A stretch of DNA of 64,000 nt from Gammaproteobacteria bacterium (GTDB lineage: Bacteria > Pseudomonadota > Gammaproteobacteria > Pseudomonadales > Azotimanducaceae): contig NYVG01000002.1 in assembly GCA_002684495.1 (NCBI GenBank), positions 120,970-184,969 of the forward strand. Direction: 5' to 3'. Numbering within the stretch: position 1 is the first letter of the stretch; the number at the start of each line of letters is the position of its first letter. Shown in pieces: positions 1-64,000 of this stretch. Below the pieces are notes generated by a model. It made no database searches and was not told the origin of the DNA. It worked only from the letters and a program-made list of their open reading frames with translations. A program made the position numbers and the translations under genes.

Positions 1-1441
1 CTGAGGGTGGGACAAAGCCTCCAACAGCTTCAGCAACCAGACGACTGATCTCGATAGTTTTGAAGTCTTGGTAAGGGCCACTGACAAGCTGCAACCCAAT
101 AGGCAATCCATCTTCTCCAACGCCTGACGGAAAAACCGTACTGGGCAGGTGTGATGCCACCACAATGCCGGCCCAGAACAGCGACTCAAAATAAGAGCGC
201 TGTTCACCATCGACCAGAATCTGACGGTCTTCAAAGGGCCGTTGGTCGTGAGGAATCGCTGGCACCGTAAATTGCGGACACAACAATACATCCCAATGAC
301 TGAAGAACTCGTCCCAAGCCTCACGCAACTTCTCACGCCGGAAATTATGTCGGATCCAGTCTCTATGGAGCATTACCCCGGCTCGGGTAACGACAGCCTC
401 GCGACTTTGATCAGCACTGTCCAAGGCTGCAACTTTTGCCTTGGTTTTCTCAACCACACTTTCAGGCTGGGCACTGGACATTACCGCAGTTAATAAGCTC
501 TCGTAGGTCATATGCGCCTTGCGCATATCGAAGTTCGGCCGCGCGGTATAGTCCACCTGAGCGCCCAGAGCCGCTAACGCGGCGGCCACCTGGTGAACTC
601 GCTGTTCGGTATCTTTACTCACCGGTGCCATAGCGTCGCTGGCCCATACCGCTACTCTCAAATCACGTAACGACTCCAGGGAATATTCGGGCAAATTCAA
701 TTGCCAGCCCACCGCATGCCGCCCCGCGGGTTGCGCCATTATGTGCATAGCAATCCGCAAATCTCGCGGGTCTCTCGCCAACGGGCCACACACGGAAAGG
801 TCTGCATCGGGAACACCAGCCATCAACTCGTGGCCCTGCATCGGCACAATACCCCAAGTCGGTTTATGGCCAAAAACGCCACAAAAATGTGCCGGGGTAC
901 GGATCGAGCCACCGATATCGGAACCGGCTTCTAACGCCGTAAAGCCCGCGGCTAGGGCTGCCGCACTGCCACCAGACGAGCCACCCGGCGTGCGCTCGAG
1001 ATTCCACGGATTATTCGTAGTGCCATATATATCGTTGTAACTTTGAAAATCACCAAGATCTATGGGCACATTTGTTTTGCCCAAAAAATGCGCCCCTGCT
1101 GCTTTAAATCGAGCCACCGCTAGGCCATCGGCAGAGGCGACATTGTCGCGATACGCGGGTATGCCCCAAGTCGCTGGAGTGCCCTCCAAAACATAGGATT
1201 CCTTAATGCTCATCGGCACGCCATGCAAAGGCCCAGCAGCCTCATTCCGCGCCACAGCTTGGTCAGCCTGATCAGCGGCCTCCAGGGCCTGTTCAAAGAC
1301 ACGAACGCACATCGCGTTCACGGACTTGTCGAGACTATCAATGCGGTCAATGTAGTGTTGGGTTATTTCGCGAGAACTGACGCGCTTAGATTTGATCGCA
1401 GCAGCGATGTCGACTGCCGCCGCAAAGGTTAAGTCATCCAT
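1..1441 (-). CDS. Amidase signature family hydrolase, 3' end cut by window edge
   Basis: About 480 residues are visible from an ATG at 1441, and the reading frame runs off the left edge without a stop. The amidase-signature catalytic triad is complete: Lys80 (in SIKES), the cis-Ser155 in the GGSSGG loop and the nucleophile Ser179 in SDIGGSIR. The spacings between them equal those of fatty acid amide hydrolase. The family cleaves carboxamides such as aryl amides, fatty amides or Glu-tRNA amides. No signal peptide is visible, so it is probably cytoplasmic. It faces the Ldh_2 gene divergently across about 115 bases. The substrate cannot be told; nothing nearby suggests the GatCAB complex. Confidence 0.93.
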   Translation of the reverse strand, partial: MDDLTFAAAVDIAAAIKSKRVSSREITQHYIDRIDSLDKSVNAMCVRVFEQALEAADQADQAVARNEAAGPLHGVPMSIKESYVLEGTPATWGIPAYRDNVASADGLAVARFKAAGAHFLGKTNVPIDLGDFQSYNDIYGTTNNPWNLERTPGGSSGGSAAALAAGFTALEAGSDIGGSIRTPAHFCGVFGHKPTWGIVPMQGHELMAGVPDADLSVCGPLARDPRDLRIAMHIMAQPAGRHAVGWQLNLPEYSLESLRDLRVAVWASDAMAPVSKDTEQRVHQVAAALAALGAQVDYTARPNFDMRKAHMTYESLLTAVMSSAQPESVVEKTKAKVAALDSADQSREAVVTRAGVMLHRDWIRHNFRREKLREAWDEFFSHWDVLLCPQFTVPAIPHDQRPFEDRQILVDGEQRSYFESLFWAGIVVASHLPSTVFPSGVGEDGLPIGLQLVSGPYQDFKTIEISRLVAEAVGGFVPPS

Positions 1442-1556
1442 GCCTACCCTCCTAAACTGTTCGACCTAGAGTCTACGATTTAACGGCCACCTAGCAAATG
1501 CCATTCTGCGCTCTTATGATCAGCCCTATACCGAAAAATATCCAAAGGAAGCTGGG

Positions 1557-2621
1557 ATGCGCATTGATCAAAAACCGCTCACACAAATCGCTGCTGCGAT
1601 ATTGCACAAGGCCGGCGCCGAGCTGGCGCGAGCACAAGCCGTCGCCGAGCACTTGGTAATCGCAAATTTGAAAGGACATGACTCCCATGGCGTCGGCATG
1701 ATCCCCAACTATGTCAAATCCATGATGAGCGATCTCATACACCCGAAAAATGATGCGCTGCTTACTCGCGATAGCGGCGCAGTTCTGAGTTTTGATGGCA
1801 ATCTGGGATTTGGCCGGGTGGTTGGCATCCAAGCAATGGATCAAGGCATAGAAAAAGCCAAGTCGCATGGAATCAGTTGTGTTGCCCTTGGTAATGCGGC
1901 GCATCTTGGGCGTATTGGTGCATTTGCGGAACACTGTGCTGCAGCTGGGCTAATCTCAACCCACTACGTGAATGTGGTTGGTCATGATCCTATGGTCGTA
2001 GCCTACGGTGGCCGCGACCGCAGATTCATTACCAATCCGTTCTGCTGCGCTGTACCCAGGGCTGACGGCAATCACGTCGTCCTCGATATGGCCACCACAA
2101 CGGTAGCCGCTGGTAAGGTCAGAGTTGCCTATATGAAAGGCGAACCCGTTCCCGAGCATTCGTTAGTTGACCGCAATGGCCTAGAGACCACTGACGCCAG
2201 CGTTATTTTCAGCAAAGACGGCGGCGGTGCCATGCAGCCCTTTGGCCTGCACAAAGGCTATGGTCTTATGGTGATGTGCGAACTGCTTGGCGGCGCCCTT
2301 GGCGGTAACTTTACTATGCAGCCTGGTAACCAACGAGCAGGTGCAACATTGAATAATATGTTGTCGATTATTCTGGATCCAGGCGCCGTTGGAGACCTTG
2401 CCGCTTACGATGCGGAGGTAACCGCAATGATTGACTACATCTACGCCAGCGAAGCCGCAGAAGGCGTAGAGAAAGTGCTGATCCCAGGCGACCCAGAACG
2501 CCAAAGCTTGGCCGCAAGGAGCACAAATGGCATCGACATCGATGACAACAGCTGGCAAGACATTACCAACGCGGCCAATGCCGCAGGACTTAGTTCCGAC
2601 GACATCAACGCCTTGCTTTAA
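1557..2621 (+). CDS. Ldh_2 family NAD(P)-dependent 2-hydroxyacid dehydrogenase (malate/L-lactate/ureidoglycolate type)
   Basis: A 354-residue protein of the Ldh_2 superfamily, which is unrelated to classical lactate dehydrogenase and oxidises L-malate, sulfolactate, ureidoglycolate or similar 2-hydroxyacids with NAD(P). The N-terminal helical part ends in the family's GHDSHGV segment (residues about 40-46), whose His is catalytic. The middle carries the conserved GNAAHLGRIG and the ITNPFC/GHDPMV regions. The length is typical. The ATG is preceded by AAGGAAG. It is cytoplasmic by lack of signal or membrane segments. The exact hydroxyacid cannot be assigned from sequence. Confidence 0.9.
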   Translation: MRIDQKPLTQIAAAILHKAGAELARAQAVAEHLVIANLKGHDSHGVGMIPNYVKSMMSDLIHPKNDALLTRDSGAVLSFDGNLGFGRVVGIQAMDQGIEKAKSHGISCVALGNAAHLGRIGAFAEHCAAAGLISTHYVNVVGHDPMVVAYGGRDRRFITNPFCCAVPRADGNHVVLDMATTTVAAGKVRVAYMKGEPVPEHSLVDRNGLETTDASVIFSKDGGGAMQPFGLHKGYGLMVMCELLGGALGGNFTMQPGNQRAGATLNNMLSIILDPGAVGDLAAYDAEVTAMIDYIYASEAAEGVEKVLIPGDPERQSLAARSTNGIDIDDNSWQDITNAANAAGLSSDDINALL

Positions 2622-2651
2622 CTAACCCTTTATCGGCTAAGAGATAACGCT

Positions 2652-2801
2652 ATGAGCGAACCAGAAGACAAACGACCAGAACAAAAATTCCATCTCGGGC
2701 GGCTATTAGGCTTCATATTTGTGGTGTTTTTAGCGGTCGCCATCGCGTCGGCCATCATTGACTGGGCTGTTATTGGGCCCCTCGAGGGCCGGGCGTTGTA
2801 A
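2652..2801 (+). CDS. Small single-pass membrane protein, 49 aa
   Basis: A short open frame 30 bases after the Ldh_2 stop, in the same direction. It begins MSEPEDKRPEQKF, a charged hydrophilic head, followed by one hydrophobic segment (about residues 17-40, FIFVVFLAVAIASAIIDWAV) and a short tail. The charge pattern and single membrane span look like a real mini-protein. No family is recognised. No strong ribosome binding site is visible beyond AAGAGA upstream. It may be translated from the Ldh_2 transcript. Medium confidence because of size. Confidence 0.5.
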   Translation: MSEPEDKRPEQKFHLGRLLGFIFVVFLAVAIASAIIDWAVIGPLEGRAL

Positions 2802-2872
2802 CCCTAGCTCATTCGTCGGCGTAGCCCTCTTGGTATGAGTTGCACGGCAATGACTCAGAACACACGAACTCT

Positions 2873-3940
2873 TTAAGCTTCGTCCCGTCGACGCACTTTG
2901 TCTCGGATCCAAGGGATCAATTCCTTACCGAACTCAACCGCGTCGTTGAAAGGATCAAAGCCTCTAATCAATACCCCAGCTACGCCAAGGTCATAGTACT
3001 TTGCGATGGCCTCTGCTACCTGTTCAGGAGTACCAACCAGCGCCGTTGAATTGCCACTGCCCTGAGCTGCCGCCGCAATAGGCACCCATAGCCGCTCATC
3101 ATGAATTTCCCCGTCCTCAATCAAACTGCTTAACCGTTTTGCTGTTTCCGCTTCGGGCGCCTTAGATCTTGGGCTGGACGTTTTCTCTACCGACTCAAGT
3201 ATTTGTCGCGCTTTCTTCCAAGCAGCGCCCTCAGTCTCCGCAAGAATCGGCCGGAAAGACAAGTTGTATTTGAGCTGCTTACCATGCTCGTCGGCAAAGC
3301 CATCCAACTCGCTCATTAGGCCTTTGACTAAACCCAAGGATTCACCGAACAACGCATAGGTATCGCAGTGTTTCGCACCAACTGGCTTGGCTGCCTCAGA
3401 TACACCCCCAAACCATAGCGGCACATGTGGACTCTGGGCTGCTTGCACTTCGGAACTCGCGCGTCTCACCTGATAGTACTTGCCAGCAAAATCAAAAGGT
3501 TCCGTAGCTGTCCAGACCTGACGCATGATCTGTAAATACTCGTCTGTGCGCCCGTAACGTTCATCGTGCTCTAGAAAGTCACCATCGCGCTGCTGATCAG
3601 CATCGACCCCGCCGGTAATAATGTGCAGCAATAGCCGGCCTTGAATGAGATTGTCCAATGTCGCCACTCGTCGCGCCGCCAGGGTGGGCGCTGCAAATCC
3701 AGGCCTGTGCGCCAACAAGATCTTAATTTTTTCCGTGTTATAGGCGACGTGCTGGGCGATCCCAAAGCCGTCTGCTGAGCTGGAAGAGTGACCAATTAAT
3801 ACCGCATCAAAGCCCGATGTTTCGTGGACTTTGGCAAAATCTGTAATGTAGTTGGGGTCAATTCCTCCACCTACGATATGCACGGTGGCGTCGTTTGCTG
3901 GTGCGCTGACACCGATCATTCCCAAAATATTTATCGGCAT
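2873..3940 (-). CDS. LLM-class flavin-dependent monooxygenase, SsuD-like
   Basis: A 355-residue bacterial-luciferase-like (LLM) TIM-barrel protein. The segment HRPGF-APT-AARRVATLDNL, followed by GRLLLHIITGG and DERYGRTDEYL, is characteristic of the alkanesulfonate monooxygenase SsuD branch. That branch uses FMNH2 from a partner reductase to oxidise organosulfonates or related small molecules. The ATG at 3940 has a good GGAGG six bases upstream. No SsuE reductase or Ssu transporter lies alongside, so a sulfonate substrate is only a family-based guess. It converges on the mini membrane protein. Confidence 0.88.
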   Translation of the reverse strand: MPINILGMIGVSAPANDATVHIVGGGIDPNYITDFAKVHETSGFDAVLIGHSSSSADGFGIAQHVAYNTEKIKILLAHRPGFAAPTLAARRVATLDNLIQGRLLLHIITGGVDADQQRDGDFLEHDERYGRTDEYLQIMRQVWTATEPFDFAGKYYQVRRASSEVQAAQSPHVPLWFGGVSEAAKPVGAKHCDTYALFGESLGLVKGLMSELDGFADEHGKQLKYNLSFRPILAETEGAAWKKARQILESVEKTSSPRSKAPEAETAKRLSSLIEDGEIHDERLWVPIAAAAQGSGNSTALVGTPEQVAEAIAKYYDLGVAGVLIRGFDPFNDAVEFGKELIPWIRDKVRRRDEA

Positions 3941-4171
3941 AACATCCCTCCGGTCTCAGAGTGTATATCTCAGATCAGAAAGACTCACGTCGAAAACACA
4001 TGCATTAGCGCGCAAGAACAGGCAACAGCCTACTTTAAGAACCGGTCTTTAGGCTCTTTACCATCTTCTAACAAACCTTGCGGCTATTTAATGCCCTTGG
4101 CCAAAAGTATTGGATCTTATTTACAGCCAACTATGTTTAAGGCCAGCGTTTAAGACCAATCCGACAAACCC

Positions 4172-4525
4172 CTACGCTTTTTTCCTAACTTTTGCCGCAG
4201 GCGATTGCTCGCGCTCCACCTGAAAGGCATCCAACATAGTTGCGAGCGCATTTAACTCGGCCTTACTGCAGCCCTCGAGACGCTTGCCAAGACTTTCTGC
4301 ACTAGTACGCGGATTACGGTCTCCTAAGCCCCAAGCTAACCATCCCGGCTCAACGTCAAAAGTTTCGGCGAGTTCAATCATTTTGTCTCGCGTAGGAGTA
4401 ACCTCGGCTTTCTCCCAACGCAACACCGCATTAGCAGTTACACCTACTAATTTGGCGAGGGCACGGAGCGAGAATCCGTGTTCCGCTCTAAGTGCACGTA
4501 GCCTGTCAGCAAATTGGTCGACCAT
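4172..4525 (-). CDS. XRE family helix-turn-helix regulator
   Basis: A 117-residue protein with an N-terminal Cro/cI-type HTH (about residues 5-62). The segment FSLRALAKLVGVTANAVLRW gives helices 2-3, followed by the family's EKAEVTP-RDKMIELAETFDVEPGWL pattern. The C-terminal 50 residues form a helical, Lys-rich tail with no recognisable ligand domain. It probably binds DNA as a dimer and may regulate itself: its upstream region holds short repeats (see 4534-4570). The neighbouring orphan gene at 4669-5151 is another possible target. Confidence 0.9.
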   Translation of the reverse strand: MVDQFADRLRALRAEHGFSLRALAKLVGVTANAVLRWEKAEVTPTRDKMIELAETFDVEPGWLAWGLGDRNPRTSAESLGKRLEGCSKAELNALATMLDAFQVEREQSPAAKVRKKA

Positions 4526-4533
4526 AACCCATC

Positions 4534-4570
4534 AAACTAGTCGCATTTTAAAAACATTAGTTTCCATTAG
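4534..4570. promoter_or_regulatory. Short repeats upstream of the XRE gene, possible operator
   Basis: Just upstream of the XRE start codon lie an inverted pair AAACTA (4534-4539) / TAGTTT (4558-4563) and a direct pair CATTAG (4555-4560 and 4565-4570) spaced ten bases, about one helical turn. Such an arrangement fits an autoregulatory Cro-like operator. The units are only six bases long in A+T-rich DNA, so chance is possible. Confidence 0.3.
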
Positions 4571-4668
4571 AAGCAACCAAAAATCGCCGAAAAACCGAGG
4601 AGTGGTAAGAAATAGGTGACAGGCGTAACATTTTTCTGCTTTTTTGCGCAAAACCAATGTGCTTGTTA

Positions 4669-5151
4669 CTAACCCGCCAATTCTGCGGCCAGTTCCTGGG
4701 GCATATGGTAATCCGCAACACCAAGGCCATTTGCTACAAAGGAACAATCTAGGTAACACCGCTGGCTAAGCCCTCGGGCAATAATAGACTCACGCAACTG
4801 GAGGGGTACTTTGTAGACACTGATGTCGTTAGCCCAACGCAGGCTAAGAAATAATTGACCGGCGAAACGCGTAATCGCCCAGCCCGGACTGCCGCTACCC
4901 AGCCGTTTCTGTGCGCGAATGTACTCTCGAGACAGACGAAAGAAACGCGCTGGGTCCTGTTCGTAAATTGATCGAAAGTAGCAAAGCAAGTAATCGCTTT
5001 CCGCACAGGCATAAACCCTGATTAGCCCGCGCCGCGTGGCATAAGCAAGTGCTGCACCCTCGCTATTCAAGTGAAGAAAATTATCCGCGCACCCAGAGAT
5101 AAAATCAGCGGCCGCAAATGCACTGGCACTTCGTATAGATTTTAGCGACAT
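4669..5151 (-). CDS. Protein of unknown function, 160 aa
   Basis: An ATG-started 160-residue frame with good coding character. It is rich in Ala, Arg and aromatic residues, has three scattered Cys (two in the segment YACAESDYLLCYF, one in CSFVANG), and no signal peptide or membrane span. I do not recognise a family. It stands alone between the XRE gene and the BNR lipoprotein. Its 5' flank is A+T-rich and carries a well-conserved 13-base direct repeat with 21-base periodicity (5171-5204), which suggests dedicated control. Confidence 0.7.
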   Translation of the reverse strand: MSLKSIRSASAFAAADFISGCADNFLHLNSEGAALAYATRRGLIRVYACAESDYLLCYFRSIYEQDPARFFRLSREYIRAQKRLGSGSPGWAITRFAGQLFLSLRWANDISVYKVPLQLRESIIARGLSQRCYLDCSFVANGLGVADYHMPQELAAELAG

Positions 5152-5170
5152 GTGGTAACAACCCCTAATA

Positions 5171-5204
5171 TCTACCGTTGGTCGGATAATTTCTACCGTT
5201 TGTC
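5171..5204 (-). promoter_or_regulatory. 21-bp-spaced direct repeat upstream of the orphan gene
   Basis: TCTACCGTTGGTC (5171-5183) and TCTACCGTTTGTC (5192-5204) match at 12 of 13 bases and are offset by exactly 21 bases, two helical turns. They sit 20-53 bases upstream of the ATG at 5151 and are followed upstream by an A+T-rich run. The geometry suits two copies of a regulator bound side by side on one DNA face, overlapping the core promoter. Confidence 0.45.
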
Positions 5205-5252
5205 AGTTAAATTCAAGTATAACTTTTATTAAATTAGCTCAAGCTCAGGCCG

Positions 5253-6488
5253 TTACCTTAAGGCGGAATCGTTAACTATGAGTGTCCTAATTTTCGGTGC
5301 GACCCCGGACTGATCCGTCCAAGCGAGGATCGGACCGAAACTAGACCGGAGCAATTTTGGAAATCCTGAAGCACGCTTCGGCGACACCTCAACCAGCTCA
5401 AAGATTGCCCCTAACTCATTGTTTGAGTTCACAAAACGGCCAACAATATGCGCAGAACCATTGGCATTTTCCCGCATCCAGGCGAGCAACAATGAGCGAT
5501 CAGGGTACATCAGAGCCGTTACTCGACCGAGCGCGCGCTCATCGTTAACTTTTAGTTTACTTCCGAATGTTTCGCCGCCATTTGTCGAGCGCGAAAGAAA
5601 TATCTGCGATTGCCCATTAGCACCACTAAACCACAGCGCTGCGACATCATTCTCGCGAGCCACCAGCACTGGACCGTTTACGGGGCAACCATTGATCTGC
5701 CAGCCATCAACCCCGACCGGCTGCGGTAGCGTCCAATCACCTCCCAGCCAGCGGCTGCTGGCAATGTCCCGCTGTTCGCTTTCGGTACGGTCGCGATAGA
5801 TCACCAACGGACCATCCAAGGTCATTACCGCCGCGGTCTGGCAACAATCGCATACTAGAGCGTCTATCTGCTGCTGGTCCGTGAATTGCCCCTGTGCATC
5901 CATTACAGCCGCACGTAAGGTCATACCTCCGTGACCACTATGACTGTCATGGTGCGCCCCAGAGCCTTCCGGCACCTGAGTTTCACGCCCGTCCAACCAA
6001 ATGATGCCCAAACGCTCGTCATGTGCATAAAGCGACACAAAGCCATGCTCGGTGAAGGTGCCATCCTGATGCGGGCTACCACCGTCACGCCAGCTCTTAC
6101 CGCCATCATTAGAAATGCGCAGTCGCACATCGTAGGCATATTTCCCGCCCGGCGTACGTTGCAGGTAGTGGGCCGCCCAAAACCCATCGGCAACCTCCTG
6201 CACTGCTGGGATATCCGCCCAATTCACAAACCAATCAGTACCTCGGGCAACCTCGATGGGTTTTGACCATCCCTCTTCGGACAATACTGAATACTCCAAA
6301 ATGGTCGTATCTTGTTGCCGACGTTGCCAACTCAAAACCGGCAACCCGCCATTGGTTACGCTGGCGTTCGGGCTGCTGCTATTGGCACCTGCCGGCGAGG
6401 CCAATGGCGTCACTGGGTCGTCGGCGCAGGCACCCAACCACATAAGCACACTGCAGATACCCAAAATTGTTTTCAAATTTTTCTGCAA
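5253..6488 (-). CDS. Sialidase/BNR-repeat-like lipoprotein
   Basis: A 411-residue exported lipoprotein. It has a Lys-containing head, a hydrophobic stretch and a lipobox-like LGAC at residues about 18-21, then a low-complexity Ser/Ala/Asn linker. The remainder looks like a beta-propeller with BNR/Asp-box motifs: S-DGGKSWRDGG near residue 130 and S-NGGETFGSK near 305. Such folds occur in sialidases and other glycan- or ligand-binding exoproteins; catalytic sialidase residues cannot be confirmed. A CDCCQT cluster near residue 215 and a His/Ser-rich HHDSHSGHGG near 180 are unusual and could bind metal. The start codon is TTG at 6488. Confidence 0.75.
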   Translation of the reverse strand: MQKNLKTILGICSVLMWLGACADDPVTPLASPAGANSSSPNASVTNGGLPVLSWQRRQQDTTILEYSVLSEEGWSKPIEVARGTDWFVNWADIPAVQEVADGFWAAHYLQRTPGGKYAYDVRLRISNDGGKSWRDGGSPHQDGTFTEHGFVSLYAHDERLGIIWLDGRETQVPEGSGAHHDSHSGHGGMTLRAAVMDAQGQFTDQQQIDALVCDCCQTAAVMTLDGPLVIYRDRTESEQRDIASSRWLGGDWTLPQPVGVDGWQINGCPVNGPVLVARENDVAALWFSGANGQSQIFLSRSTNGGETFGSKLKVNDERALGRVTALMYPDRSLLLAWMRENANGSAHIVGRFVNSNNELGAIFELVEVSPKRASGFPKLLRSSFGPILAWTDQSGVAPKIRTLIVNDSALR

Positions 6489-6625
6489 TTTATTAAACGT
6501 CCTAGGGAATTAACCTATTGTTCCTAAGTAGCAAATGCTAATCACGCACTCACCATGCCGCTATCTTCACGCATTGTTGATCCTCTGCAACGCACCATTA
6601 CGCAGTCGAACTAGGAGCAAGAGCC

Positions 6626-6934
6626 ATGGACCTGGACGCACTCTCAACACTGCTCAGCAACGGTTTTGAACCTCAGGTAGAAGTGCATGCAATCGACCCA
6701 AGCATTTATCTTATTTACTGCAGGATCGGCGAACAACTCAAACCACTGCTGTCAGCGGACGGTGCTTTTCTCAAATATCCAAGTCGCAGCGCCGCTACCC
6801 AACAACTGCGCAAAGCTGGCCTGCGACGCGTGGACTTCGTGCATCGCAGCGCCTACGAGGAAATGATTGGCTTCGAACATAATGCGCAACCCACGGAACA
6901 TCGCGAGACCCTCAACCTTACTCCACATCCGTAA
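6626..6934 (+). CDS. Small conserved protein, DUF6482-like
   Basis: A 102-residue protein. The pattern of an N-terminal helix, then an acidic beta-strand with SIYLIYCRIGEQLKPLLSADG, and then an Arg-rich helix before VDFVHRSAYEEM resembles the DUF6482 family of gammaproteobacteria, whose function is unknown. The assignment is from memory of the pattern, not a search. The ATG follows AGGAGCAAGAGCC, a good ribosome binding site. The next gene starts five bases after its stop, so the two are likely co-transcribed. Confidence 0.6.
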   Translation: MDLDALSTLLSNGFEPQVEVHAIDPSIYLIYCRIGEQLKPLLSADGAFLKYPSRSAATQQLRKAGLRRVDFVHRSAYEEMIGFEHNAQPTEHRETLNLTPHP

Positions 6935-6938
6935 TCTC

Positions 6939-7256
6939 ATGGCATCTAAACAATCTATTGGCGAACGCCTGCATCTGCTTCGATTAGACCTTGGCTGGTC
7001 CGCAGCCGAGTGTGCGTATCGCCTCACTTTAAACAGCAATGATCTAATTATCCCCGAGGCTTGGACCGCTTGGGAGCGGGCCGCCGATGACAACCCCGAT
7101 ATACAAACCTTTTTGCCTTATGCGCCCACTGTGGGCCAAATGTTTGGCATCAACCACGAATGGCTTTTACATGGTTCCGCAGACGACCGCCCCACTGCCG
7201 ACGTTATCGAACTGACGCCGCAATCCAGCAACGGCGGCCACGATCAAGAGCGATAA
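6939..7256 (+). CDS. XRE-like helix-turn-helix protein
   Basis: 105 residues from the ATG at 6939, chosen because it follows directly after the upstream gene; an earlier in-frame ATG at 6867 lies inside that gene. The N-terminal part (IGERLHLLRLDLGWSAAECA) has the shape of a Cro/cI HTH. The stretch TVGQMFGINHEWLLHG matches the last helix of XRE domains and ends like the regulator at 4172-4525. A polar insert (NSNDLIIPEAWTAWE) sits where the recognition helix would be. It may be a divergent DNA-binding or anti-regulator protein. Confidence 0.6.
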   Translation: MASKQSIGERLHLLRLDLGWSAAECAYRLTLNSNDLIIPEAWTAWERAADDNPDIQTFLPYAPTVGQMFGINHEWLLHGSADDRPTADVIELTPQSSNGGHDQER

Positions 7257-7265
7257 GCACCATGG

Positions 7266-7637
7266 CTATTCCGCATCAATAGTCACTCGTATCATTTGTC
7301 GCTCTTTGTGCTTACCGCCGAGCCAGGAAAAAAAATCGAATATTCGGAACGTTAAGCCGTACTTGGAGCGAAAGGTTGCATAGATTGCGTCGCTATCAGC
7401 CACTAACTCGGCGTGAGCGGATTGCCATTCCCCCAGCACCTTACCGCGTATGTCGCATCGAGCTACGTATGCCTCCGCGAAATTTCTGATACGTTTCACT
7501 TTGCCCGAACCAACGTTGGTAAAGACGTGGTAGGTCTTTTCCTCAGGTGCAGGCACAAACCATACGGGCGTATCGACCTGGCTGCCGTCTTTCTTTTTTG
7601 TTCTCAGGCTAAAATATTGGGCACTAGCTAATTGCAT
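7266..7637 (-). CDS. PPOX-fold (pyridoxamine-phosphate-oxidase-like) F420/flavin reductase family protein
   Basis: About 123 residues from the ATG at 7637, which gives the family's usual start (MQLASAQYFSLRT). A TTG at 7691 would add 18 residues with no family similarity. The order of a beta-strand with KKDGSQVDTPVWFV, then VFTNVGSGKVKRIRN and ARCDIRGKVLGEW, is typical of split-barrel PPOX class F420-dependent oxidoreductases. The C-terminus is basic. It probably binds FMN or F420. It converges on the XRE-like gene. Cofactor identity is not decidable here; no F420 biosynthesis gene is in the window. Confidence 0.8.
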   Translation of the reverse strand: MQLASAQYFSLRTKKKDGSQVDTPVWFVPAPEEKTYHVFTNVGSGKVKRIRNFAEAYVARCDIRGKVLGEWQSAHAELVADSDAIYATFRSKYGLTFRIFDFFSWLGGKHKERQMIRVTIDAE

Positions 7638-7776
7638 ATTTGAATCCGACAAACTATTGAGTACCAGCAACGACTGAATATAAGCCTCCAAATTGACCGG
7701 CTGCTAGTGCAGTATCATATCCTGGAACCCATATCCAAACGATGGGTAACCACACAATCATCCGAGGAGTCTGAGC

Positions 7777-9054
7777 ATGGCCGAAACCGCCCCTATCAGA
7801 GAAAGTCAGAGGATAGAAAGCCTAGACGTCCTGCGTGGTTTCGCTCTTTTGGGCATCTTGTTACTCAATATCATTGGCTTCGGCTTCATAGCCTCTGCCT
7901 ATGTTGCGCCTAGCTTAACCATTCAATCGCCAGCGGATGTAGTCGCCTGGATCTTAGTCGATCTCTCCGCTGAGGGTGCCATGCGCGGACTCTTCTCAAT
8001 CCTCTTTGGCGCAGGCGTGGTGCTTTTTCTCGGCCGAGACAGTAACAACCGTAGCTGGTTACACATGAAGCGCACATTTTGGCTGCTGATATTTGGCCTT
8101 CTAAACGGCTATCTATTGTTATGGACCGGCGACATTCTCGTGACTTATGCGATATGTGGCTTCATTTTATTTTTTGTGCGAAATGTCAGCGGTAAGCGCC
8201 TGCTGATTACCTCATGCATCTTTATCGCTCTGTTAAGCCTGTATAACGCGGGCATGCACTTTGGACTCTTGCACCTGCAGGGTTTGGCAAACGAAGCCGC
8301 CGCCTTGCAGGCCCAAGACAAACCCGTATCTGCTGAGCTGAATGCAGCCCAGGAGGATTGGCAAGAATTCGCAAGCGAGTTTCGCCCTTCCGAGGCAACG
8401 GTGGCAAACGAAATAGCCGCGCGCGGCGGTTCCTATATCAGCGCATTTTCTTGGACGGCGGGCCACAATACCGAGATCTTGCTTAGCAACCTTTGGTTCA
8501 TCCTTGTGCCTGATGCATTAGCGTTAATGCTACTGGGCATGGCGCTCTTTAAGCTGGGCGTATTACAAGGTCAGCTCCGCCTCTCGGTTTATCGCAACAT
8601 GGCCATCTACGGCATTTGCTGCGGATTGCTGATCAATGCCTATGAACTGTGGGTAGCCCATGCCAGTAACTTTGATACTGTTGCATCATTCGGCCAGATC
8701 GCTCCGACCTACCACCTCGGTCGCACTGCGCTGGCGATGGGTTGGATCGGTATAGTTGTATTGATGCTGCGCAATCTGAACATTGGCTCGCGCCTTGCTG
8801 CAGTGGGACGTATGGCGCTCACTAACTACCTTATGCATTCGCTAATTTGTTTGTTTATCTTCACTGGGGCGGGTTTTGGTTTAATCAACCAACTGACGCG
8901 CTGGCAACTGTATGGCGTAGTGCTGGCCATCTGGGTCGTGCAACTCTACCTATCGCCTTGGTGGTTGGCACGCTACCAATACGGGCCAATGGAATGGCTA
9001 TGGCGGGGGCTAACCTACGGCCACTTCCCGCCGTTGAAACGTATGGCTAATTAA
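7777..9054 (+). CDS. DUF418 family integral membrane protein
   Basis: A 425-residue inner-membrane protein with about ten hydrophobic segments. The start region RIESLDVLRGFALLGILLLNI is the family signature, also shared with acyltransferase-3-like proteins. A second hallmark is MRGLFSILFGAG, and the C-terminal DUF418 domain includes the VGRMALTNYLMHS segment and PWWLARYQYGPMEWLWR. Members are thought to be transporters or membrane enzymes, but no function is firmly established. GAGGAG eight bases before the ATG supports the start. It stands alone, with a terminator-like hairpin after it. Confidence 0.9.
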   Translation: MAETAPIRESQRIESLDVLRGFALLGILLLNIIGFGFIASAYVAPSLTIQSPADVVAWILVDLSAEGAMRGLFSILFGAGVVLFLGRDSNNRSWLHMKRTFWLLIFGLLNGYLLLWTGDILVTYAICGFILFFVRNVSGKRLLITSCIFIALLSLYNAGMHFGLLHLQGLANEAAALQAQDKPVSAELNAAQEDWQEFASEFRPSEATVANEIAARGGSYISAFSWTAGHNTEILLSNLWFILVPDALALMLLGMALFKLGVLQGQLRLSVYRNMAIYGICCGLLINAYELWVAHASNFDTVASFGQIAPTYHLGRTALAMGWIGIVVLMLRNLNIGSRLAAVGRMALTNYLMHSLICLFIFTGAGFGLINQLTRWQLYGVVLAIWVVQLYLSPWWLARYQYGPMEWLWRGLTYGHFPPLKRMAN

Positions 9055-9090
9055 TACGCTGCCCAACAAGCAGCTATGAGGCCGTGGATC

Positions 9091-9114
9091 TTGGGGTGGC
9101 GAGCACCACCCCAA
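9091..9114. terminator. Hairpin between two convergent genes, probable bidirectional terminator
   Basis: A perfect 9-bp inverted repeat, TTGGGGTGG (9091-9099) and CCACCCCAA (9106-9114), with a six-base loop. It lies in the 67-base gap between the stop codons of the DUF418 and DUF3604 genes. The position favours termination of both. There is no long U tract on either side, so termination may be imperfect. Confidence 0.55.
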
Positions 9115-9121
9115 TGCTGAC

Positions 9122-11152
9122 TCAGCTCTGTGGCATAACCCAAATCGGCGATGACCACGCTCGTTCCTGTAGTGTTTTCTTCAGGTCTGGTCGCGGTTCT
9201 ACACCGGCCTTAATCGCATCCCAAGTGGACCAACGGCATGTAGGGTTCTCTAACGCACGAGCATAGTAGAAGGCTCGGTGTTCCGGGTTGTGATCCGGAT
9301 CTTGCCATACTACTTCCAGGTTGGATGCCCCCACATTTTCAGTGATGGAGCAATCGCTTAAATCAACGCGGGCGCCGTTATCTGGGCAACGGTGGGTTTC
9401 TGGATCCACCTGGCCACCGTCCGAACACGCGACATCGTAGACCTGCTCGTTAGTCTCTCCATCAGCAACCCAACCTTTGATAATTTGCAGTCGCTGGAGT
9501 GCCGCAGAACTTGGATCGCGCAGCGCGCTGGCAACAAGTACTGGCGCACGGCCATCTGCGCCATGCAACTCGGCCCCCATGGGAACGCCTTTCGCGTATC
9601 GCTCCGCTAGGCTGTCGTCTTCTGCATAATCATAACCGGCAAAAAGACGAATCTTGATCCGCGGGCCAGATGTTGCAAAGACCTCTTTACGACGAAGTGC
9701 CGCATACAGGGCATCCCGGGTATTCTCCTCCGCCCAAACTCCAGTCAGGCCCGAGGCACTCCATGTTTCATAAGCGCCTGAGACATATTCGCGCCCACCA
9801 ATGTCCTGCACATTGACCCGCCCTGCTGCGCGCATGACTTCAGCCTGAGCCGCATTCATGGGCACCGAACCACGGCGCGGGCCGTCAGCGTCCAGAAGAC
9901 CAACCTTCGAAAAAAAGTTTGATTCGTCCAATGAAGATGCGCCTACGTGGGTATCTGTGGCGCCCACTAGACCAAATTGATAGGCATTTGTGATGCCTGA
10001 CTCAGCTAGGGCTAAACCATCCAATAGCGCTTCACGGGCGTAGGAACCCTTGGGCTCACTGGCCAATGTGGTGGCTACTCTATAGGGCATGATTTCAAAG
10101 TCTGCCCATTCATCGGAATTAGATAAGAGCGGATGAGTTTCGGAGGTCCCCTTAACCTGGGTCACTTCCACCAAGGGCTCGTTGCGAATGCGCTTACGCG
10201 CCCACTCGTCATCAACGGGGTTGCTGGCCCAGTCCACCAGCTTAAACATTTGGCCATTGGAACCATTGGAGTTATGAGGAATCGCCAAAGCTTCTATGCC
10301 ATTTTGTCTCAAACCATCCATCCAGTCCCAAAGCCCCTCTGGGTTCTGACTATGGAAACGGGAGAACGGTACCGCCGGTAACCGGTCAGCGCCCTGGAAA
10401 ATAACATTTCTGTGCAGGTTACCGCGATCGTCAGTTGAGGATGTGAACTCATAGGCAACAAAGGTTGTAAAATTGCCCGGATCGTTAAACGTCTCTGCCG
10501 CGCGGATTGTATCCGTCCATGCGTCTTTTGCGATCTGATGCACCAAATCAGGGTCAAGGGCGCCATCGCCAATCATTGCCATAGAATCGGGCAGAAAGGT
10601 ACTAAATGCGACACCACGATCCGGAATGCTTTCGAAATTCTGATTTTCAGGGGCATTTAAATTGTGCAGACCTTGTACGTGCGCAAACCTTGAAAATTCC
10701 GTCGTCGTATCTGCAGCCTCTTTGACCGCCCCCAAGAACATGGCGTGATCGGTTACCGCATAAAAGTCCAACGGTGCTCGAAGTTGTAAGTCAAACCCTG
10801 CCGGGTGCTTGATCGCCTCACCCTTCGCAAAGCGATAGGCATCGTAAGGAGATGCAACCGTGCCGAACGCAAAGGCGTCAAAAGAATAATTAGTATGCAC
10901 GTGCAAATCGCCAAAGTAGGCATTACGGTTGGCGTTGCTTTCTGGATTAGCGTTCAGCGTGTCTGGCGGTATAACCAATTCCGTGCCACCAAACCTTGGG
11001 GCCGTTGGTTCGGCTTCAGATACTTCAGCTCCTGTCTGATCGGCCCCAGCATCGCTATTCGCCGGAGTTCCTTGACCACAGCCCGCAAGCCAAAGAACGA
11101 TCGCGGCAATACCTAGGGCCTTTGCCCAAAACTTCTCGGTAAATGTTCCCAT
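9122..11152 (-). CDS. DUF3604 family exported lipoprotein
   Basis: A 676-residue protein with a lipoprotein signal (hydrophobic residues 10-23, lipobox LAGC at about 22-25). An Ala/Glu linker follows, then the DUF3604 domain that fills the rest. Near its start is YFGDLHVHTNYSFDAF and then FYAVTDHAMFLG: a PHP-like metal-binding arrangement with an HxH and a downstream DH. Further conserved blocks include FVAYEFTSS-DDRGNLHRNVIF and GLVGATDTHVGASS. The family is widespread in marine bacteria and its reaction is unknown; a metal-dependent hydrolase is the natural inference. It is divergent from the parvulin-HupE pair across 495 bases. Confidence 0.9.
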   Translation of the reverse strand: MGTFTEKFWAKALGIAAIVLWLAGCGQGTPANSDAGADQTGAEVSEAEPTAPRFGGTELVIPPDTLNANPESNANRNAYFGDLHVHTNYSFDAFAFGTVASPYDAYRFAKGEAIKHPAGFDLQLRAPLDFYAVTDHAMFLGAVKEAADTTTEFSRFAHVQGLHNLNAPENQNFESIPDRGVAFSTFLPDSMAMIGDGALDPDLVHQIAKDAWTDTIRAAETFNDPGNFTTFVAYEFTSSTDDRGNLHRNVIFQGADRLPAVPFSRFHSQNPEGLWDWMDGLRQNGIEALAIPHNSNGSNGQMFKLVDWASNPVDDEWARKRIRNEPLVEVTQVKGTSETHPLLSNSDEWADFEIMPYRVATTLASEPKGSYAREALLDGLALAESGITNAYQFGLVGATDTHVGASSLDESNFFSKVGLLDADGPRRGSVPMNAAQAEVMRAAGRVNVQDIGGREYVSGAYETWSASGLTGVWAEENTRDALYAALRRKEVFATSGPRIKIRLFAGYDYAEDDSLAERYAKGVPMGAELHGADGRAPVLVASALRDPSSAALQRLQIIKGWVADGETNEQVYDVACSDGGQVDPETHRCPDNGARVDLSDCSITENVGASNLEVVWQDPDHNPEHRAFYYARALENPTCRWSTWDAIKAGVEPRPDLKKTLQERAWSSPIWVMPQS

Positions 11153-11647
11153 AATGTATGTCTCCCCTGTCCTGTCGCGAGCCCTCTCGCTTACCTCTAT
11201 GCTGGTGGAAAATTGTGTCAGAGTTCATTGGTGATGTTAATGTGTTAAATGCACACCCGCCATGTCGCCAGCGCTTAGTTGCCACCCCCTTGGCTGTTCT
11301 GAAGCGTTGCAAACTCACCTATATGCTTAAGCGCGTCGCGACTAAAGGAACTCAGGCGTAAATCCTGAACTCGGTTCTTTTTTATCTAAAACGAACTCTT
11401 GCAAAACTCCACTTCATGTTAACCGAAAATTTCTGTAAATTTAAGTAATAGTATCTGTGTCGACCGGCTGGAAAAGTAGAGCCCATTTGCCCCTATAAAG
11501 TTGTGGTTTTGCTGATTTTACAGCGCTGCAGGCTGCATCAAAGCACCTTGGTCCGCGACCGCCCAATCGGCACGACTGGCAGAAACTAAAGAAAAATAAT
11601 GAATACCGTTCTGTTTTATAAAAAATGTCATTGCAAAGAGAGTCAGA
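11153..11647. other. Intergenic region between divergent DUF3604 and parvulin genes
   Basis: About 495 bases with no coding frame I can support. It must hold the promoters of both flanking genes. The stretch from 11380 to 11460 is A+T-rich. A short imperfect inverted repeat followed by six T residues (near 11352-11386) is too weak to call a terminator. No RNA gene is recognised. Confidence 0.5.
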
Positions 11648-12460
11648 GTGATTAGTTGGTTAAAAGATCCCGTAACCTCATTCGTTATCGCAGGCACCGC
11701 CATTTTCCTACTTTCTGGCATGTTCTCAGATTCCGAAATTTCAAAGGTAATCACACTAAGCGATGCGGATGTCGAAAGACTCAGCGGCAACTGGCGGATG
11801 CAGAGAAGGCGCGAGCCTTCGGCTGAGGAACTGCGCGATATCGTCGAGCGTCACGTACAAGACGAAGTTTACTTTCGCGAATCACAACGCCTTGGCCTGG
11901 ATGTCAATGATGCAATTATTCGACGCCGGTTAGTGCAAAAACTTACTTTTATTACTGAAGACATTGCGAGCATTCAGCCACTTGATGAGGCTGCACTCCA
12001 GGAGTTCTTTGTGCAGAACAGTGAGGATTATCGGGTGCCCGAGCGTTTGTCTTTTACGCACCGATACTTCTCAAGTGCACGCCGGGAAAATGCGGAAACA
12101 GATGCCAGGGCGGCACTGGATTCGGACGCTACAGGCGACCCCTTCATGCTCCAAAATAGCTATACCGATCGCACCTTGGGTCAGATCCGTGGCTTCTTAG
12201 GCGACGAATTCGCCGCCGCGCTGAATAAACTGGAGCCCAGCGAGGCATGGCAGGGTCCGATCAAATCCGCCTATGGATGGCATACAGTCAAAGTTCACAA
12301 AGTAGAGGACTCTTACATACCAGAGTTGCCGTCAATCGTAGATCGCGTAGCCGGTGATGCTGCCGTTGCGTTTCGCAGCACTGCCAGCGAGACCTATTAC
12401 AAAGAATTAAAAGGACGCTACGAAATCATCTACCCAGACTCTATGAATCTCGCTAAATGA
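11648..12460 (+). CDS. Membrane-anchored parvulin-type peptidyl-prolyl cis-trans isomerase
   Basis: A 270-residue protein starting at GTG. Residues 8-25 form a signal anchor; residues about 30-110 form a SurA/PpiD-like chaperone helix region (EELRDIVERHVQDEVYFRES). The C-terminal half is a degenerate parvulin domain, recognisable by GQIRGFLGDEFAAALNKLEP and GPIKSAYGWHTVKVHKVED. It would act in the periplasm on folding exported proteins. The stop overlaps the start of the next gene (ATGA), indicating translational coupling to the HupE/UreJ-like protein, which it may help insert or fold. Confidence 0.85.
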   Translation: MISWLKDPVTSFVIAGTAIFLLSGMFSDSEISKVITLSDADVERLSGNWRMQRRREPSAEELRDIVERHVQDEVYFRESQRLGLDVNDAIIRRRLVQKLTFITEDIASIQPLDEAALQEFFVQNSEDYRVPERLSFTHRYFSSARRENAETDARAALDSDATGDPFMLQNSYTDRTLGQIRGFLGDEFAAALNKLEPSEAWQGPIKSAYGWHTVKVHKVEDSYIPELPSIVDRVAGDAAVAFRSTASETYYKELKGRYEIIYPDSMNLAK

Positions 12461-13443
12461 TACTCCGCGCTCTGTTATTTTTATTGGTCGGCTTTTTCTG
12501 CTCCGCTGGGATCGGGAATTACGCCTTCGCCCATGAGTTTCGCCCCGGGCATATGCAGCTTATCGAGGTTGACGAAGGATCAACCCGCTACCATGTGGTA
12601 TGGAAAGAACCGATCTTGTTAAACACTACCGTGAAGCTGGATCCAGTTTTTTCTGCTGAATGCGCAATGACCGACGTCGCCCCGCCCAAAGTTGGTAACG
12701 CTGCCTTGATCTACCATTGGAGAACAGAGTGTGACCTGGGGCAGTCATCTATCCAAATAAACGGACTGCCCTTCAGTCACACCGACGTACTGGTATCGTT
12801 GACAACACTGGACGGTGAAAAAGCGAACTATGTATTGCGGCCAGATGCACCCTCGCTAGACCTGCGCGAGGAAGCCGCTCCAGTAATGAGCTACTTTGTC
12901 ATTGGCGTGGAACATCTTGTCTTTGGCATTGATCACGTATTGTTTGTCATCGGACTATTCTTATTTATTCGAGACCCAATTGCGCTGATCAAGACAATAA
13001 CGGCCTTTACCCTTTCTCACAGTATTACTTTGGCACTGTCCGTTTTGGAACTGGTGAAACTTGATCAAGGTCCGACAGAGGCCGTCATCGCCTTGTCTAT
13101 TTTCTTTCTGGCCAGGGAACTGGTTCAGGAAGAGCACCAGCGCTCACGCCTTACTCAAGGACGCCCCTGGGTAATGGCCTTTATTTTCGGACTTCTGCAC
13201 GGCCTTGGCTTTGCGGGCGCGCTGGCCGATATTGGCCTGCCGAAGGACGATCTCTGGTTATCACTACTGCTCTTTAACGTTGGCATCGAGGCCGGACAAG
13301 TGGCGGTAATTCTCGTGCTGGCAGCATTTGCATGGATTTTGTCGCGCTTGGGTTGGCAAAACCTGTTTAACAAAGGGGCGGCATGGAGCATGGGGTGTCT
13401 TGCCACCTATTGGACGATAGACCGCACATTTCTATTGTTTTAG
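12457..13443 (+). CDS. HupE/UreJ family membrane protein
   Basis: A 328-residue protein with an N-terminal signal peptide, an extracytoplasmic domain of about 125 residues and a C-terminal membrane domain of six or seven spans. The membrane domain has the HupE/UreJ motifs: VIGVEHLVFGIDHVLFVIGL, FTLSHSITLALS and FGLLHGLGFAGAL. His and Asp within these spans are the proposed nickel or cobalt ligands of HupE and UreJ transporters. No hydrogenase or urease is nearby. It is coupled by a four-base overlap to the upstream parvulin. Substrate unproven. Confidence 0.9.
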   Translation: MILRALLFLLVGFFCSAGIGNYAFAHEFRPGHMQLIEVDEGSTRYHVVWKEPILLNTTVKLDPVFSAECAMTDVAPPKVGNAALIYHWRTECDLGQSSIQINGLPFSHTDVLVSLTTLDGEKANYVLRPDAPSLDLREEAAPVMSYFVIGVEHLVFGIDHVLFVIGLFLFIRDPIALIKTITAFTLSHSITLALSVLELVKLDQGPTEAVIALSIFFLARELVQEEHQRSRLTQGRPWVMAFIFGLLHGLGFAGALADIGLPKDDLWLSLLLFNVGIEAGQVAVILVLAAFAWILSRLGWQNLFNKGAAWSMGCLATYWTIDRTFLLF

Positions 13444-13521
13444 TAAAGGCAGTTGCGGTTTCTCATCAACCACCACGAGGTCTTTGATTAGCTGCGCCGC
13501 GAAAAAAGGGTGGCTGCGCGA

Positions 13522-14028
13522 TTAACAGATTTCACTAATATTTTTTTGACGATTTTCCAGCGCCGACACTACCGACCTTAAAACTGACTCTTCTGGCTGT
13601 TCGCCATCAATAACAATCAGATCAGTTGATTTCTCCAGACTGCGAAACTGGGATTCCACAAGTTCAGCAGGCATAAAATGATTCGGCCGCGAACTCACCC
13701 TTTCAAAAGCGGTTTCTCGCGTTATTGTTAAATGAACAAACAGCGTCGCAGTGGGCGTGTCAGAGAGAATAGACCGATAACTCTCTTTGAGTGCAGAACA
13801 CGCTAAGACGCAACCGTCAGACTTCCTTAAACGATCTCTAACCTCCGACAGCCAAGGGAGCCTGTCGCTGTCTTCCAGAGCAATCCCTGATGCCATTTTC
13901 GTTATGTTCGATCTGGGATGGAAGGCATCTGCATCGAGGAACTCGAGACCCAGGGCTTTTGCTAACTTGGATCCGATCGTTGTCTTGCCAGATCCGGTAA
14001 CACCCATAATGATGTAGTGAGTTCTCAC
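13522..14028 (-). CDS. gntK: Gluconokinase
   Basis: A 168-residue GntK-type kinase that phosphorylates D-gluconate to 6-phosphogluconate with ATP. The P-loop GVTGSGKTT sits at residues 9-17. Then come the FLDADAFHPRSNITKMASGI substrate segment, the LACSALKESYR block and FVHLTI; the Arg-rich lid SSRPNHFMPAELVESQF is also present. The start is taken as the GTG at 14028, which overlaps the gnd stop by four bases (GTGA). This makes it translationally coupled to gnd, whose enzyme uses its product. Confidence 0.95.
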   Translation of the reverse strand: MRTHYIIMGVTGSGKTTIGSKLAKALGLEFLDADAFHPRSNITKMASGIALEDSDRLPWLSEVRDRLRKSDGCVLACSALKESYRSILSDTPTATLFVHLTITRETAFERVSSRPNHFMPAELVESQFRSLEKSTDLIVIDGEQPEESVLRSVVSALENRQKNISEIC

Positions 14029-15419
14029 CACTCCCCGTGAACCTTTTGATCCGGATTTTCGAAAAGCTTGATGCCATGCGAGCCAAAGGCATCGCGCTGA
14101 GCTTGGGTAATCGCCTGGGGCATACGGGCACTGGCAAATGCGTCAAACCAAGACATTGCCCCATGCAAAGCTGGCATTGGTATCGCCTGTTCAACAGCGA
14201 AGCGAACGGTGGCACGCATTGCTTGCTGATTATCAATTAATGCCTGTCGAATTTTAACAACATCCAAGACGTCCATATCCGCGCCGCCAGCCAGAGCATC
14301 GAAGAACGTGGTTAGAATCGCGCCGCGGATAATACAACCCCCGCTCCATACAGAGCAGACGTCTCTAATAGAGACAGACCAACCAAATACCTCGTTAGCT
14401 TTGATTAGCATGTCGAAACCTTGCATGTAAGCGCAGATCTTGGAGAACCAAATCGCCTTCTCTAAATCCTCTAGTACAAGAGACAAATCAGCCGAATTAG
14501 CGTTAGCAACGCTAAAGATGCCTGCGCGCCGCTGTCTCTCATGCCAAAAGCTAGACATGAGCCGCGCGTCTACCGCCGCGGCTATGCAAGGAACAGAAAT
14601 ACCTAATTCGAGCGCTGCCATTACACTCCAGGCGCCGGTGCCCTTTTGCTCGGCTGAATCTATGATTAGGTCAAGGGAAGTGGTTGCTGGCTCAAGAACT
14701 TTACTGGCGAGAGCAATCAGAAAGCCTTGCAGCGGTCCTTTATTTGCGCGCTGAAAAAAGTCCGACTGCTCTGAATGGGATAGGCCCATGCCTCTGGACA
14801 TAATATCGTGAGCTTCAGCGATAAGCTGCATTTCCGCGTATTCAATACCGTTGTGAACCATCTTCACAAAGTGGCCTGCACCAGCGCCACCGAATCGTTT
14901 AATGCATGGGCCGTCGATACCTTGGGCAGCAATCTGTTGCAAAATCGGCGATAGATGCTCCCATGCGTATTCATCCCCCCCAAACATCATACTGGGTCCA
15001 TTGCGTGCACCTGCAGACCCACCAGACACCCCTAGCCCAACAAAATGCATACTCTGCATACTTTCTCGCGATCCACGCGCGATTGAGTCTAAGTAATGAG
15101 AATTCCCACAATCAACCACAATGTCCCCAGGCTGAAGCTCCGCAGCGAGCGCCTGCAAGGCTTTTTCTACCGCATCACCCGCGGGCACAAGCAGTAGTAC
15201 TTTTCGTGGAAGCTTTAGCCCCTGCACTAGCGCTTTAATGTGATTGGCATAGCAAAAATTGGCATTAGCCGACAAGCTGGAGTTGTTATCAGCCCATGCT
15301 TCATCGGCATCCCAACCCGCCACCTGCATCCCCTGATCCAAGAGGTTAAGGGCCAGGTTTCTGCCCATCACTCCCAGACCAACGATTGCAATGTCGCTTT
15401 GGCCTACCGGTTCACTCAA
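14025..15419 (-). CDS. gnd: 6-phosphogluconate dehydrogenase, decarboxylating
   Basis: Oxidises 6-phosphogluconate to ribulose 5-phosphate with NADP+. The N-terminal Rossmann motif GLGVMGRNLALNL is followed by the substrate loops GVSGGSAGARNGPSMM and VKMVHNGIEYAEMQ, and further on by SAEQKGTGAW. The TTG at 15419 is preferred: it follows AGGGG at good distance and gives about 464 residues, close to the usual 470. Upstream ATG (15452) and GTG (15461) would add a non-conserved leader. It forms an operon with gntK for gluconate entry into the pentose phosphate pathway. No gluconate transporter is adjacent. Confidence 0.95.
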   Translation of the reverse strand: MSEPVGQSDIAIVGLGVMGRNLALNLLDQGMQVAGWDADEAWADNNSSLSANANFCYANHIKALVQGLKLPRKVLLLVPAGDAVEKALQALAAELQPGDIVVDCGNSHYLDSIARGSRESMQSMHFVGLGVSGGSAGARNGPSMMFGGDEYAWEHLSPILQQIAAQGIDGPCIKRFGGAGAGHFVKMVHNGIEYAEMQLIAEAHDIMSRGMGLSHSEQSDFFQRANKGPLQGFLIALASKVLEPATTSLDLIIDSAEQKGTGAWSVMAALELGISVPCIAAAVDARLMSSFWHERQRRAGIFSVANANSADLSLVLEDLEKAIWFSKICAYMQGFDMLIKANEVFGWSVSIRDVCSVWSGGCIIRGAILTTFFDALAGGADMDVLDVVKIRQALIDNQQAMRATVRFAVEQAIPMPALHGAMSWFDAFASARMPQAITQAQRDAFGSHGIKLFENPDQKVHGEW

Positions 15420-15522
15420 TTTCCATACCCCTAAATCCCAATTGCTGGGCATCTGTTGCACTTATTAGATTTTTTGCCCGGCCAAGGATCGCAGGAAACG
15501 CGCCTGCCAGCTCCCCTGCAGG

Positions 15523-16392
15523 CTAATCTTGTTGTGCAATAAATTTTTCACCAAATTCGCTTAGGCGATCTAGACCACCAGGGCCGGCAAAGAAAAATGC
15601 CGGCAGCATGATTCTACCAACCCCCAAATCACGAAGATCTTCGATACCTTTCTTGGGATCGGCCATCTGCGCACCAAACATGGCATTGACTTCCAACGTC
15701 GCGTAATCGCGACCGGCGTCATCACAAGCCGCCCGCACTCGGCCTAGTAATTCCGTTAACCTTTGCATGTCACCCTCCCCGGGGAAATACCCGTCTGCCA
15801 GCTTCACGGCGCGACGGATAGCCGCGTCTGTATCTCCGCCCACTAAAATTGGGATATTCCCATCTACCGGTCGAGGACTGCATGTGACCTTGTCAAAATC
15901 AATAAATTCGCCGTGAAATTCGGCGTGTGGTTCAGCCCACAAAGCACGCATCACCTCAATGTACTCGTCATTTCTGGCTCCGCGCCTGGGCCAGGGCACA
16001 CCAAGGGCGTCGAACTCCTCTTTCATCCAGCCAACGCCAAGCCCCAGTTCAACCCTACCACCAGAAAGCTGATCCAACGTCGCCAGCTCCTTGGCCAAAA
16101 TAAGCGGATTTCTTTGCGGCACGATGAGTATGCAGGTGCCCAGCTTAAGAGTGGGCGCAACAGCGGCCGCATAACTCAACCATATAAGCGGATCGGGTAC
16201 CGGCGTATCAGGCTCCATGGGAATCTTACCGTCCTTGGTATACGGGTATGCTGATTCAATGTTGTCGGGCCGAATAACGTGTTCGCCACCCCAGACAGAT
16301 TCAAAACCCGCTTGTTCCGCTCTTTTGCAAATCTCTATAGTGGCAGGGCCATCGATGCTAATACTGCTTGCGAACGCTAATCCAAATTTCAT
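15523..16392 (-). CDS. LLM-class F420-dependent oxidoreductase-like protein
   Basis: A 289-residue luciferase-like TIM barrel. The blocks CKRAEQAGFESVWGGEHV, PQRNPLILAKELATLDQLS, GRVELGLGVGWMKEEF and IPILVGGDTDAA match the subfamily annotated as probable F420-dependent. Whether it uses F420 or FMN here is unknown. The ATG follows GGGGGGTGAC. It is the gene immediately left of the G+C-richer island, and its leader (16383-16427) has a partial second copy at the island's far side. Confidence 0.9.
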   Translation of the reverse strand: MKFGLAFASSISIDGPATIEICKRAEQAGFESVWGGEHVIRPDNIESAYPYTKDGKIPMEPDTPVPDPLIWLSYAAAVAPTLKLGTCILIVPQRNPLILAKELATLDQLSGGRVELGLGVGWMKEEFDALGVPWPRRGARNDEYIEVMRALWAEPHAEFHGEFIDFDKVTCSPRPVDGNIPILVGGDTDAAIRRAVKLADGYFPGEGDMQRLTELLGRVRAACDDAGRDYATLEVNAMFGAQMADPKKGIEDLRDLGVGRIMLPAFFFAGPGGLDRLSEFGEKFIAQQD

Positions 16393-16427
16393 GTCACCCC
16401 CCTTCGCATTTGCTTTGCATCTTAACC
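16383..16427. repeat. Leader of the LLM gene, similar to 25673-25714
   Basis: The first codons, ribosome binding site and upstream leader of the LLM gene at 15523-16392. By eye this aligns with 25673-25714 at roughly four bases in five, with a few single-base gaps. The shared part is CAAATTTCAT-TCACCCCC-TTC, followed by CTTT-CATCTTA. The two copies bracket the seven-gene block. Confidence 0.5.
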
Positions 16428-16434
16428 TTAATGA

Positions 16435-16683
16435 GCGAGTTTCTGCGCTTCTAGACTATGGGGTTTTTTCTCGCTGGACAGGCAAAGCCCACAGGCCGAT
16501 GACAATAGTGATGGCCTGCTTTCACAGTTGGAGTTCCGTGTCTTGATTGATGAGAATGCGAAAGACGATATTGGTCGCCCGGCGTTCATCAAGCGCCGCC
16601 AAGCGTATGACAAAGTTTTTGCCAGACTCAATGTGAATGAGGATGGCTTTGTCAGCTTTTCAGAACTACCAGTTGGACGGTGA
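16435..16683 (+). pseudogene. EF-hand protein remnant (two calcium-binding loops, no start)
   Basis: An open stretch of 82 codons ending at TGA 16681-16683, with no ATG and a stop just before it. It encodes two textbook EF-hand loops: DDNSDGLLSQLE (from 16498; D1, N3, D5, G6, E12) and NVNEDGFVSFSE (N1, N3, D5, G6, E12). They are separated by about 32 residues including a basic helix, as in calmodulin-like pairs. The 5' part runs into the LLM gene leader, so the gene appears to have lost its N-terminal half, perhaps when the neighbouring block arrived. The following 113 bases up to 16796 hold nothing recognisable. Confidence 0.55.
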
Positions 16684-16796
16684 TTTACTTGAAGTTCAAA
16701 CTGGAAGCACTAGCTTGCATGCCGAAAACTGTAACGGAACTGGATACCGCACATGCCATCAACCAGGCCGCCTCCGCCCCGGACTGACAGCAGATC

Positions 16797-17201
16797 CTAC
16801 GTCGCCGGAAACGGGTTCGAGATTACCGTCTTGAGCGCGAAAATTAGATGCTTGTCGGTTCCATTCTCGCGGTGCACGTTGGCGGCCAGGTACTCTTCAT
16901 TCGTCACCATCTGTATGAACGTATCGCGACTGGGATAGACAACAAGTTGAACCACATCCCAATCGACATCGAGATCTTCCCCCTGATTAAGCGTGAGGTG
17001 TTCGACGGTACCCATCCAGATGACCACGGCACCCAAGGATTCGAGCAGCGGCTGCACAACTGACCCGTATCGGTAGTACGCATCACGGCCTGACCCATTC
17101 CCATCCAGCGACTTCTCTCGGTACTTTATAAGATTGACCATGTACACCGGCCCCTCTGTATCAGGGTGGTTCTTCAGGGCTTCAAGTTCGAACGGATTCA
17201 T
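16797..17201 (-). CDS. DUF1330 family protein
   Basis: 134 residues with the DUF1330 ferredoxin-like fold. VYMVNLIKYREK starts the first strand; YRYGSVVQPLLESLGAVVIWMGTVEHL carries the helix and second strand; VQLVVYPSRDTFIQMVTNEEYLAANVHR is the family's closing motif. Members are small dimeric alpha+beta barrels of unknown reaction. It is the last gene of the minus-strand island operon, 38 bases after the selenoprotein candidate. A second, tandem protein of this type lies three genes upstream. Confidence 0.85.
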   Translation of the reverse strand: MNPFELEALKNHPDTEGPVYMVNLIKYREKSLDGNGSGRDAYYRYGSVVQPLLESLGAVVIWMGTVEHLTLNQGEDLDVDWDVVQLVVYPSRDTFIQMVTNEEYLAANVHRENGTDKHLIFALKTVISNPFPAT

Positions 17202-17239
17202 AGTTTCATTCCTGTCTTTAGTTGTATTGATTTAGCTCG

Positions 17240-18364
17240 TCACGGGTCTGGTTCAAATTGAAACTGACGATGAATCTCGATGATTCCGGGCGTGACAGCG
17301 ACCATCCAGACCAATGCCGCAATACCCACCGATGTCAGGGGCAACAGCAGCAACGCAACAATCCAGGCGGCGAGAAAGATATAGGTACGCCGCATCGCCG
17401 TCCGGGCACGAGCGAACCCGCCACTCCCATCGCGGTCCAACGACAACGATGTCGGTCGAATGAACCAACCATTCGCCAGATGGATCCAGAGACTAAAGAG
17501 CCACGGGGGATCTTTCTCTGTCAAAGTCGGCTCTACATCCAGATCGGCATCGCAAGTCGATGCCATGCCTGCCTGAATACGATCCCAGGTATACCTGGGA
17601 TCGGGTCTAGCACCTGCACCGCCGATGTTGCTCATCTTCGGAACAGCACGCCAGCGATAGAGCACCCGTGCCTTCTCATCGATGGCGATGACCGCCGGCT
17701 GGAAATATCCCTTTGGATGGTTGGCCCAGCTCCGCTCGCGCAGATGACCGGTGTCTTCGTTATAGAAGATGTCGAGCCACCCACGCGCCTTCAGATCTTC
17801 CCTGATTTCGTGGTGGGGGTCGCCGATCACCGGGATGGTCATTTCCCAAGTGACCTCAGCTTCAGAGGCCAACGAATGCGGCTCACTCGAGATGCCGAAG
17901 ACTTCCCCTCCAGCTGCTCTAATCTCTTCGACCACTCCAGCAGTCTCATAGCCACGTAACTCGCGGCGACATGGGGGTCACCAGAGTCCACGGTAGAAGA
18001 GCAGCACCACAAACTTATGGCGCCCCATCTCGGCTTCGAGCCAACCGCTTCGTACACCGACCGGAGGATCGAGAAGCGGGGGAATCTCTCTTTCCGCCGC
18101 ATCGACAAAACCGAACTGGTATCCATCACCTGACGGATCAACCCGAACCTGTTCGCGCGCGCAAATCTCGCCATCACAAAGCACAAGCCCGAGTTCGTAC
18201 CCTTCCCCAGCTTCTGCATGCAACGCCTGTTCGTAATCGACCAGCCCCGTGAGCTCATAGCTGCGCGCCTGGGTTTCGTTGATCCACGAGACCGCGGCAT
18301 CTGCCTGCGGGCGCAAGATCGTCGGAATGTTCTCATCATGCTGCATGGGAAATCTGCACTCCAT
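17240..18364 (-). CDS. Candidate selenoprotein: membrane-anchored peroxiredoxin/redoxin-like protein with in-frame UGA (Sec)
   Basis: One continuous frame of 374 residues if the TGA at 17980-17978 is read as selenocysteine (residue 129). The frame before it ends LLFYRGLW and the same frame resumes PPC-RRELRGYE, giving RGLW-U-PPC. Redoxin/AhpC-TSA-like proteins have RGxWCPxCRxxL here, so Sec replaces the first Cys of CxxC. The domain goes on through GGEVFGISSEPHSLA (residues about 154-168), PVIGDP and AVIAIDEKARVLYRWR, typical thioredoxin-fold strands. An N-terminal extension of about 95 residues is unassigned. Two hydrophobic segments (roughly 325-360) form a C-terminal membrane anchor. A SECIS-like hairpin follows the UGA (17951-17967). 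The start may be the ATG at 18364 or at 18346. It lies in an operon with an arylsulfatase upstream and a DUF1330 gene downstream. Alternative: a nonsense mutation splitting a cysteine-type gene. No selA, selB, selC or selD is in the window. Confidence 0.75.
17951..17967 (-). promoter_or_regulatory. Putative bacterial SECIS element
   Basis: In the mRNA, ten bases after the UGA, GCCGCG (17967-17962) pairs with CGUGGC (17956-17951). This gives a 6-bp stem with one G-U pair, closed by a five-base loop AGUUA. The loop has G at its second position. Bacterial SECIS elements are short stem-loops about 11 bases downstream of UGA with a G among the first two loop bases, which SelB recognises. Spacing, stem and loop all agree. 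Confidence 0.65.
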
Positions 18365-18487
18365 TGGTCTTCAGCCATGCCGGTCCGCCGAACAGTTGGC
18401 CTGATGATAGAAAAGAGGTTCTCGTACTCCGATTCTAGGCAACAGGTCGCCTCAGATCGAATACCGGGAAAACCGGCTCACAACATC

Positions 18488-20176
18488 TCAGTTTGTCCAG
18501 TAGACGTACTCGTCATCCGGCGCATCGGGGATCGAAAGGTCCTTGTCGATGTTGATTCCCATTGAAGCTGTGCTCGGCCATATCGACGCCGCCTGTTCAG
18601 CATTGTGCGCCTCCAGCGCCGCCTCTAGTTCGGCGACCTTCTTCGGGTGCTTTTCTGAGAGGTCCACCCGCTCGGTTGGATCGGCCTGGAGGTCGAATAA
18701 CCACTTGCGGGACTCGGCACCAGGCGGGCGACTGACATTGAGCTTCCAACCATCGACAAGCGCGGTCTGGGAAGAGCCGCTTCGCCAGAACAGTCTCTCG
18801 TGCGTCACCCCTGCTGTTTCACTATCGACCTGGCCACTGACAAACGGGAGGAGGTCGATGCCGTCGATCTTGCGATCAGCCGGCAGCGCGGCACCGGCCG
18901 CGGTTGCTGCCGTTGCAAACAGATCGAAGTGGTGCACGGGCTGGGTCACAGTCGTACCCTCTGGGATCATTCCGGGCCACCTAATGAAGTAGGGAACACG
19001 GAGCCCGCCTTTGAAAAGCGTCATCTTCCAGCCTCGATAGGGAGCATTCACATCAGGCAGCCCTATGTAGCCTGCTGCGCCATTGTCCGACGTGAAGATC
19101 ACAAGGGTGTTTTCTTCGAGGCCGTTATCCTGCAGGGCATCCAGCACCTGACCGACCCCGCGATCGAGGGCCCGGATCATCGCCGCGTAGACCCGTTCTC
19201 GATGGAGCTTTATGTGTGAGAGGGCTTCGTAATCTTCCTTCGTCGCCTGCAGCGGCGTATGCGGCGCCCAATGTGCAAGATACAGAAAAAAGGGGCGATC
19301 CTTATTCGCTTCGATGACCTTGACCGCTTCTTCGCTGTAGTAGTCGGTCAGGTATTTTTCCGGTTCGAACTTTTCGCCGCCGTTGAAGGACACGGCGAAC
19401 TGGAGCGCACTCCAGAGGAAGCGATCAATGCTGTCGAACTCCTGTTTCGCATTCACCACATTGGGATCGTCCTTCGGCAGGTAGAGCCCAATGTCCATCA
19501 GGAGACTCTCGTCGAAGCCTTGCGCCTCGGGCGTCATCCCTTCCGCTTGCCCAAGATGCCACTTGCCGATGTGGGCGGTGTGATACCCCTGCCCTTTCAG
19601 CAGTTCCGCAAGCGTGATCTCGGAACCAGGCATTCCAAGGTCGAGCATTGAGCCCGGCGATTCCCCGTCTTCATTCCTGATGGTCGGGCGCATTGGTGCA
19701 GCGTTCTGACTCCTTATCATGCGGAGCATGGTGGACATGCCGGGTGGGACCGGTGTGAACTCGAATCCAAAGCGAGTGCCATAGCGACCACTCATGAGCG
19801 CCGCTCGGGAAGGCGCGCAGGTGGCATTGGCCGCATAGCCGTTAACAAAGTTGACGCCCTCCGCGGCCAGAGAATCGATGTTCGGCGTGGGAACGGTTCC
19901 ACCGGCGACGCCGCCGCCAGCAAAGGTCAAATCGTTCCAGCCGAGATGGTCGGCCAAGATCAGCACGATGTTCGGAGGACGATCGGCGAGGGCTCGACCT
20001 TCCGAGTCTGCACCGGACTGCCATTCAACGGCGACATTAGAGCCGACGGGGTTCATCCGTGGCACGGCGAGCTCGAAGATCGAAAGGACCACAACGGCAC
20101 GATTGGCCCAAACTAGGGACACAAGCAATGCGAGCCCTACAGCCACGGTCAGGCTGACTTTTCCGAGTTTGCTCAT
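18488..20176 (-). CDS. Arylsulfatase (type I, formylglycine-dependent)
   Basis: A 562-residue sulfatase with an N-terminal membrane or signal segment (residues 6-24). The metal site begins at NIVLILADHLGWND. The sulfatase signature is CAPSRAALMSGR with Cys120 as the residue converted to formylglycine. HIGKWHLGQ and LVIFTSDNGA provide the other catalytic-site residues. It hydrolyses sulfate esters, probably in the periplasm; the desulfated substrate may be handled by the operon's CoA-transferase and hydrolase. An AGGAG sits six bases before the ATG, overlapping the end of the preceding gene. No formylglycine-generating enzyme lies in the window. Confidence 0.93.
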   Translation of the reverse strand: MSKLGKVSLTVAVGLALLVSLVWANRAVVVLSIFELAVPRMNPVGSNVAVEWQSGADSEGRALADRPPNIVLILADHLGWNDLTFAGGGVAGGTVPTPNIDSLAAEGVNFVNGYAANATCAPSRAALMSGRYGTRFGFEFTPVPPGMSTMLRMIRSQNAAPMRPTIRNEDGESPGSMLDLGMPGSEITLAELLKGQGYHTAHIGKWHLGQAEGMTPEAQGFDESLLMDIGLYLPKDDPNVVNAKQEFDSIDRFLWSALQFAVSFNGGEKFEPEKYLTDYYSEEAVKVIEANKDRPFFLYLAHWAPHTPLQATKEDYEALSHIKLHRERVYAAMIRALDRGVGQVLDALQDNGLEENTLVIFTSDNGAAGYIGLPDVNAPYRGWKMTLFKGGLRVPYFIRWPGMIPEGTTVTQPVHHFDLFATAATAAGAALPADRKIDGIDLLPFVSGQVDSETAGVTHERLFWRSGSSQTALVDGWKLNVSRPPGAESRKWLFDLQADPTERVDLSEKHPKKVAELEAALEAHNAEQAASIWPSTASMGINIDKDLSIPDAPDDEYVYWTN

Positions 20177-20185
20177 CAGTCTCTC

Positions 20186-21085
20186 CTATAGCTTCGATAG
20201 AAACGGCACCGTCACCACCGCCAGCGAGTCGCCTTGCTGCTTATCCTCACCGATACGATTCATGAAGGTGCTTCCGATCATGTTCTGCATATAATCGATC
20301 CCCGGGTAATAGACCGCTGCAACTGCGGAGAACTCCGCGTCACCTTCCACCGTTACCGCACGCCCCAAGTGCATCGGGCCATGGGCCCTCTCCGCCATCG
20401 CACTCATCAAGCTCTGAGTGTACGCATGATCCGCAGCTCTCTGCGCCGCGTCACCGGGCTTGATCAGGTTGAAAACCACCACGGCGTCTTCGCAGAGATG
20501 TCGAAGTTTCTCGAGCGTCTTCAGACCCTCGATCATGACCTTCTGCGACGGAAAGGCATCATTGCCCACTGGAACAAACGGAAAGTGGGAAGGCTTTCGT
20601 CGCAAGATATCAGTCGCGCGCAGCTTCAACAGGATTTGCGGAATCATCAGATTGGCGAGCACCGATCGCTGGAACCCATGGATATAGACCCGTTCGAAAC
20701 TTGCGAGCGCCTGCCGCTGCTCCGTCCGCTGTCGAGCTGCATCGAATGCCTGACAGGAGTCGTATTGAACAAGCAGCACGGCGTCCCAGTCGTTTTCAAC
20801 CTGTTCCGAGCGGACCAGTGCGACGGCAGCCTGACCGGCATAGACAATGGTTCCCCCACCGGGTGATTCAAGAACAGGGCGCAGGGAACGCACGGCCTCG
20901 ATCACGTCCGCACCCCGCTCGACCTTCAGATAGATCACCGCATGAAACATCCGGCTGGGATGCAGCACGGGCTGCTGATCCTGGACAATCTCACGGCGGG
21001 CCTTCAGATATCTGCGGTGCTGCCAGACGCACAGCCCGAGAATGGAGAGTCCGAGAACGCCAAGCAATGTAACAATGATGCTCAT
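20186..21085 (-). CDS. Membrane-anchored protein with two DUF1330-like domains
   Basis: A 299-residue protein. Residues 3-22 form a signal anchor, followed by a basic linker. Two ferredoxin-like repeats follow. The first (about 47-145) has FHAVIYLKVERGADVIEAVRSL and WDAVLLVQYDSCQAFDAA. The second (about 190-290) has AVVVFNLIKP, HLGRAVTVEGDAEFSAVAAV and a closing YMQNMIG. The pattern is that of two DUF1330 units fused in one chain and held at the membrane. It sits between the alpha/beta hydrolase and the sulfatase with gaps of about ten bases, so it belongs to the same operon. Function unknown. Confidence 0.65.
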   Translation of the reverse strand: MSIIVTLLGVLGLSILGLCVWQHRRYLKARREIVQDQQPVLHPSRMFHAVIYLKVERGADVIEAVRSLRPVLESPGGGTIVYAGQAAVALVRSEQVENDWDAVLLVQYDSCQAFDAARQRTEQRQALASFERVYIHGFQRSVLANLMIPQILLKLRATDILRRKPSHFPFVPVGNDAFPSQKVMIEGLKTLEKLRHLCEDAVVVFNLIKPGDAAQRAADHAYTQSLMSAMAERAHGPMHLGRAVTVEGDAEFSAVAAVYYPGIDYMQNMIGSTFMNRIGEDKQQGDSLAVVTVPFLSKL

Positions 21086-21096
21086 GTTCTATAGCC

Positions 21097-21864
21097 CTAC
21101 GCGCACTGCGCCGCGGCATGCCAATGCGCGATGAGGGCGTCCGCGCCAATGGCAGCCCCCTCACCAAACATCCACCAGTGATTGAAACCATTCAGGGTGA
21201 GAAGTTCGGCACCGAGAGTGGTGGCGACTTCCGTGTACATCTGCTGGGTCCCAGCGAAGTGGTCTTCCGTGGGGGCGAAGATAAGACCCGGGCGTTGTTC
21301 GGACTCAGCCAGGTATCTACTCAGATTGGCCATGGCCGGTTGGGCAGCGGAACGATACAGCCCCAGGATGCACCTGGCCATTTCCTCGTTCTGGTCAGCC
21401 GAGACGAGTTCGGCTGTGTCGGCGGGAACGCCGAAACCGATCAACATATTGGCTCGGTCGGCCAGCGTGCCTCCGAACAGTGCCGCCACAGATTGCTCTC
21501 CGACGTCGGGTGTCTGAAAGGCCCGGGCCATGTCGTGCCACTCGTAATCTACGTGCATGAGGCCTGCTGAATCCGTGGCCCAAGAACGGATCAGATCCGT
21601 GCGCCTTGCGAGGGCACCGTAGACGTGGCCTGCGCCCCAATCATGGCCCACCAGATCGACGTTTCCGCCGAGCACTTCCAGCTCAGCGATCAGCCAATCG
21701 CGGTAGCTCGACTGGATAGGTTCGAAGTCTTGCGGAACCGGTGCACCAAATCCCGGTGGCGTGAGCAGGTGAATGTCACCGATGCCGCGGGATTCGAGTG
21801 CTTCGACAAGCGCACTCCAGATAGCGCTGGTTTCAGGGACACCGTGAACGAAAGCTATGGGCAT
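21097..21864 (-). CDS. Alpha/beta hydrolase (epoxide hydrolase/haloalkane dehalogenase-like)
   Basis: 255 residues from the ATG at 21864, which has AGAGG five bases upstream. The frame is open further back to 22140, but that part overlaps the CoA-transferase gene and looks like a shadow. HGVPETSAIW forms the oxyanion-hole region, and VDLVGHDWGAGHVYG gives Asp as nucleophile, as in epoxide hydrolases and dehalogenases. The catalytic His is in GFNHWWMFGEG near residue 232. The Trp after the nucleophile is typical. It could open an epoxide or cleave a C-halogen bond; the substrate is unknown. Confidence 0.85.
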   Translation of the reverse strand: MPIAFVHGVPETSAIWSALVEALESRGIGDIHLLTPPGFGAPVPQDFEPIQSSYRDWLIAELEVLGGNVDLVGHDWGAGHVYGALARRTDLIRSWATDSAGLMHVDYEWHDMARAFQTPDVGEQSVAALFGGTLADRANMLIGFGVPADTAELVSADQNEEMARCILGLYRSAAQPAMANLSRYLAESEQRPGLIFAPTEDHFAGTQQMYTEVATTLGAELLTLNGFNHWWMFGEGAAIGADALIAHWHAAAQCA

Positions 21865-21902
21865 TTGGACCTCTGGATTGGATGAGTTGGGTAAGTCGAC
21901 GG

Positions 21903-24119
21903 CTATTCGAAACTTTCGAGCACGGCGGCGGGAAGAATGATTGGATCGTCTGATTCCTCGAAGCGAACGTGCGACGGCGCCGGAAAGTAGTTGATACTTC
22001 CATCCAGCTGTTTCTGGGCGATCACAGTGACAGCATCGAAATCGCGCGGGCATGGTCTTCCAACTTGCGCGTCCGACACGGGGGTCGCTTGCACGCGCAG
22101 GGAACGGAGCGTCTGGAGTGGAACAGGGGTCGACTCGCAACCGCCCTGAGGCTCCGGATTCGTGTATTGCCAGCCGCCGTCATCGCTCCTTGTCAGGGGC
22201 ATCGATGATGCGGGCACGGGGGGGAGGCCGGATCCAGTAACGATGCGATCTGGCTGAACGAACTGCGCATACTGGGCCAGACTGGTAGCGACCTGTACCC
22301 CGGATTGCCCTCGAATCCGTTCGAGAAGACCCAGGCTGATCGCGAACAGCCCGGAAGCGCCCGACCCGTAGTCGACCGACCCGGCGACACCGAGCCAGTT
22401 GCGGTAGCCACTTTCGCTCTCCTCCGCATACGCTTCGACGATGCCGCTTCCGATCTGGAGGAGCGGATCGTAGCCTGGCCAGTCGCTCCCTGGGTACGCA
22501 GAGATCGAGCAATAGATGGCCTCAGGGCGAATGGCGTGAACGGAATCCGCGTCAATCCCCAGGCTCTTCGCAGCCTCGGGGCGCATGTTCCGGACGACCA
22601 CGTCCGCTTCAACAATCAGCTCGCGAAGCCTCTGCTGCCCGGCCTCTGACGTGAGATCCAACGCGATGTTTTCCTTGCCGCGCTGGACGTCTGCGCCGAC
22701 GTTTATCTCGAGGAATTTTTCATGGTACGGCTCGGGAGCGCAGACGCGGATGACCTGGGCGCCATACTGCGCCAGAGTCAGGCCGCAATAGGGTGCAGCC
22801 ACCACGGTGGTGAATTCGAGTACTCGCAGACCACTCGTCAGACCCGCGGAGTTGGCTTGAGGGGTGGGTCCTTCCAGGGCGAACGCGGGCGCCTGATTCC
22901 AGGCCTCCAGAAGGTCCGCCGGGTCCGCCAAGATCGTCCGAGGTTCGAAGGACGGGCCAGGCCCTTCAGGCGGGCCGGCACTGGTTGCGACGGAGCGTCC
23001 AAGGGTGGCAATGGAACCGACGAGCGGATCGTCGAAGTCTGCACGCAAGCCCATCTCGCGAACGAAGGGCTGCTCGAGCCACTCTTCAGTAGTGCGGAAG
23101 ACGGTGGCCGGGACGACGGGTGCCAGAAGCTTCACCCAGTACTCGGAGCTCTGTCTGGCAAACGCCTGCGCCAACAGCGCCGCGAGCTTCCTATTCCTGC
23201 GAACCCCGAGACTGTTGGATCGATCGAAATCGCTGTCGCTGATGCCTACGACGCGAACCGCTTCGTCCCAGAGCCCCATGGCGCGCAACATGGCAGGCTT
23301 GTGTTTCCGTGAGCTGCTGATCACCTGGAGCTTCGAGGGCCCGTCGGCACAGTCCCAGGTTCGGGCGAACAAATCCATTCTTTTGTCAGCAATCATCTGC
23401 TCGAGCCAGTTTCTAAAAAACACCTGCGGGATCCAGCGGAGCCACGCCGGGATGGGTTTGTTGCCCGGGAACCCATTGATCAGGTGTGCTGTCTGCGCCT
23501 GGAAGAAACAGCCCGCCAGCGAGACCTGAATATGGTCTCCCCGGCCGCTACTAGCTCGACGCCCGAGGCCCAGGCATACGGCGGAAGCCGCATGTATTGC
23601 GGCGTAGGTGCTGGGCAGGGGCGTCCTCGTGTATTTGGTATCTCCGGGTTCAAATAGACGGTCGTAAAGATTCATATCGGTAAAGAGCCCTGTCGCGGCG
23701 CCGACGCGCCCGTCATCGGGTGGGTGCGTCTGCAGCGTGTCAAACTCGCACATCGTCACCAAGAGAAGCGAGGGGTGCTGGGTTCTGATCGTGACGGGGT
23801 CTAGCTCGGGGAGCTCCGTTGCGTAGGAAAGAATGACGACGTCGGCGCATGCAACGAGCCGTACGACATCCGCTGCGGTGGCGATGGGTGCCAGCACGTG
23901 CTTGTTTCGGTCGATGCCGGCCCGCGACCGGGCTTCCCGTGACCGCGCCCGGGCCGCTGCTTCCTCGATGGGTGCGTGATCCGGGTGCACGCCAACCCTT
24001 GCGACAAAAGCGCCCTGGTCAGCCAACAGCATACCGAGCAGCGAGGCCGCCCAGTTCCCTGCCGCGGAAATCTCGAGCACTCGCAGCCCCTCAAGGGCAT
24101 TCGATCCTTTCGGAGCCAA
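21903..24119 (-). CDS. Double-domain CaiB/BaiF family CoA-transferase
   Basis: A 738-residue protein made of two family III CoA-transferase halves. The first (about 1-400) opens GLRVLEISAAGNWAASLLGMLLADQGA, the second (about 425-735) opens GLRVLEFTTVVAAPYCGLTLAQYGAQVIRV. Ordinary members have about 400 residues and interlock as dimers, so this is a covalent pseudo-dimer. The second half keeps NMRPEAAKSLGID and VAGSVDYGSGASGL, where Asp would be the catalytic carboxylate. The first half lacks a clear equivalent and may be structural. The start is TTG at 24119, supported by AAGGAG. It probably activates an organic acid to its CoA ester in the island pathway. Confidence 0.9.
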   Translation of the reverse strand: MAPKGSNALEGLRVLEISAAGNWAASLLGMLLADQGAFVARVGVHPDHAPIEEAAARARSREARSRAGIDRNKHVLAPIATAADVVRLVACADVVILSYATELPELDPVTIRTQHPSLLLVTMCEFDTLQTHPPDDGRVGAATGLFTDMNLYDRLFEPGDTKYTRTPLPSTYAAIHAASAVCLGLGRRASSGRGDHIQVSLAGCFFQAQTAHLINGFPGNKPIPAWLRWIPQVFFRNWLEQMIADKRMDLFARTWDCADGPSKLQVISSSRKHKPAMLRAMGLWDEAVRVVGISDSDFDRSNSLGVRRNRKLAALLAQAFARQSSEYWVKLLAPVVPATVFRTTEEWLEQPFVREMGLRADFDDPLVGSIATLGRSVATSAGPPEGPGPSFEPRTILADPADLLEAWNQAPAFALEGPTPQANSAGLTSGLRVLEFTTVVAAPYCGLTLAQYGAQVIRVCAPEPYHEKFLEINVGADVQRGKENIALDLTSEAGQQRLRELIVEADVVVRNMRPEAAKSLGIDADSVHAIRPEAIYCSISAYPGSDWPGYDPLLQIGSGIVEAYAEESESGYRNWLGVAGSVDYGSGASGLFAISLGLLERIRGQSGVQVATSLAQYAQFVQPDRIVTGSGLPPVPASSMPLTRSDDGGWQYTNPEPQGGCESTPVPLQTLRSLRVQATPVSDAQVGRPCPRDFDAVTVIAQKQLDGSINYFPAPSHVRFEESDDPIILPAAVLESFE

Positions 24120-24312
24120 GTTTCTCTCCTTGCCTCAGTCACCTCCGAGCAGTCTCTCGAATAGGCTTCTGACCCTGCTGGTCTAGAACGCATAGATGCT
24201 CCCTTCCTTTTCATCCCGACAACAGGTCAACTCAGGTCAAATAAAAGGAAATGCGGCTCACGCGAGCCAGATTTGGCACTGTAGTCCTGAGATGTTGCGC
24301 GAATAATGCAGG

Positions 24313-25374
24313 TCAGCTCGAGCCAGGCTCAGAGCGATAGGCGAGGCGCCAATCTCGCGGTGCGACCCCGGTCCATCGTCGGAAGGCTTTCGTGAAACCA
24401 CTCGCGTCGCTAAAACCCAACTCATCAGCGATCTCTTCGACCGAAGCCTCGGTCCCCCCTAGCAGGGACGTCGCCCTTCGGAGCCGGAAAGAGTCTTTCA
24501 GACTTTGAAATGTCGCGTCGTCGGCCTTCAGTTTTCGCTTCAGCGTTGCGCTGGACATGTGGAGCGCTGCGCAGACTTCGTCCAGGTCGGGAACTTCTGG
24601 CTCACGTGACTGGAAGACGGCCCGCACTCGATCACTGATGTTGGCATCTGGATCCGAGCCTTCGAGTTGACGAAGCGCGATCGCGCGGAGTTCGGTGCTG
24701 GGCGAAAGCAGCGGCGTATCCAGATAGTCGGAGCAGAGCACTAATTCGACGTGCGGCGCATTGAAGGTGATCGTCATCCCTGGGGGAAGGCCTGCGCGAG
24801 ACAGCGAGAATCTATCCTCTGAATGCGTGACCTTGAGTGTGTTGGCAAATGGCGTCGCCATTGCGCCCGCCATTCGCCGCCCCCGCAGTTCATGGCCGAG
24901 CAGAATAACGATCGAGTTGAAGCGGTCGACGCCGTCATCGATCTCGACCTTTGGGTCGGGTGGACTCATCAGGACCACCATTTCCCTCTTTTCGGCTCGC
25001 ACCATGAGACGTTCGCTGTTACCGAGTTGGGGTCGGGCATAACGAAATCCCAACGCCGTCGCCTCGCGTAGCGTCTGACAGTTCTGCGCAAACATTCCCG
25101 CAGCGCCATGACGTAACTCGCTACCTCGACGAGCGAACCGATAGGCATGGTGCGGGTCTGGTCGCTGAGCGAGGAGACTTCGTATCAAACGGTAGTACGT
25201 TTTGCTTCCCACGAATCTGGGGAGCTGCACGACCTCATCGGGAGACAAACCAGCGCTGGCCAGGACCGACGACGCGTCTAGGCCGCATTCAGCTACGAAT
25301 TCGAGGAACACCGCGAGATACTCGGCCGCAACCGTGTGACGCCCCTCTCCGATCTTGTCAACTCGACTGCTCAC
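24313..25374 (-). CDS. AraC family transcriptional regulator
   Basis: 353 residues starting at GTG. The N-terminal 230 residues resemble the arabinose-binding-like domain of the OruR/ArgR-type AraC subgroup (EYLAVFLEFVAECGLDASSVL, YRFARRGSELRHGAAGMFAQNCQTLREAT). The C-terminal 100 residues are the double HTH: VPDLDEVCAALHMSSATLKRKLK and SVEEIADELGFSDASGFTKAFRRWTG. It is the first gene of the island and reads in the same direction as the six genes after it, with a 193-base gap likely holding the operon promoter. It is the obvious candidate activator, responding to the operon's substrate. Confidence 0.92.
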   Translation of the reverse strand: MSSRVDKIGEGRHTVAAEYLAVFLEFVAECGLDASSVLASAGLSPDEVVQLPRFVGSKTYYRLIRSLLAQRPDPHHAYRFARRGSELRHGAAGMFAQNCQTLREATALGFRYARPQLGNSERLMVRAEKREMVVLMSPPDPKVEIDDGVDRFNSIVILLGHELRGRRMAGAMATPFANTLKVTHSEDRFSLSRAGLPPGMTITFNAPHVELVLCSDYLDTPLLSPSTELRAIALRQLEGSDPDANISDRVRAVFQSREPEVPDLDEVCAALHMSSATLKRKLKADDATFQSLKDSFRLRRATSLLGGTEASVEEIADELGFSDASGFTKAFRRWTGVAPRDWRLAYRSEPGSS

Positions 25375-25886
25375 GACCCAAGTCTATCGGATAACTACGG
25401 GACTGAGCTACTGTTGGGAGATGGTTGCGAAGCCTTGGCATATGCCGAGTTGAAAAGAATCGGCGCTACAAATTGGGATCTACCATCAGCAGCTGAAAGG
25501 CTATGTCTGGTATCCGGAGACTGGCGCTGCGATTGAATGCTTGGAATCAGCATGTCGATCCCTGGAGGATGATTTTGAATCCAGATAAGCGGAGATTGAA
25601 CTTGGGCTCGATTAAGACGCATCAGACCGCTGTGATTGGAGCTCGAGAGGAGCGCGAAAAGTGGGCCCTTTGCAAATTTCATTTCACCCCCTTCAAATGC
25701 TTTTCATCTTACCCTGAATAAGGCGGCTTCTCCGTTACTCGAGCCGATTCAGTTACTGGGGAAGATTTGTCTCGAATTTTCAAGATTGGGTCATAATGGC
25801 AAGTGGCCCGAAGTGATTACGTTAGTGATTTATCGTATTGCGTGCTCTTGAACAGCCCATATTGCGCAAAATAACCATGAAAAACC
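25375..25886. other. Gene-free right flank of the island
   Basis: About 510 bases with no supportable gene. It carries a leader-like sequence (25673-25714) resembling the start region of the LLM gene at 16392, but the codons after the corresponding ATG do not encode an LLM protein. A short plus-strand stretch ending with TAA near 25588 reads IYHQQLKGYVWYPETGAA and looks like a real protein tail, perhaps a decayed gene. The picture is of scar DNA at an insertion boundary. Confidence 0.5.
25673..25714. repeat. Second copy of an LLM-gene leader
   Basis: Aligns with 16383-16427 including the CAT that is the reverse of the LLM start codon and the C-rich block that is the reverse of its ribosome binding site. 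Similarity fades within ten codons of the start. It may be what remains of a paralogous gene lost at the island boundary, or the ancestral leader duplicated on insertion. Confidence 0.45.
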
Positions 25887-27662
25887 TTATTGGTTCGCAT
25901 GGCTTTTCAGGCCTGCCTCTTTGCCCTCTTCTATATAGTGCTCGAGACCAGTTTGATAGGTGCCCGCATTTATAGCATCGCGCGCTGTGGGGTTATGCAG
26001 CAAATAGAAAAACTCATTGAAATCTGGCTCACCCCAGGCTGCGGGGTCTCTGCCATTTGGGCCGGTCGAATAAGAATAAGAAAACTCGACCTCCTCCACG
26101 GTGATGGATCGACTCGAACCACCCGACGGCAAAGAGTCCATTCTTGTGAACCTAAGTTTATCGTCATAGGCCGATATCGATGGCACAAAGGTAGCGCCGA
26201 AAGTTTTGCCTTGATGAATAAGATGATGCGCGACCACTACAAAATGACCGGTACCATCGTTAATTAAAACCCTACTACCACCCCCCAAGCCATTATCTGT
26301 TAGTGCCGGGATTTTATTGAAAGAATTACCATGATCCGACACCAAAATATCGACAAAGCCATCGTCGTTTATATCTACAAAATCCACCTGATGGGCCGTA
26401 TTTCCGGCCAGTACCCAGTTAAACAATCTTTCATCGGTTTCGTCGGTGAACACGCCCTCATTGTTCATCAACAATTGAATTACGCCATAGGGGTATTCGT
26501 CGCTCCAGATCATCGATCCGATGACAATATCAAGGTCGCCGTCATAATCGAGATCGATTACTTTCGCAGACACGTCATGAGAGAGACCTACGTTCCCATC
26601 CCAGTCGGGAATCACTTGAGGGATCCCCGCATAGTCGCCTCTCTCAAAGTATGGAATGGGTAATTCGTCTACTTGCTCCGCGGGAGCCGATAAATCACTC
26701 GGGAAATAAGCGATTACCGAGCGCTCATTTGGAATACCCCATTGTTCTCCAACATTTATAGCATCTGTAAAAACGATACCCAGGCGGTCCGACTCATCGT
26801 AAAACGGCGCCAAGGACATGACACCCGGCACATCTTGATGAGGAATTTCAAGTGGCGAGAGGCTACCGGCGTCATTCTTAAATACCATTGCCCTGCCATT
26901 AAATTCTCCACCCCAGCTTTGTGCAAACACATCGTCGTCACCATCGTTTTCGAAATCAAATACTACCGAACCATGAGCACCGGATAATATGTTGGCATCA
27001 GTCCATAAGTTGTTTGCTAAATCATATATGTAACTAGGCGCATCCCCAGGCTCACCAATGACCAGCTCCCCCTCGTCGACACCGGGTAGGACTATCGTCT
27101 TTGTACCATCAGTGTTGTTTAAGACATGAACTCGTGTTCCTCCAGGTATCTTTGTTGCGCTCAACGTCTGGGCAACACCATCCAACATTTCCAAAACATA
27201 GACGCCTCCAGAAGCAGGCTTTTGTGGCACCCAGAACGTATAGAAAACGAGCGTTTTGGAAGCGTCCACATTGAAATATGTGCCATAACCAACGCCGTGT
27301 TCCATCGGTTCATCCGCCATAAAAACTTTTGCGTCTTTACTGACCACCGCGCTTGAGGGGTAGCTCAGTGATTTGTACCAAAGTGCGCTTGTATTTAAGG
27401 CATGAGGCTTCGATCCATAGTGGGCTTTGACATCCAGTAATTGCGACTCATAGCTCAAATAATCTTGCTCCATGGACGTTGGCAAAGATGGCGCGCTGCT
27501 GCCATTACCACTCGAAGACGATTGTGAAGTGCTCGATGTTGCGCCGCCACTGGCACCAGACCCAACGGGACTGGTACTAGGCGATGAGTCACCGCCACCG
27601 CCCCCTCCGCAAGAGCCCAAGAACAAAATGGCCAAACCCGCTATCAAGACTCGATGGATCAC
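25887..27662 (-). CDS. FG-GAP/VCBS repeat lipoprotein
   Basis: A 591-residue exported lipoprotein. The signal ends in LGSC (Cys18) and is followed by a poly-Gly/Ser linker to about residue 60. The body is an integrin-like beta-propeller: calcium-binding loops of the FG-GAP/VCBS type occur at DFENDGDDDVF, DLDYDGDLDIV and DINDDGFVDIL. The C-terminus has a YLLHNPTARDAINAGTYQTG segment resembling tail repeats of secreted marine proteins. It should sit on the outer membrane and bind a ligand or matrix with calcium. The start is GTG. It stands alone; function unknown. Confidence 0.85.
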   Translation of the reverse strand: MIHRVLIAGLAILFLGSCGGGGGGDSSPSTSPVGSGASGGATSSTSQSSSSGNGSSAPSLPTSMEQDYLSYESQLLDVKAHYGSKPHALNTSALWYKSLSYPSSAVVSKDAKVFMADEPMEHGVGYGTYFNVDASKTLVFYTFWVPQKPASGGVYVLEMLDGVAQTLSATKIPGGTRVHVLNNTDGTKTIVLPGVDEGELVIGEPGDAPSYIYDLANNLWTDANILSGAHGSVVFDFENDGDDDVFAQSWGGEFNGRAMVFKNDAGSLSPLEIPHQDVPGVMSLAPFYDESDRLGIVFTDAINVGEQWGIPNERSVIAYFPSDLSAPAEQVDELPIPYFERGDYAGIPQVIPDWDGNVGLSHDVSAKVIDLDYDGDLDIVIGSMIWSDEYPYGVIQLLMNNEGVFTDETDERLFNWVLAGNTAHQVDFVDINDDGFVDILVSDHGNSFNKIPALTDNGLGGGSRVLINDGTGHFVVVAHHLIHQGKTFGATFVPSISAYDDKLRFTRMDSLPSGGSSRSITVEEVEFSYSYSTGPNGRDPAAWGEPDFNEFFYLLHNPTARDAINAGTYQTGLEHYIEEGKEAGLKSHANQ

Positions 27663-27928
27663 AAGAAGCTCGCAATTTAGTTTTCTGTTTGCAGTAAAAA
27701 AGGTTAAACACCTGGCCTGTACTCACGGCCACCCGCACCGACCTAGAGCGGCCCCGAGAATACAACTGTATCCGAAACCTCACAAAGGAACTTTTGCGAT
27801 GAACAATTGAGACGAGGCATTTCCTAAGTCGATGGGAATCTTTATAACCCCCCCAACATCCTACAAAAAGCTCAGTCCGTTGCGTACGCTACACCTAAGA
27901 TCGCTAAACGCACCTATCCTATCTGTCG

Positions 27929-29335
27929 CTACCGTGTGCGCAGGACTCGCTTGATGCCGATAACGAAGCCGGTAGAGCTGGCGGCAAAACCGGCCAGTAA
28001 CAGGATCAGCATCACGACATCCCATAGGGGTCTTTTATTCACCAATCCAGGAATGTCGAGACTGTGCAGCCCATTGTATAGCCAGCGGTAAACTCTGCGA
28101 CTTTGATCAAGGACAGACAGTATTTGCCCCGTTCGTCCATCTATGTGTACCCAGGTTTGGCGGGGATCCGACATCTCAACTCTGATAGTACCTGGGGGTA
28201 GGCCGCCTTCGCGCAACTGTGTGTACCGGTCATCGAGTGGCACGACACCCCACTTCTCAACAATCGCCTCAGGGAAAGCATCAGCTACTGCATCGGCGAC
28301 ACGGACAGGCTCAAGTATTGGCGCACTGACAGTTCCTTGTTGGTTTTTTCCAACGACAACTGGGGAGCCTGCAAACCCATGCACTCTATACTCCACAGCG
28401 GTTGGATGTTTCGATAGGTCTGCAATATTCGCCTTCGAACTCACTTCGCCGAACGAACCGCCACGCACTGCATTTACTTGTCCAAGGGTTGGATTTGGCG
28501 TCGAAAACAGCCGGCCGTGATCCATGGACAGCCAGCCACTTACGATCCAACTGATGACAATCACCCCTGCGAACAATCCAAGGATGTGATGCCACTTCAT
28601 CCAGCTCCGAAAAGGACTTATCGCCGTTTGCAGACGACGTCGAACCCTAATCCAATGTACTACGCCCAGATAAACACCAATGACAGCGCACAGTATTCCA
28701 AACAGCGACAGCCACCAAACAACAGCGTCCCATAGCGCCCAGTGTTTACGCAACACAGTCGGATAGATCCAATGCGGCACAGAGCCGATGTAATTCCAAA
28801 AGCGCTGTGAGCTTGTCGTACGCTGCACAAGCTCACCGGTGCGCGGCGCAATATATAGGTGAGTCCGCTCAGAGTCGGCCAACTCAATACGGTACAAAGG
28901 CCGCTGCGCGTCGAATTTCTGGTGCACCGTCCACTGGTCGTAATCCACCTCAGTAATGACATCTATCGGTTGGTCGGATTCTCGCTCTATGAGATGCCTT
29001 ATAGCGTCTTGTCGCAAGGGAGAAGCGCGAGTGCCATCGTCTGCATAATGAACTTGCAATACTGGCTCTGGAAACGCGCAGACATACGCAGGACGCGCAT
29101 TAAAAGAAATCAAACGCAAGCCTGTAATTTGACCAAGGCCACACTGTGCCACCGCCGTGGCGGGCATTATGGTCACCGCCCCCGCATCGATCGTAGACAT
29201 ATACGTAAGCCGCTCTTCATCGGGAACCGACGGGAACGGCACGTACATCATCACTATCCCGCTAAAGAACCACATGGCGAAGAAGGGGCCTAACACGACC
29301 CCGAGCCATCGGTGGAAGAAAGCAAACAGTTTCAT
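27929..29335 (-). CDS. PepSY domain membrane protein, siderophore-iron reductase-like
   Basis: About 468 residues with four membrane spans: an N-terminal one (FFHRWLGVVLGPFFAMWFFSG), two central ones (near residues 200 and 255) and a C-terminal one. PepSY-like domains lie between them. The pattern H-x-W-x-G at the start of spans and HHILGLFAG in the middle is that of PiuB/FpvG-like proteins, thought to reduce siderophore-bound ferric iron in the periplasm. The ATG at 29335 is chosen; a TTG directly before it is possible. It lies 13 bases after the TonB receptor stop, so the two form an uptake operon. Confidence 0.88.
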   Translation of the reverse strand: MKLFAFFHRWLGVVLGPFFAMWFFSGIVMMYVPFPSVPDEERLTYMSTIDAGAVTIMPATAVAQCGLGQITGLRLISFNARPAYVCAFPEPVLQVHYADDGTRASPLRQDAIRHLIERESDQPIDVITEVDYDQWTVHQKFDAQRPLYRIELADSERTHLYIAPRTGELVQRTTSSQRFWNYIGSVPHWIYPTVLRKHWALWDAVVWWLSLFGILCAVIGVYLGVVHWIRVRRRLQTAISPFRSWMKWHHILGLFAGVIVISWIVSGWLSMDHGRLFSTPNPTLGQVNAVRGGSFGEVSSKANIADLSKHPTAVEYRVHGFAGSPVVVGKNQQGTVSAPILEPVRVADAVADAFPEAIVEKWGVVPLDDRYTQLREGGLPPGTIRVEMSDPRQTWVHIDGRTGQILSVLDQSRRVYRWLYNGLHSLDIPGLVNKRPLWDVVMLILLLAGFAASSTGFVIGIKRVLRTR

Positions 29336-29348
29336 CAATCGAACTACC

Positions 29349-31580
29349 TCAGAATGAGGCGGCGATACTCACCTCATAGGTTCGCGGAGCCCCTAGGAGC
29401 AATTGATTCGCGTAAATAAAGCTTGGATCAGCTTGCCCGAGGTAGAATACATCTGACCAGGACACATACTCTTCATCCGCAGCATTATTTACTCTTGCGC
29501 TGATTGTAAGGTTGTTATGTTTCCACGACGCGTATGCGTCAATGAGTGAGTAGGACTTCAACGTCACATCGTTAGCGTTGTCTCCAAAACGATCACCGAC
29601 GTAACGAAAGGCGCTGCCGAGTGTGAGAGGCAGATCGCTGAAGTTGTAGCTTGCCCAGAGGTTCGCAGTACGTTCAGGTACGTTCGGAGGTGTGTTGCCC
29701 GCAAAGTTTTGAAAATTAGTAGAACGCGAAAATTCTGCTTTCGTTTGCGCCGCGTTAACACCAAACTTTAGTTTCTCAGAAGCAGCCCAAGTCGCTGTAA
29801 CCTCAAGGCCATTTGATTCTCGACCACCTACGTTCGTCGCACTGTCAATGCCAATTTGTTCAATCACGTCATCCCGCTGAATATCAAAATACGCAACAGT
29901 CGCCTCTACTCCCACTTCTGGAAGAGCGCCTTTGAGACCGATTTCCCATTGTTCTGCATCGGTCAGATCTAAATCTTCACCACCATTCACAAGAAAAATA
30001 TTAGAGTTAACCGGATCTTTCGCATCGCTGTATTGAGCATATGCTGCAACGTTATCCGCAAGCTTAAAAACCGAGCCTATTCGCCAGCTGGTCCAATCAA
30101 AATCACGGTCGAAGCTGGACGCTTCAAGCACCCCATCTGAATTGAAATTCTGCCGATCCAGTTCCAGTTGCTCATACCGCAACGCACCCACTACAGATAA
30201 TCGATCGCTAATTTTAAGCGCATTTTCTAAAAACACAGCTCGCGTCTGGATATCTGTTGGGCTCACTCCACGCAGTTCCTCCGGACCATAAAGGCCAGCA
30301 ATCGGCGCGTACGGGTCTACAGAATCTCCCGCCGCAAGCGGTTCAGCACGACGGAACCCGCGCGCACGTTCAAAGTCTAATGACGTCGTCTCAAAACCAC
30401 CGAGCACAGTGTTTTCCATGCCTCCGAGGTCAAAATCATATTGCGCTGTAAAGCGGTTGCCGACTAATTCTTGTTCGTGAGTGACAAAGAAATAACCGTA
30501 GTAACGCTGAATTTCCCCAGTTTGTGTGCATACATCGACGACCTCGGTGCAGTACACATAACCCTCGGCGTTCAGCCAATCCCTGTCAGCAACAAAACGA
30601 TAGGTGGTGTTTTTGATGGTGAAATTTTCAGCAGGCGTCCAGGTGACGTCCGCGCGTAAAAACAGCTGATCCGATTCGGCTTTGCTGTCACTGACATTGT
30701 AGTTATGCGAGCGCATCGCTCGGTCAAGCGTCTCACCTGTTCTGGTCGAAATCACATTATGCATGGGCTCTCGCGCAGAGGCAGTAGGAACCAACGGCGT
30801 GCCCCAGTAATCAGCCAATTCGTCATCAAGATGATCAACCCTGAATTTTACCGACAGAGTATCAGTCGCTCGCCAAAGGACGCTTCCGGTCGCATTAAGC
30901 GAGTTTGAATCCATACGATCAACATATCCATCCGACGATCTTTGACTAACGTCGAACCGGTACCAAGCCGAATCGCTGAAACTGCCGCCCGCGCCTATAC
31001 CAAACTGACGGGTATCGTAACGACCCATCGATGCCAGTAAATCTATCTTACTGGGTTCACCAATTTCCGCGCTTTTAGTCACTACATTAACGGTACCGGC
31101 CACTGCACCTTGTCCGTGTAGGACAGAATTTGGGCCCCGCAGGACCTCAATCCGGTCTAAGTTAAACGTATTCTGCGGTCGCATAACCATGTTCGCTGGA
31201 CCCACCCAGAGACCATCGCGCAAGATCGTAATTTGGGATCGGGTAAACCCACGGATTGAAAACGTCGAGGGTGCTGCTGGCGATTCTCCGGACACGACCC
31301 CCGGCAAACTCTGCACGGCATCTGTGACCTGTTTGTAGCCGCGCGCCTGCATCGTGGAGCCATCGATGACCTCTACTGTCGCAGGAGTTTCAAGTAGCGA
31401 GAGGCCCAATCTGCTGCCGGCGTCAGAGGCTTCAAGCAGCTGGAGTTCATCAACGATTTCTCCAACGACCACAACTTCCTCAACCATAGCGCTTTGCCCT
31501 GCCAAGCTAGGCTGAGCGCCGAGCAGCGCACTGACAGCCGCCACGCGAATTATGTTTCGGAAAACTACGTTCATGTGCAT
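29349..31580 (-). CDS. TonB-dependent siderophore receptor
   Basis: A 743-residue outer-membrane receptor. A signal peptide (about residues 1-29) is followed by a TonB-box-like VEEVVVVGE. The plug domain (about 55-165) contains TVEVIDGSTMQARGYKQV, FSIRGF and DRIEVLRGPNSVLHGQGAVAGTVNVV. A 22-strand barrel follows and ends with the C-terminal aromatic signature RTYEVSIAASF. The ATG has AAGGAG five bases upstream. With the following PepSY protein it forms a probable iron-siderophore uptake unit. A palindrome lies about 150 bases upstream (31727-31747). Confidence 0.95.
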   Translation of the reverse strand: MHMNVVFRNIIRVAAVSALLGAQPSLAGQSAMVEEVVVVGEIVDELQLLEASDAGSRLGLSLLETPATVEVIDGSTMQARGYKQVTDAVQSLPGVVSGESPAAPSTFSIRGFTRSQITILRDGLWVGPANMVMRPQNTFNLDRIEVLRGPNSVLHGQGAVAGTVNVVTKSAEIGEPSKIDLLASMGRYDTRQFGIGAGGSFSDSAWYRFDVSQRSSDGYVDRMDSNSLNATGSVLWRATDTLSVKFRVDHLDDELADYWGTPLVPTASAREPMHNVISTRTGETLDRAMRSHNYNVSDSKAESDQLFLRADVTWTPAENFTIKNTTYRFVADRDWLNAEGYVYCTEVVDVCTQTGEIQRYYGYFFVTHEQELVGNRFTAQYDFDLGGMENTVLGGFETTSLDFERARGFRRAEPLAAGDSVDPYAPIAGLYGPEELRGVSPTDIQTRAVFLENALKISDRLSVVGALRYEQLELDRQNFNSDGVLEASSFDRDFDWTSWRIGSVFKLADNVAAYAQYSDAKDPVNSNIFLVNGGEDLDLTDAEQWEIGLKGALPEVGVEATVAYFDIQRDDVIEQIGIDSATNVGGRESNGLEVTATWAASEKLKFGVNAAQTKAEFSRSTNFQNFAGNTPPNVPERTANLWASYNFSDLPLTLGSAFRYVGDRFGDNANDVTLKSYSLIDAYASWKHNNLTISARVNNAADEEYVSWSDVFYLGQADPSFIYANQLLLGAPRTYEVSIAASF

Positions 31581-31726
31581 TCGATCTCCTTAATTATTGC
31601 CAAGCGTGATTAACTGCTGAAGCCCGCTAGCTACAGTAGCGCATTGCTGGTTTATAAATATTTTATGAAAAAAAAGGCGTTTTGCGAAATTCGAAGGCCT
31701 GCTTGGAACGCTTTAGCCTTTAAATT

Positions 31727-31747
31727 TTATGTTAGGTTATAACATAA
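31727..31747. promoter_or_regulatory. 21-bp palindrome between TonB receptor and tRNA-Ser
   Basis: TTATGTTA and TAACATAA form perfect 8-bp arms around the spacer GGTTA. It lies about 150 bases upstream of the receptor start and 44 bases beyond the 3' end of tRNA-Ser. It may be an operator for the iron-uptake operon. It is not a good match to the Fur consensus, so the regulator is unknown. Confidence 0.4.
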
Positions 31748-31790
31748 TTTAATCAACACGCTGTGCGCTAATCCCAAGCACTGCAATGAG

Positions 31791-31880
31791 TGGCGGAGAG
31801 AGAGGGATTCGAACCCTCGAAGGCTTTTACACCTTACACGCTTTCCAAGCGTGCGCGATCGACCACTCTGCCACCTCTCC
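31791..31880 (-). tRNA. tRNA-Ser (GGA anticodon)
   Basis: A 90-nt class II tRNA. The acceptor GGAGAGG pairs with TCTCTCC, followed by discriminator G and an encoded CCA. The D region has GGCAGAGTGGTCGA. The anticodon stem CACGC/GCGTG carries the loop TTGGAAA with anticodon GGA. A long variable arm and the T arm GAGGG-TTCGAAT-CCCTC complete it. It decodes UCC and UCU. The 4.5S RNA gene lies 32 bases upstream on the same strand. Confidence 0.97.
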
Positions 31881-31912
31881 GATATTTAGCTGTTATGAAG
31901 CTTTTAGATGGC

Positions 31913-32023
31913 GGCAACCCACCCAGCCACACCTCGGCGCCCGAATCCACTGTTACCGTTGCTCCCTTCCGGGCCTGGCGGAGTTCACAATTTATCGCCG
32001 CGAGGGGACCAAAGTGGGTCACC
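31913..32023 (-). ncRNA. ffs: Signal recognition particle 4.5S RNA
   Basis: The conserved SRP core is present: CCAGGCCCGGAAGGGAGCA, with the GGAA tetraloop and the asymmetric loop that binds Ffh. The ends pair over ten bases (GGUGACCCAC with GUGGGUUGCC), which sets the boundaries and gives about 111 nt, the normal small bacterial size. It works with Ffh and FtsY in co-translational membrane targeting. It may share a transcript with the tRNA-Ser downstream. Confidence 0.93.
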
Positions 32024-32144
32024 ATAGCGGCGCGTATGCTAGCCGAATCAACTAGGGATTGCTAACAGATCCCGCGCTTTACCCGGGTTTTCTTGCGTTC
32101 GCCTGCGCGAGGCAGTAAAAGGCTATTTTTGCTGAGCGATCCGC

Positions 32145-32867
32145 ATGCGCGACGACCACCGCCCCTATCCGTTAAAAGTTGCCCTGGCCCGCATCGAAGC
32201 CTTTTGGGTAAATCGTTTTATCCGTCCGCAATTGGATTCTCTGGGTCGTTACTCCATGATCATGAAACCTTGGTTTTTGAAACTTTATGGACGCAACATT
32301 CATTTCGGCGAAAGCGTCCACGTGATCACCGCTAGAGATCGCACCGTACGACTGACGACCTGGGCTATGCACGAGCATCAAGGTGAAATCCGGGTGGGTG
32401 ACTACGCCCTACTGTGTCCCGGTGTGCGTATTGATTCCGCCAGCTGCGTCACCATTGGTGAGAGCTCGATGATCGCCGCAGGCGCGTATCTTACTGACGC
32501 TGACTGGCATGATATTTACGATCGTACTCAAGCCATTGGGCGCACTAGTCCGATCACCCTAGGCAGCAATGTTTGGATTGGCGACGGCGCCATCGTCTGT
32601 AAAGGTGTGTCTATCGGCGATAACTCGATTATTGGCGCGGGCTCGGTAGTAACTCAGGACGTCCCCAGTAATGTTATTGCTGCAGGTAATCCGGCCAAGG
32701 TACTGCGACCCCTAGATCCGGAGCAGCCATTAACCACACGACGCTCTATGCTCGAAGACGGGGAGGCGCTGGCCGAACGCATGGATGCACTGGAGCGATG
32801 GACCCGCGCGGATAAAACCTGGAGCAGTTGGTTACGCTCAATCATCGCACCCACAAAGAAACACTGA
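32145..32867 (+). CDS. Left-handed beta-helix acyltransferase (hexapeptide repeat)
   Basis: 240 residues. After an N-terminal basic helix region, hexapeptide repeats run from about residue 55 to 185: ITLGSNVWIGDGAIVCKGVSIGDNSIIGAGSVV, ending in the usual IAAGNPAKVLRPL. The catalytic His is probably in DADWHDIYD, resembling WcaF/maltose-acetyltransferase-type enzymes that acetylate sugars or polysaccharide units with acetyl-CoA. It is cytoplasmic. No polysaccharide cluster is nearby, so the acceptor is unknown. The start ATG lies 121 bases from the divergent 4.5S RNA. Confidence 0.85.
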   Translation: MRDDHRPYPLKVALARIEAFWVNRFIRPQLDSLGRYSMIMKPWFLKLYGRNIHFGESVHVITARDRTVRLTTWAMHEHQGEIRVGDYALLCPGVRIDSASCVTIGESSMIAAGAYLTDADWHDIYDRTQAIGRTSPITLGSNVWIGDGAIVCKGVSIGDNSIIGAGSVVTQDVPSNVIAAGNPAKVLRPLDPEQPLTTRRSMLEDGEALAERMDALERWTRADKTWSSWLRSIIAPTKKH

Positions 32868-32868
32868 G

Positions 32869-33693
32869 CTATTGCCGCGCCACCCGAATATGCGGCACTT
32901 CGCCTTCTTCACTACTGCGGTAAGGGTTTATATCAATACCTCCGCGACGCAGAAAACGCCCATATACGGATAATCTCTGGGGGCTGCAGCGCTGCCAGAT
33001 ATCCGTAAATATCCGTTCGATAGTCGTCTCATGAAAAGCCTGATGATTTCGATAAGACACTAGATAACGCAGCAAGCCCGCAGGCTCGATGGTCACACCC
33101 CGATATTCAATAGCGATACTAGCCCAATCAGGCTGACCGGTTACTGGGCACAAGCTACGAAACCCATGGCTGTACAACCTATGCTCGCCCTTTCCAGCTA
33201 GGTCCACGGACAACAATAGCTCGGGACTGTAATCGTAGACATCAATATCAATATCAATATCGTCTAAGCACTGGCCTGCCAGCACCCCAGTATTTTCGAC
33301 CGCATTAACCCCACGCAAATTCGCTGTAATCTTGCAGCCAAAGCCGCCACTGAGATCCCTCTCCAAGGTACCGAGCATCTCCTGGGTGTTTGCGAAGCGC
33401 GTTTGACTAAACCCGTTCAAATACAACTTCATGGATTTGCTTTCGATAATGTTCGGTGACGTTACCGGTACATTAAAGCTCAGCTCAGCCACCTCTGGTT
33501 TACCACGGGCGTTGAGCCAGGAAAATTCATACGCTGTCCACTGATCCTCGCCAGCATATTGCCAACTGTCTAGCCCCACCGCTTGCCGCCCCTGAGATCT
33601 CGTCATAGGGTGCAATAACGACTTATCGTAGCCGTCTTGATACTGGGTTTGCGCGCCCAGCGGTCCACCATGATTGGTCGACGAACTGTCCAT
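32869..33693 (-). CDS. queF: NADPH-dependent 7-cyano-7-deazaguanine reductase
   Basis: A 274-residue bimodular (type II) QueF, about the length of the E. coli enzyme. It reduces preQ0 to preQ1 in queuosine synthesis. Residues 83-87 (IESKS) form the QueF motif for NADPH binding. Cys182 in SLCPVTGQPDW forms the thioimide with the nitrile, and Asp189 is the partner acid. The segments LLRYLVSYRNHQAFHETTIERIF and GRFLRRGGIDINPYRS are also conserved. The other queuosine genes are not in this window. It converges on the acyltransferase with one base between stops. Confidence 0.97.
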   Translation of the reverse strand: MDSSSTNHGGPLGAQTQYQDGYDKSLLHPMTRSQGRQAVGLDSWQYAGEDQWTAYEFSWLNARGKPEVAELSFNVPVTSPNIIESKSMKLYLNGFSQTRFANTQEMLGTLERDLSGGFGCKITANLRGVNAVENTGVLAGQCLDDIDIDIDVYDYSPELLLSVDLAGKGEHRLYSHGFRSLCPVTGQPDWASIAIEYRGVTIEPAGLLRYLVSYRNHQAFHETTIERIFTDIWQRCSPQRLSVYGRFLRRGGIDINPYRSSEEGEVPHIRVARQ

Positions 33694-33847
33694 ATCGATG
33701 CTCTTGATTTTGCTGTTATTGAAGCACCGTAGAATACCAGACGCCCTTCAATTCCGGGCAAGGCGGCACAGACAAAAACCAAATCTAACGCATCATGCCC
33801 AATAGCCACCATGCGGCTAAACGTTTAATCTGAGACATCTCAATTAA

Positions 33848-35239
33848 GTGCTGACCATGCTCGATACTTTCCAGTCTTTTACCACCACATTCGCCGATCT
33901 GGCCTGGGGCCCATGGCTGCTTTGGTTATTACTCGGCGGCGGTTTTTATTTTCTGGTGCGCGCGCGCTTTACGCCCTTTCGATATCTTGGCCATGCTATC
34001 GATTTGCTGCGCGGCAAATACGACAACCCAGATCACCCGGGCCACATCAGTCACTTCAGTGCCCTGTCTGCAGCATTAGCAGGCACCATCGGTATGGGGA
34101 ACATTGCCGGTGTCGCCCTAGCAATACAAATCGGTGGCCCAGGGGCTATTTTTTGGATGTGGATGACCGCCATCTTGGGTATTGCCACAAAGTTTTTTAC
34201 CTGCACTTTGGCCGTTATGTATCGCGGCAAAGACGACGCCGGAGAACTGCAGGGCGGGCCGATGTACGTTATTCGTGAAGCTCTACCAAAACGCTTCCAC
34301 TTCCTAGCTTTCTTCTTTGCCATCGTCGGTATGGTGGGCTGCTTGCCAGCATTGCAGGCCAATCAACTGATCCAGATTTTTCGCGACCTGGTATTTTTAG
34401 AGCAAGGCCTTATTGCTCCCGGCGCCGATCCTTTTTACTACAACCTCGGCAGCGGCATCGTCCTTGCCGTGCTCACTGCCCTAGTTATCTTCGGCGGCCT
34501 TTCACGCATCGCCCGCACAGCAACGGTACTGGTGCCGTTTATGGCGGCCCTCTATCTCGCCACCATAATCATCGCGCTATTGATGAATGCCGAGCAGGTA
34601 CCTACCGCCTTCGCTTTTATCATGACTGACGCATTTTCTGGTGACGCGGTAGCAGGCGGCAGCCTGCTAGCGGTGATGATTTATGGTGTACAGCGTGGGG
34701 CATACAGTAATGAAGCCGGCATGGGTACCGAATCCCTAGTCCATGGGGCGGCCAAAACCGATCAACCGATTCGCCAAGGCCTGGTCGCAATGATCGGGCC
34801 AATTATCGACACCATGATCATCTGCACCGCCACAGCCTTGCTGATTTTAGTCGCCGGCACCTGGCAGGGGGCGGAAGCCGAGGGTGTGACCTTAACGGCA
34901 AATGCCTTTAGCAGTTTGCTTGGTCCCGTTGGTACTGTAATTATCTTTGCCTGTGTTCTGAGCTTTGCTACCACAACAATCTTCACCTATTCCTTTTACG
35001 GCTCCCAGTGCGCGAGTTTTGTTTTCGGCACCCGCCATCGAGCCAGCTATCAATGGGTATTTGTAGCATCAATCGTTTTGGTATCTGTAATGTCCATCGA
35101 AGCGACTGTCGGCTTAATCGACGGTTCCTTCGCCCTTATGGCTATCCCCACCATGGTCTCGGCTATCTGGCTAGCGCCTAAGGTTCTAGCCGAGGCGAAA
35201 ATTTACTGGAAGACACTGCCGAACCTAAAACCCAACTAG
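33848..35239 (+). CDS. Sodium:alanine/glycine symporter (AGCS family)
   Basis: 463 residues with about eleven membrane spans. The family signatures are FSALSAALAGTIGMGNIAGVALAIQIGGPGA (glycine-rich, substrate and sodium site), KFFTCTLAVMYR and YGVQRGAYSNEAGMGTESL. It would import alanine, serine or glycine with sodium ions, in keeping with a marine setting. The frame opens at GTG 33848; the ATG at 33857 is an equally good start. The alkylsulfatase gene begins 34 bases after its stop and could share the transcript. Confidence 0.93.
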   Translation: MLTMLDTFQSFTTTFADLAWGPWLLWLLLGGGFYFLVRARFTPFRYLGHAIDLLRGKYDNPDHPGHISHFSALSAALAGTIGMGNIAGVALAIQIGGPGAIFWMWMTAILGIATKFFTCTLAVMYRGKDDAGELQGGPMYVIREALPKRFHFLAFFFAIVGMVGCLPALQANQLIQIFRDLVFLEQGLIAPGADPFYYNLGSGIVLAVLTALVIFGGLSRIARTATVLVPFMAALYLATIIIALLMNAEQVPTAFAFIMTDAFSGDAVAGGSLLAVMIYGVQRGAYSNEAGMGTESLVHGAAKTDQPIRQGLVAMIGPIIDTMIICTATALLILVAGTWQGAEAEGVTLTANAFSSLLGPVGTVIIFACVLSFATTTIFTYSFYGSQCASFVFGTRHRASYQWVFVASIVLVSVMSIEATVGLIDGSFALMAIPTMVSAIWLAPKVLAEAKIYWKTLPNLKPN

Positions 35240-35273
35240 CTTCGGCACGCTAACACGCAAGGACCATCACGTT

Positions 35274-37205
35274 ATGCCTTATGAACCGTTACCCGAGGCG
35301 CTACGCGCAGCAAAGCCCGCAAGCGAACACACCCAAAGGGCCCAAGCCAAGGTGCGTGAGCAGCTAAACTTTGCCGACCGCCAAAGTTTCGACGACGCGG
35401 CAAAGGGTTTCATTGCCACTCTAGAGCCATTAACCCTGCAGCGCGACAATGGCCGGATCACTTACGACCTTGCGCGTATGTCATTCCTCGACCAAGAAGC
35501 GCCAGACACGGTAAATCCCAGCCTGTGGCGCCAAGCCCAGCTGAATGCCCAACATAACGGCCTATACGAGGTATGCGACGGACTGTATCAGGTGCGCTCT
35601 TTCGATATCGCTAACATGACCTTGATTCGGGGCAACAGCGGCTGGATTATTATCGACCCGCTGACCTCTAGCGAATCCTCTGCTGCGGCTTTGCAGTTAG
35701 CGAACGAGTATTTAGGTGAACGCCCCGTAGTGGCTGTCATCCACACCCACAGCCACGCCGATCACTTTGCAGGTGTGTTGGGCGTTATCAGCCACGATGA
35801 TGCCGCCAGCGGACGGGTTGCCGTCATCGCGCCCAAAGATTTCGTTAAAGAGTCACTTAACGAAAACGTGTTGGTGGGCAACGCCATGGCACGACGCTCT
35901 ACCTACATGTACGGCAACCTGCTGCCTGCCTCGCCTACCGGTTACGTCACTACCGGCCTTGGTGCGGCATTATCCATGGGCACGACTGGGTTTATCGTAC
36001 CCAATGACCTTGTCTGCGAAACCGGTGAGACGCGTTTAATTGATGGCATCGAATTCGAATTTCAGATGACCATGGGCACCGAGGCGCCGTCCGAGTTCGT
36101 ATTCTATCTACCCCAATTCAAAGCCCTGTGCATGTCGGAAATCACCTCCCACCATTTACACAACGTCTATACCCCTCGTGGTGCCCAAGTGCGCGACGCG
36201 TTAGCCTGGGCTGCGCAGATCAATGAATCGGTGGAACTGTTTGGCGAGCGGCTAGAGATTCAATTTGCCTCCCATCATTGGCCAATATGGGGGCGCGAAG
36301 CCGCCGTGGAGTATTTGCAGAACCAAAGAGACCTGTACAAATACATTCACGACCAGACCCTGCGCCTTGCCAATAAGGGTTATAACAAAGAAGAAATCGC
36401 CGAGCGGGTGAGCTTACCTAAATCATTGAGCGAAAAGTTCTATAACCGTGATTACTACGGCACAGTGCATCACAACAGTCGCGCCGTTTATGTGAAGTAT
36501 CTGGGATTTTTCGACGGCAACCCTGCCAACTTATATCCACTGCCACCTACGGAACAAGCTGTCCGATATCTGGATTTTATGGGCGGCGCAGATGCTGTCG
36601 TAGAGAAAGCACAAGACTGTTTCGCGGCCGGAGACTACCGCTGGGTCGCAGAGGTGCTCAATCATGTGGTTATGGCAGACCCCGAGCACATTGCTGGTCG
36701 CGCGCTGTTAGCCGACACCTATGAACAGTTGGGCTACCAATCAGAATCTGCGCCATGGCGAAACTTTTACCTCTGCGGCGCGCTGGAACTGCGCGAGGGA
36801 CTGCCTGAAACACGCAACTATGCGGCAAGCCCCGGCATGGCGGCGGGCATACCAATTGAAAATATTTTCCAAGTTATGGCTGTGCGTTTGCTACCGGGGC
36901 AGGCTGCAGTAAAAGATCTGCACCTACTGTTGCGTTTCAGTGATATTGAACGTGACTATGTGCTGCAAATAAAAAATGCGGTGCTGCACTATTTCGTTGC
37001 GACAGTTGCAAGCCAAACCGATGCGCAGTTGTCCCTAACCACCACGCACTTCAAGCAAATGATTATGGGCCAGACCAACGCCGGGGAGTTAATCGAGCAG
37101 CAGCAGCTTAAAGTCGAAGGCGATGTGAACGCGCTGTTGCGGCTGGGATCATTATTCGACCAATTTCCACGTCGCTATCCGCTGGTGACACCTAGGGAAC
37201 AATGA
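35274..37205 (+). CDS. Alkylsulfatase, metallo-beta-lactamase fold (SdsA/BDS1-like)
   Basis: 643 residues. The metallo-beta-lactamase domain (about 100-340) has the zinc motif IHTHSHADHFAG (His159, His161, Asp163, His164) and the later EFVFYLPQFKALCMSEI and FASHHWPIWG segments. The alkylsulfatase dimerisation domain (about 390-510) and a C-terminal SCP2-like domain (about 520-640) complete the SdsA1 architecture. Such enzymes remove sulfate from alkyl sulfates such as dodecyl sulfate. Many are exported, but no signal peptide is visible here, so it may be cytoplasmic. Followed closely by a carboxylesterase. Confidence 0.93.
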   Translation: MPYEPLPEALRAAKPASEHTQRAQAKVREQLNFADRQSFDDAAKGFIATLEPLTLQRDNGRITYDLARMSFLDQEAPDTVNPSLWRQAQLNAQHNGLYEVCDGLYQVRSFDIANMTLIRGNSGWIIIDPLTSSESSAAALQLANEYLGERPVVAVIHTHSHADHFAGVLGVISHDDAASGRVAVIAPKDFVKESLNENVLVGNAMARRSTYMYGNLLPASPTGYVTTGLGAALSMGTTGFIVPNDLVCETGETRLIDGIEFEFQMTMGTEAPSEFVFYLPQFKALCMSEITSHHLHNVYTPRGAQVRDALAWAAQINESVELFGERLEIQFASHHWPIWGREAAVEYLQNQRDLYKYIHDQTLRLANKGYNKEEIAERVSLPKSLSEKFYNRDYYGTVHHNSRAVYVKYLGFFDGNPANLYPLPPTEQAVRYLDFMGGADAVVEKAQDCFAAGDYRWVAEVLNHVVMADPEHIAGRALLADTYEQLGYQSESAPWRNFYLCGALELREGLPETRNYAASPGMAAGIPIENIFQVMAVRLLPGQAAVKDLHLLLRFSDIERDYVLQIKNAVLHYFVATVASQTDAQLSLTTTHFKQMIMGQTNAGELIEQQQLKVEGDVNALLRLGSLFDQFPRRYPLVTPREQ

Positions 37206-37238
37206 GGTTTTAGCCAACGCTATTGGGAGGAGAGAGTT

Positions 37239-38723
37239 ATGCAGACTGTATCAGTAACCTGTGAGGCAGGAGAAATCCAAGGCCGAGTCAAAGAGGACGC
37301 CCTTTTATTCGCTGGGATTCCCTACGCACAACCACCGGTGGGCAACTTGCGCTTTAAGGCGCCGCAGCCGTTGCGACCCTTTTCCGAACCCTTCCCAGCG
37401 CTGAAATTCGGTGCTGCAGCACCCCAGATTCCAAGCGGCGGCATGACCGATAGCGCTCCTGTTCGCTGGGACGAAGACTGTTTAACGTTGAATATTTCGG
37501 CCCCAATAGGGATTCAGGACGAAGCCCGCAAGCGCGCGGTTTTGGTATGGATTCATGGCGGCGGCTATCGCACCGGCCAAGGCGCAATCCCTTGGTATAA
37601 CGGTACCCGCTTTGCTCGAGATCAGGACATTGTCGTGGTCTCCATCAATTATCGACTTGGAGCTTTGGGTTTTGCTGACCTCACCCACCTCGGCGCAGAA
37701 TTTAAAACATCCAGCGTCAACGGCATGCTCGACCAAATCGCCGCACTGCAATGGGTGCAACGTAATATCAGCGCCTTCGGCGGCGACCCAACCAAGGTCA
37801 CCATTGCCGGCGAGAGTGCCGGAGCATTTAGCGTCGGCGCATTGATGGGTTGTCCGACAGCCAAGGGCTTGTTCACAAGGGCCATAGCACAAAGTGGCGC
37901 GGCCCAGCACACCCTCAATCCAGAAGCAGCGCAAACCGTCGGCAAGGCGTTCTGCGCACAGTTACAACAAGACAATGCTGTGGGGTTGCTGGGCGCTTCT
38001 GTAGAGGACATTCTCACCGCACAAAATGCAACCGCCGCCCAATTCGAATCCGGCGCCGGCGTGATCAGCAAATTGGGCACCAGTGTTTCGACGTTTTATC
38101 CAGTCCACAACACCGAACTGATGCCTGAGGATCCGCTACAGGCAATAAGATCTGGGAATGCCGCCAACGTTGAAGTGTTGATCGGCAGCAATAGCGACGA
38201 AACAACACTGTGGGGCCATGGCGACGTGGATGAGGCGAAACTGCAACGAATCGCCGCAGAGTTCAATGTGAGCGACGGCGTCGGCACCTATCAGGCCAAT
38301 CGTCCGGACGCTAATGCGGCCCACCTACTTGTCGCGCTGACCAGCGACCACATGTTCAGAATCCCAGGCATTCGTCTGGCTGAAGCTCAAATCGAGCATA
38401 CCCCTAACGTCTGGATGTATTTATTCGACTGGAAATCTAGAGCTTTCGAAGGGCGCTTGGGCGCAACCCACGCCCTAGAAATTCCCTTCGCCTTTAACAA
38501 TTTGGATCGCGCCGGCGTCGATGTTTTTATCGGACCTGGACCCATACCCCAACAGCTAGCCGATACCATGCATCACGCCTGGAGCGCCTTTATTAAGGAG
38601 GGCACGCCAAGCTGGCCAAGTTATACCCTAGCCCACCGTACAACAATGGTATTTAACGAAACCAGCACCACGGTGAACGACCCCATGAGCGAGGAACGGG
38701 CCATTTGGCAAGGCGTGCGCTGA
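37239..38723 (+). CDS. Type-B carboxylesterase
   Basis: 494 residues of the carboxylesterase/lipase (COesterase) fold. The start FAGIPYAQPPVGNLRFKAP and the DCLTLNI block are typical. IHGGGY forms the oxyanion hole, GESAGA holds the nucleophile Ser193, and a late His (THALEIPF) is the catalytic His. It hydrolyses carboxylic esters. The strong GGGAGGAGAG before the ATG and the 33-base gap to the alkylsulfatase suggest joint expression; together they could strip ester and sulfate groups from lipids or surfactants. No signal peptide. Confidence 0.93.
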   Translation: MQTVSVTCEAGEIQGRVKEDALLFAGIPYAQPPVGNLRFKAPQPLRPFSEPFPALKFGAAAPQIPSGGMTDSAPVRWDEDCLTLNISAPIGIQDEARKRAVLVWIHGGGYRTGQGAIPWYNGTRFARDQDIVVVSINYRLGALGFADLTHLGAEFKTSSVNGMLDQIAALQWVQRNISAFGGDPTKVTIAGESAGAFSVGALMGCPTAKGLFTRAIAQSGAAQHTLNPEAAQTVGKAFCAQLQQDNAVGLLGASVEDILTAQNATAAQFESGAGVISKLGTSVSTFYPVHNTELMPEDPLQAIRSGNAANVEVLIGSNSDETTLWGHGDVDEAKLQRIAAEFNVSDGVGTYQANRPDANAAHLLVALTSDHMFRIPGIRLAEAQIEHTPNVWMYLFDWKSRAFEGRLGATHALEIPFAFNNLDRAGVDVFIGPGPIPQQLADTMHHAWSAFIKEGTPSWPSYTLAHRTTMVFNETSTTVNDPMSEERAIWQGVR

Positions 38724-39803
38724 TTACCTTAAGAATTCGTCAGCGTGCAGATCCAGTGCGTGGCGGGCATGACGCTGGGCCATAGTGGTAAACATCCGGT
38801 CTCCACGCTCAGTACGCTCCACAATCATAGACGCAACAACGGTCACCGCGAATCCAGCAAAAGCACCATAGCGGTAGGCTTGCCAACATTCGGGCCACGG
38901 AAAATTCGTCACCCCCGAGGCACACAGAGCATCAAAGTATCCCCGCACCAATTGCTCCTCAACTGGTGCGCGACCCGCAGAGGTAAGCCCTGCGCCAATG
39001 AAATACGCCACATCACTCAGCGGTGAACCTAGGGTAATGCTCTGCCAATCTACTGCCGCAACATCAATGCTTGAGTCATTGCTACTGAACAGCAGGTTAT
39101 CCAGCCGATAGTCCACATGAATCAGCGAAAATACGTCGGGCAGCCCATCAGCCACCAGCGGCGAATCATCGTTCTCGCCCAATTGCTGAATAATGCGGCA
39201 CTCATCATCCGCCAACTCGGCACCATAACGATCGACAAAGCCTGGCAGTTGCGCACGGTAAAGATCGCGGGTGGCGGTCGCTGGACGCCCCTCGCCATTG
39301 TATAACCAGGTCAAGTCCGCCAGGCTTGAGTCGCACCAACTCGGCCCATGCAGGCCGACTAATTGACTAAGTGCCGCCGCTGCTGTCTGGGCATCACAGC
39401 CGCGCAGTTGATCGCCTTGCTGAGCTGGCGCCAAGTCTTCCAGCAGCAGAAAAAACTCCGGTCCCTCGCCTTCAATCTCGGCAAAATAACATCGCGGCGT
39501 ACGAACGCTTAAACGATTTTGTAACTGTTGATAAAAGCGCACCTCTTTCAAGAAGTTTTGTAACGCAACGCCCGTGGCACGACTGCTTGGATCGTCGGAA
39601 GGGAACTTGCCCACCAAACTGCTGGGCGCATCGGCAGACGCGTTCGCATAATCAAAGGTGTAGCGAATGCACTTGCCAATTTGCCCGGTACCCACGCGCT
39701 GAGCCGTAAAATCGCGAACCTCGGCATCGATACCGATGGCTTGAAAACACTGATTAAACCAACCTGCATCGATGGACTGTTCATTGGGAATCTGCGGCAT
39801 CAT
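38724..39803 (-). CDS. Kinase-like phosphotransferase (APH/ecdysteroid-kinase-like)
   Basis: 359 residues of the aminoglycoside-phosphotransferase/EcKL superfamily. The N-lobe has VGTGQIGKCIRYTF and a Lys in SLVGKFPS. The C-lobe has the catalytic loop LIHVDYRLDNLLF (Asp as base, Asn for metal) and the metal Asp in VAAVDWQSITLGS. Related genes in lipid- and steroid-degrading bacteria sit beside acyl-CoA genes and act on unknown hydroxyl compounds. GGAGG before the ATG is well placed. Its stop abuts that of the carboxylesterase, end to end. Confidence 0.85.
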   Translation of the reverse strand: MMPQIPNEQSIDAGWFNQCFQAIGIDAEVRDFTAQRVGTGQIGKCIRYTFDYANASADAPSSLVGKFPSDDPSSRATGVALQNFLKEVRFYQQLQNRLSVRTPRCYFAEIEGEGPEFFLLLEDLAPAQQGDQLRGCDAQTAAAALSQLVGLHGPSWCDSSLADLTWLYNGEGRPATATRDLYRAQLPGFVDRYGAELADDECRIIQQLGENDDSPLVADGLPDVFSLIHVDYRLDNLLFSSNDSSIDVAAVDWQSITLGSPLSDVAYFIGAGLTSAGRAPVEEQLVRGYFDALCASGVTNFPWPECWQAYRYGAFAGFAVTVVASMIVERTERGDRMFTTMAQRHARHALDLHADEFLR

Positions 39804-39805
39804 GT

Positions 39806-41308
39806 CTAACCTCCAGTCGCCAAGCGCGCATCAAACAGCGGCGCCGCGGGGGTAAAACGCTGCCTGTGTTTTGCAACGGCAGCTTGAATTCGCGCGACGA
39901 TCTCGGGATTCGCCCCAGCAACATCAAAGCGCTCTGAGGGGTCGCGGTGCAGGTTGTACAGTACTGGCTGTTCATGTTCGGTGCGCTCCGGGGGCAGGCC
40001 ATAGGCGCCCTCGGTCACAAAGTGCAGTTTCCATGGCCCCAAGCGATAAGCATAGAGCACGCCGGCACGGTAATAAGCCAGTTCATTACGCGGACTCGGC
40101 GCCTTACCAAACAGCGCCTCTGTCAGATCCTTGCCGTCGACACCGGTAGCCACATCACTGCCTACAAGGGACATTACGGTGGGAAACACATCCAAAGCCG
40201 AACCGATATCGCTCACTACCCCCGGCGGTAACTTACCCGGCCAGGAAAAAACTGTCGGCACACGCATTCCACCTTCAAAGGTGGTGCCCTTGCCGTCTCG
40301 CAGCAATCCGGCACGACCGCCCTCTTCATTCATAGTCAGCCACGGGCCATTATCGCTACTAAAAATGACTAGCGTATTGTCCTCAATACCCGCAGCGCGC
40401 AGCGCTTTACGAATTTCCCCAACGCTCCAATCGATTTCTTCTACCACGTCGCCGTAGCGGCCGCCGATACTTTTGCCCACAAAATCAGAACTGCGGAACA
40501 ACGGCGTATGCGGCATGGTGTAGGGCAAATAGACGAAAAACGGCTGCTGCCGATTGCGCTTAATAAACTCCACCGCCGCCTCGGTGTAGCGTTTGGTCAA
40601 ATTCGCCTGCAGCGTGGGTTGTTCTACCGAATCAACAAACTCACCATTGCGCCGCTGGCTTTTAATCAGCGGTGTTGCATAGTCTTGTTCTTGGGGATTT
40701 GCGTATTTCTGTGCGCGCCGGGCCATGGATTCGGCACGGGCTTCATTATCCCCACGCTGGGACATTGCAACCAATTCCTCGAAACCAGGCTCTCCGACCC
40801 AATCCATATCATTGGAATACGGTACCCCCAGCCATTCATCAAACCCGTGCCGCGTGGGCAAGGCATGGGGTGCATCACCTAGGTGCCATTTGCCGAACAT
40901 GCCGGTGCGATATCCGCGTTGTTGTAATGCTTCAGCCAGTGTGACCTCTACATCGGGCAGCCCACCCGGCTCATTCGGAAAGTAAACCCGTATTAAGCGG
41001 CCATACAATCCGGTGCGCAGCGGTAAACGCCCGGTTAGTAGTGCTCCTCTACTGGGGGAGCACACCGGCGCAGCAACATAAAAATCTGTCCAGCGCTGGC
41101 CATTGCGCGCTAGATCGTCAATGTGGGGAGTGCGGATGTAGGGATGCCCATAGCTTTGCACATCGCCGTAGCCGAGGTCATCAGCAAACAAAATAACGAT
41201 ATTGGGCGGGGCGACAAGCCTCGCCTCTGGCGCCAGAGCCGTCCCAGCAAACGCACCGTTAAATCCCCACAGCCATAAACCGAACACGATCGCGAGCCGC
41301 AGCATCAT
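39806..41308 (-). CDS. Exported arylsulfatase (type I)
   Basis: 500 residues with a signal peptide (about 1-22). NIVILFADDLGYGDVQSYG gives the first calcium ligands, CSPSRGALLTGR the modification signature (Cys83 to formylglycine), GKWHLGD and LVIFSSDNGPW the remaining active site. It is a periplasmic sulfate-ester hydrolase, distinct in length and N-terminus from the island sulfatase at 18488-20176. It lies two bases upstream of the phosphotransferase gene, so these two form an operon. Substrate unknown; the sequence looks closest to exo-acting carbohydrate or aryl sulfatases. Confidence 0.93.
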   Translation of the reverse strand: MMLRLAIVFGLWLWGFNGAFAGTALAPEARLVAPPNIVILFADDLGYGDVQSYGHPYIRTPHIDDLARNGQRWTDFYVAAPVCSPSRGALLTGRLPLRTGLYGRLIRVYFPNEPGGLPDVEVTLAEALQQRGYRTGMFGKWHLGDAPHALPTRHGFDEWLGVPYSNDMDWVGEPGFEELVAMSQRGDNEARAESMARRAQKYANPQEQDYATPLIKSQRRNGEFVDSVEQPTLQANLTKRYTEAAVEFIKRNRQQPFFVYLPYTMPHTPLFRSSDFVGKSIGGRYGDVVEEIDWSVGEIRKALRAAGIEDNTLVIFSSDNGPWLTMNEEGGRAGLLRDGKGTTFEGGMRVPTVFSWPGKLPPGVVSDIGSALDVFPTVMSLVGSDVATGVDGKDLTEALFGKAPSPRNELAYYRAGVLYAYRLGPWKLHFVTEGAYGLPPERTEHEQPVLYNLHRDPSERFDVAGANPEIVARIQAAVAKHRQRFTPAAPLFDARLATGG

Positions 41309-41368
41309 TCCGTTTCCCCCTCTCTTTACACCCCCAACACTACTGCGAAACTAGAGCGTAAGTCACCC

Positions 41369-42271
41369 TCAATCCGGGTAGCCATCCAAGCTTTTATGCA
41401 ATCCCTCTAGCAATTGGCTGACACAGGCGCTGAGCATGACAAAGTCGGCATCGTGCTTGGCCAGTGGATCGTCCATCGGCTCGTCGGGCATGGATTCCTG
41501 ATCGGCTAGTCTGAGTTTGCGCACCACCAAGTCAGCGTCCAATACCAAACGAAATACCTGATCAAAGTTTAAGCCGAGGCGATCAACGGTAAGCCCCTCG
41601 GTGACATGCCGTCGCACCGCTGGATCGGCAAGATCAATATCCAACCAGTTTACTGTTGCTGCGACATCGCTGGGATCGCGCATACGGCACTCGCGACCGA
41701 GCGAAAACGAATCTACCCTTGACTGCAAGAACACCCGTGTGAGCAAATCTAGAACCGGACGCCGGTGCACTAACGGCGCGAAATGCAGGCTGACCATAGC
41801 CCGACCAAGATTATCAAGAAAATATTCCGCCACTGTTTGCGAGGGAGTGCCTACGACCAGCAATTTTTGATCGCGCAAGAAAAAGGCCTGCACCCGATCT
41901 GACCGGGTTAGCGCTTGGGGCAACAACTGCGAATAGACTTCTTCTTTGAGTTCACGCTTCTCGGCTCGGTTTGGCTCACTTTGCATGCGCTGTTTAAACT
42001 CAGCAATGCGCTCCGCCAGCGCTTCCTTTACCGCCGCCGCGGGCAATACTCGGGTCTGCACGCGCAACTGCATCAAGTCGTTGCCAGCCAGACGTCGACA
42101 TAGCAGATCACCAGCATTTTCTAGCGGCGCTTCAAAACCGCCGCTACGTTCTGCAAATGCTCCGCAGGGTTTAAATTCTGCAGCCGCGAGCAGATCCGAC
42201 AGCGCTTCCTCGCTATCTGGCCATTCAGTTTGGATGCGATAGACACGAAAATTGCGAAAATTTGAATTCAC
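41369..42271 (-). CDS. rdgC: Recombination-associated protein RdgC
   Basis: 300 residues from a GTG at 42271, which has GGAG six bases upstream and gives the expected N-terminus (NFRVYRIQ) and length (303 in E. coli). RdgC is a ring-shaped nucleoid protein that binds double-stranded DNA and restrains RecA. Conserved features are AEFKPCGAF, LPAAAVKEALAERIAEFK, KRELKEEVYSQLLPQALTRS and the C-terminal DADFVMLSACVSQLLEGL. It is restricted to beta- and gammaproteobacteria, which supports the host assignment. The frame extends upstream to 42436 but without similarity. Confidence 0.95.
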   Translation of the reverse strand: MNSNFRNFRVYRIQTEWPDSEEALSDLLAAAEFKPCGAFAERSGGFEAPLENAGDLLCRRLAGNDLMQLRVQTRVLPAAAVKEALAERIAEFKQRMQSEPNRAEKRELKEEVYSQLLPQALTRSDRVQAFFLRDQKLLVVGTPSQTVAEYFLDNLGRAMVSLHFAPLVHRRPVLDLLTRVFLQSRVDSFSLGRECRMRDPSDVAATVNWLDIDLADPAVRRHVTEGLTVDRLGLNFDQVFRLVLDADLVVRKLRLADQESMPDEPMDDPLAKHDADFVMLSACVSQLLEGLHKSLDGYPD

Positions 42272-42420
42272 ATTAGCTCCAACAGTTATCTTTGCGGGCC
42301 TGATCCCGCGTTGAACTGCACAGTGTACTCCGAGCCGAACGGCTTTACTCTTGACGCCCCAACAATTGATTACCCACTCGGTCGAGGTATGATCGGGGCA
42401 TCGCATTCGAGGGGATACTG

Positions 42421-43491
42421 ATGACGCAAGATTCACAACAGCCGAATGGCGCGCTAATGACGACCCGCCGCAAGGTCATGCAATACGCTACTTTGCTTGG
42501 CGTGGGTTCCACCAGCTTGCTGCAATCGCGTGATTTAAAAGCAGCGATCGTTGATGGCAAAGAAGCCGCGGGATTAAACGATCCCTGGCCACAAATGCAG
42601 TACCGCAAATTAGGCAGAACTGGCCATAACAGCAGCCGCTTGATCTTCGGCTGCGGCGCTACCCTATCGCGCAGCCGACACGACGACCTGCTGAATCGTG
42701 CGTTCGACGCCGGGGTTAATACGTTCGATGTGGGTTATAAGCATTACTACAACAACGCAGAGCGCAACTTAGCGCCATTTTTAAAAACCCATCGTGACGA
42801 TATTTTTCTGATCTCCAAGGCTCAGGTGCCTGCCGGCATTGATTGGGACGAAACGATCACCGCGGCTCAGGCAAAAAAAGCTGCTCAAGGTTGGCTGGCT
42901 TTCTTAGATGAAAGCCTCACAGAAATGGGCATAGACCATGTCGATGCTTACTATTTTATGGGCCAAAACAACGTTTCGATTATGCGCAGCGAAGAACTGC
43001 ATCGTGCCTTTGAAGAAGCTAAGGCCGCAGGCAAGGTGGACTATTTAGGTGTTTCTACCCATGAAAACGCCGAGAATGTTTTGCAAGCCGCGATCGACAC
43101 CGGCGTATTTGACCTAGCCATGATTGCTATTACGCCTGGCGGTTGGTACGACTGGAACGATCGCTCTATTTTGCCTGGCTCACCTCCGATGAAAGACCTG
43201 CAGCCCTTATTGCAGAAAGCCAAGGAGCAAGGCATCGGTATCGTTGGCATGAAAGCCGGTCGCTATCTGGCCGGCCGCGCTTGGTTAGGCTGGGGCAATC
43301 CTAAGGCATTTGACGACTTCTACGAGCCTAAGCTCCTGCAAGCAAAACTATCAGAGTTCCAACGCAGCTACGCTTTCGTGCTCGAGCACGGTATCGACGC
43401 AGTCAACGCGGATATGCAAAGCCTACTGCATCTACAAGAGAACTTTATTGCGGCGGCCACATCGGCTGATTACTTCGAGCAAACCGCATAG
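42421..43491 (+). CDS. Aldo/keto reductase with twin-arginine-like leader
   Basis: 356 residues. The N-terminus has TTRRKVMQYATLLGVGS, resembling a Tat signal, so export after cofactor binding is possible. The barrel begins YRKLGRTGHNSSRLIFGCG. Expected AKR residues are NTFDVGYKHYY (Asp, Tyr) and FLISKA (Lys). The catalytic His of the usual LYYLH motif appears replaced: the segment reads DAYYFMGQNN. It may therefore have unusual chemistry. The ATG follows GAGGGG. Its stop touches the larC start (TAGATG), so the two genes are coupled. Confidence 0.85.
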   Translation: MTQDSQQPNGALMTTRRKVMQYATLLGVGSTSLLQSRDLKAAIVDGKEAAGLNDPWPQMQYRKLGRTGHNSSRLIFGCGATLSRSRHDDLLNRAFDAGVNTFDVGYKHYYNNAERNLAPFLKTHRDDIFLISKAQVPAGIDWDETITAAQAKKAAQGWLAFLDESLTEMGIDHVDAYYFMGQNNVSIMRSEELHRAFEEAKAAGKVDYLGVSTHENAENVLQAAIDTGVFDLAMIAITPGGWYDWNDRSILPGSPPMKDLQPLLQKAKEQGIGIVGMKAGRYLAGRAWLGWGNPKAFDDFYEPKLLQAKLSEFQRSYAFVLEHGIDAVNADMQSLLHLQENFIAAATSADYFEQTA

Positions 43492-44676
43492 ATGGCAACA
43501 GCGCTGTTCTACCAACCCCAGTGCGGTATCGCTGGGGATATGCATTTGGCTGCGCTGATTGATTTAGGCGTCCCTCTCGATTACGTGGACACAGAACTGG
43601 CCAAGCTTGGTCTTGGCAACGCATTTTCGCTGCAACTGAATAATGGGCAAAAAATGGGCATCAGCGGCACGAACGTTCGAGTTATAGCCGAAGATCAGCA
43701 CGATCATCGCCACCATTCGACTATTCAGCGCATGATTCGCGACGCTGGCTTTAGTCCAAGTATCGAACGGCGCGCTCTGGACATATTCCAGCTCATCGCA
43801 AATGCGGAGGGCAAAATCCACGGTATCGCACCGGACGACGTGCATTTCCATGAAGTCGGCGCAATCGACTCTATCGTTGACATTGTCGCGGCAGCTATAT
43901 GCATCGACTATCTGCAACCCAATGTCATCTTATGCAATCCTGTAGAAGTGGGCAGCGGCTTCGTTGACTGTGCACACGGGCGCTTTCCTGTGCCCGCACC
44001 TGCTACTCAAGAATTACTGGTAAATGCACCCTGCACCTATGGCGGCGTGAAGGGCGAATGCACCACTCCTACAGGTGCTGCCATTCTGGCAGCCAGCGTC
44101 GATGAATACGCGCCGCGCGGCGCCTTCAAACCGAGCAAAATCGGCTATGGCATCGGCGTCAAAGACTTTGCGATACCCAATGTGCTGCGCGTAGCCCTAG
44201 GTGATTACCAGGCCGAAGACGAACTGTCCCAGCATATAAAGTTGGAAGCCAACATTGACGATATGAGTCCTGAGGCATTTGAGCCGCTTATGAACGCTCT
44301 GTTTGAGGCCGGCGCCGCAGACGTCTATCTGACCCCAATTGTGATGAAGAAAAGCCGCTCAGCACAGTGTCTAAGCGTGTTATGCGAGACAGACAAAGCC
44401 AAGGCTCTGTCCGATCTGATACTCAACCAATCTACTACTATTGGTCTACGCCAGTTGCCCTTCAGCAAACGCGTATTACCCCGACATATGCGGAGTATCG
44501 ACACCCAATTCGGCGTCGTCAGAGTCAAAGAGGTGACCCAACCCAACGGTCGACTACGCTGGAAACTTGAACATCAGGACGTGTTGGACATCGCTGCCCG
44601 TAGAACCGACAGCGACTACCAAATGTTACGAAAAATTATAAATAAAGAGGTTGAGGAATATTACTCAAACCTTTGA
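43492..44676 (+). CDS. larC: Nickel-pincer cofactor biosynthesis protein LarC
   Basis: 394 residues of the LarC (DUF111) family, the CTP-dependent cyclometallase that inserts nickel into the pyridinium-bisthiocarboxylate cofactor of lactate racemase LarA. The start FYQPQCGIAGDMHLAALIDLG matches the family's CGxSGDM region. A His-rich loop (EDQHDHRHHS) precedes VHFHEVGAIDSIVDIV. ECTTPTGAAIL, LEANIDDMSPE and DVYLTPIVMKKSR follow. It is one continuous frame; in Lactobacillus plantarum the protein needs a programmed frameshift. No larA, larB or larE lies in the window. Co-transcribed with the aldo/keto reductase. Confidence 0.92.
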   Translation: MATALFYQPQCGIAGDMHLAALIDLGVPLDYVDTELAKLGLGNAFSLQLNNGQKMGISGTNVRVIAEDQHDHRHHSTIQRMIRDAGFSPSIERRALDIFQLIANAEGKIHGIAPDDVHFHEVGAIDSIVDIVAAAICIDYLQPNVILCNPVEVGSGFVDCAHGRFPVPAPATQELLVNAPCTYGGVKGECTTPTGAAILAASVDEYAPRGAFKPSKIGYGIGVKDFAIPNVLRVALGDYQAEDELSQHIKLEANIDDMSPEAFEPLMNALFEAGAADVYLTPIVMKKSRSAQCLSVLCETDKAKALSDLILNQSTTIGLRQLPFSKRVLPRHMRSIDTQFGVVRVKEVTQPNGRLRWKLEHQDVLDIAARRTDSDYQMLRKIINKEVEEYYSNL

Positions 44677-44695
44677 TTTCTATATAAATTATCAT

Positions 44696-45832
44696 CTAAA
44701 CCACCGCCCCGCTGGCTTTCAATTCGGCAATTGCAGCCGCATCTAAACCAATACTTGCTAGCACTTCTTCAGAATGCTCGCCAGGCCCAACAGGCGGCTC
44801 CGGCAGTTCAGGCGCTGTTCGCGAAAAGCGCGGCGCCGGTGCGGCCTGCACAATATCTGCCGACGCTACAAAGGTATTTCGTGCCTGGTTATGGGGATGC
44901 GCCACTGCCTCGTCAAAATTCAGAATCGGCGCATAGCAGATGTCCGTGCCCAACATGACTTCATCCCATTCATCTCGCGTCTTGGTTGCTAGGACTGCGG
45001 CGAGTTTTTCACGCAACTTCGGCCAATCGTCGCGGCTCATCTGTTTTGCCAATTCCGGGTCCTGATCTAGGCCGGTTTTTTCCAGCAACAGTGCATAAAA
45101 CTGGGGTTCGATAGAGCCAATAGAAACATAGCGCCCATCCTTGGTTTCATAAGTGCCATAGAAATGTGCTCCACCGTCCAGCAGGTTACTGCCCCGGTTC
45201 TGGTTCCACACTCCCTGCCCCATCAGACCGAAGATTGAGTTCATAAGCAAAGCCGATCCATCGGTCATTGCTGCATCGATCACCTGACCCTTACCTGAAA
45301 CTCCGCGCTCGTACAGAGCGGCGACAATTCCGAAGGCCAGTAACATGCCGCCCCCACCAAAATCACCCACCAGATTAAGCGGCGGCGTTGGACGAGATCC
45401 CGGTTCACCAATGGCATGCAGCACACCAGATAAAGAGATGTAGTTGATGTCGTGGCCCGCAGCATGGGCCATGGTGCCAGTCTGCCCCCAACCGGTCATA
45501 CGCCCGTACACAAGCTTGGGATTACGCGCCAAGCATACATCGGGGCCGAGACCCAAACGCTCGGTTACGCCCGGACGAAACCCTTCAAGCAGCACATCAG
45601 CAGTCTCAACGAGCTTTAATACCGTTTCCACGCCTTGAGGATTCTTCAGATCCACAGCGATACTTTTGCGCCCTCGAGCCAATACATCGGCGCTACGCGC
45701 TCCACTACCTACCGCGGCAGATCGGTCAACACGAATAATTTCAGCGCCCATGTCTGCCAACATCATGCCGCAGAACGGCCCTGGCCCAATGCCCTGAAGC
45801 TCGACAACTCTTAATCCTGCTAATGGTCCCAT
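44696..45832 (-). CDS. Alpha-methylacyl-CoA racemase
   Basis: 378 residues of the CaiB/BaiF superfamily, racemase branch. The residues known from the mycobacterial racemase are at matching places: His127 in [11 protein letters not shown], Asp157 in LVGDFGGGG, and the Glu in [13 protein letters not shown]. It would interconvert (2R)- and (2S)-2-methylacyl-CoA, needed for beta-oxidation of branched chains such as steroid side chains or pristanate. AGGGGG precedes the ATG. It heads the acyl-CoA region and diverges from the two MaoC-like genes. A CoA-transferase role is less likely given these residues. Confidence 0.88.
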
Positions 45833-45992
45833 CTATTCCCCCTAGTCGTGTTTGCTAAACTTGTGTCTATTCGTAAATTACTTGCCCATTGTAAGGAGCA
45901 TTCCTCTGGCAATAAAGGCACTCCGCCAGAGTGCTTTGCATTCGGCCGGGGGCCCCTTAAACTGGACATTGAGATACTGGGAGCACAACTAC

Positions 45993-46427
45993 ATGGTCGA
46001 TATCGACGACTTAAAAACGCAATATCTAAGTAATGAATTCGATCGCAAAGACTTTATTTTAAGTTCCGACCGATTGGTAATAGCCGCCACCACATCAGGC
46101 GAGAAACGTCCTCAGTACGTTGATCCAAATCATCCTGACTTTCAGGCAACACCTGCATTCTTATGCAGCCTGGCCTCCGGCCGTCATCTACCCATTGATT
46201 TTCCTGCTCTTGGCGGCGTGCCCATGGACGGCGGCAAGGCGGTAGAGTGTTTTGCACCGGTGCGCCCAGACATCAAACTTACGGGCAAGACTCACCTGCA
46301 TGACATCTACGACAAAAAAGGTCGCTCTGGGCGCATGATTTTTATCGTCGTGCGCTTGGAGTTGTTCGACGATAGCGGCGAGCATCTCGCAACAACAGAT
46401 TCACGTTTAGTCATTCGGGAGAAATAG
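45993..46427 (+). CDS. MaoC-like hot-dog protein (dehydratase N-domain type)
   Basis: 144 residues from the ATG at 45993 (GGGAG upstream); the open frame to 45852 shows no similarity. The segment TTSGEKRPQYVDPNHPDFQATPAFLCSLA resembles the N-terminal hot-dog domain of FAS1-like dehydratases. It lacks a clear Asp/His hydratase pair. It ends two bases before the next MaoC-like gene, so the two probably form a heteromeric hydratase, like ChsH1-ChsH2 of cholesterol side-chain breakdown. That comparison is inference. Confidence 0.7.
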   Translation: MVDIDDLKTQYLSNEFDRKDFILSSDRLVIAATTSGEKRPQYVDPNHPDFQATPAFLCSLASGRHLPIDFPALGGVPMDGGKAVECFAPVRPDIKLTGKTHLHDIYDKKGRSGRMIFIVVRLELFDDSGEHLATTDSRLVIREK

Positions 46428-46429
46428 CG

Positions 46430-46846
46430 ATGAGTGTTAATACGATTCACGATGTGGAATTTGGTGCCGAACTACCCGTATTTGAACCGGATACACGCAT
46501 TGAAAACACTATGGCTTTCGCCAAATCCGTGGGCTGGGGCGGACCGCGCTTTGAGGATCATGAGGGCGCGCGCAAGGAGGGCTTTCCCGGTGCACTGGTG
46601 CCAGGAATTATGGGCATGGGATTTTTGACCAGCGCAATTCATAGCTGGGCACCAAACGGCAATGTTGAGCACATAGACACTGTGTTTCGCGCCCCCATGC
46701 TCGCAGATACCCCGGCCATTATCAGCGCAGTGGTTACCGACATTGATGAAGAAGAGGGGTGGGTGGAATTAGATATGACCGTGAAGAATACCAAGGACGA
46801 AACTCGGGTATTCGGCACTGCCAAGGTTCGCTTGCCGATTGAATAA
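46430..46846 (+). CDS. MaoC-like hot-dog protein
   Basis: 138 residues with a single hot-dog domain. GFPGALVPGIMGMGFLTSAI matches the central helix of MaoC proteins (normally GF-G-IAHGM). The usual D-x-N-P-x-H catalytic stretch is not intact: the region reads GGPRFEDHEGARKEGF. GFLTSAIHSW and GTAKVRL at the end support the fold. Together with the preceding gene it may form a two-subunit enzyme or a CoA-binding partner for lipid-transfer-type thiolases. GGGAG precedes the ATG. Confidence 0.72.
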   Translation: MSVNTIHDVEFGAELPVFEPDTRIENTMAFAKSVGWGGPRFEDHEGARKEGFPGALVPGIMGMGFLTSAIHSWAPNGNVEHIDTVFRAPMLADTPAIISAVVTDIDEEEGWVELDMTVKNTKDETRVFGTAKVRLPIE

Positions 46847-46849
46847 GTT

Positions 46850-47665
46850 TTAATCTGGGAGCAGATCGCGCAACGCGATCTCGGTACCAACTTTAACGGC
46901 CTGACTTTGCTTGAGGACCGCCATGGCGGTCCAATGGCTTTCACTACCCTTCTGCACCCCGACTGCAACTGATTCGTCCCAAAATATCGGGCGTCTGAAA
47001 TAGATGTCAGCGCTGAAAGCCCGGGGCTTATAACTACGCCACATTTCTGCAGTCAGATAGTGCACGCCCATACCGCCACCGATTAATGGCGCGCGAAAAC
47101 CCGCTTGTTCTGCGGCCTCTTGTTCATAATGAATACTATTACCCTCCATGCTGTAGGCCTTAACCCGATCTGGGCTCAGGGTATATTCATTCAATAGCTG
47201 GAGTTCTGCCAGGTCTGTGATCACCGGCAGTGGTCGCGCTCCAGCACCACCTGTGTCCGCCACATTTAGATCCGGCTTCAACGAGGTTCGTACCGCACTG
47301 ATCACCCTACGTCCTTGTTCGTCTTCGAACCATACATCTGTGTGTACACGACGCCCGCGGGGTACCGAGCGGACCTCAAGGATTTCGCCACGCACGATGA
47401 GCGGCTCGTCCAGTAATGGCGGGCGATGCATCTGTAAGCCCTGCAACATATTGATATTGCCCTCGGCACTAATACCGCTGCGGATACCAGCATGGATCGC
47501 AATACCTATAAAAAACGCCGGATCAACCTGCTCACCGAATATCCCAGCGTCAATACCACAAGCTGTCAGCTTTTCAGTCTGGTACGTTGGCGCCACCGAT
47601 ATCGTGTCCACCAGATATTGGAATCCAGCCTTAGGTTCGACCCAATGATCAGGTTGCTCGAGCAT
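46850..47665 (-). CDS. Double hot-dog MaoC-like hydratase
   Basis: 271 residues forming two hot-dog halves. The N-terminal half has GEQVDPAFFIGIAIHAGIRSG. The C-terminal half has MEGNSIHYEQEAAEQAGFRAPLIGGGMGVHYL, which keeps the N-x-I-H part of the (R)-hydratase motif and the G-rich helix. It is likely an enoyl-CoA hydratase of the peroxisomal-MFE2-like type. It is transcribed with the SDR ten bases upstream, a pairing that suggests hydration followed by dehydrogenation. AGGAG precedes the ATG. Confidence 0.78.
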   Translation of the reverse strand: MLEQPDHWVEPKAGFQYLVDTISVAPTYQTEKLTACGIDAGIFGEQVDPAFFIGIAIHAGIRSGISAEGNINMLQGLQMHRPPLLDEPLIVRGEILEVRSVPRGRRVHTDVWFEDEQGRRVISAVRTSLKPDLNVADTGGAGARPLPVITDLAELQLLNEYTLSPDRVKAYSMEGNSIHYEQEAAEQAGFRAPLIGGGMGVHYLTAEMWRSYKPRAFSADIYFRRPIFWDESVAVGVQKGSESHWTAMAVLKQSQAVKVGTEIALRDLLPD

Positions 47666-47674
47666 CTTTGTCTC

Positions 47675-48457
47675 CTATCTGAACATATGGGTTCCACCAC
47701 AAACGGTCAGAGCCTGACCGGTGACGTAGGCACTGGCATCCGAGGCCACGAATACAGCAATGCCCTTGAAGTCGTCCGCCTCGCCAAAGCGACGCAAAGG
47801 TGTTTGCTCAGTCGCCCGCTGGGCCGCCTCAGGGTTATCCCACAACGCTTTCGCGAAATCGGTGCGAATCAGCCCAGGGCATAGTGCATTTACCCGAATA
47901 CCTTTGGGTCCCCACTCCATAGCCAGGTTTCGAACCAAGGCGATGTCCGCCATCTTCGAAATATTATAAGTGCCCAGGGTATCCGACGGGCCAAACGCTC
48001 CCACACTGGCGGTGATCATAATTGCGCCGCGCCCCTTTTCGAGCATGTCCGGGGCCACCATCTGACACAGCCAATGGTTTGAGCGTAAATTAGAATTCAT
48101 GGTTTTATCGAAGGCTTCATCTGGAATCTCTGACATAGGCCCATAAAAGGGATTAACCCCAGCATTCGCGATTAATGTATCGATTGGCCCCAAGCGCTCA
48201 CGAGTTTCGTCGACCAGAGCCTGTAACTGCTCCTTATAGCCGATGTTACAGGCGATGGCGATGGCACGTTCCTCACCGCAGGCAGCGTTAATCTCGGCAG
48301 CAGTTTCTTCGCACTGGCCTAACTTGCGACTGGAAATCACGACCTTGCTGCCGTGCTCCGCTAATGCCATAGCCATGGATTTACCCATACCCTTGGATGC
48401 ACCCGTAATTAAAGCGACCTGCCCTGTCAGATCAAACAGTTGTGTCGTTACGCTCAT
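47675..48457 (-). CDS. Short-chain dehydrogenase/reductase
   Basis: 260-residue classical SDR. The NAD(P) motif is TGASKGMGKS (about residues 18-27). NAG occurs at 98-100, and the catalytic triad Ser151, Tyr164 and Lys168 (YNISK) is intact, with the PGLIRTDF loop after it. It probably oxidises a 3-hydroxyacyl-CoA or ring alcohol. It is the first gene of a pair with the double hot-dog hydratase. GGGGGA precedes the ATG. Cofactor choice is not certain; an Arg after strand 2 (ISSRK) favours NADP(H). Confidence 0.93.
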   Translation of the reverse strand: MSVTTQLFDLTGQVALITGASKGMGKSMAMALAEHGSKVVISSRKLGQCEETAAEINAACGEERAIAIACNIGYKEQLQALVDETRERLGPIDTLIANAGVNPFYGPMSEIPDEAFDKTMNSNLRSNHWLCQMVAPDMLEKGRGAIMITASVGAFGPSDTLGTYNISKMADIALVRNLAMEWGPKGIRVNALCPGLIRTDFAKALWDNPEAAQRATEQTPLRRFGEADDFKGIAVFVASDASAYVTGQALTVCGGTHMFR

Positions 48458-48576
48458 CAGTAATCCCCCGTTGCTAAAAGCTTAGAGCATACCTTTAGTC
48501 TGCCGTGGGGTCTCGTGCTGGGGCTATCGAGTTGCGCGGAGGACTGTGCACGCGCAACGGGGACTTGGTTGCTCTG

Positions 48577-49656
48577 TTACGACACCAAATTCCAGCCCCC
48601 ATCTGGCGCATCTTGGTGAGACTTAAGATGCTGCACTAACGCCCTAGGGCGATAACTGACATCAGCATGCCAACGCGCCTGCACCGAGTGATGAATCCTC
48701 GTTGGCACGAAAACGTCAATGGTCTTGTGACTAACCACTGGCTCTATAGGGCGCGCATAACGTTCGCGAAGGCGGTAGAAGGTCCTTCGAGATTCGTGCA
48801 TCGACGCCAGCGCATCAGCCTTGCTACCAGCAGCGATAGGCTTTTGTAATCCTAAACCAATCTGAGCGGCTTGCTTGGTCATCCATTGCAACGAGATAGC
48901 TGACAGCGCCGAGCCGGAATCTGGACAAAGCGGGTGAGCGCCACCCACATCGCCGTGGCATCCAGCAAACCAAACCTGCTGTACATCCGCACCCTCTCGC
49001 GGTAGCCATAACGTAGGCTGAAAATCGACGCGCCGCTCGTTAAGCGCAAGCGCCTGGCGTGCGACTTCAACATTAGGCCCAAGTTTAGCGTCATAGAATT
49101 CATCGCGATTATCAAATAGGCCGAGAACCGACAGAGGTATCCCCATAGTCCCAACCGTATCCCAAACCCCAACAAACTTTACTGTCCGCGATTTAGGCTG
49201 AGCATACTGTCTACGAAACGCCACCGATGTCTTTCCTGCAGGGGCATAGTCTGGCCAGGCACGTTTGTAGTGATCGAATGCGCTGTGGATTAACCGCGTA
49301 TGCGCACGCTTGAGGATTCCACAGTTATTTATCAAACCGCATAACGACCGCACAACATAAGCACCACGGCTGAAGCCAAAGAACCACAGTTCATCCCCTG
49401 GCACATAGTTCTGCACCACATAGCGGTAGGCTTCTATGATGCTTTTTTGCACACCATTACCCGTGATGCCACTAGACCAGGGGGCCTGATACCAGCCCAA
49501 GCCCCCGTCATAAAACACCTGCTGCGCGATACCATCTGCGGCCAGCGGCTGAATTGCCTGAGCAATCTGCTGCACATTCGTTGGATGCTCTTTGCTTGGA
49601 TCTTTTTCCGGCCGGTTCCATGTGCCGTCAGCACAAATAACAATCCGTTTTGGCAT
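48577..49656 (-). CDS. DUF2235 alpha/beta hydrolase-like protein
   Basis: 359 residues from the ATG at 49656, preceded by GAGGTG. It opens KRIVICADGTWNRPEKDP, the DUF2235 start with a conserved Asp. GFSRGAYVVRSLCGLINNCG contains the serine nucleophile motif GxSRGA, and VWDTVGTMG and FAGCHGDVGGAHP supply further conserved blocks. Some relatives are type VI secretion phospholipases (Tle1). No type VI genes are here, so a housekeeping lipolytic or scaffold role is as likely. Cytoplasmic by lack of signal. Confidence 0.9.
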   Translation of the reverse strand: MPKRIVICADGTWNRPEKDPSKEHPTNVQQIAQAIQPLAADGIAQQVFYDGGLGWYQAPWSSGITGNGVQKSIIEAYRYVVQNYVPGDELWFFGFSRGAYVVRSLCGLINNCGILKRAHTRLIHSAFDHYKRAWPDYAPAGKTSVAFRRQYAQPKSRTVKFVGVWDTVGTMGIPLSVLGLFDNRDEFYDAKLGPNVEVARQALALNERRVDFQPTLWLPREGADVQQVWFAGCHGDVGGAHPLCPDSGSALSAISLQWMTKQAAQIGLGLQKPIAAGSKADALASMHESRRTFYRLRERYARPIEPVVSHKTIDVFVPTRIHHSVQARWHADVSYRPRALVQHLKSHQDAPDGGWNLVS

Positions 49657-49911
49657 TTTCACCTCTTTCTTAACAAAAACCCGGAGCTACTCGGCGTTGC
49701 TCTAAAAACTTTTATGCAGGCTGTTAAATGAGTACAACGACTTGCCGACCAACGGTTATTAATGCCTTACGAGCGCGCGAATACATGCCTAACCGACTTT
49801 GCAAAAGTTATCGCCAACTTTGCTGCAGCATGCAGCCGCCCATCGGCTTTGGCCGTGGTACATTATTCGCCCGGACAGGCGATCCGTGTGCAGCACGAGG
49901 GGAAAATAGAC

Positions 49912-51048
49912 TTGGCAACGCAGTTCATTTTTAGTGAGGATCAAGAGCAGTTTCGCGACAACCTAGCGCGATTCCTTGCTGACAAATCACCAACCAACGA
50001 GGTTCGGGCACAGATGGCGGACGCCAGAGGTTACGATCCTGCGGTGTGGTCACTGCTCAACCAACAACTCGGCTTGAGTGGTATTGCGATTACAGAGCAG
50101 TACGGTGGTGCGGGTTTTGGCCCTCAGGAATTAGCCATTGCCTGCGAGGAGATGGGGCGCAGTCTATATTGCGGGCCCTACTTTGCATCAGCGGTCTGTG
50201 CCGCCCATGCACTCAGTGCAACTGGCGACGAAGCCCACAAGCAGCAGTGGCTCCCGCGAATTGCCAACGGTGATTTGATTGCCTGTTTGGGGATTACTGA
50301 GCGTGCACCCATGTGGAGTGACGAGGATATCCATACCACAGCCACCAGCAGCGCCGATGGCAAATACCAACTCTCTGGTACCAAACACTATGTCATTGAC
50401 GCCCAAGTCGCTGAGGTGGTTTTCGTAGCCGCTCGGGAGATTGACGGCAGCGTCGCCTTATTCGCTGCAGATACTGAGGCCGATGGCCTGACAATCACCC
50501 CCGTGCAGAGCATGGACGCCACACGCAAGCTCAATACGGTTACCCTAGCCAACACCCCTGCTGAGCGCCTCGGCACAGCAGATTTACCGAGTCTAATGGA
50601 TTACGTAGTGGTGGCTCTGAGTAATGAGATGATCGGCGGTGCCCAAACGCTATTGCAGTCAGCACTAGACTATACGCAACTGCGCTTTCAGTTCGGCCGC
50701 AGCATTGCGTCCTTCCAAGCCATCAAGCATCGTCTGGCAGATTTACTACTGGAGGTTGAACTGGCTAAGTCAGCAGCCTATCAGGCAGCCCACTGTCTGA
50801 CGGTCAACGAGGACGTGCGTGAGCATGCCAGTCTGGCAAAGGCGGCTGCGAGCGAAGCTTACGTCCATGTCGCCAGCGAATGCATTCAGTTGCATGGCGG
50901 CATTGGTTTTACCTGGGAAAACGATACCCACTTGTGGTTTAAGCGTGCGAAAAGCTCTGAAGTTTTATTCGGAACGCCTGCCGCCCATCGCGAGCGCATG
51001 CTGCACGCGATCACCCAAGGCGCAACAGCAAAAGCGAGGATTGGTTAA
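49912..51048 (+). CDS. Acyl-CoA dehydrogenase, subunit of a probable heteromeric pair (catalytic Glu type)
   Basis: 378 residues from a TTG at 49912, which follows GAGGGG at eight bases and gives the usual start (FIFSEDQEQFRDNLARFL). The open frame extends back to 49762 without similarity. The substrate and flavin segments (ACLGITERAP) and FQFGRSIASFQAIKHRLAD are typical. LHGGIGFTWENDTHLWFKRAK holds a Glu where short-chain dehydrogenases have the catalytic base. The C-terminal GGTxEI(Q/M) flavin motif is missing and reads LFGTPAAHRERM. The next gene has that motif, suggesting an alpha2-beta2 enzyme. Confidence 0.9.
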   Translation: MATQFIFSEDQEQFRDNLARFLADKSPTNEVRAQMADARGYDPAVWSLLNQQLGLSGIAITEQYGGAGFGPQELAIACEEMGRSLYCGPYFASAVCAAHALSATGDEAHKQQWLPRIANGDLIACLGITERAPMWSDEDIHTTATSSADGKYQLSGTKHYVIDAQVAEVVFVAAREIDGSVALFAADTEADGLTITPVQSMDATRKLNTVTLANTPAERLGTADLPSLMDYVVVALSNEMIGGAQTLLQSALDYTQLRFQFGRSIASFQAIKHRLADLLLEVELAKSAAYQAAHCLTVNEDVREHASLAKAAASEAYVHVASECIQLHGGIGFTWENDTHLWFKRAKSSEVLFGTPAAHRERMLHAITQGATAKARIG

Positions 51049-51050
51049 CT

Positions 51051-52310
51051 GTGAATATCGAAGAGATACGTCAAGAAGTCCGCACCTGGCTAACAACCAA
51101 CTGGGATCCAAATTTAGACCTCATTCAATGGCGCGAACTATTAGCGGATTCCGGTTGGGGCGCACCAGACTGGCCCAGGGACTATTTTGGTCGTGACCTA
51201 GAGCCACATCTAAGCGCGGTAGTCGACGAGGAACTGGCGCACATTGGTGCCATTGGCGCAGCGCACAGCGGCGTTCGCATGCTCGCTGCGGTCACGCTGT
51301 TGGCGCACGCGAGCCATGAGCAAAAACAACGCTATCTGCGCCCTATTCTCACCGGCGCAGAGCACTGGTGCCAATTATTTAGCGAACCTGGCAGCGGCTC
51401 TGATCTTGCCGGTGCAACAACTCGTGCCGACCTGCAAGGTGATGAATGGATCATAAATGGCCAGAAGGTATGGAATACCAGCGCCCACCATGCAGATTTC
51501 GGCCTGTTGTTGGCCCGCAGCGACTGGGACGAACCAAAGCATAAGGGCTTGAGCTATTTTGTTCTCGACATGCGTCAACCCGGTGTCGAGGTGCGACAGT
51601 TGCAGCAAATGAACGGCCACGCTTCCTTCAATGAGGTGTTTTTTACTGACGCCCGAGTGCCGCGCGCTAACCTCATTGGTCAATCCGGCGACGGCTGGCA
51701 AATCGCTATGACCACTCTGGCACACGAACGGCGCTCCTTTGATCGTCCGCGCAACCCAGCAGCAAAAACCGCCTCGCCTGCGCCAATCTACCAGCAGTAT
51801 CAAGAGGAACTGGAGATAGCTAACGAACCCTACAAGTGGTACCCACAGCGTGCAGGTCGTGTCGATCTGATACTGCAGCGAGCCAACGAAACCGGCGCGA
51901 TTAATGATCCAGTATTGCGGCAGGACATCGCACGACTGCATACTCTTGCAAGTTCTGCCCACTGGACAGCGCAACGGGCACGGGCCGCGCAAAAGGCCGG
52001 CAAACCCCAGGGGCCCGAAGGTTCGCTGGGCAAACTGGCCGCTAGCCATATCGGCCGCCTGGCGGCACAAGTCCATACCCATATCAGTGCCAACGATGCG
52101 TTGCTCACTGGACCCGATAGCCCAATGGACGGCACCATCGCAGAAATTCTCGTATCTACACCGGCAGGCTCCATTGCTGGCGGAACTGACGAAATACAGC
52201 GCAATATCATTGCCGAGCGGGTGCTTGGCTTACCCAAGGAAACTCGCTTCGATAACGGGCCATTTCGGGACGTGCGCCGCAATACATCAAAGGAGCCAGG
52301 GCAACCATGA
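51051..52310 (+). CDS. Acyl-CoA dehydrogenase, second subunit of the pair (GGTDEIQ type)
   Basis: 419 residues starting at GTG, two bases after the previous stop. Recognisable blocks are CQLFSEPGSGSDLAG (flavin ring), GQKVWNTSAHHADFGLLLAR, QMNGHASFNEVFFTDARVP and the C-terminal AGGTDEIQRNIIAERVLGLP. It lacks the G-Y-x-x-E catalytic Glu region present in its neighbour. The motif split mirrors FadE pairs of steroid side-chain oxidation, which work as heterotetramers. Its stop overlaps the following CoA-transferase start by four bases (ATGA). Confidence 0.92.
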   Translation: MNIEEIRQEVRTWLTTNWDPNLDLIQWRELLADSGWGAPDWPRDYFGRDLEPHLSAVVDEELAHIGAIGAAHSGVRMLAAVTLLAHASHEQKQRYLRPILTGAEHWCQLFSEPGSGSDLAGATTRADLQGDEWIINGQKVWNTSAHHADFGLLLARSDWDEPKHKGLSYFVLDMRQPGVEVRQLQQMNGHASFNEVFFTDARVPRANLIGQSGDGWQIAMTTLAHERRSFDRPRNPAAKTASPAPIYQQYQEELEIANEPYKWYPQRAGRVDLILQRANETGAINDPVLRQDIARLHTLASSAHWTAQRARAAQKAGKPQGPEGSLGKLAASHIGRLAAQVHTHISANDALLTGPDSPMDGTIAEILVSTPAGSIAGGTDEIQRNIIAERVLGLPKETRFDNGPFRDVRRNTSKEPGQP

Positions 52311-53497
52311 GCACCCAAGCCCTTGAGGGCATTCGAGTACTCGAGGTCGGCCAACTATTAGCGGGGCCCTTTGCAGGCACAATCCTAGGGTACTTTGGTG
52401 CTGACGTTATAAAGATAGAGCCCCCGGGTAACGGCGACCCTATCCGCAACTGGCGCCTACTTGATAAGGATGGCACTGGGTATTGGTGGCGCAGTCTAGG
52501 TCGGAATAAGAAGTCAGTAACCGCCAATCTGCGCACAGCACAAGGACGCGCGGTCCTCCGGCGCTTGATGCTTACTGCCGACGTGGTCATCGAAAACTTT
52601 AAGCCCGGCACCATGGAAAGATGGGGGTTAGGGCCAGAGGACGTCAAACCCCACAATCCACAACTGATTTACACCCGTATTTCGGGTTATGGCCAGAGCG
52701 GGCCGTACAGTAGAAAGCCCGGATATGCATCTGTTACCGAAGCCTTTAGTGGATTTCGGTTTCTAAATGGGTTTCCAGAGGATGTCCCGGTAAGACCCAA
52801 CTTGAGCCTTGGGGACAGTGTCGCTGGGGTACACGCCGCTTTGGGCATTTTGCTGGCATTACTGGCGCGCAAAGACAACCAACAGGGGCAGGTTATTGAT
52901 GTAGCGCTATATGAAGCCATGTTTAACTTAATGGAGGGTGTGGTCCCCGAATATGACGGCGCAGGAGCCATACGCGAGCCGGCTGGATCAACCCTCACCG
53001 GAATCGTCCCCACCAACACCTACCTTTGCCGTGACGGCAAACATGTGGTCATCGGTGGTAACGGTGATTCAATTTATGTGCGCCTAATGACGGCCATCGG
53101 CCGCGAAGATCTGGCAAACGACCCTGATCTCGGATCAAACGCTGGGCGCGTCGAACAACAACAATTGATTGATGCGGCCATCGGCGGCTGGACTAGTGCG
53201 CACAGTAGCGCAGAGGTCATCGCCATCTTGGAGGGCGTGGATGTACCGGTTGGGCCCATTTACTCCATAGCCGACGCTTTTAACGACCCGCACTATCAAG
53301 CTCGCGGCATGTTCGAAGAGGTAGACACCCCCAATGGCAAGCTCAAGGTACCTGCCATTCTGCCGAAACTGTCGTTGACACCTGGGCGTACTACCTGGGC
53401 TGGCGGCGCGGTGGGCAGCCATACTGACGAAGTATTACTGTCCACGGGCTTCGATAAGGAGACTTTAGCGGCGCTACGCGACAGCGGCGACATCTGA
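52307..53497 (+). CDS. CaiB/BaiF family CoA-transferase
   Basis: 396 residues, the usual family size. It opens GIRVLEVGQLLAGPFAGTILGYFGADVIKIE and has NFKPGTMERWGLGPEDV and YTRISGYGQSGPYSRKPGYA. An Asp in SLGDSVAGVHAALGILLAL is the expected catalytic residue, as in formyl-CoA transferase. It moves CoA between an acyl-CoA and a free acid, probably activating the substrate of the coupled dehydrogenase pair. The ATGA overlap with the upstream gene shows translational coupling. Confidence 0.92.
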   Translation: MSTQALEGIRVLEVGQLLAGPFAGTILGYFGADVIKIEPPGNGDPIRNWRLLDKDGTGYWWRSLGRNKKSVTANLRTAQGRAVLRRLMLTADVVIENFKPGTMERWGLGPEDVKPHNPQLIYTRISGYGQSGPYSRKPGYASVTEAFSGFRFLNGFPEDVPVRPNLSLGDSVAGVHAALGILLALLARKDNQQGQVIDVALYEAMFNLMEGVVPEYDGAGAIREPAGSTLTGIVPTNTYLCRDGKHVVIGGNGDSIYVRLMTAIGREDLANDPDLGSNAGRVEQQQLIDAAIGGWTSAHSSAEVIAILEGVDVPVGPIYSIADAFNDPHYQARGMFEEVDTPNGKLKVPAILPKLSLTPGRTTWAGGAVGSHTDEVLLSTGFDKETLAALRDSGDI

Positions 53498-53518
53498 ATG
53501 AGGCCAGATCAGCTGCAG

Positions 53519-53899
53519 CTATTCATCCAGCGGTAGCACTCCTTGTGCCGCTTCAGTTTTATAGCCGTCACGCTTCCATGCATCTAAACCGCCTGTGAGT
53601 TCGACTACCTCAAAGCCAAGGGCCGCTAGGCTAAATGCACCCTTGGTGGATACGTTGCTGCCAACACCATCGCAATAACAGACATAGAGCTTATCGCTGT
53701 CCAAGGTTCCAACCATGGCATTAGATAGGCTTGCATGAGGCAAGTTAATCGCCCTAGGAATGTGCTCTGTGGCGTACGCCGCTGCCAAGCGTACATCCAC
53801 CACCACAATCTTGCGCTGGTCGGCTTGTAACGCCGCAAACAACTCAGCCGCGTCAATCTCGAAATCCAGTTTTGCCTGGTAATAGTCAATTTGGTTCAT
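53519..53899 (-). CDS. Rhodanese-like domain protein
   Basis: 126 residues with one rhodanese domain. VVVDVRLAAAYATEHIPRAINLPHASL is the CH2A region. The active-site Cys lies in YVCYCDGVGSN, a loop longer and less basic than thiosulfate sulfurtransferase loops. ALGFEVVELTGGLDAWKRDGY closes the domain. It may carry persulfide sulfur or only bind oxyanions. It is antisense to its neighbours and alone. GGAGC precedes the ATG. Confidence 0.9.
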   Translation of the reverse strand: MNQIDYYQAKLDFEIDAAELFAALQADQRKIVVVDVRLAAAYATEHIPRAINLPHASLSNAMVGTLDSDKLYVCYCDGVGSNVSTKGAFSLAALGFEVVELTGGLDAWKRDGYKTEAAQGVLPLDE

Positions 53900-54031
53900 T
53901 TCAGCTCCGCCTAAACGACGTTCTAATTCGCATATATGCTGGACATAACCTTGCTAACCTTGCAGAAGTGCCCTATTCCTGTGATCTAATGCAGAAACTC
54001 GCTACAGTTCTAATCACAGGGAGAGTGAACC

Positions 54032-54862
54032 ATGTCAGTAGAGCAATTCGACACCGGAACCGACGAACTGTTGTGTAATGTCGACGAACGCGTTGCCACC
54101 ATCACCTTGAATCGTCCCGAAAAGCGCAATGCACTGTCTGATAACCTCACACCAGCGCTGCGCCAAACGCTGCTCGATCTAGAAACGCGCAACGATGTGG
54201 GCTGCATTGTTATCACCGGCACGGGTACGGCATTTTGTGCCGGCGGCGACATCGGTGGCATGGCCGGCGGTAAACTACCTGCAGATGCCCCAAGACCAAC
54301 TGCGGAAGAACGCACCAGAACGTTAATCCAGAAGCAGGAAACGTTGACGCTGCGGCTGGCTGACCACGCCAAACCCACCATTGCATCGCTGCCTGGTGTC
54401 GCTGCCGGCGCAGGGTTAAGCATCGCACTGGCTTGTGATATGCGCATCGCCTCCGCCTCTGCATTCATCACCACAGCATTCCGCAACATCGGCTTTTCCG
54501 GTGACTACGGCGGCAGTTGGCTACTGACCCAACTTATCGGCCCGTCCAGAACCAAGGACCTGTACTACACGGCCAGACGAGTACAGGCAGACGAAGCATT
54601 GCAGTTGGGGCTTTTTAATCATGTTGTAGCTGATGCAGAGCTACCCAGCGCTACATTTGAATTGGCAAAACAGATCGCCTCTGGGCCACCTATTGCTTTG
54701 GGCTATATGAAAGAGAATATTAACCGCGCGGTCACAGGCGACTTACGTTCCTGTCTAGCACTGGAAGCCGATCGAATGACCCGCTGCGCCGCTACCAAAG
54801 ACCACAAAGAAGCCGTTACAGCGTTTTTGGAAAAACGCCAACCTGTCTTCAGCGGTCGCTAG
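54032..54862 (+). CDS. Enoyl-CoA hydratase/isomerase family protein (crotonase)
   Basis: 276 residues of crotonase fold. TLNRPEKRNALSD and the oxyanion loop GTAFCAGGDIGGM are clear, and LPGVAAGAGLSIALACDMRIAS gives the second oxyanion Gly. The two Glu residues of true hydratases are absent (Ser in GAGLSIALACD; Phe-Arg near FRNIGFSGD). An Asp in GFSGDYGGS sits where PaaG-like isomerases have theirs. An isomerase or other crotonase reaction is therefore more likely than hydration. AGGGAG precedes the ATG. The next gene starts 14 bases later. Confidence 0.9.
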   Translation: MSVEQFDTGTDELLCNVDERVATITLNRPEKRNALSDNLTPALRQTLLDLETRNDVGCIVITGTGTAFCAGGDIGGMAGGKLPADAPRPTAEERTRTLIQKQETLTLRLADHAKPTIASLPGVAAGAGLSIALACDMRIASASAFITTAFRNIGFSGDYGGSWLLTQLIGPSRTKDLYYTARRVQADEALQLGLFNHVVADAELPSATFELAKQIASGPPIALGYMKENINRAVTGDLRSCLALEADRMTRCAATKDHKEAVTAFLEKRQPVFSGR

Positions 54863-54876
54863 ACTGGAAATAGATA

Positions 54877-56055
54877 ATGCCGAAATGGTCAAACTGGTCA
54901 GGCCGCCTAACAAGTAAGCCGGACCGCTATACGCAGATTTACTCAGAGCAACAAGCGGCAGCGCTCGCTGCTTACTGCAACCAAAATGACAAAGTCCTGC
55001 GTCCTGTAGGCGCTGGACACAGCCATCAAGATCTGGTCGGTAATGACAGTGTTATCGTCGATCTTGTGGGTTTGGCCGGTGTCATCAGTGCCGATGCCAA
55101 TTCTGCATGGGTCTGGGGTGGCAGCCGCATCCACACCCTGGGGCTGGCTTTGCATCAATACGGGTTAGCGCTGCCAAATCAGGGTGATATTGACCAGCAG
55201 ACGATCGCTGGAGCCACTGCCACAGGCACCCATGGCACTGGTGCGACGCTTGGCAATCTCAGTAGCCGGGTCACAGGATCCCAAATAGCCTTGGCTGATG
55301 GCCGCTTAGTAACCTGCTCAGACTCATCTGATGATCCACTGGAGCGTGAACTTTGGCAGGCCAGCCGTTTGCACCTGGGCGCCTTTGGGATCGTTACACG
55401 CTTACAGTTGGCACTGATTCCTAGCTATCGCCTGCAAGAACGAACTTGGCAAGCGCCGCTGCTGGCGACCTTAGAGGATTTGCAATCACTCGTGGATGAA
55501 AATCGTCATTGTGAGTTCTTCTGGTACCCGCACACCGATAAAGCTCAGGTGAAGGTTATTAACCCTACTGACGCAGACCCTGCCTACCCACTGGGCGACG
55601 AGGGGAGCCGTTGCGGTTGGAATTTCGAGGTATTGCCGAATCACCGCCCACACCTGCATACCGAGATGGAATACAGCGTCCCCGCTGAGCGTGGGCCCGA
55701 CTGCATGCGCGCAATCAAAACACTGCTAGAACAAAAGTTTCCAGACGTGCGCTGGCCGGTGGAGTACCGCACATTGGCAGCGGATGATGTTTGGCTATCC
55801 ACCGCTTACCAACGCGCCACAGTGACCATTTCAGTGCATCAGGCGGTTGGTGAACCAGACGAACCTTACTATCGCGCCTGTGAAGAAATATTTCTTGAAT
55901 TTGGTGGCAAGCCACACTGGGGTAAGGCCAACTACCTTTCGGGGGAACAATTGGCAGCACTGCATCCGCGCTGGGAAGATTGGTGGCGCGTACGCGACCT
56001 AGTTGACCCCAACGGCATATTCCTAAATCCGTATATGCAAAATCTCAGACCTTAA
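54877..56055 (+). CDS. FAD-dependent aldono-lactone oxidase-like protein (VAO family)
   Basis: 392 residues. The N-terminal FAD domain has VLRPVGAGHSHQDL: His48 is where aldonolactone and alditol oxidases bind FAD covalently. GDIDQQTIAGATATGTHGTG follows. The C-terminal ALO domain ends GKPHWGKANYLSGEQLAALHPRWEDW, with the family's HWGK and terminal PNGIFLNPYMQ. It oxidises a sugar lactone or polyol, or a related hydroxyl group, with oxygen or another acceptor. It follows the crotonase in the same direction and precedes an LLM gene. Confidence 0.9.
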   Translation: MPKWSNWSGRLTSKPDRYTQIYSEQQAAALAAYCNQNDKVLRPVGAGHSHQDLVGNDSVIVDLVGLAGVISADANSAWVWGGSRIHTLGLALHQYGLALPNQGDIDQQTIAGATATGTHGTGATLGNLSSRVTGSQIALADGRLVTCSDSSDDPLERELWQASRLHLGAFGIVTRLQLALIPSYRLQERTWQAPLLATLEDLQSLVDENRHCEFFWYPHTDKAQVKVINPTDADPAYPLGDEGSRCGWNFEVLPNHRPHLHTEMEYSVPAERGPDCMRAIKTLLEQKFPDVRWPVEYRTLAADDVWLSTAYQRATVTISVHQAVGEPDEPYYRACEEIFLEFGGKPHWGKANYLSGEQLAALHPRWEDWWRVRDLVDPNGIFLNPYMQNLRP

Positions 56056-56094
56056 CCTACCCTGCTCCGAGAGAGTTGATCCCAAAGGAATGCC

Positions 56095-57177
56095 ATGTAC
56101 CCCACTTATAACTCAAAGTTTCCGGAACTAGGATTTTACGGACTACCGGGCCACAGTCGTGCTCCACGGGATATTCTGCGCCAAGCTCAAGATGCCGAAG
56201 CATTGGGCATCGGCAACATCATGATCTCCGAACGCGCCGATTTTAAGGAGATCTCCGCTCTCTGCGGCGCGGTCGCTGGGGTGACGAATACGCTCTACAT
56301 TGGCACCTCCGGCACTAATCTAAACACCCGCCACCCAATCGTAACTGCCTCCATGGGGTCTACTCTTAATCGCCTATCCGAGGGACGTTTTGCACTCGGC
56401 CTGGCCAAGGGGGTGAAATTGCGTTGGCAGGCATTAAATGTGGACTTTCCGAATTTTGCTCATGAACGAAGTTTCGTCGAGCTGATGCGCAAACTGTGGA
56501 ATGGGGAACAGGTAATTGGCCATGACAGTCCGCTGGGTCAATATCCGGTGCTGCAGTTAGCCCCCTATGTCAGCGAAGACATACCACTACTGTATATCGG
56601 TTTCGGCCCTAAGAGCTTGGAGCACGCCGGCCTGATTTACGACGGCGCCCATCTGCATACCTTTATGAGCGACCAAGCCTTGACTGAGTCGGTAGCCGCG
56701 TTTCGTCGTGGCGAAACCGCCGCTGAACGCGCCAACGGTAAATTGTGGTCGGTGCTCGCAACCGTGCATCAGCCAAGCGATACCGACTACCTAAAAATGA
56801 TCGTGGCGCGGTTGGCCACTTACCTGCAAATCCCGGGCTATGGCGAGGCGTTAGTTAAGGTAAACGGCTGGGATATGGAGACTTTGCATCGCTTTCGCAG
56901 CGCTCCTGAGGTCAAAAACGTTGGCGGGGCCATCGACAGCGTGGCGGATTTCACTCAACTAGAAAACATTGAAAAACTCATTCCAGAACACTGGCGCCCC
57001 GCCGCTGTTGGCGATGCGAAAACCTGTGCCGAACGCTGGGTCGACCAATTCAATGCTGGCGCGGACGGGCTGATCATTCACGCCAGTACACCAGAACAGT
57101 TTGCGCCTGTTTTGGCCGAGTACGAGAAGATTCGTCCCAACGAGCTGTTTGCGGGGCGCAGTAATCGACCCGGCTAA
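56095..57177 (+). CDS. LLM-class flavin/F420-dependent oxidoreductase
   Basis: 360 residues, a third luciferase-like barrel. GLPGHSRAPRDILRQAQDAEALGIGNIMISER opens it. TNTLYIGTSGTNLNTRHPIVTASMGSTL and GRFALGLAKGVKLRWQALN resemble F420-linked members found in terpenoid- and steroid-degrading bacteria. The C-terminal GADGLIIHASTPEQFAPVLAEYEKIR is typical. An AAAGGAATGCC precedes the ATG. It lies 39 bases after the FAD oxidase and could be part of its operon. Confidence 0.9.
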   Translation: MYPTYNSKFPELGFYGLPGHSRAPRDILRQAQDAEALGIGNIMISERADFKEISALCGAVAGVTNTLYIGTSGTNLNTRHPIVTASMGSTLNRLSEGRFALGLAKGVKLRWQALNVDFPNFAHERSFVELMRKLWNGEQVIGHDSPLGQYPVLQLAPYVSEDIPLLYIGFGPKSLEHAGLIYDGAHLHTFMSDQALTESVAAFRRGETAAERANGKLWSVLATVHQPSDTDYLKMIVARLATYLQIPGYGEALVKVNGWDMETLHRFRSAPEVKNVGGAIDSVADFTQLENIEKLIPEHWRPAAVGDAKTCAERWVDQFNAGADGLIIHASTPEQFAPVLAEYEKIRPNELFAGRSNRPG

Positions 57178-57198
57178 GGGTGGCCCTAGTTTGAGGCT

Positions 57199-57843
57199 TT
57201 ATATAACCGCGTCTAGTAATTGCCCCGGCTGCTCTACCCAGCGGCTAAATCCGTGAGCACTGAATTCCTCCACTGAACCAAAGCCGTATAAGACACCGAT
57301 AAAATCCATACCGTTATTGGCCGCGCCCAGAGCATCATGACGACGGTCGCCAATCATCACACAATCCACTCCCTGCAACTGCTGGTCGCCTAACGCATAC
57401 GCCAACAGCTCACCTTTATCTTGCAAGCGCCCATCCAGCTCGGATCCATATATGGCTGTAAAAAATTTAGCCAAATCAAAATGCTGGAGGATTCGCTCAA
57501 CAAATACCCGTGGTTTGCTGGAAGCAACGAACAGCAAATGCCCACGACTACGCAGTTCCTCCAACAATTGTGGGATACCGGGATAAAGCTCATTCTCGTA
57601 CAGCCCAATACGGGAAAACCGCCGCCGGTAAAACTCCACCGCAGCATCGGCTTTGTCTTCGCCTACCAGCTCTACAAAGCTCTCGTGCAATGGCGGCCCA
57701 ATACACCAAGTAAGTTGATCTTGGGCTGGCGCAGCTATTTGCAATTGCTGCATGGCAAAGCGAATGCAGCCGGTAATACCTTGCTGCGGATCGGTGAGCG
57801 TACCATCGAGGTCAAAGAATAATGGTGTCTGAGTCACGTTCAA
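57199..57843 (-). CDS. HAD-superfamily phosphatase (phosphoglycolate-phosphatase-like)
   Basis: 214 residues. Motif I is FFDLDGTLTDP (Asp11 nucleophile, Asp13). A helical cap follows (ITGCIRFAMQQLQIA, YRRRFSRIGLYENELYPGI), then motif II in LFVASSKP, motif III Lys in RLQDKGEL and motif IV MIGDRRHDALGA. The arrangement is that of subfamily I Gph/PGP-like phosphatases acting on small phosphomonoesters. The start is TTG at 57843 (GTG at 57837 is possible). It stands alone, convergent with the LLM gene. Confidence 0.9.
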   Translation of the reverse strand: MNVTQTPLFFDLDGTLTDPQQGITGCIRFAMQQLQIAAPAQDQLTWCIGPPLHESFVELVGEDKADAAVEFYRRRFSRIGLYENELYPGIPQLLEELRSRGHLLFVASSKPRVFVERILQHFDLAKFFTAIYGSELDGRLQDKGELLAYALGDQQLQGVDCVMIGDRRHDALGAANNGMDFIGVLYGFGSVEEFSAHGFSRWVEQPGQLLDAVI

Positions 57844-57967
57844 TTAGCCGCCTGCAATATAAAACCTTACCTAGGGTAAGCATCATAGCGCACCAACCTG
57901 AGGCCCGGTCTATTGTCTACCGCTTCGAAGCATGGTGTTATGACAACAGCAACAGGGATTATAAATC

Positions 57968-58951
57968 ATGACCATATCCAGCCTTTTCCCCAACATCAGC
58001 AACCGCAGAGTTGCGACCAATGGCATTCACCTAAACATCGCCGAGCAGATCCCAGAGAGCGCTAATGGCCAACTCGTCGTATTACTGCACGGCTTCCCTG
58101 AGTCCTGGTATTCCTGGCGTCACCAATTCGCCCCTCTCGCGGCAGCGGGCTATCACGTTGTAGCCCCGGATATGCGGGGTTACGGCGACAGCGATCACCC
58201 AGTGCCTATAGAGAGCTATAACCAAGTTGAGGTTACCAATGATGTCATTGGCCTCATAGCAAGCCTGGGTTATGCAACCGCCATTGTGATTGGTCACGAT
58301 TGGGGCGCACCTACTGCATGGAGCACTGCACTAAATCATCCAACCGTAGTCAGTGCGGTAGGCGCCTTATCCGTACCGTTTTCGCCACGCGCGGAGATGC
58401 CACCCTTGGATATGTTGAAGATTATTTTCAAAGATAAGTTTTTCTATCAACTGTACTTCCAGACACCGGGCATTGCAGAGGCTGAACTCGACGCCGATGT
58501 GCGCACTGCGCTGCGGAAGTTCTATCACATGGCCAGCGGTCAAATGGACATAGGCCTGATGTTTGATAAACCCGCAGATGCGGACCTGCTGTCTGACCTG
58601 CCGGATCCAGAGCAATTAGGCGCTTGGATGAGCGATGCTGACTTGGATTTTTACGTGAGTGAGTTCAGCCGCAGTGGGTTTCGCGGACCACTGAATTACT
58701 ACCGAAATCACAATCTCACCTGGGAACTGACCGAGGGTGCACCCACGCAGATTCAGCAACCTGCTTTGTTTGTCGCCGGCGATCGCGACGGCGTTATTGC
58801 TATGGCTGCCCAGGCTTTGGAAAACATGCCAACCTACGTAACCGATCTGCGCGTCAACGCGTTGATACCCGGCATTGGTCACTGGACTCAGCAGGAGGCT
58901 GCCGAGGCCACTAACGAGTATTTACTCGACTGGTTAGCAAGCCTGGACTAA
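57968..58951 (+). CDS. Alpha/beta hydrolase, soluble epoxide hydrolase-like
   Basis: 327 residues. VVLLHGFPESWYSWRHQ carries the HGFP oxyanion motif, and VIGHDWGAPTAWSTA gives the Asp nucleophile. A cap domain follows with YFQTPGIAEAELD and the ring-opening Tyr in GPLNYYRNHNLTWE. The catalytic His is in IPGIGHWTQQEAAEATNEYLLDWL. This is the full epoxide-hydrolase signature. It would convert epoxides to diols. Its last four bases overlap the end of the convergent gene at 58948. Confidence 0.92.
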   Translation: MTISSLFPNISNRRVATNGIHLNIAEQIPESANGQLVVLLHGFPESWYSWRHQFAPLAAAGYHVVAPDMRGYGDSDHPVPIESYNQVEVTNDVIGLIASLGYATAIVIGHDWGAPTAWSTALNHPTVVSAVGALSVPFSPRAEMPPLDMLKIIFKDKFFYQLYFQTPGIAEAELDADVRTALRKFYHMASGQMDIGLMFDKPADADLLSDLPDPEQLGAWMSDADLDFYVSEFSRSGFRGPLNYYRNHNLTWELTEGAPTQIQQPALFVAGDRDGVIAMAAQALENMPTYVTDLRVNALIPGIGHWTQQEAAEATNEYLLDWLASLD

Positions 58952-60045
58952 GGCGCCATATCCAATAACTCAGTGAAGCCACTGGGCGCATGGGGGCCAA
59001 CGATAAGTTGCTCCAACACCCCCCTGCCCGAATGGCGGCCGAGATCGCCCTCCATCGTGACGTCACATATCGCCTGAATATGCAGATTTAGGGCATCGTC
59101 CACATCCGCTAGCGCATATTCCTCAAAAAGTTGGGCGTCGCCACCGTGATAACGGCCATGGGGAAATTCTGGGTGGCCATAGCCAACACCTTTCATGTAC
59201 CAGTGAAAACGCGGACGCATATTAATCTCCGCAACACCACCATCGAAGGCCTGCAGGCTAATCACTGCCGACTTGGCATGTCGGGTTCCGGAAATAAACT
59301 CGATATTACTACTCACTCGGCGCATGGGCTGAGCTTCCCCAGTTAATGGAACAAACACGCCAGCAGTGTTCCACGGCTTGCCATCCGCATCATCATTCAG
59401 ATGATAAAGACTTACACCATCTGGCCAGTTAATAGGCGCCCACAGCCAATAAAACTGATTAACGCTAGGTGCCTGAGGATTTGGCTGCGCATCTGGCAGA
59501 CCTACCGGCCGAATCCCCCATGAGCGATCACGGGTCCCTAACCAGAGATCCGGAGTCACCGCAATTTTTCGACCCCTGAATTCGATCCAGCCCTGCCAGT
59601 GACCATTTTGCGTGAGCCGGGTGTAATCCATAAAGGTCTGAGTACCAATACGCCGGGTAAATCGCGGCTCCTCCTGAGCGGGCGCGCGCCCGTTGAACAG
59701 AAGGTCGGCCTTTAAACCATGCTCCGGCGAATCGATCACAATGCGCAAACACTGCAATGGCTTCACTACCTCCACTGCAATCGCTCCAACTTGGGTACGC
59801 ATGCGCTCGTGGTTAAGCACTCGCGAGCTCAACAGATTGTGCTGCACACCATCGATAATGAACGAAAACCCTGCATCGATAACATCCAACTGCGGGTATA
59901 GGCCCATACCCAGAGCAAAAAAGATGTCTCCTTCCAAATGGTAACCGTTAAAGAAATAGCGGTCGTAGAAGTTCCTGCTGGCTCCAGCATAGGCTATGGG
60001 TTCGGGATTCTGATGGATCGGGAAATCGTCGGCTTGGCTTAACAC
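58948..60045 (-). CDS. Conserved protein of unknown function, CrtC/lipocalin-like fold suspected
   Basis: 365 residues from a GTG at 60045, which has AGGAG six bases upstream; the TTG at 60051 overlaps that site. The protein is beta-rich with many Trp and Tyr: FYDRYFFNGYHLEGDIFFALGMGLYP, DLWLGTRDRSWGIRPVG and FYWLWAPINWPDGVSLYHLN. Such patterns occur in a group of actinobacterial and proteobacterial proteins found beside steroid and lipid catabolic genes, similar in layout to hydroxyneurosporene synthase (CrtC). No catalytic motif is certain. No signal or membrane span. Confidence 0.7.
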   Translation of the reverse strand: MLSQADDFPIHQNPEPIAYAGASRNFYDRYFFNGYHLEGDIFFALGMGLYPQLDVIDAGFSFIIDGVQHNLLSSRVLNHERMRTQVGAIAVEVVKPLQCLRIVIDSPEHGLKADLLFNGRAPAQEEPRFTRRIGTQTFMDYTRLTQNGHWQGWIEFRGRKIAVTPDLWLGTRDRSWGIRPVGLPDAQPNPQAPSVNQFYWLWAPINWPDGVSLYHLNDDADGKPWNTAGVFVPLTGEAQPMRRVSSNIEFISGTRHAKSAVISLQAFDGGVAEINMRPRFHWYMKGVGYGHPEFPHGRYHGGDAQLFEEYALADVDDALNLHIQAICDVTMEGDLGRHSGRGVLEQLIVGPHAPSGFTELLDMAP

Positions 60046-60228
60046 ACCCAACTCCTGTGTCCTTTATTTAGCTTACAGCCTAGCCTCAGGAATATCGGGA
60101 TACCAGACACGATTGCGAAATCAGCGCTGCTCGTTTAGCGTCAGATACGGGGGAATTGCAATAATTACCATTCAATCACGGTATCCGCAGCTTACCCATT
60201 TGCTTACACGCTAAAACAAGGATTAAAC

Positions 60229-60720
60229 ATGCGTACGATGCTTTTAAGTTTGCTTCTCTTTATGTCGGCGGCAGCAGTCGCCAACGGTCATTTGCCGGGC
60301 GAAAAAGGCAGCCATCCCCACATTGGCAGCTTAGCTTGGATGACCGGTGGATGGAGTGGCCCAATCGGCCCGGACACCGTGCTGGAGGAGAATTGGAGCA
60401 CTGCCACGGCGGGCACAATTGCTTCACTGGTCCGCATCACTTCGCCCGAAGGCACTGCAATGGTCGAAATTGTGCACATCGAAGAGGTTGAGAACACTCT
60501 GGAACTGCATATTCAACAGTGGGACAGCGGCTTCATACCGCGCAGCCCAGCACAAAAAATGCGCCTTAGTGAGTTAGGCGAACAATCTGTGGCCTTTACC
60601 GCAGCTAGCCCTGGAGGTTTAAAGAAACTCGGCTACGCGCTGGTGGGTGAGGAATTCCACATCCGCATTAAGACTGCGGATGATCAGGAAATGGTCATCA
60701 AATTGGCAGCAAAGCCCTAA
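60229..60720 (+). CDS. Exported DUF6265-like protein
   Basis: 163 residues with a clear signal peptide (1-19, cleavage near AVANG). The mature part begins IGSLAWMTGGWSG, then VLEENWSTATAGTIASLVRI, and continues with antiparallel strands (MVEIVHIEEVENTLELHIQQWD). That is the pattern of the DUF6265 periplasmic lipocalin-like family. Function unknown. The phosphotriesterase-family gene starts 19 bases later, so they may be co-expressed. The family name is from pattern memory. Confidence 0.7.
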   Translation: MRTMLLSLLLFMSAAAVANGHLPGEKGSHPHIGSLAWMTGGWSGPIGPDTVLEENWSTATAGTIASLVRITSPEGTAMVEIVHIEEVENTLELHIQQWDSGFIPRSPAQKMRLSELGEQSVAFTAASPGGLKKLGYALVGEEFHIRIKTADDQEMVIKLAAKP

Positions 60721-60739
60721 ACCAGCCAAGGCGGCAACT

Positions 60740-61693
60740 ATGGCGAGCATAAATAGCGTTAATGGCCCTATCGACAGCGCTGATCTGGGCTTTACCCTGA
60801 TGCACGAACATGTCCTTGTTGCCGCCAGCGGTTTGACCCAGAGTTACCCCGATCTGCTCGGGCAAAACTATGAAACTCGTGCCATTGACTGCCTTAAGAA
60901 GGCCAAGGCAAACGGTATTGACACCATGCTCGATGCCACAACCTTCGATTTAGGCCGCGACCCACGGTTATTACAGCGCGTTGCAGCAGCCTCTGGGGTC
61001 AACTTGATTAATGTCACCGGCTGGTGGCTGGATGTACCACGCTTTATGCACGGGGTGGGCGCCAATCAAATGGCTGACGAATTCATCCGCGATTTAACCG
61101 AGGGGTTTCGCGGCACTGATATCAAAGCCGGCATGTTGAAGTGCGCCGCTGACTTTGAAGGCGTTACTCCGCCACTAGAGACTATGGCTAGGGCAGTCGC
61201 CCGAGCACACGTCCAAACTGGCGTACCGATTATGGTCCACTCATACCCTACCGGTCAGGTGGGTCGACGCCAGATTCAGATCTTCCGCGAGGAAAGCGTA
61301 GATCTAAGCCGAGTGAAAATTGATCACTGCAACGACACCACCGACACCGAATACCTGCAATGGATTCTAGATCAGGGGTGTTTTCTCGGATTAGACCGAT
61401 ACCCGGGACGCCACGTGAGTCCGCATATGCGCACAGTCACTCTCAAACGCTTAATCGATATGGGCTACGGGGAGCGTCTATGCCCAAGCCATGATTGCAT
61501 ATGCCTGCATATCCATAATGAGCAAGCTGACGGCAGTATCGAAACCGAACACGTATTCCAACGCTCTAATCCCGACCAATTTCTATATATGCAAAGGCAT
61601 GTCATTCCGGAACTATTAGCGATGGGTGCCAGCAAACAGGACATTCATATGTTATTCGTCGACAACCCACGCCGTTTGTTCGAGGGCCGCTAG
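60740..61693 (+). CDS. Phosphotriesterase-family metal-dependent hydrolase
   Basis: 317 residues from the ATG at 60740; an earlier in-frame ATG (60647) lies inside the preceding gene. The binuclear metal site is complete: His22 and His24 (LMHEHVLV), Lys134 (GMLKCAADFE, carbamylated bridge in relatives), His167 (IMVHSYP), His196 (KIDHCND) and a late Asp in CPSHDCICL. The spacings match bacterial phosphotriesterase. Natural members are often lactonases. No signal peptide, although the upstream gene is exported. Confidence 0.92.
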   Translation: MASINSVNGPIDSADLGFTLMHEHVLVAASGLTQSYPDLLGQNYETRAIDCLKKAKANGIDTMLDATTFDLGRDPRLLQRVAAASGVNLINVTGWWLDVPRFMHGVGANQMADEFIRDLTEGFRGTDIKAGMLKCAADFEGVTPPLETMARAVARAHVQTGVPIMVHSYPTGQVGRRQIQIFREESVDLSRVKIDHCNDTTDTEYLQWILDQGCFLGLDRYPGRHVSPHMRTVTLKRLIDMGYGERLCPSHDCICLHIHNEQADGSIETEHVFQRSNPDQFLYMQRHVIPELLAMGASKQDIHMLFVDNPRRLFEGR

Positions 61694-61699
61694 CTGCAA

Positions 61700-63154
61700 T
61701 TATGCCTTCGCCCGTAGGCGCGCGTCCCTGCGCGCAATGTTATCGCGCAATCGCGCATGCCGCGCCGGAGTCAGCGGATAATTCCAAATAAGCTTCATGG
61801 CCAACCCATAGAACAGCACAGGGCCAAAACAATAAACCAGCCGCAGCGTTAAAACGCCCAGATCGGTGCTGCCTTCAACCCCCAAGGCGGGATCAAAACC
61901 TAACCGTCCGACAATGTAATACGAAAAACCTGTACCACAGGCGATGGCAAGCTTTTCCGAGATCCCTAAGATCGCAAAATAAGAACCCGCCCGCTTACCA
62001 CCGGTGCGCGCGGAGTCGACGTCCACAACATCTGCCAACATAGCTAGAGGCAGAAACTGTAGACCACCAAAACAAAAGCCTTTAACAATAAAGAGTAAAA
62101 AGAAAACCAAATAGTCCCCTTCGACTAAGAGGAAATTAGCGGCACTGACACAAGCGACAGTGATCAGCGTAACCATAAACGCCTTGTGCTTGCCGAACTT
62201 CTTGCCTAAGAACAGCCAGAACGGAATCGCGGCCAAACCGGCGATGAAGTAAAAGAAATAGGCAGCTCCGATCGTTGGAACACCCACTATGTCGGCAATG
62301 AAAAACAGCGATACCGCGTTGCGAAACGCCTCACCAAACTGAACCAAGAGCACAATAATGAGGACACGCACCATAGGGCCATTCTTCATTAAGTGACCCA
62401 AACTCTCTTTTAGCGATACCTTGGCTACCGTGGCCTGAATCGGCGGTTCCTTAACCATAAAGAAACAAATCGCCGCTGCTACCGGTAGCATGCCGATGAC
62501 CACCAGCGCCAGCCAATACAGAACTGGGCCGGTAAGCGTGCCGCGATCCACTGGCACGGCATTCATAATTTCACCTGTAAAGGCGCCAGTAGCATCCGTC
62601 CAAATTTTGCCGAGTACCGCCACTACGCTGTCACCACCATCGGCGGTAACTTCGACAACAAGGGGCACCGTCGCCGCAAGCAATAGGCCAGCAAGCACAT
62701 AAATCTCTCGCCCAGCGGTCACCCTGGATCGCTGATGATAATCAGTTGAAAGCTCCGCCCCCCACGCTCGATGGGGTAGCGCGATCATTGTCGAACCAAG
62801 GAAAAACACCGTCAGCCAAACGAGCATATAGAGCAGACTCGCATCTGGGGCTGGAATAAATAGTTTGTATATTCCAAGCAGCATGACGGGCGTACCGATA
62901 ATCAGCCAATGTTTGCGCCGCCCAAACGGGGTCCGCCAGCGATCCGACAACTCACCAATCAAGGGATCCGTAACCACATCAGTTAACCGCGCGACCATCA
63001 AGATCAGCCCAACCGTCGCCAGATCTAGCCCAATGACTCCGGAATAATGCGGTGCAAGCCATATCGCCAGCGGGTAACCGTATACAGCCATCGGCATACC
63101 CAGCGAGCCATGTGCATAAATCGTCGCACGCGGTATCGGCTTAATCTCAGACAT
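61700..63154 (-). CDS. GPH-type major facilitator superfamily transporter
   Basis: 484 residues with about twelve membrane spans. The loop RLTDVVTDPLIGELSDRWRTPFGRRKHWLIIG between spans 2 and 3 is the hallmark of the glycoside-pentoside-hexuronide:cation symporter (MelB-like) family. HRAWGAELSTDYHQRSRVTAGRE is the matching intracellular segment. In marine bacteria such carriers import glycosides or other small organic compounds with sodium or protons. GAGGGG precedes the ATG. It converges on the phosphotriesterase-family gene with a six-base gap. Confidence 0.92.
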   Translation of the reverse strand: MSEIKPIPRATIYAHGSLGMPMAVYGYPLAIWLAPHYSGVIGLDLATVGLILMVARLTDVVTDPLIGELSDRWRTPFGRRKHWLIIGTPVMLLGIYKLFIPAPDASLLYMLVWLTVFFLGSTMIALPHRAWGAELSTDYHQRSRVTAGREIYVLAGLLLAATVPLVVEVTADGGDSVVAVLGKIWTDATGAFTGEIMNAVPVDRGTLTGPVLYWLALVVIGMLPVAAAICFFMVKEPPIQATVAKVSLKESLGHLMKNGPMVRVLIIVLLVQFGEAFRNAVSLFFIADIVGVPTIGAAYFFYFIAGLAAIPFWLFLGKKFGKHKAFMVTLITVACVSAANFLLVEGDYLVFFLLFIVKGFCFGGLQFLPLAMLADVVDVDSARTGGKRAGSYFAILGISEKLAIACGTGFSYYIVGRLGFDPALGVEGSTDLGVLTLRLVYCFGPVLFYGLAMKLIWNYPLTPARHARLRDNIARRDARLRAKA

Positions 63155-63213
63155 ATTTTCCCCTCAAAAAATTTCCTGCCTTTGCTCAATATCGAGCGCC
63201 GATCGAGTCGCCG

Positions 63214-63984
63214 CTAGTAGGACTCAACCGTATTTTCGAACCGAAAGCCAGTTTGCGCCATCACCAACCTATGGCGCTCGCCGTCAACATCGGCATCCCA
63301 GGGTTCATAACCTGAATCACCATGCCACATAGCCACTCGGTCACCGCTGGCGGCTTTGACCACTCGGGTTCGATAGGTTTTGTAGCCATGCTGTCGGAAA
63401 TGATTAAGCACGTCTGAACCAGGGCTGTACTTGGACAGATGATATAGGGTGACCCAGGTAGGCGGCACCAAGTCAATCTCACCCTCAGCATGTTTCGCCA
63501 AAGCGTCTTGGGGACGAATCCAAGCATGAGCTTTGATCTCGCCGTCATCTATGGCGATGTTTTCGTCGCCAGAGATTTGCGCGGCAAAAAACCAAGTCGC
63601 GAAACGTTTCTGCGGTCCCGGTGGCGGTGTCCAATGGGCAATCTGCACAAACTCCTCAGCACTCACAGACAACCCAGCTTCTTCTTCAGTTTCTCGCGCG
63701 GCCGCCACTCGAGCCGCCCGCTCCACATCACCACTGACTGGATAATCTTCCGCGTCTATTTTGCCGCCGGGGAATACCCACATGCCGCCAAAGGTGATCT
63801 TGGAATTTTTTTTCAGCATTAACAGCTCAATGCCGTCATCCCCATCCCGCAGTAGCACAACCGTTGCGGCGGGGATCGGTGCCGCAACGCCACTATCGCC
63901 CTCACTGCGCGCATCAATGTTGCCGTACATATCATTCGGATGCTGACTCGCACCTCCTGAACGATCGGTATTTCCATTAGCCAT
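63214..63984 (-). CDS. Nudix hydrolase
   Basis: 256 residues. After a hydrophilic N-terminus the Nudix fold begins at AATVVLLRDGDDGIELLMLKKN. The Nudix box is split by a short insert: GGKIDAEDYP, then AARETEEEAGLSV, which supplies the REx2EExGU metal-binding part. The C-terminal 100 residues (HAWIRPQDALAKHAEGEIDLVPPTW) match NUDT19-like CoA diphosphatases. Such enzymes cut CoA or nucleoside diphosphates. The start ATG is 16 bases from the window end, so upstream signals are out of view. Confidence 0.88.
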   Translation of the reverse strand: MANGNTDRSGGASQHPNDMYGNIDARSEGDSGVAAPIPAATVVLLRDGDDGIELLMLKKNSKITFGGMWVFPGGKIDAEDYPVSGDVERAARVAAARETEEEAGLSVSAEEFVQIAHWTPPPGPQKRFATWFFAAQISGDENIAIDDGEIKAHAWIRPQDALAKHAEGEIDLVPPTWVTLYHLSKYSPGSDVLNHFRQHGYKTYRTRVVKAASGDRVAMWHGDSGYEPWDADVDGERHRLVMAQTGFRFENTVESY

Positions 63985-64000
63985 TAATAATCCTATTTAT

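Follow-up and report, generated by a model that had tools for sequence, protein, structure and literature searches.

A predicted selenoprotein joining a UxxC redoxin to a two-cysteine domain and a C-terminal hydrophobic hairpin in a gammaproteobacterial genome

The locus and its reading frame

The window examined in this study is a 64,000-nucleotide stretch of DNA from a gammaproteobacterium of the family Azotimanducaceae (GCA_002684495.1, contig NYVG01000002.1), which lies in contig C48 of an assembly of 62 contigs with 98.66% completeness and 5.39% estimated contamination. On its minus strand, a frame of 128 codons (18364-17981) is followed by a TGA (17980-17978) and then, in the same phase, by a frame (17977-17243) that closes with a second TGA (17242-17240). 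The original prediction, made from the sequence alone, took the two frames to be one gene with a single in-frame TGA and no other lesion downstream, and both points were borne out by the frame and its translation. The active-site string of the joined protein is FYRGLW-U129-PPC132-RREL. The TGA had also been proposed to occupy the place of the first Cys of an RGxWCPxC motif, and this agrees with the Cys-containing relatives aligned at residue 129, which read RGEWCPWC (L027), RGGWCPYC (L098), RGDWCPWC (L150), and RGFWCPPC (L138); L138 is the sole same-family member among them. The coordinates of all features are given in Table 1.

Table 1. Features of the selenoprotein locus, in window coordinates
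Feature	Position	Strand	Details
Selenoprotein gene, 374 aa, predicted Sec at residue 129	17240..18364	minus	full-length homologues ~37-80% identical
In-frame UGA, predicted to be read as selenocysteine (U129)	17978..17980	minus	TGA in 68/69 family loci, TGT in 1
Redox motif RGLW-U-PPC, residues 125-132	17969..17992	minus	aligned with ResA WCxxC
Bacterial SECIS-type hairpin GCCGCG-AGUUA-CGUGGC	17951..17967	minus	6-bp stem, covariation
AhpC/TSA redoxin domain, residues 115-233	17666..18022	minus	PF00578, E 8e-12, 45.6 bits (cut-off 26)
N-terminal domain, residues 7-112	18029..18346	minus	beta meander and a single long helix (model); unmatched in Pfam
Conserved Cys63, N-terminal domain	18176..18178	minus	Cys in 24/24 complete sequences
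Conserved Cys68, N-terminal domain	18161..18163	minus	Cys in 24/24 complete sequences
C-terminal hydrophobic hairpin, ~residues 316-369, predicted membrane anchor	17258..17419	minus	hydropathy
EthD/DUF1330-like gene, next downstream	16797..17201	minus	both models below Pfam cut-off

Translation may start at ATG 18346 instead of ATG 18364, since alignments with homologues begin at approximately residue 7-11. The TGA cuts the redoxin domain in two, because the PF00578 match spans it. As ORF calling with the standard code breaks the protein into two pieces, genomes with the gene probably carry it as two annotated fragments.

Organization of the predicted protein

The predicted protein is composed of three parts: an N-terminal domain with two Cys residues, an AhpC/TSA redoxin domain with a UxxC motif, and a C-terminal hydrophobic hairpin. 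The product had first been described as a redoxin; it is not a plain one. PF08534 also scored over its cut-off in Pfam (30 bits versus 26.6), which named no part of the protein beyond the redoxin domains; no NCBIfam model reached its cut-off, and PHROGs returned no match.

The N-terminal domain was modelled by AlphaFold2 with a mean pLDDT of 76.5. A Foldseek search of this domain against the PDB gave no match at E <= 0.001, with weak cystatin- and monellin-like matches of which the best was cystatin-like; for this reason, no homology is claimed. C63 and C68 sit at the turn of a beta hairpin in the predicted model. Beyond the complete sequences counted in Table 1, the C-x4-C spacing occurs in 23 of 28 further loci, while both Cys residues are kept at a wider spacing in the other five (L138, L141, L146, L148, and L149).

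At the C-terminus, hydropathy reaches 2.39 over 19 residues, and windows above 1.4 start at residues 322-348. This segment forms two long helices in the whole-protein AlphaFold2 model, which is of low confidence (pLDDT 57.5) and for which Foldseek found nothing at E <= 0.001, the best matches being peroxiredoxins. Basic residues on both flanks of the hydrophobic hairpin (RARTAMRR before, HRQ after) suggest that both of its ends are in the cytoplasm.

Distribution of the family and identity of the residue-129 codon

The codon at residue 129 was read in 69 family loci, including the window gene and its paralogue (62 loci plus seven fetched later). Sixty-eight of these have TGA and one has TGT, encoding Cys. 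Seven loci omitted from this count also have TGA: L061 and L062 (the same as L010 and L011), L105 and L108 (the same as L074 and L056), L071 (which holds an N), and the close copies L075 and L082. The codon reading further leaves out the repeats L101 and L115-L117, the loci L012 and L013, and, in the phylum to which G1134 belongs (recorded as Myxococcota), all partial places but G1370:C49 (L151) and G1387:C584 (L150). The original prediction had regarded a stop conserved among homologues as evidence against it. The TGA is indeed conserved, but neither TAA nor TAG stands at this codon in any of the 69 loci, one locus has Cys, and coding conservation extends over both flanks, as would be expected of a Sec codon. 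A misread base (TGC or TGT called as TGA) was rejected because the same TGA recurs in many separately assembled genomes.

A scan of genome contigs yielded five loci, and all three that cover the codon have TGA. Among 58 relatives, 28 had a match to the query at E <= 0.001, many to short redoxins only, and each match at E < 1e-70 contains one TGA. One of these (L085, G395:C233) has two TAG codons besides, which may reflect decay of this copy or faulty assembly. Of the 369 genomes searched in the class, 57 gave a match of some kind at E <= 0.001, with full-length matches in the window's own genome only. A 17-row profile (A5) found 11 places in nine of 390 genomes of the order, all with one TGA, and matched no genome besides the window's own among 398 of the phylum. 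In the G1134 phylum, the same profile matched 35 of 377 genomes at 46 places, 36 of them near full length; 34 of these 36 contain one TGA, one contains a TGA and a TAG, and one has no stop. Absence in these searches is not proof, since few candidates per genome were scored (five in most cases) and the groups were sampled.

Within what was examined, the three-part family appears to be nearly Sec-only, because 68 of 69 loci have TGA and the Cys redoxins are more distant and lack the other two parts; L027 and L150, for example, show an identity of approximately 30% in the redoxin part. Further Cys members may exist. The window genome itself encodes a second full-length paralogue (L056, G000:C35:27076-28152), approximately 41% identical, likewise with TGA at the Sec position and the hairpin described below.

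Other Sec redoxins were met in the course of the survey. A short AhpC/TSA redoxin in the window genome (L057, G000:C46:145578-145757) reads RGHW-UPYC with a TGA, and 11 further loci of the genus have TGA in this type of motif together with a hairpin of their own; these short Sec redoxins are a different family and stand outside the counts. Two frames of approximately 405 codons (L096, G377:C513; L097, G389:C42) contain AVW-UPPC with TGA at the motif and a long C-terminal part, and are likely another Sec redoxin.

Selection downstream of the TGA

The part of the gene downstream of the TGA is under purifying selection. Comparison of the window gene with L012 over residues 192-374 gave a dN of 0.048 and a dS of 0.541 (dN/dS ~0.09), and comparison with L013 over residues 253-374 gave a dN of 0.084 and a dS of 0.701, both stretches lying entirely downstream of the TGA. 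Six other pairs have a dN well under dS both before and after the TGA; in five of them, dS was at or near saturation. Taken together with the TGA in 68 of 69 family loci, this selection indicates that the interrupted frame is more than chance.

A covarying hairpin directly after the UGA

A SECIS-like hairpin had been predicted within 17900-17990. The element at 17951-17967 gained comparative support, but the 91 nt as a whole fold no better than shuffled sequences (z 0.08). Shorter pieces fold modestly better than their shuffles (z -1.9 for 51 nt and -1.8 for 41 nt). No Rfam model matched over its cut-off in 17800-18050; a PYLIS_2 hit on the plus strand (14.2 bits versus a cut-off of 36) was set aside as chance-level. 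Pyrrolysine uses UAG.

The predicted hairpin is kept by compensatory changes, a case that comes from comparison and not from energy. Over 61 Sec sequences (of the 68 Sec loci), 98.6% of 366 stem cells are paired, compared to 90.3% (sd 0.7) after shuffling, and 40 cells carry double-sided changes versus 13.4 in shuffles. The covariation score is 0.325 against 0.143 (sd 0.014) for shuffled alignments, with none of 500 shuffles as high, while sliding the partner by one to three columns leaves at most 51.1% paired and a score of 0.104. Two measures were less telling: the two doubly changed pairs observed were equalled or exceeded in 486 of 500 shuffles, and the seven pair types in 16 of 500. Covariation is carried by two of the six pairs (16-28 and 17-27), three pairs are invariant, and pair 16-28 is non-standard in five of the 61 sequences. 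RNAalifold recovers the same hairpin unprompted from 26 sequences.

The hairpin loop is constrained at synonymous sites. The codon for Glu135 is GAG in 61 of 61 sequences, compared to 869 of 1481 for Glu in the rest of these genes, and that for Leu136 is TTA or TTG in 61 of 61, compared to 387 of 2026. Since stem pairs join codon 134 to codons 137-138, amino acids 134 and 138 go together: the combinations R..G, F..S, S..S, L..G, and S..G are fully paired, and A..G has one mismatch. These classes need 15 changes on a 58-row tree (built without L070, L079, L085, and L148, which are partial or have a further stop, and without L150-L157) and so are not one frozen ancestral state. Such recurring compensated changes indicate that an RNA element shapes the protein beside its active site. 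The distance from the UGA to the stem is 10 nt, and the apical loop has G in second place; this arrangement matches the description in part of PMC1088965, where the UGA is followed directly by a stem-loop that has a G in its small apical loop.

The hairpin also bears on the reading of the TGA as a true stop, under which the locus would be a pseudogene or would encode a 128-aa protein and, after it, a second protein with a start of its own. The standard code does interrupt the frame here, and GTG 17935 could initiate the downstream part. However, the identical TGA is found in nearly every family locus with Cys in the remaining one, the downstream part is under purifying selection and contains the covarying hairpin, and the break would fall within the redoxin domain just ahead of the second active-site Cys. 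On the strength of conservation, selection, and covariation, termination was ruled out as a serious candidate and is considered extremely improbable.

A Cys-containing member nested among Sec sequences

The sole Cys member among the 69 loci, L138 (G1318:C321:30476-31603), has TGT at the Sec codon. A C-C mismatch interrupts its stem, and folding of its 23-nt piece yields -5.9 kcal/mol, 6 kcal/mol weaker than that of its sister L146 (-11.9 kcal/mol). L138 is nested among Sec sequences in the 58-row tree, where its pairing with the sister has a support of 100/95. This placement makes Cys the derived state in L138, which looks like a fairly recent change from Sec to Cys. With its hairpin weakened next to intact sisters, L138 is a natural experiment in how Sec is maintained.

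Selenocysteine machinery

The search for selA, selB, selC, and selD that the original prediction called for found all four in the window's genome. The tRNA-Sec on contig C8 scores 68.3 bits (Rfam cut-off 47) and is called by ARAGORN as tRNA-SeC with a TCA anticodon (UCA in RNA). The selB gene (377.5 bits, cut-off 242) adjoins selA (540.3 bits, cut-off 268), both on one contig, and selD (268.1 bits, cut-off 125) is on C7. The selD region is the C-terminal part of a 710-aa frame (L059, G000:C7, 3420-5552 minus). Judged by eye, the N-terminal half of this frame resembles an NADH dehydrogenase, as in the Ndh-SelD fusions of aquatic bacteria described in part of PMC2398784.

All five genomes of the loci from the contig scan have selB over the cut-off. 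A strong family match (E < 1e-70, the window genome included) was found in 20 of 58 genomes, and 16 of these 20 have selB at E <= 1e-60; one of the four without it is 96% complete in 520 contigs. Over the 58 genomes, selB is present in 16 of the 20 that have a strong match versus 15 of the other 38 (p 0.003). This co-occurrence is given little weight because it is not significant inside the genus (16 of 20 versus 11 of 17, p 0.25). Binomial values from this analysis were disregarded, since they take related sequences to be independent.

Any readthrough would yield the full-length protein, so the UGA might be decoded as another amino acid, such as Trp or Cys, through a suppressor or an altered code. 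Against this, TGA terminates the window gene and many homologues, the genome has tRNA-Sec, SelA, SelB, and SelD, a conserved hairpin lies just 3' of the UGA, and Cys, which commonly stands in for Sec, is encoded at the single non-TGA locus. Decoding as an amino acid other than Sec is accordingly judged a very slim prospect. Recoding of the UGA as Sec is instead predicted with high confidence, and the view that the gene encodes a functional selenoprotein and not a pseudogene is supported by the Sec machinery, codon conservation, selection, and the covarying hairpin. Weighing against it are the strong-match genomes in which selB was not found (four of 20), the stem pair broken in five of 61 sequences, and the 5.39% contamination estimate together with the position of the gene in a GC-rich stretch.

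Genomic context and horizontal transfer

The EthD/DUF1330-like gene next downstream also adjoins the selenoprotein gene in L012 and L013, both recorded as Myxococcota. Upstream on the same strand are genes for a sulfatase, an EthD-like protein, an alpha/beta hydrolase, a CoA-transferase III, and an AraC-type regulator, a run that looks catabolic. The regulator (24316-25374) lies 6 kb from the selenoprotein gene in the window, and a homologue of it (66%) is directly beside the selenoprotein gene in L102, from another genome of the order. In a comparison of 39 loci plus the window, where most flanks were approximately 1.5 kb or less and a few loci were copies of one another, no neighbour family was common to more than four loci; neighbours vary between these genomes, and no conserved neighbourhood points to a substrate.

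GC content is 0.56-0.64 at 17-25 kb compared to 0.47-0.56 in the rest of 8-34 kb, and the GC-rich stretch at 17000-25000, with its co-directional catabolic-looking genes, was probably acquired. A search against plasmids gave no match at 1e-8. The window gene groups with L122 from the G1134 phylum (80% identical; support 100/99) amid sequences of the window's order, and L012 is 91% identical to it over residues 192-374. Horizontal transfer between the window's order and the G1134 phylum is therefore likely, although mis-binned contigs are a possible alternative source of this pattern. Apparently the gene is transferred in its selenoprotein form, since TGA is present in both groups and selB in five of five and 16 of 20 of the genomes considered above.

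Proposed mechanism and function

In the proposed mechanism, SelB and Sec-tRNA would decode UGA 17978-17980 as Sec under the direction of the hairpin at 17951-17967. The product would be anchored in the membrane by its C-terminal hydrophobic hairpin, with the thioredoxin-fold AhpC/TSA domain most likely in the cytoplasm. Sec129 would then act as the nucleophile, attacking an oxidised substrate (a peroxide or a disulfide), and Cys132 would resolve it as a selenenyl-sulfide. C63 and C68 of the N-terminal domain may pass on or accept electrons and could be the point of electron entry. The function suggested by these features is that of a membrane-anchored selenol oxidoreductase or peroxide reductase. 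The recoding signal, codon conservation, Sec machinery, selection, and domain layout are computational results; the membrane topology, the UxxC chemistry, the substrate, and the role of C63 and C68 are inferred.

The first Cys of ResA is its nucleophile. In a profile search, the active-site motif falls on WCxxC of ResA, U129 against the first Cys and C132 against the second (E 0.05, a lead only), which makes a nucleophilic Sec129 with a resolving Cys132 the most likely chemistry; we regard Sec129 as probably the nucleophile. A variant within the selenoprotein explanation, and not an alternative to Sec recoding, is peroxiredoxin-type chemistry in which Cys132, in the peroxidatic position, attacks peroxide and Sec129 resolves. 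It accords with the Pfam assignment to AhpC/TSA, with the peroxiredoxins heading the Foldseek matches (none at E <= 0.001), and with a by-eye alignment to PxxxTxxU in which C132 matches the peroxidatic residue and U129 the Thr, so that Sec would replace the Thr of TxxC. The variant is nevertheless the less likely of the two, as the profile search pairs UxxC with WCxxC of ResA and Sec in the first position suits a nucleophile.

A broader interpretation would hold that this three-part selenol oxidoreductase (dithiol N-terminal domain, UxxC redoxin, and transmembrane hairpin) is functionally bound to Sec and has passed between Pseudomonadales and Myxococcota in its Sec form, that the hairpin RNA and not the protein dictates residues 134 and 138, and that loss to Cys is rare. 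This combination is put forward tentatively, at a little under an even chance. If it is true, discovery methods needing Cys homologues would tend to miss the family.

Comparison with known systems

Going by parts of PMC12013277 and PMC1088965, selenoprotein searches made without SECIS elements depend largely on Cys homologues, and the present family could escape them because it has one Cys form in 69 loci. By comparison, the Prx-like 1 family in the Global Ocean Sampling survey had a Cys majority, with 225 Sec versus 2,740 Cys members (in the relevant part of PMC2398784).

The closest solved sequences by profile are the ResA thiol-disulfide oxidoreductases, whose active-site motif aligns with that of the window protein at an E of 0.05 only; the window protein differs from ResA in being without a hydrophobic N-terminus and in having its hydrophobic segment at the C-terminus. 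The best NCBIfam match, a SelL-related redox protein (NF040769), scores 17.8 bits, far below its cut-off of 120. The motif of Sec-containing peroxiredoxins is PxxxTxxU, as given in part of PMC13188914, whereas that of the window protein is RGLWUPPC.

The fused Prx-like selenoproteins in part of PMC2398784 (Unknown_2/Prx-like 2 and Prx-like 3/Unknown_3) likewise combine a Trx fold with an extra Cys-bearing domain. Prx-like 2 is described there as having weak similarity to pfam04592 and Unknown_3 as having three Cys with a CxxC, and neither fits the window protein; the separation is made from these descriptions, and identity is possible. These fused alignments aside, no description of the three-part family was found in the portions of the literature covered.

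Prx-like thiol:disulfide oxidoreductase selenoproteins with pfam00578 and a UxxC or UxxU motif are well known (as described in part of PMC9312934), and both the PF00578 domain (45.6 bits, cut-off 26) and the UxxC motif (UPPC) are common to the window protein, which would be filed with them by the rule of domain and motif given there. The window family appears to add to these a two-Cys N-terminal domain and a C-terminal hydrophobic hairpin. Thus, as far as these sources describe them, UxxC Prx-like selenoproteins are known already, and the predicted three-part layout is a new variant among them.
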